Source: a virus | IMG/VR virus record: IMGVR_UViG_3300048785_000032 | Coordinates: 1 to 23,043 of that record | Length of the DNA: 23,043 nucleotides | Direction: 5' to 3' (one strand) | In this document: positions 1 to 23,043 of the stretch, in pieces | Layout: each line of letters begins with the position of its first letter | How positions within the stretch are numbered: position 1 is the stretch's first letter | Translations under genes and position numbers: made by a program | Notes under the pieces: generated by a model | Seen by the model: the letters and a program-made list of their open reading frames with translations, nothing else | Told to the model about the DNA's origin: nothing | Databases searched by the model: none

Positions 1-360
1 GATGCCACCGTCACGATGGACAGCAGCCAGGGCCTCAAGCTGGTGGGATTGGATTCCGCTCCCACTGCCGTCCTCTCCAATGATCCGCATGGAAGGATGC
101 CGCTGCTTAGTGTCCTTGAGTTCGATCCCGATGTTCCGGGCGATCTTGGGATACTCCTTCCCTTCGCTGTCCTCAAGTCCTTCGACTGGCAGCCACCCTG
201 TCACGTCGAAGAGAGCACGCCCAACCAGGACCCAGATCGGCATGGTGCCTTTCATCCCGCAGCACCGCATCTTCGGATACAGGCGGTAGAGGTAAGCCCC
301 GCACTTCTTGCGGATGGCAGGGAACTTCTCCTCAAAGTCTCGTTCAAACTGATTAGCCAT
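1..360 (-). CDS. RecU-like Holliday junction resolvase (PD-(D/E)XK nuclease), 3' end outside window
   Basis: The reading frame starts at the ATG at 360 and runs off the window edge after 120 codons without a stop. I recognise a PD-(D/E)XK nuclease of the RecU type, which cleaves four-way junctions so that recombined phage DNA can be packaged. Visible signatures are an acidic residue in FDVTG (about residue 58), the E-x-K motif in IGIELKDTKQ (about 87-96), and the following QSHQLEAL...GGI pattern near 107-120, matching the hQ..L...GG pattern of RecU/VRR-like nucleases. A GGAG box lies about 6 bases before the ATG. It is the last gene seen in the leftward replication cluster. Another small PD-(D/E)XK endonuclease cannot be excluded because the C-terminus is missing. 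Confidence 0.72.
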   Translation of the reverse strand, partial: MANQFERDFEEKFPAIRKKCGAYLYRLYPKMRCCGMKGTMPIWVLVGRALFDVTGWLPVEGLEDSEGKEYPKIARNIGIELKDTKQRHPSMRIIGEDGSGSGIQSHQLEALAAVHRDGGI

Positions 361-439
361 TGTCACTCCAAAAAAGAGGAGCCCGGCGAAGGACTACTGC
401 TTTATCTGAGCAGACCTTGCCGAGCCCCAAGCCCCAACC

Positions 440-1624
440 TCAGATCTGCTCCCATTCCGGGTTATTCTGGTAAAACTTTTCAGGCCAATTACTGTCCTCT
501 TCCTCGGTGCGTTTCGTGATTGACTCCTCCGGTATGTAGACAACGGAGAAAGAAGCCTCGTAGTCAACACCGGACACGAACAACACGTGCCGGAAGATGC
601 CGCTCAGGTTCTCCTTATCCCGATACCGCCGGCCAGTAATCGGGCTGAAGGTGGCGTGGTGAAGATTCCGCACCACAACATCATGGCAGATCGGCACAGT
701 GCTGCATTTGCATTGGTCGATGACCTTGTTATCCACCACCAGGGCGAAGCAAGAGTCGATTCGATACAACCCGCTTTCAAGGACTACCATGCTGACATCC
801 TGCTGGGGAAGCTGGGGACCACCTACAACCGCCGGAGCAGGAGCCAGATCCGGCGTGGGCACCGTGTACAGTTTGGAGTCGCTAGGGAACACAGTGGGAT
901 TGACCGGGAACTCTACGGGGCAATCACTGGACAGAGTGTTCTCATCAACGAAGGGATGGCCCAAGCAGCCGCCGTAGACCGCTTCGGCCTTGGCCTTGTA
1001 AGCCTTGAACGCAGCGGATTCACTCCGGACAGAATCGCTTTCCAGGTCGCGATCCGCCTGGTAGATCGGCAGATCGTTGAGAGTCTCAGGGAGCACTCCA
1101 GCATTGATCCAGTATTGAGTCTGGATCAGGCACAGCACGTTCCAAGTGGCAGCGACCAGGTGGGGCTCGTCCACTTCCCCGGCAGTATGCTTCAAGTAGT
1201 GACGGATAGCCGAGTCCAGGTAGCGGGAGAGCGGAATACCCTTCTCCCAGTTCCTAGCAGCGTACCGTTCGGCTCCTTTTTCAAAGTGCTTGGACACCTC
1301 TAGGATCGCATTGGGGAAGTTCTCCAGGCTGTAGTCCTGCACGTGGATGGCAGGGTCCAGGTGTTCCTCGATCTCGGCCAGGAGCACCAGAGCGGCGACC
1401 TGAAGATCGAGGATGTCCTGTCCGGCCCCGAAGCAAAAGAGACCACTCAGAGGCTGATCCCCGCGAGTGATCATGAACGAATCCGAGTCCGCCAGCAGAT
1501 TGAATAGGGCATCCATGGGCAGCAGGTCACAGCGACCCTTGCCAGACGAGTTGTCCCGCACCGCACCAGTGCTGAAAGACTTCTCTCCTTTTCCATTGGT
1601 CAGAATGGGCTGATCAAAATTCAT
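440..1624 (-). CDS. dATP/dGTP diphosphohydrolase-like protein (DUF5664-type N-terminal domain) with an unknown C-terminal half
   Basis: This is a 394-residue protein. The start at 1624 is chosen because a GAGGACAAA site precedes it and its ATG overlaps the upstream stop as ATGA; the frame stays open upstream but without phage-like sequence. Residues about 15-180 resemble the phage DUF5664 family, annotated as dATP/dGTP diphosphohydrolase N-terminal domain: GAVRDNSSGKGRCDLLP near 20-36, HFEKGAERYAARNWEKGIP near 113-131, and LDSAIRHYLKH...HLVAATWNVLCL near 136-166, which looks like a helical MazG-type metal-binding fold. Such enzymes hydrolyse dNTPs to dNMP plus pyrophosphate and adjust nucleotide pools. 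Residues about 190-394 contain a Pro-rich linker and a beta-rich segment I do not recognise. Catalytic activity is inferred. Confidence 0.7.
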   Translation of the reverse strand: MNFDQPILTNGKGEKSFSTGAVRDNSSGKGRCDLLPMDALFNLLADSDSFMITRGDQPLSGLFCFGAGQDILDLQVAALVLLAEIEEHLDPAIHVQDYSLENFPNAILEVSKHFEKGAERYAARNWEKGIPLSRYLDSAIRHYLKHTAGEVDEPHLVAATWNVLCLIQTQYWINAGVLPETLNDLPIYQADRDLESDSVRSESAAFKAYKAKAEAVYGGCLGHPFVDENTLSSDCPVEFPVNPTVFPSDSKLYTVPTPDLAPAPAVVGGPQLPQQDVSMVVLESGLYRIDSCFALVVDNKVIDQCKCSTVPICHDVVVRNLHHATFSPITGRRYRDKENLSGIFRHVLFVSGVDYEASFSVVYIPEESITKRTEEEDSNWPEKFYQNNPEWEQI

Positions 1625-2019
1625 TTTGTCCTCGCAAAGTAGTTGTTGATAAAGTACTGGCCAATAATAGCGGCCACGTAGTGCCGGGAGACGGGAACAA
1701 AGAATCCGATCTCGTTCTCCTCGTGGAAGTTGAGCTTCAGCAGGTGGGCCAGGGCAACCTCGGGCCGCACTCCTGCCGAGTGAGGCCAGCCACGCAACAG
1801 GGCAATGTCCGTGCATTCACAGATGACATTCAGATCCCGCTTCATGCAGTCAGCGATAAAGGGTGGATCGTCCGCATTGTCCCCTGCCGCCCGGTCCATG
1901 TCGGAAGGGTTGAACACGAAATACCCACAATCGCCGAAGTGTAAAGCCGCACGATCGAACGCAGGGAAGTTGAGATCAGGCAGGCCCCTCATCGGACCTG
2001 CGATGTAGATCTTCTTCAT
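1621..2019 (-). CDS. DUF4406 / nucleoside 2-deoxyribosyltransferase-like protein
   Basis: A 132-residue protein with the N-terminal signature KKIYIAGPMRGLPDLNFPAF and a later DIALLRGWPHSAGVRPEVALA (about 71-91), as in the phage DUF4406 family related to nucleoside 2-deoxyribosyltransferases. Those enzymes exchange or remove bases on deoxynucleosides; here a role in nucleotide salvage or modification is inference. The start at 2019 is set by an AAAGGAATCCT site and by the ATGA overlap with the helicase stop; an upstream in-frame extension to 2112 lacks family similarity and a good ribosome site. Downstream its stop overlaps the next start by ATGA, so the pair is probably translationally coupled to the dNTP-hydrolase-like gene, consistent with a shared nucleotide-metabolism role. 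Confidence 0.75.
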   Translation of the reverse strand: MKKIYIAGPMRGLPDLNFPAFDRAALHFGDCGYFVFNPSDMDRAAGDNADDPPFIADCMKRDLNVICECTDIALLRGWPHSAGVRPEVALAHLLKLNFHEENEIGFFVPVSRHYVAAIIGQYFINNYFARTK

Positions 2020-2864
2020 AGGATTCCTTTCTTTTCTTCTTTGACACTCTCGAATCTGGTCCTGGCCGCATTGAACTGGGTCGAGACAATCCCAGATGGG
2101 CCATTCCTCCACTTTTCAAGAAGGAGGTCGTACACGATGTCCTGGCCTTCGCCATTCTTGTGAATCAACAGGATGTTGTCAGCAACTTGTTCGAGTTCGC
2201 CCGAGTCCTTGAGATCAGCTACAGTCGGAGCCCGATTGGCTTTGGCTGATTCCCGGTTCAACTGGCTGAGTACCAGGAACAACACGTCATGATCCCGAGC
2301 CAGTTGCTTCAAGGTGCGGATGCAGTCCCCGATGAACGAGGCCCGGAGATCGGTTGAGGAAGCCTTCCCTGCCGTCATTAACTGGATGTAGTCCAGAGCC
2401 AGGATTCTGATCCCAGCCTTGATCCAGTCGATGCTGGCTCGGCGAATGTACTGGACAGTGGCGGCAGAGGAGTCATCAACGTAGAGGGGCAGCTTAACAA
2501 TGTCCGCCAGGGCATTGTCACGGGTCTTGCGTTGCTTGTCAGTCAGTTCTCCTTTCCGGAGAGCAATGGAATTGAGCCCAGTGCGTGCTGCGATCATGCG
2601 GTTCATGAGGGACCGGCCACACATTTCGATGCTGAAGATTCCCACCGGCATCTTGTGGTGGATGGCGATGTTCTCCACGAACTGCATCATCAGGCTGGTC
2701 TTGCCGATGTTGGGCCGAGCCGCAATCAGCGTGAGTTCACCCGTGGGAAGCCCACCTGTGAAGTCATCCAGTTCCTTGATGCCCGTGGAGAAGAAGGTGA
2801 CCGGACGAGCCTTCAAGTACTGCTTGCCGATCTCACTGATATGTCTGCCAGGAAGCTTACGCAT
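2016..2864 (-). CDS. DnaB-type replicative helicase (RecA-like core only)
   Basis: A 282-residue protein that matches the C-terminal ATPase domain of DnaB/gp4-like helicases, which unwind DNA ahead of the polymerase. Walker A is ARPNIGKTS at 49-57 (Lys55, Thr56), the catalytic glutamate is in FSIEM (Glu80), Walker B is LALDYIQLM at 155-163, motif H3 ends in LSQLNRES near 199-206, H4 is DSGELEQVADNI at 220-231, and an arginine-finger-like KWRNGPSG lies at 251-258. The N-terminal domain of cellular DnaB (roughly 150 residues) is absent; only about 20 residues precede the core, so primase contact would have to differ. AAGGTGGG precedes the ATG. No primase gene is visible in the window. Confidence 0.92.
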   Translation of the reverse strand: MRKLPGRHISEIGKQYLKARPVTFFSTGIKELDDFTGGLPTGELTLIAARPNIGKTSLMMQFVENIAIHHKMPVGIFSIEMCGRSLMNRMIAARTGLNSIALRKGELTDKQRKTRDNALADIVKLPLYVDDSSAATVQYIRRASIDWIKAGIRILALDYIQLMTAGKASSTDLRASFIGDCIRTLKQLARDHDVLFLVLSQLNRESAKANRAPTVADLKDSGELEQVADNILLIHKNGEGQDIVYDLLLEKWRNGPSGIVSTQFNAARTRFESVKEEKKGIL

Positions 2865-3011
2865 TCAATACCCACCTTTCATCATTCGGAATCCGTCCCG
2901 GAGTCTTTGGGCAAACTCCTCGTCAGCAGGGAGGTATTTCCTTGGCTCAAATTCGGTGTGCTTTGGCTCACCGGACCTACGCCGCTTGTGTGGATTACGC
3001 TTGACCTTCAT
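2865..3011 (-). CDS. Small basic protein of unknown function
   Basis: A 48-residue protein, strongly basic at its N-terminus (KVKRNPHKRRR), with an acidic and then mixed C-terminus. I do not recognise it. Two adjacent ATG codons (3014 and 3011) are available; the second is better spaced from the AAAGGA site. Its stop is immediately followed by the helicase ATG, and its first 17 bases overlap the end of the upstream Rmf-like gene. The basic head suggests nucleic-acid contact, but this is only inference. Confidence 0.55.
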   Translation of the reverse strand: MKVKRNPHKRRRSGEPKHTEFEPRKYLPADEEFAQRLRDGFRMMKGGY

Positions 3012-3177
3012 CATATTCCTTTCCGAAGGCGTCGTTCCAGCCTTGTTCCCAAGCCTGGTACTTGTCAGAGCCCCAGTCGAAGGGATTCTCCTGGAGAGAC
3101 TTTCCGTTCCGGAAGCCCTTCTTTCCACTGGCGTACTCCTTGGGGAAGTTCACGTGTTCAAGTCCGTCCGCGTACAT
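2995..3177 (-). CDS. Rmf/CrpP-like small protein
   Basis: A 60-residue protein. The start at 3177 is chosen over an upstream ATG (3204) because an AGGGAGGTCTTA site directly precedes it. The pattern GKKGFRNGKSLQENPF (18-33) followed by AWEQGWNDAF (42-51) resembles the ribosome modulation factor family and the phage/plasmid CrpP-like small proteins (G...G..G....P.......W..GW..A). Rmf itself dimerises ribosomes in stationary phase; what a phage copy does is not known to me. The resemblance is short and made by eye. The ATG shares one base with the stop of the tiny membrane peptide gene before it (TAATG). Confidence 0.6.
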   Translation of the reverse strand: MYADGLEHVNFPKEYASGKKGFRNGKSLQENPFDWGSDKYQAWEQGWNDAFGKEYDEGQA

Positions 3178-3263
3178 TAAGACCTCCCTTTGACCAGGAT
3201 ACACAAAATAGTGATGACTAGGGGAAAGGCGAACGCAGACAGAACCATTGCCACGGCAATCAT
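3177..3263 (-). CDS. Tiny single-pass membrane peptide
   Basis: A 28-codon reading frame beginning ATG ATT GCC at 3263. It is almost entirely hydrophobic (IAVAMVLSAFAFPLVITILC) and ends in a short basic tail (VKGRS), so it should be one membrane helix. A GGAGGAAAG site sits at the correct distance. It is locked between neighbours: its start overlaps the ERF gene stop (TGATG) and its stop overlaps the next start (TAATG). This spacing and the ribosome site, not homology, support it. Function unknown; small phage membrane peptides can act in lysis timing or exclusion, but nothing here shows that. Confidence 0.6.
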   Translation of the reverse strand: MIAVAMVLSAFAFPLVITILCILVKGRS

Positions 3264-3781
3264 CACTTTCCTCCGAAGATAGAGAGCTTCTTCTGGGGGG
3301 CTTTGGCGGCAGCAGGGGCTTTGGCTTCAGTCTGGGAAGCTACTTCCCCGTCGTCGTCATGTTCCGCCACCAGCATTGCAAGTCCAGAGAGGCCGTACCG
3401 GCGTGCGTATGTGGCCGCAGAGCCGTACCCTTGGGCGTTGCTGCGGTCGCAGGGAATGACACAGGTGCCCCCGATGTACTCACCCGACTTGTGGAGTGCG
3501 AGCGTAGTGAGGGCAACCGAGCCGTATTCCGCTTGGGAGTATGTCTGGACAATGAGGATGTCTTGGGCATTGAAAGCCTCCTTAGCAGACTCCAGGCAAG
3601 CCCCCAGACTGGCGTAGGGGTTTCCGAAGTGGGGATTCTTGGAGTCCATGACTGGCTGCTTGAGCTTCCTCTGAGCGGCCAACATGGCCGGCACGATCTG
3701 CTTGATCGAGTCCGAGTGAATGAAAGCCACGACGGGCATAGGCGGTCCTGCCGTCACTTCTTCTTGGATATCTTCCGACAT
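3263..3781 (-). CDS. erf: ERF-family single-strand annealing recombinase
   Basis: A 172-residue protein of the ERF family (P22 Erf, the functional analogue of RecT/Red-beta), which anneals complementary single strands during recombination-dependent replication or genome circularisation. Family signatures are DSKNPHFGNPYASLGACLE (46-64) and NAQGYGSAATYARRYGLSGL (115-134) followed by the acidic HDDDGE (141-146). The C-terminus is Ala/Lys-rich and ends KKLSIFGGK. AAGGAGACGAA precedes the ATG, which lies inside the end of the exonuclease gene (28-base overlap). Pairing of an exonuclease with an annealing protein in adjacent genes is the classic phage exonuclease/SSAP arrangement. Confidence 0.9.
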   Translation of the reverse strand: MSEDIQEEVTAGPPMPVVAFIHSDSIKQIVPAMLAAQRKLKQPVMDSKNPHFGNPYASLGACLESAKEAFNAQDILIVQTYSQAEYGSVALTTLALHKSGEYIGGTCVIPCDRSNAQGYGSAATYARRYGLSGLAMLVAEHDDDGEVASQTEAKAPAAAKAPQKKLSIFGGK

Positions 3782-4950
3782 TTCGTCTCCTTGGGGGTTG
3801 GCACAGTTTCGAGGTAAGCGGAGTCGGTGGTCACAATGGCCCCGGCTTCCTCCAGCTTCTTCCTCATTTCGTCCAAGATGACCTTCCTCATCGGCCCCTT
3901 TACTCTACGGGCGGCAGCGGTGAAGAGATCTCCCTGGTTCAGTTTCGTAGCGTTGCTGATATCCCTTGCCGTCACGTACTTGGCCACCACGGGGAGAGCC
4001 CTGGACGTGAGCAGGATAGACCGGCTCCGGAGCTTCACGGCAAAGTCATTGCCATTGCCGAGCTTGATCGGGCCATTCTTGATCGCGTCTTCCTTGATGT
4101 GCTCGCGGATACGCTTGATGGAGGTGTCGGCCATCTTCATTGCAGTCACGATCTTGGACTTCAACTCCTCCGGCAATGCCCGGAAGTCCTTCGCGTACTC
4201 CACTTCCTTCACGGTGTCTGCCAGGAGTTGCATGGAGCCCTTGAGGTAGGTCCGGAACGTCTTGCACGTGTCGTTCAGGGGGCAGTAGACACACCGGCGG
4301 TTGACCGTGTAGCGATCCTCCAGGCTGTCCAGTTCCTTCATCCATGCTTTCATAGACGGAACATCGAAGTCAATCGTCGTAATCTCCGGCGGGGAGGCGT
4401 CAAGGTAGGCATAGGCCACGTGAACGGTATACTGCTCTGGCCGGCCCATCTTTGTCCACGCCCCAACGGCGTAACCCGCCATCTGATGATAGTGGTCGTC
4501 CCTGGTTCGCCCAGTCTTGAAGTCCACCACATACGCAGCAGTTGGGCTAGTATCCAGAATGTCAACGTGACCAGTAAGGGAATACTTCTCAGTCTCAAAC
4601 TCAACTTTCACCTCGAATTGGGGGTTCTTCATGTCACTTCGGGCCTGAGTCACGAGCTTCAGTCCTGCCGCCCAAAGAGCTTTGGCACGCTCTACCTCGG
4701 GCTCATCATACCTCGCCTCGATCCGGTGGAAGTTGATCTCACCAGTCTCCACAGTGTGCTGGATGGCAGCATGGATGTCAGTGCCTAGATTCTCCATCCC
4801 GTTCTCGACCCGAACGGCTACCAGCCGGTCGGGATTCTTAACGGCTGAAGGGCACGAGAAGAGCAGGGGAAGACTTGAGCACCGCACCTGGTATTTCCCC
4901 TTTACGGAAAGGGGAGTAGTAGTAGAAGTCGTTGTCCGTTTCGCAGTCAT
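3754..4950 (-). CDS. PD-(D/E)XK exonuclease with Fe-S cluster cysteines (Cas4/AddB/RecB-like)
   Basis: A 398-residue protein. Start 4950 has a GGAG site 7 bases upstream; the frame is open upstream to 5175 but that part is the shadow of the neighbouring gene. The nuclease core shows GTDIHAAI (His60), GHVDILD (Asp130), VVDFKTG (Asp143, Lys145) and HQMAGYA (Gln156, Tyr160), the RecB-family motifs. Cys33 in FSCPS plus C220-x2-C223-x5-C229 give the C...CxxCx5C pattern that binds a 4Fe-4S cluster in Cas4 and AddB. It probably resects double-strand ends to load the ERF protein encoded next. The C-terminal 160 residues are helical and unrecognised. The first 113 bases overlap the upstream gene, which is unusually long. 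Confidence 0.88.
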   Translation of the reverse strand: MTAKRTTTSTTTPLSVKGKYQVRCSSLPLLFSCPSAVKNPDRLVAVRVENGMENLGTDIHAAIQHTVETGEINFHRIEARYDEPEVERAKALWAAGLKLVTQARSDMKNPQFEVKVEFETEKYSLTGHVDILDTSPTAAYVVDFKTGRTRDDHYHQMAGYAVGAWTKMGRPEQYTVHVAYAYLDASPPEITTIDFDVPSMKAWMKELDSLEDRYTVNRRCVYCPLNDTCKTFRTYLKGSMQLLADTVKEVEYAKDFRALPEELKSKIVTAMKMADTSIKRIREHIKEDAIKNGPIKLGNGNDFAVKLRSRSILLTSRALPVVAKYVTARDISNATKLNQGDLFTAAARRVKGPMRKVILDEMRKKLEEAGAIVTTDSAYLETVPTPKETKCRKISKKK

Positions 4951-5284
4951 ATTCGCTCCAAAAGAGGTCGGCAGGGAGGACCCAGCCAGTCGATGCAAAG
5001 TGGAACCTAGAAGACGGGGCATATTCCCACCACTTCCACCACGTGAAGTAGAGAGGATTAGGTGCCCACTCACCACTGACTCCGTAGTCGGGGCCAGTAT
5101 CAATTTCCCTGGCCCAGTGGCACACGATGAAGTCCTCCAGCAGTATCCGGTCACTGCCGCAGATCTGATGAACATCCGTGTTAGCCTGCCTCATCCGGAG
5201 TATGGCTTCCTCGGCACTTATCCGATTTACCAGGACCTCCTGGCAGCTTTCGTCCGTTGGCTCGATCCACTCGATGTACTTCAT
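4838..5284 (-). CDS. Hypothetical acidic, Trp/Tyr-rich protein
   Basis: A 148-residue protein with start 5284 preceded by AAAGGATCAAGA. The N-terminal part carries RISAEEAILRMRQ and ILLEDFIVCHWA, a pattern I associate with uncharacterised phage proteins in early regions; the C-terminal half is rich in aromatic residues (YFTWWKWWEY, NDFYYYSPF). No catalytic motif is evident. Its last 113 bases overlap the exonuclease gene in another frame and its first 104 bases overlap the gene upstream, so it forms the middle of a chain of overlapped genes. I cannot assign a function. Confidence 0.65.
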   Translation of the reverse strand: MKYIEWIEPTDESCQEVLVNRISAEEAILRMRQANTDVHQICGSDRILLEDFIVCHWAREIDTGPDYGVSGEWAPNPLYFTWWKWWEYAPSSRFHFASTGWVLPADLFWSEYDCETDNDFYYYSPFRKGEIPGAVLKSSPALLVPFSR

Positions 5285-5387
5285 TCTTGATCCTTTCATG
5301 TTCGGCCCACCAGGCATCCCAGTTCTGTTTTCCCACGACGGAGAAGGGACGCGGAGTGTCACCCTTTCCATTCTGTCCGTCAACCAT
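5181..5387 (-). CDS. Small hypothetical protein
   Basis: A 68-residue protein. The start at 5387 is preferred over an ATG at 5396 because an AGGATGACAAGA stretch gives it a workable ribosome site, and it then overlaps the preceding stop by eight bases. The N-terminal half NGKGDTPRPFSV...NWDAWWAEHERI looks like a genuine short phage protein; the last 30 residues (rich in Gly, Pro and Lys) overlap the next gene and look less constrained. Function unknown. Confidence 0.5.
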   Translation of the reverse strand: MVDGQNGKGDTPRPFSVVGKQNWDAWWAEHERIKNEVHRVDRANGRKLPGGPGKSDKCRGSHTPDEAG

Positions 5388-5736
5388 TCTTGTCATCCTG
5401 CTTCAAGAGGTCCTCGATTCCTTGGCGAGGAGTGGCATCGAACCGGGGCTCATCAGGAGTGCCCATGTCAATGACACCGCTCATCACCACAAGGTATAGT
5501 TCCCCGGTGGCCGTGTCAAGTTCATAGACACCACCACCCCCGGATATACCCACAAGCGTAAATCGCCCAGGAGCCAATTTAAGCCCTTCCTGCTTCAAGG
5601 TGACATTGCCATCCACATTGACCGCAGGAGCCCCGGAAATGGCAGGTTCCGCCAGTTTCTTGACCACGCGGTCTACTGCCAAGCCTCCCAGCAGGACCAC
5701 AATGCACACGCAAATCCACGGTAGCGAATTCTTCAT
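5380..5736 (-). CDS. Membrane-anchored hypothetical protein
   Basis: A 118-residue protein with a hydrophobic N-terminal segment (WICVCIVVLLGGLAVDRVV, about residues 7-25) that should act as a signal anchor, followed by a beta-rich soluble domain with a Gly run (VGISGGGGVYELD) and an acidic C-terminus. No lipobox is obvious. A TGAGGTG site precedes the ATG, which overlaps the polymerase stop as ATGA, so the two are probably coupled. I do not recognise the domain; a small periplasmic or inner-membrane phage protein is the most that can be said. Confidence 0.65.
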   Translation of the reverse strand: MKNSLPWICVCIVVLLGGLAVDRVVKKLAEPAISGAPAVNVDGNVTLKQEGLKLAPGRFTLVGISGGGGVYELDTATGELYLVVMSGVIDMGTPDEPRFDATPRQGIEDLLKQDDKNG

Positions 5737-8546
5737 GCGAACACCTCAGATATCTCCCCCTCGGCACCCAGCTTCATCCCCTGCCCCCACTCGGGGGCAG
5801 TAGAAAGGACTTCGATACACTGGTTCATGCACTCCTTTGCGTCCTTGGCGGCAGTCACGGTGACGATGGAGTCATGCACGTGGTATGCCACGTTCCACCC
5901 AGCTTGCTCCGCAGCCCAGACTCCTTCAGCAAGAATGTCGCGGGAGATAGCCTGTACGATGTTTTCCACGAGTAGTCCGCCGTACAGCTTCTTTCCTTTG
6001 CCGTAGCCGTAAACCCATTCGAGTCTGGTTCCACCTCGCCCGTTGTCCACCTTATTTCCTGCCCGCACGTTGGGGTAGTGAATGACTCGTCCGGACGGCA
6101 GGGTGACATCCACCCCTCCCTTGCCCCGGCTAAAGAGCACCCCATTGACCATACGCTGTGCTCCTTCCCGAGCCCGGTGGAAGGCCGTATCGACCCGGCC
6201 CCAGAGGGCTGTGATGTTGGTGTACTTCTTGCGGTATTGCTTGACGAGAGAAACACACTTGTCCGTGGTGAGTTCTCCCGTCTCAAACAACGCACGGACA
6301 TCGGGTGAAGCACGCTGGTTCTTCTCGAACTTCGGAGCACCCATAGAGTTGTGGGCTATGAACGGGCCTGCCTGATAACAGCGATTACTCCCGGCAAGAA
6401 CAATGTCGTACACGTCTGTTTTGTATATTCTCAGAAGCGGTGACAAAACGGAGATTCCCCCGCTCATAGTGCCCGTTATTATCCCTTCTATCGAGTTGGA
6501 GGCGGGGGTTTTCCGCTCCGGGAAGGGACCGCACGTGTCCGATGAAATCTGCTTTTGACATCCGAAGTTCGATTCCCCTTCCGCCGTAATTGTGGTAGTC
6601 CTTGTCAGTTGGATTGTTGATTCTCTTGTTGACGTTGTGCCACATAACGAGCCATCTTCGGCTATCCTTAGCAGAAAGCCCATACTTCCTGGGTTGTCCT
6701 CCTTGCTGGCCCGCACGGCTATTGGCACATTTCCTACACTCAACACTCCGTCCTCTCTGTAGTTTATCTGGGCGAACGCCCGAGCGTTCGCCACACCAGC
6801 ATCGTACTGGAATACGCCTTTCGATCCCGACGTAATACTCAGTGCCGGTAACTGTCCATCTTCCGTACCGTGTGCCCTTAACGGGACAAGCATACCCCCG
6901 CTTGAAGCGATTTCCCCGACGCTTCGCCACCCGCTCTCGCACAATAACAGATGCTGAGGAGTCAACGCGATGCCGCCCCATATAATGACCTCTTTCTTTC
7001 CTGAGTAGACAGAGCCACTGTGTGATACGAACGCACGGCCATCCCATACTGTATCCGTTGGGCGGACGTTTTCGATTGCCTTCCACCCCGTGTCGGTGAG
7101 AATCGGAGTGCCCTTAGCGAGGCAGTATCCGAGACCCAGCACGGTTGCTTTCCCGACATTGCGGAGCAGCTTAAACCGGATCGCCTTGGGCTTAGGGTCA
7201 GTGTCCTTAGGCTTCCGAACTTCCTCGCTGAAGGCTTCACTCGCAAAAGAAGAGTAGACATCTTCACCACTCCCGAAAGCATCCACAAGATCCTGCTGCT
7301 GAGCCCACCAGGCCAGCACGCGAGCTTCAATGTTGGCGGCATCGACCGCCACGAACTTCTTACCTTTGCCAGGAACAACGCAGGCCCGAATCAGTGCCGC
7401 GACCTCACGCTCGAACTCATCCGGCGACCGAGTGGGATTCGGGAAGTTGTGAGCATTGAGCCCACTGCCGCCCGACCACCGGCCCGTGCCCGCCCCCCAG
7501 TAGTTCAGATAGACCCGGAAACCGCCCAGTCGCGAACACAGGAGCAATGTCCGCAACCGGGCGATTTGGGTATCACCCGACCGCTTCGCGAGTCGGGCTT
7601 GCACAAGTGAACTGACGATTATGTTCGGGCAGGACTTCAAGGCCATGAAACCCTCATCCTGCTTGGCCAGTGCCGGGATCAAGCCCTTCTTGCCCATCTT
7701 CATCGGCATCCTGATGCCAGTCTTCTTCAGCACCTGGATGAATGCTTGGCCGAACTGAGGATTACTGGCGAGGACCTCTTCATTCACCACCCGCTTATCT
7801 TCCATCTTCTCCTTGTACTTCACGCCCTTCTTTGTCCGGGACTTCTCCCACTTGAAGACAAAGGGGATCTTCGGCAAGGACCTGATCTTAGACTTCACGT
7901 TCTTCTCGATCCGGTCGGCAGAGGACTTGCACAGAGGAGCCCGCACTTCCAAGGGCTTGTCCACGTAGATCCGCAAGGTGTGGTCGATAAGCCAAAGCTC
8001 GAACTCCGGCCGAGTCATCTGGGGCAGCAGAGCTAGGAGAATGTGACGGGTCAGATCCGCGTCATTGCGGGCATAGGTTGCCAGGGCCAAAGCCTTATCT
8101 GGCGGCAGATCATACAGGCCCTTGAACTGCTCGATCTTCCCCTTGGGCTGGAGCTTGAGTCTCTCGGCGACCGATTCCAAGTCATTCCCACCGCTCACCT
8201 CGGCGGGCCCGTACACTGCATTGGCCATGAACAACGTGTCCAGCATGAAGCGGGGAACGAAACTGTATCGTAGTCGCCAGATTAACGCGTCGAACGTCAT
8301 CTTGTGGTTGACAAACGTATGGGACTTGTACGATTTTAACCATTTCGGAATGTCCTCCCCGACAATGAAGTCGGTCTTGCCATTGGGATAAGCCACACCG
8401 ATGCCGTGGGCCTTGAACCGGCGGTCCTGGATGTACTCCTCCGTGCGATAGCCCTTCCCGTTCCGCAGCAGGTGGAAGGTGTCATCGTAGAAGGTCTCGA
8501 AGTCGGTCACCACGTACTTCTTGTCGTCGAACTGTCCGTACTTCAT
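5733..8546 (-). CDS. polA: Family A DNA polymerase with 3'-5' exonuclease, interrupted by an intein
   Basis: The 937-codon frame encodes a polymerase of about 678 residues once a 259-residue intein is removed. The exonuclease domain shows DFE (Asp15, Glu17), FVNHKMTFDALIW (Asp86) and YARNDAD (Tyr158, Asp162). The polymerase domain has motif A VDAANIEARVLAW (Asp402), motif B R-x3-K...GLGY (Lys466, Tyr474) broken by the intein and resuming SMGAPKF, and motif C VHDSI (His891, Asp892). Aligned by eye with E. coli Pol I, the Phe762 position is Leu470, a variant common in environmental viruses and proposed to mark slower, often temperate, replication. There is no 5'-3' nuclease domain. GGAGAAAGCC precedes the ATG. 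It should be the replicative enzyme of this phage. Confidence 0.95.
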   Translation of the reverse strand: MKYGQFDDKKYVVTDFETFYDDTFHLLRNGKGYRTEEYIQDRRFKAHGIGVAYPNGKTDFIVGEDIPKWLKSYKSHTFVNHKMTFDALIWRLRYSFVPRFMLDTLFMANAVYGPAEVSGGNDLESVAERLKLQPKGKIEQFKGLYDLPPDKALALATYARNDADLTRHILLALLPQMTRPEFELWLIDHTLRIYVDKPLEVRAPLCKSSADRIEKNVKSKIRSLPKIPFVFKWEKSRTKKGVKYKEKMEDKRVVNEEVLASNPQFGQAFIQVLKKTGIRMPMKMGKKGLIPALAKQDEGFMALKSCPNIIVSSLVQARLAKRSGDTQIARLRTLLLCSRLGGFRVYLNYWGAGTGRWSGGSGLNAHNFPNPTRSPDEFEREVAALIRACVVPGKGKKFVAVDAANIEARVLAWWAQQQDLVDAFGSGEDVYSSFASEAFSEEVRKPKDTDPKPKAIRFKLLRNVGKATVLGLGYCLAKGTPILTDTGWKAIENVRPTDTVWDGRAFVSHSGSVYSGKKEVIIWGGIALTPQHLLLCESGWRSVGEIASSGGMLVPLRAHGTEDGQLPALSITSGSKGVFQYDAGVANARAFAQINYREDGVLSVGNVPIAVRASKEDNPGSMGFLLRIAEDGSLCGTTSTRESTIQLTRTTTITAEGESNFGCQKQISSDTCGPFPERKTPASNSIEGIITGTMSGGISVLSPLLRIYKTDVYDIVLAGSNRCYQAGPFIAHNSMGAPKFEKNQRASPDVRALFETGELTTDKCVSLVKQYRKKYTNITALWGRVDTAFHRAREGAQRMVNGVLFSRGKGGVDVTLPSGRVIHYPNVRAGNKVDNGRGGTRLEWVYGYGKGKKLYGGLLVENIVQAISRDILAEGVWAAEQAGWNVAYHVHDSIVTVTAAKDAKECMNQCIEVLSTAPEWGQGMKLGAEGEISEVFA
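6348..7124 (-). other. Intein in the polymerase O-helix (motif B)
   Basis: Residues 475-733 of the polymerase frame form a self-splicing intein. Block A is CLAKGTPILTDTGWKAI with the nucleophile Cys475; block B is IALTPQHLLL with the TPxH histidine (His532); block F is DVYDIVLAG (711-719); block G is FIAHN ending in His732-Asn733, followed by Ser734 as the +1 nucleophile. All residues needed for splicing are present. It interrupts the dNTP-binding helix immediately after Tyr474, so unspliced protein should be inactive. The stretch between about residue 545 and 700 shows no domain in this frame: it is Ser/Thr/Gly-rich and coincides with the HNH gene written in another frame. The splicing domains alone would amount to a mini-intein. 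Confidence 0.9.
6385..6981 (-). CDS. HNH homing endonuclease encoded out of frame inside the intein
   Basis: A 198-residue protein in a different frame of the same strand as the polymerase. Start 6981 is chosen because AGAGGT lies six bases upstream; the ATG falls inside intein block B and the TAA (6385-6387) falls between blocks F and G. The N-terminal module KGTRYGRWTV...RCWCGERSGV...LQRGRSVECRKC (35-85) has paired cysteines (61, 63, 82, 85) like the N-terminal zinc module of phage HNH/AP2-type endonucleases. The C-terminal module WHNVNKRINNP...YHNYGGRGI (114-137) and LDRRDNNGHYERGNLRFVT (163-181) with IQNRR is a typical phage HNH nuclease. Such enzymes cut intein-less alleles so the element spreads. 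It should be translated independently from the polymerase mRNA; a free-standing product is inference. Confidence 0.85.
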   Translation of the reverse strand: MGRHRVDSSASVIVRERVAKRRGNRFKRGYACPVKGTRYGRWTVTGTEYYVGIERRIPVRCWCGERSGVRPDKLQRGRSVECRKCANSRAGQQGGQPRKYGLSAKDSRRWLVMWHNVNKRINNPTDKDYHNYGGRGIELRMSKADFIGHVRSLPGAENPRLQLDRRDNNGHYERGNLRFVTASENIQNRRVRHCSCRE

Positions 8547-9130
8547 GGCTTTCTCCGCGACCGAGTAGAGACCATCAGGATTCCCAGACCAACTAGGAAT
8601 CCCACAATGGTCACGTATGGTGACTCAGGCACAATGATCGTAGCGGGCGTGACAGTGCCTGTCAAGCCCAGCACGCCATCCAACTCGGCCCCCGTGAAGT
8701 CCGTATTGTTGAGAGTCGCACCAGTAAAGTCACTGCCGAACAGCGTGGCGTAGGCAAAGGAGGTGTTGGTCAGATTGGCTTCCTGGAAGGACATGTGCCC
8801 TTGGATCACCAGGGCATTCTGATTCACCCAAGAGAAGTTGGCTCCCGTGAGATTGGCGTTGAAGAAGTTGGCGTTGTAGCTGACGAATCCCTGCCCGCTC
8901 AGCGTAGCTCCCGCCAGATCGGCGTGAGACAGATCGGACAGGCCGAAGTTTACGCCCACCAGATTCTTATTCCGGAAGTCAGCGTACTCTAGGTTCATCG
9001 ACGAGAAGTCCGCCCCCGGTCCGATGGTTTTCGTGGTGATCACCTGCCCTGTCATCCAATTCGTGACAGTGGCGGCAGCAGGGGAAGCCAGTGCGGCCAG
9101 GAGCAGCAGGGGTAAGGTACGCTTTATCAT
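8543..9130 (-). CDS. Secreted pentapeptide-repeat protein with PEP-CTERM-like C-terminus
   Basis: A 195-residue protein. Residues 1-20 are a Sec signal peptide (IKRTLPLLLLAALASPAAA). Residues about 40-152 are pentapeptide repeats of the A(D/N)L/F type (ADFSS, ADLAG, ANLTG, SDFTG, TDFTG, AELDG), which fold as a right-handed quadrilateral beta-helix. The end, VPES followed by a hydrophobic segment (VTIVGFLVGLGILMV) and TRSRRKP, has the three-part layout of a PEP-CTERM exosortase signal, although PES replaces PEP. GGAGATACA precedes the ATG; the stop overlaps the polymerase start as ATGA. An exported, surface-sorted protein in a replication operon looks like a cargo gene that alters the host envelope; this is inference. 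Confidence 0.8.
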   Translation of the reverse strand: MIKRTLPLLLLAALASPAAATVTNWMTGQVITTKTIGPGADFSSMNLEYADFRNKNLVGVNFGLSDLSHADLAGATLSGQGFVSYNANFFNANLTGANFSWVNQNALVIQGHMSFQEANLTNTSFAYATLFGSDFTGATLNNTDFTGAELDGVLGLTGTVTPATIIVPESPYVTIVGFLVGLGILMVSTRSRRKP

Positions 9131-9201
9131 TGTATCTCCATTTGACAGTGTGAAGTCTCGACGTTATACTCTATATCCGTTAGGGGTCGGGGATATAGCC
9201 C

Positions 9202-9468
9202 CTATTCCTCGTCCCGAGAGACTGGTCCCCGCCGTTCATTCATTCTCGCATCCCCTGCCGCCCGAAACCTCCCGATGAGATTGTTTACACGATCCTCGTT
9301 CCAGGAGATCGGGACTTCAACAAAGAGTTCACAAGCCCGGAAGGTGCAGCCCAGCTTGACGTGCCTTTTGTCGCCCGAAGCTGTAGGCGTGAGGGCGATG
9401 ACAGTCGTGCAGTCACTGAGAACTGGCCACCGTTCCGGCTTGAGAACGAACACAGGTTCAAAGTTCAT
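9202..9468 (-). CDS. Hypothetical protein
   Basis: An 88-residue protein. Start 9468 has an excellent AAGGAGAAACA site; the longer frame from 9510 runs into the tRNA-like element and is discarded. The sequence alternates beta-like and helical segments (VLKPERWPVLSDCTTVIALTP, LFVEVPISWNEDRVNNLIG) and ends in a charged tail. I recognise no family. It is followed by a 71-base gap before the pentapeptide gene containing a hairpin-capable GGGG/CCCC pair (about 9182-9204). Confidence 0.6.
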   Translation of the reverse strand: MNFEPVFVLKPERWPVLSDCTTVIALTPTASGDKRHVKLGCTFRACELFVEVPISWNEDRVNNLIGRFRAAGDARMNERRGPVSRDEE

Positions 9469-9483
9469 TGTTTCTCCTTGTAA

Positions 9484-9555
9484 CATGATCGGCAGGAGTC
9501 GAACCTGCATTACCTTGGGCAGCCACGCCGAGTCCTACCATTAGACGACGATCAT
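9484..9555 (-). tRNA. tRNA-like element (isotype not determinable)
   Basis: On the minus strand 71 bases fold like a tRNA: ATGATCG pairs perfectly with CGATCAT (7-bp acceptor), GTCT-AATGGTA-GGAC is a canonical D arm with the GG pair, and GCAGG-TTCGACT-CCTGC is a canonical T arm. The 23 bases between D and T arms match the normal length, but I cannot form a standard five-pair anticodon stem with a U33 loop; the best alternatives keep only three pairs. There is no encoded CCA. It may be a degenerate tRNA, a tRNA mimic, or a tRNA whose anticodon arm I misread. Confidence 0.5.
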
Positions 9556-9679
9556 TTAAGGCGGGATTCCTTGAACCGCCAGACCAACCACTATACTTTA
9601 ACGTCCATGCGTGGTCCCGGACGGGCGTAGTGTTAGAGAGCTTCGCCATGCTCTTCCCTGACATTTCGTCATGGGGATT

Positions 9680-9961
9680 TTACTCGGGCCGATCACCACC
9701 GATGGGCCAGTTCTCGGCAGTCTTGCCGGAGATCGTCACCGGAGCGTAGACATCATATCCAGCCGGTTTGTCAGTGCGATGATACCCATAGGTGGTGTCA
9801 TCGAACACCAGGTTGCCACACTCAGCATGGTGCCGGACCAGGAGGATTGTGCTCCCGTCCTCGCGTGCCGCAGTCTGGACCGGGACTCGCTTTCCGGTGC
9901 GGATGACAGTCGCCTCCTTACGTTCGTCCAGGACCGCCGGGGAAGGGGAATAACCTTGCAT
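9680..9961 (-). CDS. Hypothetical protein
   Basis: A 93-residue protein preceded by an excellent GAGGAGCAAAC site. It contains a mixed charged N-terminus, a His/Cys-containing segment (LLVRHHAECGNLVFDDTTYGYHR cut here into LLVRHHAECG and DDTTYGYHRT) and a Pro/Gly-rich end. No family recognised. Its leader contains the sequence CTCAAAAAGGACAGTT (plus strand), nearly repeated before the gene at 10460-10723. Confidence 0.6.
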   Translation of the reverse strand: MQGYSPSPAVLDERKEATVIRTGKRVPVQTAAREDGSTILLVRHHAECGNLVFDDTTYGYHRTDKPAGYDVYAPVTISGKTAENWPIGGDRPE

Positions 9962-10020
9962 GTTTGCTCCTCAAAAAGGACAGTTGAATCAGACAGACCC
10001 CAGATCCGAGGGGAAGCAAA

Positions 10021-10179
10021 TTAATTCCCCCAGATTTTCTCGACCCGCTTCCGCTCAGACTCCGACCGATCGGCGTGCTTGCCCTTGCCGGCAGAGGTTG
10101 TGGGGCGGGGATTGTGTACGCACCCCGAGTCCAGCTTGACCAGGTGGGGATGATCCTTGGTTCCGATATTACGCGTCAT
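10021..10179 (-). CDS. Small hypothetical protein
   Basis: A 52-residue protein. Start 10179 is set by AAGGAGTTCTC immediately upstream; an ATG eight codons earlier lacks a site. The N-terminal half TRNIGTKDHPHLVKLDSG looks folded, the C-terminal half is Lys/Arg/Glu-rich (GKHADRSESERKRVEKIW). Function unknown. Its translation leader is a near copy of that of the next gene upstream. Confidence 0.55.
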   Translation of the reverse strand: MTRNIGTKDHPHLVKLDSGCVHNPRPTTSAGKGKHADRSESERKRVEKIWGN

Positions 10180-10189
10180 GAGAACTCCT

Positions 10190-10417
10190 TCAAATGTGAA
10201 CATTGTCTCTAACGAAACACCACGCGATGTTTCCGCTGGGCAAGTAGCCGCTTACCATGTCCCCACTCCATCCGCAAGCAGCCCGAAATCTACTAGCAGC
10301 GACACCATGGCCTTTATCAGCAGGATAGAATACCCGCTTCATCCCTTCCGCTCGTGCCGATATCCTGGCTGGTAGTGTCGCGGTCGGTGCGTGGAATCTT
10401 GTCTCGATCGCTTTCAT
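10190..10417 (-). CDS. Small conserved-type phage protein
   Basis: A 75-residue protein starting MKAIETRFHAPTATLPARISA and ending with a GW...GYLPSGNIAWCFV segment. This layout (a short MKAI head, an ARI.A segment, a C-terminal strand pair) resembles small uncharacterised proteins seen in many phage early regions, but I cannot assign a function. AAGGAGTTCTC precedes the ATG, the same leader as the downstream gene. A TTGACT / TAGAGT pair 16 bases apart lies about 20 bases upstream as a weak promoter candidate. Confidence 0.6.
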   Translation of the reverse strand: MKAIETRFHAPTATLPARISARAEGMKRVFYPADKGHGVAASRFRAACGWSGDMVSGYLPSGNIAWCFVRDNVHI

Positions 10418-10459
10418 GAGAACTCCTTTGGTTATACTCTACCTCGGATTCGGCGAGAG

Positions 10460-10723
10460 TCAAACGCATTGTCCAAATTTCTTGAGCTTGCGTGCCTTGA
10501 TCCGTTCTCGGACCCTGACTTGACGCGTACGTTCTGCCGCGAAGAGCAGGAAGGATTCGACGGGGACCATGTACTCGTTTGGACCACCACGCCGCTTCCC
10601 TTTTTGGCGGATGACAATCGAGTCGAACCGCCTCTCAGCAATGGCGGGGACCAAGCCGACGATCCAATCCCTGCCGCCAAAGGATAAGGAACGGTACACA
10701 AGTTTTGTCAGTGGCGTTGCCAT
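10460..10723 (-). CDS. Hypothetical basic protein
   Basis: An 87-residue protein, basic at the C-terminus (RVRERIKARKLKKFGQ), with a central RQKGKRRGGPNEYMVPVESF segment. I do not recognise it. A GAGAAGCGATC stretch, weaker than most sites here, precedes the ATG. Two other frames are open across the same DNA; this one is chosen because of its start context and because its composition resembles neighbouring small genes. Confidence 0.5.
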   Translation of the reverse strand: MATPLTKLVYRSLSFGGRDWIVGLVPAIAERRFDSIVIRQKGKRRGGPNEYMVPVESFLLFAAERTRQVRVRERIKARKLKKFGQCV

Positions 10724-10756
10724 GATCGCTTCTCAAAAAGGACAATTCACTCATCA

Positions 10757-10778
10757 CCGCACCGTCCTAACGGTGCGG
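10757..10778. terminator. Perfect 9-bp hairpin between small genes
   Basis: CCGCACCGT, loop CCTA, then ACGGTGCGG form a perfect stem. There is no T-run on either strand, so a classical intrinsic terminator is doubtful; it may be an RNA processing or stabilising element. It lies between the end of a 27-codon frame (10792) and the next start (10723). Confidence 0.4.
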
Positions 10779-10791
10779 GGGGAAAGAACTG

Positions 10792-10875
10792 TCAACCGCA
10801 GACATCACCTTGGCAATTGGCCACACTTGCCGCTGCCTGATTATACACTCTCAGGATGTTTTGTTCCGCTTGCAT
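10792..10875 (-). CDS. Possible 27-residue peptide
   Basis: A short frame begins with ATG at 10875, seven bases after a good GAGGAG site, and ends TGA at 10792. The peptide begins MQAEQNILRVYNQ and ends with two cysteines (CQGDVC). It fits exactly between the HNH gene stop and a hairpin, and its leader resembles those of the neighbouring small genes (CCTTTTGAGGAG). No homology can be claimed; support is only the ribosome site and position. Confidence 0.4.
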   Translation of the reverse strand: MQAEQNILRVYNQAAASVANCQGDVCG

Positions 10876-10886
10876 GATGTTACTCC

Positions 10887-11309
10887 TCAAAAGGGAACTG
10901 GCTCAAGTCCAGCCTGAGACTCAGCGTAGTCAAGGTAATTCTTGGAATTCACTTGGATAGACTGCTGGTAGGCTTCGGGATGCTTTCCCGCATTCTCGAT
11001 CGGCTTCTTGGCTTCCAAGTGCTCAGGATTGCAGCAAGCCCTCTGATGGCATTTATGATCCACGTCACGCCCAGCCGGAGTAACGCCCCGTAGAGACGCG
11101 TAAGCGATCCGGTGGACAAACCGCTTCGCACCGTTGTACTTGCACTCGCCATACCCGTCGGTGTCCAATCGGCCGAGCCAGATCCAGCATGGCGTGGTGA
11201 AGCCAGTATCGACGTGGGTACAATGGCGAAGGATTCTACGCCACTGGACATTGGTTGGCGTGGGATACGCAATCCCTTGGCGACGAGGACGATAGTCGGG
11301 ACAAGTCAT
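10887..11309 (-). CDS. Free-standing HNH endonuclease
   Basis: A 140-residue HNH nuclease of the phage homing-endonuclease type. Signatures are CWIWLGRLDTDGYG (41-54), the His-Arg pair in VHRIAYASL (65-73), the HNH core DVDHKCHQRACCNPEHLEA (82-100, with His85, Cys87, Cys92, Cys93, His97) and the trailing ENAGKH. TTAGGAGCATTACC precedes the ATG. It lies among small unknown genes rather than inside an intron that I can identify, so it is probably a mobile free-standing endonuclease. It belongs to a different HNH subtype from the intein-embedded one. Confidence 0.88.
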   Translation of the reverse strand: MTCPDYRPRRQGIAYPTPTNVQWRRILRHCTHVDTGFTTPCWIWLGRLDTDGYGECKYNGAKRFVHRIAYASLRGVTPAGRDVDHKCHQRACCNPEHLEAKKPIENAGKHPEAYQQSIQVNSKNYLDYAESQAGLEPVPF

Positions 11310-11354
11310 GGTAATGCTCCTAATGGGGTGAAAATGGCCATCCCTGCCGTCTAC

Positions 11355-11409
11355 GTCCTATTCCAGACTCACGGAAACGACCATTTGCGGGGCCCGTGAG
11401 GGATAGGAC
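11355..11409. repeat. Long imperfect hairpin upstream of the HNH gene
   Basis: GTCCTATTCC-AGA-CTCACGG (11355-11374) can pair with CCGTGAG-GGATAGGAC (11394-11409): 16 pairs broken only by a one-base and a three-base bulge, with a 19-base loop. It lies 46 bases before the HNH start codon and is transcribed leftward into its leader. It could control expression of the endonuclease or mark the edge of the inserted element; neither is shown. Confidence 0.6.
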
Positions 11410-11430
11410 GGGTCAAAGGTCCACTTAGTT

Positions 11431-11453
11431 CGCCCCGCACCACGGGGCGATAG
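11431..11453. terminator. GC-rich hairpin after the 11463-11795 gene
   Basis: TCGCCCCG, loop CACCA, CGGGGCGA gives a perfect eight-pair stem just downstream of the stop of the gene at 11463-11795. No T-run follows on the minus strand, so it is at best a weak or factor-assisted terminator. Confidence 0.4.
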
Positions 11454-11462
11454 AAGGGGACG

Positions 11463-11795
11463 TTATTCCACAAATGCGACATTCACTTCTGAGACTTCTA
11501 ATAGGGCACAATCCTGCCTGAATGCTCCGCGGATGAATCGGGCGATTTCTTGAACCGAGTACGCCAGGGCCTCATCATCAAAGACGGTGTAGATCAAGCC
11601 CGACTCGTGGATGAGTTTTTCATCTTGGAGCCATCCGCCCTCGATTCCCTGTACCGTGAATCCACCACACCAACGCGATAGAGTCTCGCCGACGAATTGC
11701 TCCGCATCCGTGTTCATGGCAGCGGAACGGATCGCACTGTCATATTTCTTCTTTCCGTTCCGGACACAGCCAACTGTCACAACGATCTTACGCAT
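11463..11795 (-). CDS. Hypothetical protein
   Basis: A 110-residue protein with start 11795 preceded by AAAGGAGTATCCCTC. The N-terminus KIVVTVGCVRNGK is beta-like; the middle contains a TVQGIEGGWLQDEK segment and FDDEALAYSVQEIARFI helix, ending acidic. I do not recognise a family. It is the first gene after the gene-free repeat region and follows a promoter and a very stable leader hairpin, so it probably opens a transcription unit. Confidence 0.65.
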   Translation of the reverse strand: MRKIVVTVGCVRNGKKKYDSAIRSAAMNTDAEQFVGETLSRWCGGFTVQGIEGGWLQDEKLIHESGLIYTVFDDEALAYSVQEIARFIRGAFRQDCALLEVSEVNVAFVE

Positions 11796-11821
11796 GAGGG
11801 ATACTCCTTTAAGGGGTTAAC

Positions 11822-11841
11822 GCTTGCCCCGTAGGGCAAGC
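11822..11841 (-). promoter_or_regulatory. 5'-leader hairpin with UACG tetraloop
   Basis: GCTTGCCC and GGGCAAGC form a perfect 8-bp stem. On the leftward transcript the loop is UACG closed by C-G, an exceptionally stable UNCG tetraloop. It lies 27 bases upstream of the start of the 11463-11795 gene and downstream of a promoter candidate. The same 18-base core (CTTGCCCTACGGGGCAAG) recurs in inverse orientation at 14881-14898 in the leader of the RNase H gene. Confidence 0.6.
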
Positions 11842-11866
11842 TTGATGCTCAAGCGATCATACAGGA

Positions 11867-11894
11867 AACATACCCCCACTATCGTCGCGGTCAA
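11867..11894 (-). promoter_or_regulatory. Sigma70-type promoter candidate
   Basis: On the minus strand TTGACC (11889-11894) is separated by 16 bases from TATGTT (11867-11872). It would start transcription about 40 bases before the leader hairpin and read into the small-gene and replication cluster. Confidence 0.45.
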
Positions 11895-11996
11895 GAGAAT
11901 ACTTGAAAGAATTGTCATATCATGATGCGTGACTATAGATCGCCATGAATATAGGACGTGAGCCAGGATGAGCCTGATATCGGACACCGAAGACGA

Positions 11997-12044
11997 GGGG
12001 GAAGACTAGGGGGAAGACTAGGGGGAAGACTAGGGGGAAGATGA
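11997..12044. repeat. 12-bp tandem repeat, 3 perfect and 1 partial copies
   Basis: The unit GGGGGAAGACTA occurs at 11997-12008, 12009-12020 and 12021-12032, followed by GGGGGAAGATGA at 12033-12044. The strand is almost pure purine apart from one C and one T per unit. Confidence 0.9.
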
Positions 12045-12046
12045 GA

Positions 12047-12093
12047 GGGAATACGGGCACAACAAGACTGGGGGAATACCGGCACAACAAGAC
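12047..12093. repeat. Two 22-bp direct repeats with 25-bp period
   Basis: Positions 12047-12068 and 12072-12093 are identical except for one base (GGGAATACG versus GGGAATACC, both followed by GGCACAACAAGAC). They directly follow the 12-bp repeats and share their G-run plus AA beginning. Confidence 0.88.
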
Positions 12094-12395
12094 GCCCATA
12101 TGAAGACGAACGTGATCGCACCACATCCCAATCCCCTCCCTGACTACAACTGTAGTAACGCCATACCCAGTCTGTCTGAGGAGCAACTATACATAAGATA
12201 TGTTCTCGGTCCTTGCTCCCCCCTCGCGTCTGCTAATGCAGGCCCTCCTCCCATCACTGCATGGCATGTTATCAGACCCCCCCGGTACTACCCTGCCCCT
12301 GCCGAGCCTCACCCCTGAATCCAGCCTATGCTGCTCACAGCCGTTGTATTTTCCCCACATGTACCCATCTCCATACCACCCCATAATCACAGCAC

Positions 12396-12644
12396 TTAGA
12401 GCTTCTTCGACCTGTGACCCCTCTTCACAGAAGACTGAGCTTTGTGCGACTTGGGCGGCAGTGGGAGTTTGCGAGGATGCTGCTTCACGTACTCAGCGTG
12501 GAGTTCGACCCGTCTGCGGACCTCATCCAGCCCGATCTGATCCCACTGATTCCAGGTGTCCATCTCCGTAAAGCCTGCTTCAGAAAGCGAAGAGGCCCCT
12601 TGCGGGGCCTGCTGCTTGGACTTCGAGGCGTTAGCCTTTGGCAT
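12396..12644 (-). CDS. Small basic hypothetical protein
   Basis: An 82-residue protein with start 12644 preceded by AAGGGAGTTCTACA. The N-terminus is low-complexity (KANASKSKQQAPQG), the middle is an acidic, Trp-containing helix (DTWNQWDQIGLDEVRRRVELH), and the C-terminus is strongly basic (KSHKAQSSVKRGHRSKKL). No family recognised. Its start overlaps the end of the upstream gene by 14 bases. It ends just before the gene-free repeat region. Confidence 0.6.
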   Translation of the reverse strand: MPKANASKSKQQAPQGASSLSEAGFTEMDTWNQWDQIGLDEVRRRVELHAEYVKQHPRKLPLPPKSHKAQSSVKRGHRSKKL

Positions 12645-12879
12645 TGTAGAACTCCCTTCGCATCTTGGCGTTCATGGCAATCGTTCCACCAGCCCCCCTG
12701 CCGACCGATGGAGTGTTGGTCTTCTTCACGCTGGTCTTTCCCCCGGCTCTGTACTCGGCCAGGTAGTTGGACTGCCAGGCTTCATACTCTGCGTTGAGAG
12801 CAGCGTAGGCCGGACTGGTGTGGTTCACGGTGCGTAGGATGCGGAACTTCTCCGGGGCTTCCCTGTAGACAATCCTCAT
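12631..12879 (-). CDS. Hypothetical protein
   Basis: An 82-residue protein with a GGGAGGCCACT site before its ATG and an ATGA overlap with the upstream glycosyltransferase-like gene. It contains a helical Tyr/Ala-rich middle (AALNAEYEAWQSNYLAEYRAG) and a Lys/Thr/Gly-rich flexible C-terminus ending KMRREFYNAKG. Nothing identifies its function; the operon position suggests it may accompany the preceding enzyme. Confidence 0.6.
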   Translation of the reverse strand: MRIVYREAPEKFRILRTVNHTSPAYAALNAEYEAWQSNYLAEYRAGGKTSVKKTNTPSVGRGAGGTIAMNAKMRREFYNAKG

Positions 12880-13556
12880 AGTGGCCTCCCGTCGAATCCC
12901 ATGAGGCCCTGCTCAGAAGGGATGGTGCCGTCGATCCGGCCATCAGCTTTCACGTGGCAGAATCCTACGTCGAATCGCTGCACCGGAACCCTGCCGTTCA
13001 GGTAGGCGTAGAGGCGGCTCTCGGAGTTGCCAGACCAGGGGAAGGCACGGTTGAAGTCAGGCCCTCCGACCCAGCAGTTCAGGTGGTTGTAGAAGTCGCA
13101 GTACGTGTCCATGATGTCCTGGCCCCCGATGGCCAGTTCATCGCAGTAGCCGCCCCAGGAGAAGAGCTTGGGCACGTGGATGAAGTGGGGATTGAAGGAG
13201 GCCAAATCCAGGCGAGTGCCTGGAGCGAAGATCAGATCCGGCCTCATGCGAACCACGAGGTCATAGTGGTCGGTGAGGAGGTACGAGCACTGCTGAACCT
13301 TCCACCATTGAGACTCCATGGCCTGAGCATGTTCGAGATCCTGGAGCGGGATCACGTCACGCTTGGGGATCTGGAAGTCATGGCAGTATCCGCCCATCGC
13401 ATCAGGGATAAGATCACGCACCTGCGGCTGAGTGGCCGCAGGCATGGAGCAGAAGTAGTAGGTATCAGTCACTTGAGGCATGAGCCAGTCTTTCCACGTG
13501 GCAAAAGCCTCGGGGAATTTACGAAGCTGGCCCGATAGAAGCAGAGCGACCTTCAT
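12876..13556 (-). CDS. Glycosyltransferase-like protein (LLSGQLR family)
   Basis: A 226-residue protein beginning KVALLLSGQLRKFPEAF, with YDLVVRMRPDLIF near 99-111 and a C-terminal ESRLYAYL...VQRFDVGF segment. This combination (a beta strand ending in SGQLR, then a VR.RPD motif) is found in a family of phage, large-virus and bacterial proteins usually annotated as putative glycosyltransferases; the Arg-Pro-Asp triad would replace a classical DxD metal site. A sugar-transfer role, for example on surface polysaccharide or phage DNA, is inference. It has several Cys residues (36, 58, 89). It is overlapped by four bases with the hydrolase gene before it and with the gene after it. Codon use looks like its neighbours. 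Confidence 0.55.
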   Translation of the reverse strand: MKVALLLSGQLRKFPEAFATWKDWLMPQVTDTYYFCSMPAATQPQVRDLIPDAMGGYCHDFQIPKRDVIPLQDLEHAQAMESQWWKVQQCSYLLTDHYDLVVRMRPDLIFAPGTRLDLASFNPHFIHVPKLFSWGGYCDELAIGGQDIMDTYCDFYNHLNCWVGGPDFNRAFPWSGNSESRLYAYLNGRVPVQRFDVGFCHVKADGRIDGTIPSEQGLMGFDGRPL

Positions 13557-14134
13557 TGTGCAACCTCTTTTCGTATGTAGTTAATTACAACTGTTGAGTG
13601 CGGGATGTCGTTATGGCTTCCAGGGACTGGGATTGGAGTAGTCCCCTGGATTACTGCCACCCATGGCCCGAACCAGTCTGTCCTGGTAAATACAGTGACC
13701 TTGCCCGCATTGGCAGGCAAGTCCGTGCCACCACTGCCATAGGCCACAGGGTCTATCAGGATCACTTCCTGGATATGGACGGCAGGGAGGGCTTTGCAGG
13801 CATCAAGTACGGCCTGTCCCCCGAAGGAATGGCCAACCAGGATGATCTGGTCGGACTCGTGCCCCTTGATTTCAGCCGCGATGTCCAGCTTGTAGCCATC
13901 CCACGAGGAGGCAGAGACGACTGTGGCGTCGGAGTTGGACAGAGCAGCAGTGATGTCCTTCATCTGGGATTCACCCAGGCCACCCACGATGACCACCAGC
14001 ACATGACCGGACTGGCGGCTGGTCACTTCCACTAGGTCGCACCTGGCACAGAACATGGCTGCGATTACCATAAGAAAAAAAGCAGACACCTCAAACACAG
14101 TGTCCCGTATTATCATATCCTTGATGCTTCCCAC
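13553..14134 (-). CDS. Membrane-anchored alpha/beta hydrolase (lipase/esterase-like)
   Basis: A 193-residue protein. The start is the GTG at 14134 because AAGGAGG lies four bases before it; the ATG at 14116, which overlaps the RNase H stop as ATGA, is the alternative. Residues about 12-32 form a transmembrane segment (VFEVSAFFLMVIAAMFCA). The soluble part shows a nucleophile elbow ILVGHSFGGQAV (Ser103), an acidic residue in LIDPVAYG (Asp128) and a histidine near the end (GSHNDIPHSTV, His174 or His179), the alpha/beta-hydrolase triad in the right order. It has no lid domain and is shorter than most lipases. It would act at the inner membrane or in the periplasm on an unknown ester or peptide. 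Its position between RNase H and a glycosyltransferase-like gene suggests accessory cargo. Confidence 0.78.
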   Translation of the reverse strand: MGSIKDMIIRDTVFEVSAFFLMVIAAMFCARCDLVEVTSRQSGHVLVVIVGGLGESQMKDITAALSNSDATVVSASSWDGYKLDIAAEIKGHESDQIILVGHSFGGQAVLDACKALPAVHIQEVILIDPVAYGSGGTDLPANAGKVTVFTRTDWFGPWVAVIQGTTPIPVPGSHNDIPHSTVVINYIRKEVAQ

Positions 14135-14859
14135 TTGGCCTCCTTTTCGAGTTCGGCAGCAGTAAAGGCTTTGGCCCGGTCACGATAGTGAGGACCCATC
14201 AGATCGGCTTCAGTGATGTCCTCGTAGTTCTCCCGGCGACCGATCTTGCCCAGGAACGAGGCTGTAGACCCGAAGATCCGCTGGAGGCGGTACTCGTTCT
14301 GGCACTTTCTGGTGGCCCACCAGTATTGCATCAACGCCGCGTGACGGCGGCTGATCTTCCTACGAACCCGCGTAGACAGGTCGATCTCCAATTCTTTGGG
14401 CGGCAGGACTGGTTCGGTCGGATGTTTTGAGAGGTAGTCCGCTCGGGTGTTTTCTTCCCGGTGGACGTGGGTCAGTTTGAATGATGTGAACAATTCCTTC
14501 AGCCCGATAGATTCTTCGCAGAGAATTCTCAGGTGATTCTCCGAGATCTTCCAGCGACCAGCGACTTGCTGGACCACGATGAGTGCATCCGAGAAGACTT
14601 GGACGTGAGTGACTCCCAGCTTCAGGGCCTCACGTAGAGAAGCGTTGAGAGCCTGGTACTCGGCCACGTTGTTGGTTCCTTCTCCTAGGACGTAGCCATA
14701 GTCGATGTTAAAATATTTCTCATCCGGGTCGGTGAGTTCGATGTGGAAACCGATTCGCATGTCTCCGGGATTTTCTGGACAAGATCCGTCGCAGTGAATG
14801 ACTCCCCTGCCGCCCACTGGAGCAGGAGTGTCTTTGGAAATGACTGGCCACCTCAACAT
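14113..14859 (-). CDS. rnhA: Ribonuclease HI with C-terminal extension
   Basis: A 248-residue protein; ATG 14859 is chosen over a GTG at 14865 because AGAGG sits five bases before it. Residues 17-145 are an RNase HI fold with all four catalytic acids: Asp24 in IHCDGSC, Glu67 in NNVAEYQAL, Asp91 in VFSDALIV and Asp141 in ENTRADYLS. It degrades RNA in RNA-DNA hybrids, so it likely removes primers in a phage whose polymerase lacks the 5'-3' nuclease domain. About 100 extra residues follow, basic then acidic, which I do not recognise. It is the first gene of the leftward operon, following a strong promoter and a leader hairpin. Confidence 0.92.
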   Translation of the reverse strand: MLRWPVISKDTPAPVGGRGVIHCDGSCPENPGDMRIGFHIELTDPDEKYFNIDYGYVLGEGTNNVAEYQALNASLREALKLGVTHVQVFSDALIVVQQVAGRWKISENHLRILCEESIGLKELFTSFKLTHVHREENTRADYLSKHPTEPVLPPKELEIDLSTRVRRKISRRHAALMQYWWATRKCQNEYRLQRIFGSTASFLGKIGRRENYEDITEADLMGPHYRDRAKAFTAAELEKEAKWEASRI

Positions 14860-14878
14860 GATCACCTCTTCTTGGATT

Positions 14879-14900
14879 AACTTGCCCTACGGGGCAAGTT
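14879..14900 (-). promoter_or_regulatory. 5'-leader hairpin of the RNase H operon
   Basis: AACTTGCCC and GGGCAAGTT form a perfect 9-bp stem with a four-base loop, 20 bases before the RNase H start. Its core is the 18-base sequence CTTGCCCTACGGGGCAAG on the plus strand, the inverse of the hairpin at 11822-11841. Confidence 0.6.
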
Positions 14901-14904
14901 GATT

Positions 14905-14934
14905 GAGTCTTCTAGGACTCTTTAATATAGAGTC
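14905..14934. repeat. Alternating GAGTC/GACTC inverted repeats
   Basis: GAGTC (14905-14909), GACTC (14916-14920) and GAGTC (14930-14934) allow two mutually exclusive small stems in the leader of the leftward operon. They could be operator half-sites or alternative RNA folds. Confidence 0.4.
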
Positions 14935-14945
14935 GAAAAGACAAC

Positions 14946-14975
14946 GTAAAAAACTTAGCTGACGCAGTTTTTTAC
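14946..14975. promoter_or_regulatory. Perfect A/T-rich palindrome downstream of the leftward promoter
   Basis: GTAAAAAACT (14946-14955) and AGTTTTTTAC (14966-14975) are perfect inverted repeats with a ten-base spacer, about 23-52 bases into the leftward transcript. The 3' arm ends in a U-run, so it could attenuate transcription; as DNA it could equally be an operator for a dimeric repressor. Confidence 0.55.
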
Positions 14976-15004
14976 TGGGTCTTTTCTCTCACTAGTGTAT
15001 ATAT

Positions 15005-15034
15005 ATTATATGGGATCTTTGGAGTGCTTGTCAA
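15005..15034 (-). promoter_or_regulatory. Strong leftward promoter (sigma70-type)
   Basis: On the minus strand TTGACA (15029-15034) and TATAAT (15005-15010), both perfect consensus, are 18 bases apart. It would drive the RNase H operon through a structured leader of about 130 bases. Confidence 0.8.
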
Positions 15035-15150
15035 GCGTTATTGAAGAAAATTCTGGAAAATTTCTGAAGATTTTTTTACTGAAATGGATCAAGTGGTAGG
15101 GGGTTTGTCAAGGGCTTGGTGGCAGGGCTCAGAAATATTTTGCAGAGTGC

Positions 15151-15179
15151 TTGCAACGGGTCTTCCGTTCTGCTATAAT
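15151..15179 (+). promoter_or_regulatory. Strong rightward promoter (sigma70-type)
   Basis: TTGCAA (15151-15156), 17 bases, then TATAAT (15174-15179). It lies back to back with the leftward promoter and would transcribe the tRNA-like element and the packaging genes. About 160 bases of untranslated sequence follow before the first start codon. I see no gene in 14866-15338. Confidence 0.75.
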
Positions 15180-15245
15180 TTATAAGGCGTCGAAAAAGAG
15201 AATATCGCCCTCACACGGCTGACTCACCTTCGTCGCCCGGCAGGA

Positions 15246-15335
15246 TCTCAGGAAGCCAGAGAATTCGGTCATGGACCGCAAGGCAAGGCGGCCCGATAAA
15301 AAGGGAAGATCGCGGGTTCAACTCCCGCCCTGAGT
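15246..15335 (+). tRNA. tRNA-like element, degenerate or class II
   Basis: GCGGG-TTCAACT-CCCGC (15312-15328) is a canonical T arm. The following CCTGAG pairs with CTCAGG at 15247-15252, giving a six-pair acceptor stem over a 90-base span, the length of a class II tRNA. The 15253-15311 segment contains the hairpin CGGTC-ATG-GACCG but no D or anticodon arm I can draw in standard form. It may be a decayed tRNA, a tRNA mimic or a captured host tRNA end. It overlaps the leader of the small-terminase-like gene. Confidence 0.4.
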
Positions 15336-15338
15336 TTT

Positions 15339-15920
15339 ATGAAACGAACGAGCCACACTACGAAAAAGAAGCATCCCCGCCGTGAAGCCCTAGTCGGTCT
15401 CACGCCAGAGGATGTAATCAAATCCATGACAGAGGATGCATCCCATGGGCGTCGAGTGCAAAAAGTGCGGTCGGAAGACAAGCTCGAAAAAGGACCTGTA
15501 CTGCAAGCCGTGCGGACGCAGGATTCTGAAACGGCAGGAAAAGGTGGGCTACCTGGAGCCGTTGACCACGATGACAATCAACGGCCCCGTTCAGTTGTCC
15601 GCGAAAAGATTCCTGACGATTCAAAGTCCTCACAAATCTCACGTGTCCTGAAGAGGCTCTTGGGAGAAGCCCCTCCAGAACTCGTGGAGTATGGGGTGTC
15701 TGGCGGGAGCGTGCCCACGAACGCAGAGGCACTGGCCGCTGTGATTCTCAAGGCCGCTCTGGACGGGAAGCAGTGGGCCGTGGAATTGATTCGCGATGGA
15801 ACGGAAGGCAAACCCATCCGTGCTGCTCAGGTGAATACGAGCGGGGCAGAGGTAGAGGAGCAATTGGATCGGATTTCTACGATGCGGCTGAATGAGTTGG
15901 CCAAGGTATTAACAAAATGA
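15339..15920 (+). CDS. Small terminase-like protein; true start uncertain
   Basis: The frame has an ATG at 15339 and encodes up to 193 residues. The last 95 residues (VLKRLLGEAPPELVEYG, PTNAEALAAVILKAALDGK, AVELIRDGTEGKP) resemble the small terminase subunits that sit two genes before the large subunit here and recognise phage DNA for packaging. The region from about residue 36 to 90 looks non-coding in this frame (poor third-position GC) and coincides with a zinc-ribbon frame shifted by +1. No ribosome site precedes 15339. So the protein may begin later at a non-ATG codon near 15600-15660, or the two frames may be joined by frameshifting. Confidence 0.6.
   Translation: MKRTSHTTKKKHPRREALVGLTPEDVIKSMTEDASHGRRVQKVRSEDKLEKGPVLQAVRTQDSETAGKGGLPGAVDHDDNQRPRSVVREKIPDDSKSSQISRVLKRLLGEAPPELVEYGVSGGSVPTNAEALAAVILKAALDGKQWAVELIRDGTEGKPIRAAQVNTSGAEVEEQLDRISTMRLNELAKVLTK
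15445..15651 (+). CDS. Zinc-ribbon ORF overlapping the terminase-like frame
   Basis: A 68-codon frame, start 15445 (GAGG nine bases upstream). It has a clean zinc ribbon C-x2-C-x11-C-x2-C (ECKKCGRKTSSKK followed by LYCKPCGRRI) and a basic stretch after it, as in small DNA-binding proteins. Its codons have the GC-rich third positions expected for this genome, unlike the frame of the terminase-like gene across the same bases. The stop lies inside the region where the terminase-like homology begins. It may be a separate small protein or the N-terminal DNA-binding part of the small terminase. Confidence 0.55.
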   Translation: MGVECKKCGRKTSSKKDLYCKPCGRRILKRQEKVGYLEPLTTMTINGPVQLSAKRFLTIQSPHKSHVS

Positions 15921-15933
15921 AAGAAGGTGCACT

Positions 15934-16287
15934 TTGTCTTTAAATCGCGGTGAAGAATTTCATGCCGAAGTCAGTTCTGCTGACGCGTCTGGCACGGTCA
16001 CACTCAATTACTTCTCCCCCGGCGGTGATCCTATCACTGTTCCCGTGGGCGGACATCTTCTCATTACCGACTTGAACTTCGTATCGGCTCCGGGCGGGGC
16101 GATCTCTATCGGGGCATGGAACGGGTCGAACCCGATGTTCATGTTCAAGGGAACTGTGGTGGCCAACGGCGGCGTGAGCCGTCAGTGGAACGTGCCTTTC
16201 ATGGTGCCGGCTGGCTGGACATTGAAAGTGGTGGCTCCGTCTGGACAAGTTGATGTCCAGGTTGAGGGTGCGATCATCCGGGCCTGA
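15934..16287 (+). CDS. Small beta-rich probable structural protein
   Basis: A 117-residue protein starting at TTG (15934), preceded by AGAAGG at good spacing. It is almost entirely beta-type sequence with Gly turns (ITVPVGGHLLITDLNF, GGAISIGAWNG, PFMVPAGWTLKVVAPSG), no cysteines, and no catalytic motif. Such short all-beta proteins in head or tail modules are often decoration or fibre-tip proteins; the family is not recognised. It sits between the small-terminase-like gene and the fibre-like gene. Confidence 0.6.
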   Translation: MSLNRGEEFHAEVSSADASGTVTLNYFSPGGDPITVPVGGHLLITDLNFVSAPGGAISIGAWNGSNPMFMFKGTVVANGGVSRQWNVPFMVPAGWTLKVVAPSGQVDVQVEGAIIRA

Positions 16288-16303
16288 TTAGGAAAGGACC
16301 ACC

Positions 16304-17443
16304 ATGGCTGCCTTCGGACAGGGAACCGCATTAATTGCGACCCTTTTAAGAAATAACCCCACGTCATCTAGGAACTCTAGCGGATCAAACGCTCCGCCAA
16401 AAGCACTTGACTTCAACAACTCTACGTTCTGGTATACAGGAGATCCATCTGTTACCGGGGATTTCATCGAGTTAGACTTCGGAACCGTTGAGCGTGTTGG
16501 TGGAGTAGTGTGGTCTTCCAAGTTTGGGATTGGGGCACCAGCGGGTGGGAATGTTGACGTGTCCAGTGATGGAACCACGTGGACTACAGTGGCATCGTGG
16601 ACCAATACGAACAAGAATGCTTTCTCTGATACCGACGTGGGTGATGGAGACGGCGGGCGATGGTTCGTGGCATGGAACCATGTGAATACGCGTTTCGTGA
16701 GGCTAATTCAGACCTCTGGTAGTTTCTCCGGTGGCTGGCCCATAGAAGAACTCTCCATCTATCCTGGTGCTACTCTTGCTGCTCCCACGGCGACATCGTG
16801 GGCAGTTGACACCACGGGGTTATTGCTTACTGCTACGCTATCTCAGGTAAGTCTGACGCCGAGTGGTGGGTTTAATAGTGGTGGATTCACCCTCAGCGGA
16901 ACAACACGCACGGTAGCTGCATGGAGTATATCAGGAACTACGCTCACGCTCACGCTCTCGAATCCGGTGGGTTCATCGAAGACCGTGACCGTCAGCTACG
17001 ATGGAACTGCGGGCATAACCAACGGAGACAGTGCCCTCGCCAATATCTCCAACGCGGCAGTTGTAAATAACTCCACGGTCGGTGCCCCTACGCTTGGAAA
17101 TTTCACAGTACCGTCCAGCGGTACTACCATGACTGCTACCCTGAGTCAGTCTGACGTAGGACCTACGAGCGGTTCCGGAGCAGGTGGTTTCACGATCCAT
17201 GGTGGCTCCATAACAGTCCAGTCGTGGTCCATCACGGGCAGCACCATCACGCTATCCCTGAGTGGAAAAATATTCCTCAACGATCCAGGTGCTCCGTTCA
17301 CCGTGGACTATTCCTCATCCACTGGAACCTTGACGAACGGCGAAGACGTACTGGCTACAACTTCCGGTAAGACCGTAACCAACAACTCCCAGGCTACGAG
17401 TAGCAGCCCGGACAACTACTCATTCTTCGGCCTCCAAGGATAA
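16304..17443 (+). CDS. Discoidin-like plus SwmB-like repeat protein (adhesin/fibre)
   Basis: A 379-residue protein with AGGAAAGGACCACC before its ATG. Residues about 30-155 look like an F5/8 type C (discoidin) carbohydrate-binding domain: STFWYTGDPSVTGDFIELDF, VDVSSDGTTWTTVASW, TRFVRLIQT and WPIEELSIY. Two tandem Ig-like repeats follow (about 162-258 and 259-355), each with ATLSQ, GGFT(L/I), SISG/SITG followed by TLTLS or TITLS, a TV(S/D)Y strand and VVNNS/VTNNS, resembling SwmB repeats of cell-surface proteins. It is probably a virion appendage that binds sugars on the host or another surface. The Thr/Ser-rich repeats differ in composition from neighbouring genes. It ends two bases before the large terminase start. 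Confidence 0.7.
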   Translation: MAAFGQGTALIATLLRNNPTSSRNSSGSNAPPKALDFNNSTFWYTGDPSVTGDFIELDFGTVERVGGVVWSSKFGIGAPAGGNVDVSSDGTTWTTVASWTNTNKNAFSDTDVGDGDGGRWFVAWNHVNTRFVRLIQTSGSFSGGWPIEELSIYPGATLAAPTATSWAVDTTGLLLTATLSQVSLTPSGGFNSGGFTLSGTTRTVAAWSISGTTLTLTLSNPVGSSKTVTVSYDGTAGITNGDSALANISNAAVVNNSTVGAPTLGNFTVPSSGTTMTATLSQSDVGPTSGSGAGGFTIHGGSITVQSWSITGSTITLSLSGKIFLNDPGAPFTVDYSSSTGTLTNGEDVLATTSGKTVTNNSQATSSSPDNYSFFGLQG

Positions 17444-17445
17444 CC

Positions 17446-19365
17446 ATGACACCGACTCCAGAGGCAGTGGCGGCATACCTGAAGCAGATCAAAGAGTGGC
17501 AGCAGCAAGACGGCGACTCAGTGATCTGCCCGGCTACAGGTTTGGAAATCCCGAAACTCCCTGCCGCCAATATCCTGTGGCGTAAGAAACTCCGCGATGC
17601 AGCGTTCGCCAGTGAGTGCGTGCAGCGTGACGTACGAGCCGCCTGTGCGGCCTCGTTCCCGTTTTGGGTGAATGCCTTCGGGTATACCTTCCACCAGAAG
17701 TGGACCAATGATGAGGGGGAAGACATAGCCGTAACCGGCGATGACTGCCACGTACCGTTCATCACGTGGAAGATTCAGGATGAGTCTGCGGCTACGCTGA
17801 TCTCGTGCATCACGCGGGGCGAAGACGCCTTGATCGACAAGTCACGCGACATGGGAGCATCGTGGTTAGTTATTGCCATATTTCAATGGATGTGGCAGTT
17901 CCAGCCCAACACCACGTTCCTAGAAGTATCCCGCAAGGAAATGTACGTTGACCGCCGGGGGAACATGGACTCCCTCTTCGAGAAGCACCGGTACATGACC
18001 AGGATGCAGCCAGTGTGGTTGCGGCCGAAGCGTATCCGGGACAACTCCATGATGCTGGAGAACCAGGACAACAACTCGGCCATCGTGGGCGAGAGCACGA
18101 ATGACGACGTAGGCCAGGGCGGAAGAAAGACTGCCATCCTTCTGGACGAGTTCGCTCGCGTGCGTAACGGCGAAGAGATCGACGTAGCCACGGCTGACAC
18201 CACGGCCTGCCGCATATTCAACAGCACAGTTAACGGGCCGGCCACCTGGTACACCCGGATCTACCGGGACATGAAGTCTGGTCGCCGCAAGGGGACGCTC
18301 ATAACGCTCCCGTGGGAAGCTCACCCCACAAAGGGACGGGGCCTTTCGATCATTGACGTGCCGCCGTCCCCCAAGAATCCAGTCGGGAAGAAGGCAATAT
18401 CCCCGTGGTACATCCACGAGGAAGCATCGCGTTCGGCTCGTGACCTGGCCCAGAACGTGGATCGTGACCACGGCAAGTCCGGAGACACCTTCTTCGATCC
18501 CCAGGAGGTCGAGGCTCATCGTGCAGCGTTCCAGGCCGATCCTATGGTGATGGGGAACCTGCTCTTTAATGAGGACCTGAACGAAGACGAACGGCTCAGC
18601 GTGTTTATCGGACGCGAGAACGAGGCAGTCAAGTTTGTCGAGGGTGGGGTGCGTAGAACGTGGCGTATCTGGTGCCCGCTGGTCAACGGCAGGCCGGATC
18701 AGTCGCACTCCTATGTGTTCGGCGTTGACGTGAGCATGGGAACCGGGTCCAGCAACTCGGTAATCAGCGTGTTCGACCATAACACCAACCAGAAGATCGC
18801 GGAATACTGCGACTCGTTTACACCACCTGAAGATCTGGCCTGGATGGTGACGATGGCCGCTGTCTGGTTTGGTGGTCGCACAACGAACCCGCTCCTCATC
18901 TGGGAGACGAACGGTCCTGGCTCCATCTTCGGGAAGAAGGTCATGGGATTCGGATACTCCCCGGTCTACTTCTCCAAGGTCGAAGGCCGGAAAACGTCCA
19001 AGCCCACGGAACGGTACGGCTGGAACTCCACTGCCGCCCGAAAGGAAATTCTGCTGGGAGAGTACCGGGATGCCCTGAAAAATGCCCGGTACATAAATCC
19101 GTGCAAGGAATCGCTTGATGAAGCGATTGATTACGTGTATAATGATAGAGGTGTGCTCCAGCCCGCCACAGCGGTGCGGGAGCAAGGCGGTGCTTCAGCG
19201 ACCCACGGTGATCGAGTCGTAGCAGACGCCTTGTGTGAGTACGGAAGAAAGGACTTGCCTAACGTAGTTGTTGCCTTGCCCGTAGCTCCCCGAAACAGTT
19301 TTGCCGGTCGTCGTGACGAGCAACGCCACATGATGCGGTCGGAGAAAGAGGCGTGGTCAAAGTGA
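17446..19365 (+). CDS. terL: Large terminase subunit
   Basis: A 639-residue packaging motor protein with ATPase and nuclease domains. The N-terminal ATPase has a Walker A variant DKSRDMGASW (131-140; the R-x2-G-x-S form typical of many phage terminases), Walker B ILLDEFA (231-237, Asp234, Glu235) and a coupling motif STVNG (260-264). The RNase H-like nuclease shows VFGVDVSMG (Asp428), IWETNGPG (Glu487) and THGDRVVADAL (Asp589). It cuts concatemers and pumps DNA through the portal encoded 630 bases downstream. AAGGATAACC precedes the ATG. Length is slightly above the usual 450-600 because of an extended N-terminus. Which packaging strategy it uses cannot be told from the sequence. Confidence 0.93.
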   Translation: MTPTPEAVAAYLKQIKEWQQQDGDSVICPATGLEIPKLPAANILWRKKLRDAAFASECVQRDVRAACAASFPFWVNAFGYTFHQKWTNDEGEDIAVTGDDCHVPFITWKIQDESAATLISCITRGEDALIDKSRDMGASWLVIAIFQWMWQFQPNTTFLEVSRKEMYVDRRGNMDSLFEKHRYMTRMQPVWLRPKRIRDNSMMLENQDNNSAIVGESTNDDVGQGGRKTAILLDEFARVRNGEEIDVATADTTACRIFNSTVNGPATWYTRIYRDMKSGRRKGTLITLPWEAHPTKGRGLSIIDVPPSPKNPVGKKAISPWYIHEEASRSARDLAQNVDRDHGKSGDTFFDPQEVEAHRAAFQADPMVMGNLLFNEDLNEDERLSVFIGRENEAVKFVEGGVRRTWRIWCPLVNGRPDQSHSYVFGVDVSMGTGSSNSVISVFDHNTNQKIAEYCDSFTPPEDLAWMVTMAAVWFGGRTTNPLLIWETNGPGSIFGKKVMGFGYSPVYFSKVEGRKTSKPTERYGWNSTAARKEILLGEYRDALKNARYINPCKESLDEAIDYVYNDRGVLQPATAVREQGGASATHGDRVVADALCEYGRKDLPNVVVALPVAPRNSFAGRRDEQRHMMRSEKEAWSK

Positions 19366-19616
19366 AAAAGAATAAGCTGAAAAAGTTGAAGATCAGAGTT
19401 CCGTTCATCGGTGGCCCCGTACACGGGGTGGTTTTTGAAATGGAATGGATTCCTCAGGTCAGCATGATGAACGACGAGAAGGAGCGGAAGATCCACGCGT
19501 ATCTCCGCGAGGAAATGGCCTACTTCTACGAAGAAGAGTTGTCGAATAAGCTCTCTGCCGTGTACGATCAGGCCGTGAAGAAGTTCCGTATCAACAAAAT
19601 TGTTCCAGTGGCTTGA
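19353..19616 (+). CDS. Small hypothetical phage protein (GGPVHG motif)
   Basis: An 87-residue protein starting at GTG 19353 with GGAG eight bases upstream, overlapping the end of terL by 13 bases; a GTG at 19362 is the alternative. It has a basic head (KVKKNKLKKLK), then VPFIGGPVHGVVFEM, a short GGP-x-HG motif common in small phage proteins near head genes, and a helical C-terminal half (KIHAYLREEMAYFYEEEL). Function unknown. Confidence 0.65.
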   Translation: MVKVKKNKLKKLKIRVPFIGGPVHGVVFEMEWIPQVSMMNDEKERKIHAYLREEMAYFYEEELSNKLSAVYDQAVKKFRINKIVPVA

Positions 19617-19642
19617 CAGAGGCCATGCCATTCGGTTACAAT
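19613..19642 (+). promoter_or_regulatory. Promoter candidate, matched to 22461-22489
   Basis: TTGACA (19613-19618), 18 bases, TACAAT (19637-19642). The ten bases GTTACAATAG around the -10 box recur exactly at the second candidate. It would serve the OB-like and portal genes and overlaps the end of the preceding gene. Confidence 0.65.
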
Positions 19643-19684
19643 AGGTACTCAGTTGATTTTCAGTTCTAACAGAGGTTCCCAGTT

Positions 19685-19984
19685 ATGGCAAAGAAGATTA
19701 ACAGGCCGAAACACACCCCGCCCGCTCGGGCCAAAGAGGAGACCGCCGAGAAAGGCGGCAACAAGACGTTCGACAACACGAACCGTGGCGTCCTGTTTCC
19801 CCAGGACAAGGAAGGAAACGAGAATCGTCCCGACCTCACCGGCTCGGCTGACATCAAGATTCCCGACGATGCCTCCCCCGGCGACGTGGTGAAATTCCGT
19901 TTGGCGGCGTGGGAGAAGGAATCCAAGGCTGGGAACAAGTTCCTGTCCCTGAACTTCCAGCTTCCGAAGCCCAAGGCCGAGTAA
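19685..19984 (+). CDS. OB-like / DUF736-like small protein
   Basis: A 99-residue protein with AGAGG nine bases before the ATG. After a basic, disordered head (KKINRPKHTPPARAKEE) it has TFDNTNRGVLFPQDKEGNENRPDLTGSADI (quoted here in part: NTNRGVLFPQDKEG) and VVKFRLAAWEKESKAGNKFLSL. The pattern NxRG.LF.N....HPD..G ... L.AW.K.sk.GkfLS occurs in small phage proteins and in DUF736-type proteins with an OB-like single-strand-binding look. The assignment is by pattern memory. Its location between terminase and portal rather than in the replication cluster is odd for a DNA-binding protein. Confidence 0.55.
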   Translation: MAKKINRPKHTPPARAKEETAEKGGNKTFDNTNRGVLFPQDKEGNENRPDLTGSADIKIPDDASPGDVVKFRLAAWEKESKAGNKFLSLNFQLPKPKAE

Positions 19985-19997
19985 CTGAAAGAAGCCT

Positions 19998-22085
19998 ATG
20001 AACCCGAATTCAAAACTGACCCCTCAGAACATGAGCAAGCTCATCACTGTTTCGTTTGCGAAGACGGAGCATCTGAAACGTGCCCGTGGGAAATTCCTAA
20101 GTCAATACTCCGGACGTTTCTGGGCGAGGTCAAAACCGGGTGACGCAGAAGAGCGTAAGGCTTCTCCGATTAATCTCATCTATCAGGCCGTGAACACACT
20201 CATTCCCAATCTGGTTTTCCGTGACCCCAAGTTCAAGGTCCGGTCCAACGTGCTAGCATATCGCGGCTATGCTGACATGATGGAACTGGCCATGAACAAC
20301 TTGGCCTTGAGCATTCATCTGCGGAAGGAACTGCGGATGATGATCGTTGACTCTCTTTTCTTTGCAGCCTTCTGCAAAACCGGGATTGCTTCTACAGGTC
20401 AGTTCATCACGATGGATGACCAGAGCATCGCGGTGGGAGAACCATTCGCCCAGAGAGTCGATCCCGACGATATGATCATTGACCCGCTCGCAAAGACGTG
20501 GGATCAGCAAATGATCGTGGGAAACAGGTTCCGCGTGCTCCGGCAGGATATGCTGGACAGCGGACTGTACGACAACGATCTCGTTAAGAATTTAGGGTCA
20601 CGCACTGACAACAAGTCGGTGTTTGAAGCAGCGTATATGTCTGGAGACAAGTCTGGGGAACTTCGGGAAGTCATGGACTTTGTGGACCTTGCAGAGGTCT
20701 ACATCCCCAGAGATCAACGGGTGGTTACCATTCCGTGGACAAAAGACTTCATCGCGGAGAAGTACCTTCGCGATGTTGACTGGTCTGGCCCCAAGAACGG
20801 ACCCTACCACATGCTCGGGTACGCTTATGTGCCCGATAACATTCTCCCTATCCCACCCGTTTCGCTTTGGTACGATCTCCATATCATGGGGAATCGTATC
20901 GCCCGCAAGATCGCCCGCCAAGCTGACCGGCTGAAGCGAGTGCTCGCCTACGAAGGAAGTGCCATTCAGGACGCGGAGAACATCGCGGATGCTGATGACG
21001 GCGAGGCCATCAAGGTCAACAACCTAGGTGGTATCAAAGAGGTCAACTACGGAGGCACCACTGAGGACGCATACGGCTTCATGGAGTGGGTCGAGAAAAA
21101 GTTCTCGGACATCACCAACAATCTCGACATCATGTCGGGAGCATCCGCCGGAGCCCCCACTGCCACGCAGTCGGAAATGATGCAGAACAATTCCAGCGTC
21201 CGGCTGGCCGACCTCCAGAATATCGTGTACGATTTCACTCAGGAGATCGGACACGATCTGGCGTTCTTCCTACACACAGATCCCCTGATCGAACTGCCCC
21301 TCATTCAGCGTAAACAGGGCCAGGATCAGCAGGTCACGTACACCCCGGAAATGCGGCAGGGCCAGTTCTTCGACTACATCCTTGCCGTCCAACCCATGTC
21401 GATGTCGAAGCCCGATCCGAACATGAAGGTACAGCACCTTCTCCAGTTCGCCACTAACGTCATCCCGGCCGCTGCTCAGGCCGTGCAGATCTTGGGTCCA
21501 GCGTTCAAGGTTCAAGCCTTCCTGGAGCGTATCGCGAGCGAGATCGGCCTCGAAGAGTTCGACGAGATTATTGACGCCCCGACATTCCGCGAGTGGACCC
21601 TCACTAAACTGATCAGCGATATCGACCCGGCCAAAGCGGCCATGTTCGCCACTCAGCCCCCGATCAACCAGATGCCGTGGCAGCAGGGTGGTCAACAGCT
21701 TTCGATTCAGCAGCAGGTCCAGCAAGCAGCCCAGGCTCACCAGCAGGCTCAGCAGCAGGCCCAGCCCAAGGTAGATCCGCCGAAGATAAACATTTCGATT
21801 GACTTCTCTAAGCTGCCACTGGACATTCAGCAGCAGATCGAACACGCCATGAATTTGGCCCCATCCGCCACCGCTGCCGTCCAAGACACAAAGACCGGGA
21901 GTTCAAAGCCAACTCCTCAACCCCATATCAACGTAGGCCAGCCAAATCCCCATGGGCGGGGTCCTAACCCCGCCAGTGTCACTCCAGGCACGGAGAGTGC
22001 CCAAGCGGCTCAGCAGGTCGCTGGCCAGCTTCAGAGGGCCTATCCCACCGCGAGCGTCCAGGCCAGGGCACAGCAAGTTCAGTAG
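19998..22085 (+). CDS. Portal protein
   Basis: A 695-residue protein downstream of terL, of the size and layout of podovirus-like portal (head-to-tail connector) proteins. The N-terminal part has SPINLIYQAVNTLIPNLVF and the domain with RVDPDDMIIDPLAKTWDQ (about 155-172), a hallmark segment of portals; the stem and wing region includes NRIARKIARQADRLKR and ATQSEMMQNNSSVRLADLQ (about 393-411). The last 170 residues are Gln/Ala/Pro-rich (QQQVQQAAQAHQQAQQQA) and probably disordered or coiled, like a barrel. It forms the dodecameric ring through which DNA is pumped. The ATG at 19998 has only a weak AAAGAAG stretch before it. Confidence 0.85.
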   Translation: MNPNSKLTPQNMSKLITVSFAKTEHLKRARGKFLSQYSGRFWARSKPGDAEERKASPINLIYQAVNTLIPNLVFRDPKFKVRSNVLAYRGYADMMELAMNNLALSIHLRKELRMMIVDSLFFAAFCKTGIASTGQFITMDDQSIAVGEPFAQRVDPDDMIIDPLAKTWDQQMIVGNRFRVLRQDMLDSGLYDNDLVKNLGSRTDNKSVFEAAYMSGDKSGELREVMDFVDLAEVYIPRDQRVVTIPWTKDFIAEKYLRDVDWSGPKNGPYHMLGYAYVPDNILPIPPVSLWYDLHIMGNRIARKIARQADRLKRVLAYEGSAIQDAENIADADDGEAIKVNNLGGIKEVNYGGTTEDAYGFMEWVEKKFSDITNNLDIMSGASAGAPTATQSEMMQNNSSVRLADLQNIVYDFTQEIGHDLAFFLHTDPLIELPLIQRKQGQDQQVTYTPEMRQGQFFDYILAVQPMSMSKPDPNMKVQHLLQFATNVIPAAAQAVQILGPAFKVQAFLERIASEIGLEEFDEIIDAPTFREWTLTKLISDIDPAKAAMFATQPPINQMPWQQGGQQLSIQQQVQQAAQAHQQAQQQAQPKVDPPKINISIDFSKLPLDIQQQIEHAMNLAPSATAAVQDTKTGSSKPTPQPHINVGQPNPHGRGPNPASVTPGTESAQAAQQVAGQLQRAYPTASVQARAQQVQ

Positions 22086-22121
22086 TTTCATCACGTGTTG
22101 AAACCATACCAGAGGGTGAAT

Positions 22122-22454
22122 ATGCCTATTTACGGACAAGTCTGTCCGGCGTGTTTACACGCCTTTGAGGACTTCCGACCAATCTCCCGGTGCGATAATC
22201 AGCCTGCGTGCCCGCGATGCGGCAAACAGAGCCACAGGGACTATGGCACGGGTTCTGAGCGTCATCCCGGATACACCACCCCGCTCTTGAGCGAGGCTCT
22301 GGGGGTTCATGCGAGCCAGATCCCGGAGGCCAAGAAGCGTTTCCCTGATCATGAATTTACCTCGGATGGCCGGATGGTACTCCGGTCTCACGAGCAGCGT
22401 CAGCGGGTCCTGAAACAACTGGGATTCCATGACCGCGACGGATATTATGGGTAA
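22122..22454 (+). CDS. FmdB-like zinc-ribbon protein
   Basis: A 110-residue protein. ATG 22122 follows GAGGGTGAAT; an in-frame TTG at 22095 is less likely. The first 40 residues (MPIYGQVCPACLHAFEDF then ACPRCGKQS) have the FmdB-type zinc ribbon: C-x2-C at 8-11 and a second C-x2-C at 30-33. The rest is basic and helical and ends with LKQLGFHDRDGYYG. Phages commonly carry FmdB-like genes near the portal and scaffold genes; the function there is not established. A promoter lies directly after its stop. Confidence 0.72.
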   Translation: MPIYGQVCPACLHAFEDFRPISRCDNQPACPRCGKQSHRDYGTGSERHPGYTTPLLSEALGVHASQIPEAKKRFPDHEFTSDGRMVLRSHEQRQRVLKQLGFHDRDGYYG

Positions 22455-22460
22455 AAGGGC

Positions 22461-22489
22461 TTGATCTTCTAGGACCGTTGTGTTACAAT
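22461..22489 (+). promoter_or_regulatory. Promoter candidate, matched to 19613-19642
   Basis: TTGATC (22461-22466), 17 bases, TACAAT (22484-22489), with GTTACAATAG around the -10 box identical to the candidate at 19613-19642. It would boost the capsid assembly genes that start at 22524. Confidence 0.62.
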
Positions 22490-22523
22490 AGTACATGTAA
22501 ATTTTGCAGAAAGAGGTTTGGAA

Positions 22524-23043
22524 ATGGCTACCGAGAACGAAGTTGTTGATCAGGCGAACGATACCAGCGAAGCGGCTCTGGATGCTGCTGCTGAGGCACC
22601 TGTTACGCCGGCAGCCGACGAGAAGACTCCGGATCAGAAGGCCGAAGCCGCCGTGGGCGAGAAGATGAAGGAGATTTTTGGCCGTAACGACGCCAAGAAC
22701 CAGAAGGACGAACTGGAAGAGGAAGGGATCGAAGGCCCGAACAATCCGGATGGCGACAATCCGGAGTCGAAAGAAGAGCCGGTCGATGAGAAGCTGGCTA
22801 CTGAAGAAGAGGAAGTCGAGGAAAAGCTCGACGAGGACGGAAACCCCGTCGCTGAGCCCACTGCCGAAGACATCGAGCGGACGAAGGTGCTCGGCGAGTT
22901 TGATCCGAACCTGAAGCGTGTGGCCGCTCAACTCGGCGGCTGGAAGCAGCAGGATATCGAAGACTTTATCGTGTCCAACCCCGTGTTGGCACGCGTGACT
23001 TTCTCCAACATGGCGGCAGGGTACAACAACCTGTCCATTCAGT
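22524..23043 (+). CDS. Acidic probable scaffold / head assembly protein, 3' end outside window
   Basis: The frame begins at ATG 22524, after AGAGGTTTGGAA, and is open for 173 codons to the window end. It is strongly acidic and low in complexity (EEEGIEGPNNPDGDNPESKEE, cut here as GPNNPDGDNPE; TEEEEVEEKLDEDG), then becomes helical (LGEFDPNLKRVAAQLGG, DIEDFIVSNPVLA). An acidic, helical protein immediately after the portal and before the expected capsid gene is typical of phage scaffold proteins, which guide procapsid assembly. The identification rests on position and composition, not on a motif. Confidence 0.6.
   Translation, partial: MATENEVVDQANDTSEAALDAAAEAPVTPAADEKTPDQKAEAAVGEKMKEIFGRNDAKNQKDELEEEGIEGPNNPDGDNPESKEEPVDEKLATEEEEVEEKLDEDGNPVAEPTAEDIERTKVLGEFDPNLKRVAAQLGGWKQQDIEDFIVSNPVLARVTFSNMAAGYNNLSIQ

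Follow-up and report, generated by a model that had tools for sequence, protein, structure and literature searches.

A candidate control site with a conserved 26-bp core ahead of the early operon in a group of uncultivated tailed phages

The gene-free gap ahead of the early operon of an uncultivated tailed phage very probably contains a conserved cis-acting element, as judged from a 26-bp core that is retained in distantly related phages. We consider this gap most likely, though not proven, to be a control site at which copying of the phage DNA starts or the early genes are switched on, and assign a rough probability of 0.4 to the core region being the phage replication origin, possibly an RNA-primed one. 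The window analysed in this study spans an entire IMG/VR record (23,043 bases), which is classified as linear and represents a tailed-phage fragment; it is labelled G000 among its relatives.

Gene organization and composition of the gap

Leftward genes of the window run from 14,865 to 1, and rightward genes start at 15,339. The leftward set encodes RNase HI, an alpha/beta hydrolase, a glycosyltransferase-like protein, the products of several small genes, an intein-containing PolA, a PD-(D/E)XK nuclease, an ERF annealing protein, a DnaB-like helicase and a dGTP-hydrolase-like protein, while the rightward genes include those for TerL at 17,446 and the portal at 19,998. The gap sits between two leftward genes. 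The initial annotation had placed it near replication genes; these are indeed on the same strand, but they are not adjacent, the polymerase lying 3.3 kb and the DnaB-like helicase 9 kb downstream. The gene for RNase HI is located beside the gap in four phages.

The description of the stretch as gene-free was borne out. No ORF within 11,817–12,395 gained support from codon usage (all at or below 0 bits per codon, with −0.13 for a doubtful leftward ORF at 11,817–11,987), whereas the flanking upstream genes at 12,396–12,644 and 12,631–12,879 scored +0.15 and +0.27, respectively. The statement that the genome is otherwise tightly packed was too strong, since 14,866–15,338 and approximately 10,204–10,889 are also gene-poor. 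The abrupt switch from G-rich to C-rich sequence was found at approximately 12,076, where the change of G-to-C skew is the largest and sharpest of the contig (0.93 vs an SD of 0.19), as is the change of purine content. A second switch, back to normal composition, was detected at approximately 12,408, at a gene border, indicating a compositional island rather than a single genome-wide switch. The leftward promoter proposed in the gap was no better than chance (one found vs 1.3 expected in shuffled sequences). No covariance model of Rfam 15 matched the gap, and its RNA folding gave nothing better than shuffled sequences.

The repeats were then only partly as first described. The purine 12-mer, reported as repeated four times, belongs to a real tandem array, the highest-scoring one of the contig (TRF score 105 vs a maximum of 50 in 60 dinucleotide shuffles of the gap), but the unit GAAGACTAGGGG occurs exactly three times (12,001, 12,013 and 12,025) with variants on both sides, and is purine at 10 of its 12 positions. 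The array includes four G5 tracts and a quadruplex motif on the plus strand (11,997–12,037). Triplex formation seems improbable for the array, in which C and T interrupt the purines and no mirror homopurine tract is present. The 22-mer, given as present twice at a 25-bp period, was recovered at that spacing, with 21 of 22 positions identical. Neither repeat is a conserved feature: an exact pair of GAAGACTAGGGG units had no match in viral contigs, and both the 12-mer array and the 22-mer are missing from the gaps of all four relatives, all of them distant; the initial annotation had named absence from close relatives as evidence against its own reading. The repeat sequences differ in every relative, and tandem arrays above chance level are also present in the gap of G014. 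The array is probably a lineage-specific expansion within the control region.

The divergent intergenic region at 14,866–15,338 is AT-rich and carries a leftward promoter (TTGACA-18-TATAAT) and a rightward promoter (TTGCAA-17-TATAAT); no DNA-level conservation of this region was found between the relatives. Beside this divergent promoter, at 14,880–14,904, lies a hairpin with a C(UACG)G loop that is nearly identical to the one upstream of g11463 (Table 1). At approximately 15,225–15,337, on the plus strand, a T-arm-like sequence (GCGGGTTCAACTCCCGC) with complementary ends CTCAGG/CCTGAG directly precedes the gene beside terL, and may be a degenerate tRNA, for which ARAGORN made no call. A tRNA-like gene with an odd anticodon loop was also detected at 9484–9555 on the minus strand, untyped by ARAGORN but scoring 40 bits with the Rfam tRNA model.

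Conservation of the core among relatives

Four relatives were identified: three near-complete IMG/VR phages (TerL 44–52% identical), namely G001 (47.2 kb), G002 (42.0 kb) and G003 (39.5 kb), which share the gene set and gene order of the window (profile scans, TerL and RNase H), and one phage contig in a Planctomycetota MAG (TerL 39%), G014:C69, which was found by a scan of cellular genomes. Locus labels L091, L092 and L345 stand for G002, G003 and G014:C69, respectively. A match to the whole region at the DNA level was absent among 50,697 phages; scans of viral contigs with single proteins (glycosyltransferase-like, TerL and DnaB) gave none, and scans with the polymerase alignment returned distant polymerases only, none with this gene neighbourhood. 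In all four relatives, a gene-poor gap precedes the early operon.

Table 1. Features of the window that bear on the gap and its core
Feature	Position	Strand	Basis or remark
Gene-free leader region, upstream of the conserved g11463 gene	11796..12395	.	No coding signal; equivalent gaps in G001, G002, G003 and G014
26-bp core GGGTAGTACCGGGGGGGTCTGATAAC	12268..12293	-	23/26 in L345/G014; 21/26 in L091/G002; near-identity over the first 18 bases in L092/G003
Quadruplex-type G-tract motif overlapping the core	12277..12299	-	Pattern scan
G-run-rich segment, sense (leftward mRNA) strand	12115..12395	-	14 G3+ runs vs 0 C3+ runs in first 300 b of gap
12-bp tandem array, 5.6 copies of GAAGACTAGGGG, private to G000	11989..12055	+	TRF; shuffles; pattern scan
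22-bp repeat, copy 1	12047..12068	+	21/22 identical to copy 2
22-bp repeat, copy 2	12072..12093	+	25-bp spacing from copy 1
GTCYGATA motif, second copy	11978..11985	-	Motif enriched and strand-oriented in gaps
Weak sigma-70-like promoter TTGACC-16-TATGTT	11867..11894	-	9/12; not above chance
Hairpin with UACG-type loop, just upstream of g11463	11821..11842	-	Read directly from sequence
g11463, first early gene downstream in G000; SAM-lyase/DUF3574-like, ferredoxin-like fold (tentative)	11463..11795	-	Leave-one-out HMM and G001 hit
Family A DNA polymerase with intein	5733..8546	-	Operon downstream of gap
RNase HI	14113..14865	-	NCBIfam 1.8e-23; kept upstream of gap in G001–G003

On the early-operon strand, the core reads GGGTAGTACCGGGGGGGTCTGATAAC in G000, GGGTAGTACGGGTGGGGTCCGATAAC in G014 and GGGTCGTACCGGCTGGGTCCGATAGC in G002; the site of G003 reads GGGTGGTACCGGGGGGGT, followed by CTGATAA some 20 bases on. 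In G001, GGTCCGATAATAGG is present twice, at both contig ends, and the left half of the core is absent from the resolved sequence. Where found, the core occurs in one copy per genome and is always oriented toward the early genes. Its conservation at 21–23 of 26 positions in phages with TerL proteins only 39–44% identical, that is, almost letter for letter in distant relatives, argues for a real control site.

The specificity of the core was supported by several comparisons. With a matrix made from the three full sites, and hence circular for those three, the next-best score in 4.6 Mb of loci was half as high. A degenerate core pattern without mismatch had a single occurrence in each of three phages and none in 19 other genomes and records, and the reversed pattern, used as a control, had no match in the 22 genomes and records. 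In a non-circular pairwise test, five of ten pairs of gaps held a 26-base match above all 40 locally shuffled pairs; four of these matches are at the core (for G000/G003, at its left part) and one, between G002 and G003, at CCCCGACAATCTGWCGTNCC. The gap of the window reached 23/26 against the whole of L345, whereas neither 12 shuffled versions of the gap nor 15 control segments of the window exceeded 21. Searches with the core (56 b) gave no match in phages and a single chance-level match in plasmids (E 4). An occurrence of GTCCGATAA in an ORF of L345, at approximately 2,129, is part of coding DNA and was regarded as fortuitous.

Other short elements were noted in the gaps. The second element, CCCCGACAATCTGWCGTNCC, lies in the pyrimidine-rich half of the G002 and G003 gaps, is 22/26 identical between them and is absent in the window. 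The most gap-enriched 8-mer was GTCCGATA, with five of nine occurrences in gaps (counted on both strands in four genomes; uncorrected P=3e-9, 51 tests), a value to be read with the facts that it was chosen after inspection and that its tandem copies are not independent. Copies of GTCYGATA in the gaps share one common orientation.

An excess of G3+ over C3+ runs on the sense strand was observed in the first 300 b of four gaps, amounting to 14 in G000, 7 in G002, 12 in G003 and 8 in G014, which ranks in the top 0.2, 5.4, 1.8 and 0.3%, respectively, of their own genomes. Recurrence in four phages indicates that this asymmetry does not stem from the 12-mer. In G001, what is resolved of the gap is not G-rich.

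The early genes and the polymerase

In G000–G003, the gene directly downstream of the gap (one small ORF further in G001) belongs to one family, as indicated by leave-one-out searches of three members (E 2e-5 to 1e-9) and by an independent match in G001 (E 2.9e-12); the gene beside the gap of G014 is outside this family. The best Pfam values for the family, 0.003–0.005, are below the cut-off, and the top Foldseek match of g11463 is a phage SAM lyase (E 2e-3) with a model of low confidence (pLDDT 59), so that the label is tentative. The predicted resemblance to the SAM lyase/DUF3574 fold is offered as a lead and not as an identification. Among the Pfam families listed for the early genes of G001–G003 (25 of 34 families in one scan) are DnaB, ERF and PD-(D/E)XK; neither a primase nor an initiator is among those listed, and many small genes have no family.

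Within the polymerase gene, the intein at approximately 6276–7127 also encodes an HNH endonuclease in another frame of the same strand (ORF 6385–7086, minus strand; PHROG 8e-23). The same nested, out-of-frame arrangement was seen in the polymerase of Streptococcus phage Javan255. A hidden out-of-frame HNH insertion has been described in a phage methylase, there without a detectable intein (PMC11855218); unlike that case, the HNH frame in the polymerase of the window sits within a recognisable intein.

Replication origin and alternative readings

The earlier proposal that the gap is an origin or a regulatory hub stands in part: the place before the early operon, the strand asymmetry and the 26-bp core all recur in diverged phages, while the support first offered for it fell away, with repeats not conserved, a promoter at chance level and an array that is not homopurine, and the origin is unproven. 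In favour of an origin, the gap stands at the head of the replication operon. Because the window is the whole 23-kb fragment, the cumulative GC-skew check suggested in the initial annotation was extended to the genome-wide skew of the relatives. The minimum is within the gap in G001 and G014, 0.14 kb away in G002 and 0.37 kb away in G000, but G003 has a skew maximum at the gap, and the minimum of G001 shifts by 1 kb with the gap cut out; since gene orientation changes within 0–3 kb, the skew is confounded and cannot decide the origin. In G003, a perfect 53-bp tandem array (2.6 copies; 9016–9152) is present in the AT-rich divergent region, which looks at least as origin-like and would be a rival place for an origin or operator.

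Iteron-type phage and plasmid origins (lambda, P1 and RK2 type) resemble the gap in carrying direct repeats within non-coding DNA in the vicinity of replication genes, and in a short oriented motif, present up to four times in G002. The gap differs from them in that no initiator gene was found among the families listed for the early genes of G001–G003, the repeats are not conserved, DnaA boxes (TTATNCACA) are at most at background level and the G000 gap has no AT-rich unwinding segment (AT 41–56%). Several features are shared with the RNA-primed origins of ColE1 type or of mitochondrial CSB II, namely a sense strand rich in G runs, a G tract at the conserved core, a PolA-type polymerase, RNase HI encoded beside the gap and no primase among the listed families; this likeness is one of features, with no sequence similarity claimed, and RNase H could simply remove Okazaki primers. 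A G-rich non-template strand, as expected of an R-loop origin, was found in four of the five phages.

RNA priming would be the most likely form of an origin at this site, because the scanned early genes show RNase HI and PolA and, among the families listed, no primase or initiator. We infer every step of such an initiation. Leftward transcription through the gap would produce an RNA with many G runs in its first approximately 300 nt; at the conserved core (GGGTRGTACCGG-nn-GGGTCYGATAAC), this RNA may remain hybridized to the C-rich template, or a protein of the phage may bind, and the strands would open. After trimming by the phage RNase HI, the RNA would be elongated by the PolA-type polymerase of the phage, while the DnaB-like helicase would load onto the exposed strand, with the private tandem repeats downstream being auxiliary or neutral expansions. 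The full form of this proposal, a tailed-phage group that lacks its own primase and initiator and uses a G-rich transcript at the 26-bp core with a dedicated phage RNase HI, as in a ColE1/CSB II-like origin, appears distinctly unlikely.

The core and the GTCYGATAA motifs might instead be DNA or leader-RNA sites that control early transcription only, with no start of replication. The position of the gap directly before the g11463 family gene in four phages, the single orientation of every motif copy and a convincing sigma-70 promoter in the G001 gap (TTGACA-17-GATACT) are consistent with such a role, as is the precedent of T3, in which the SAM lyase is produced before any other protein (PMC8406200). 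However, 300–630 b separate the core from the first gene downstream, no promoter or terminator accompanies it consistently, promoter scores in most gaps do not exceed chance, the gap-side gene of G014 is not a member of the g11463 family, and neither an RNA family match nor a stable fold was obtained. We regard control of the early operon alone as somewhat unlikely, though a serious rival to an origin. The gap also recalls the left end and early region of T7/T3-like phages, with short tandem repeats before an early operon that starts with a SAM lyase-like (anti-restriction-type) gene; a difference is that no terminal repeat was found here.

That resemblance, a SAM-lyase-like gene at an end, also bears on a packaging or genome-end site (cos or pac), at which terminase would cut or bind the core and the gap would join the early and late ends of the virion DNA. 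Like a cos site, the core is unique, asymmetric and conserved between the early and late arms; the phages that share it are best conserved in their terminase, the late genes are oriented away from the side of the gap, and the contig of G001 ends inside the gap, within a 49-bp repeat. A cos site usually adjoins the small terminase gene. In G000–G003, however, the divergent region and one to five leftward genes lie between the gap and the gene beside terL, and the gap adjoins the divergent late operon in G014 only; G002 was assembled as a circle across the gap, and G001 is the sole contig ending there. A packaging site is unlikely, but likewise a serious rival. That the gap is relaxed spacer, with strand slippage in DNA devoid of function producing the repeats and skew, and composition making the gaps look alike, would agree with the 12-mer and 22-mer being private to G000. 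Against this, the core matches in four pairs exceed all shuffles that keep local composition, each time in the equivalent gap, and the divergent promoter regions, equally non-coding, gave no pair above shuffles (0/6). As an account of the whole gap, relaxed spacer is quite improbable; it is largely refuted for the core and stands for the 12-mer array. An overlooked short protein-coding gene is extremely improbable: ORFs of 60–70 codons cross the core in G000, G002 and G003, but they are in different frames and without codon-usage signal, and in G000 and G014 a stop codon interrupts frame 0 within the core.

With a single genome to work from, the control and origin sites of an uncultivated phage can hardly be located. 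An element of 26 bases kept at up to 88%, where the best-conserved protein is down to 39% identity, provides a testable anchor for the start of the life cycle in this phage group. If the element is indeed an origin primed by RNA, with an RNase H of the phage serving it, it would represent an unusual replication start for a tailed phage.
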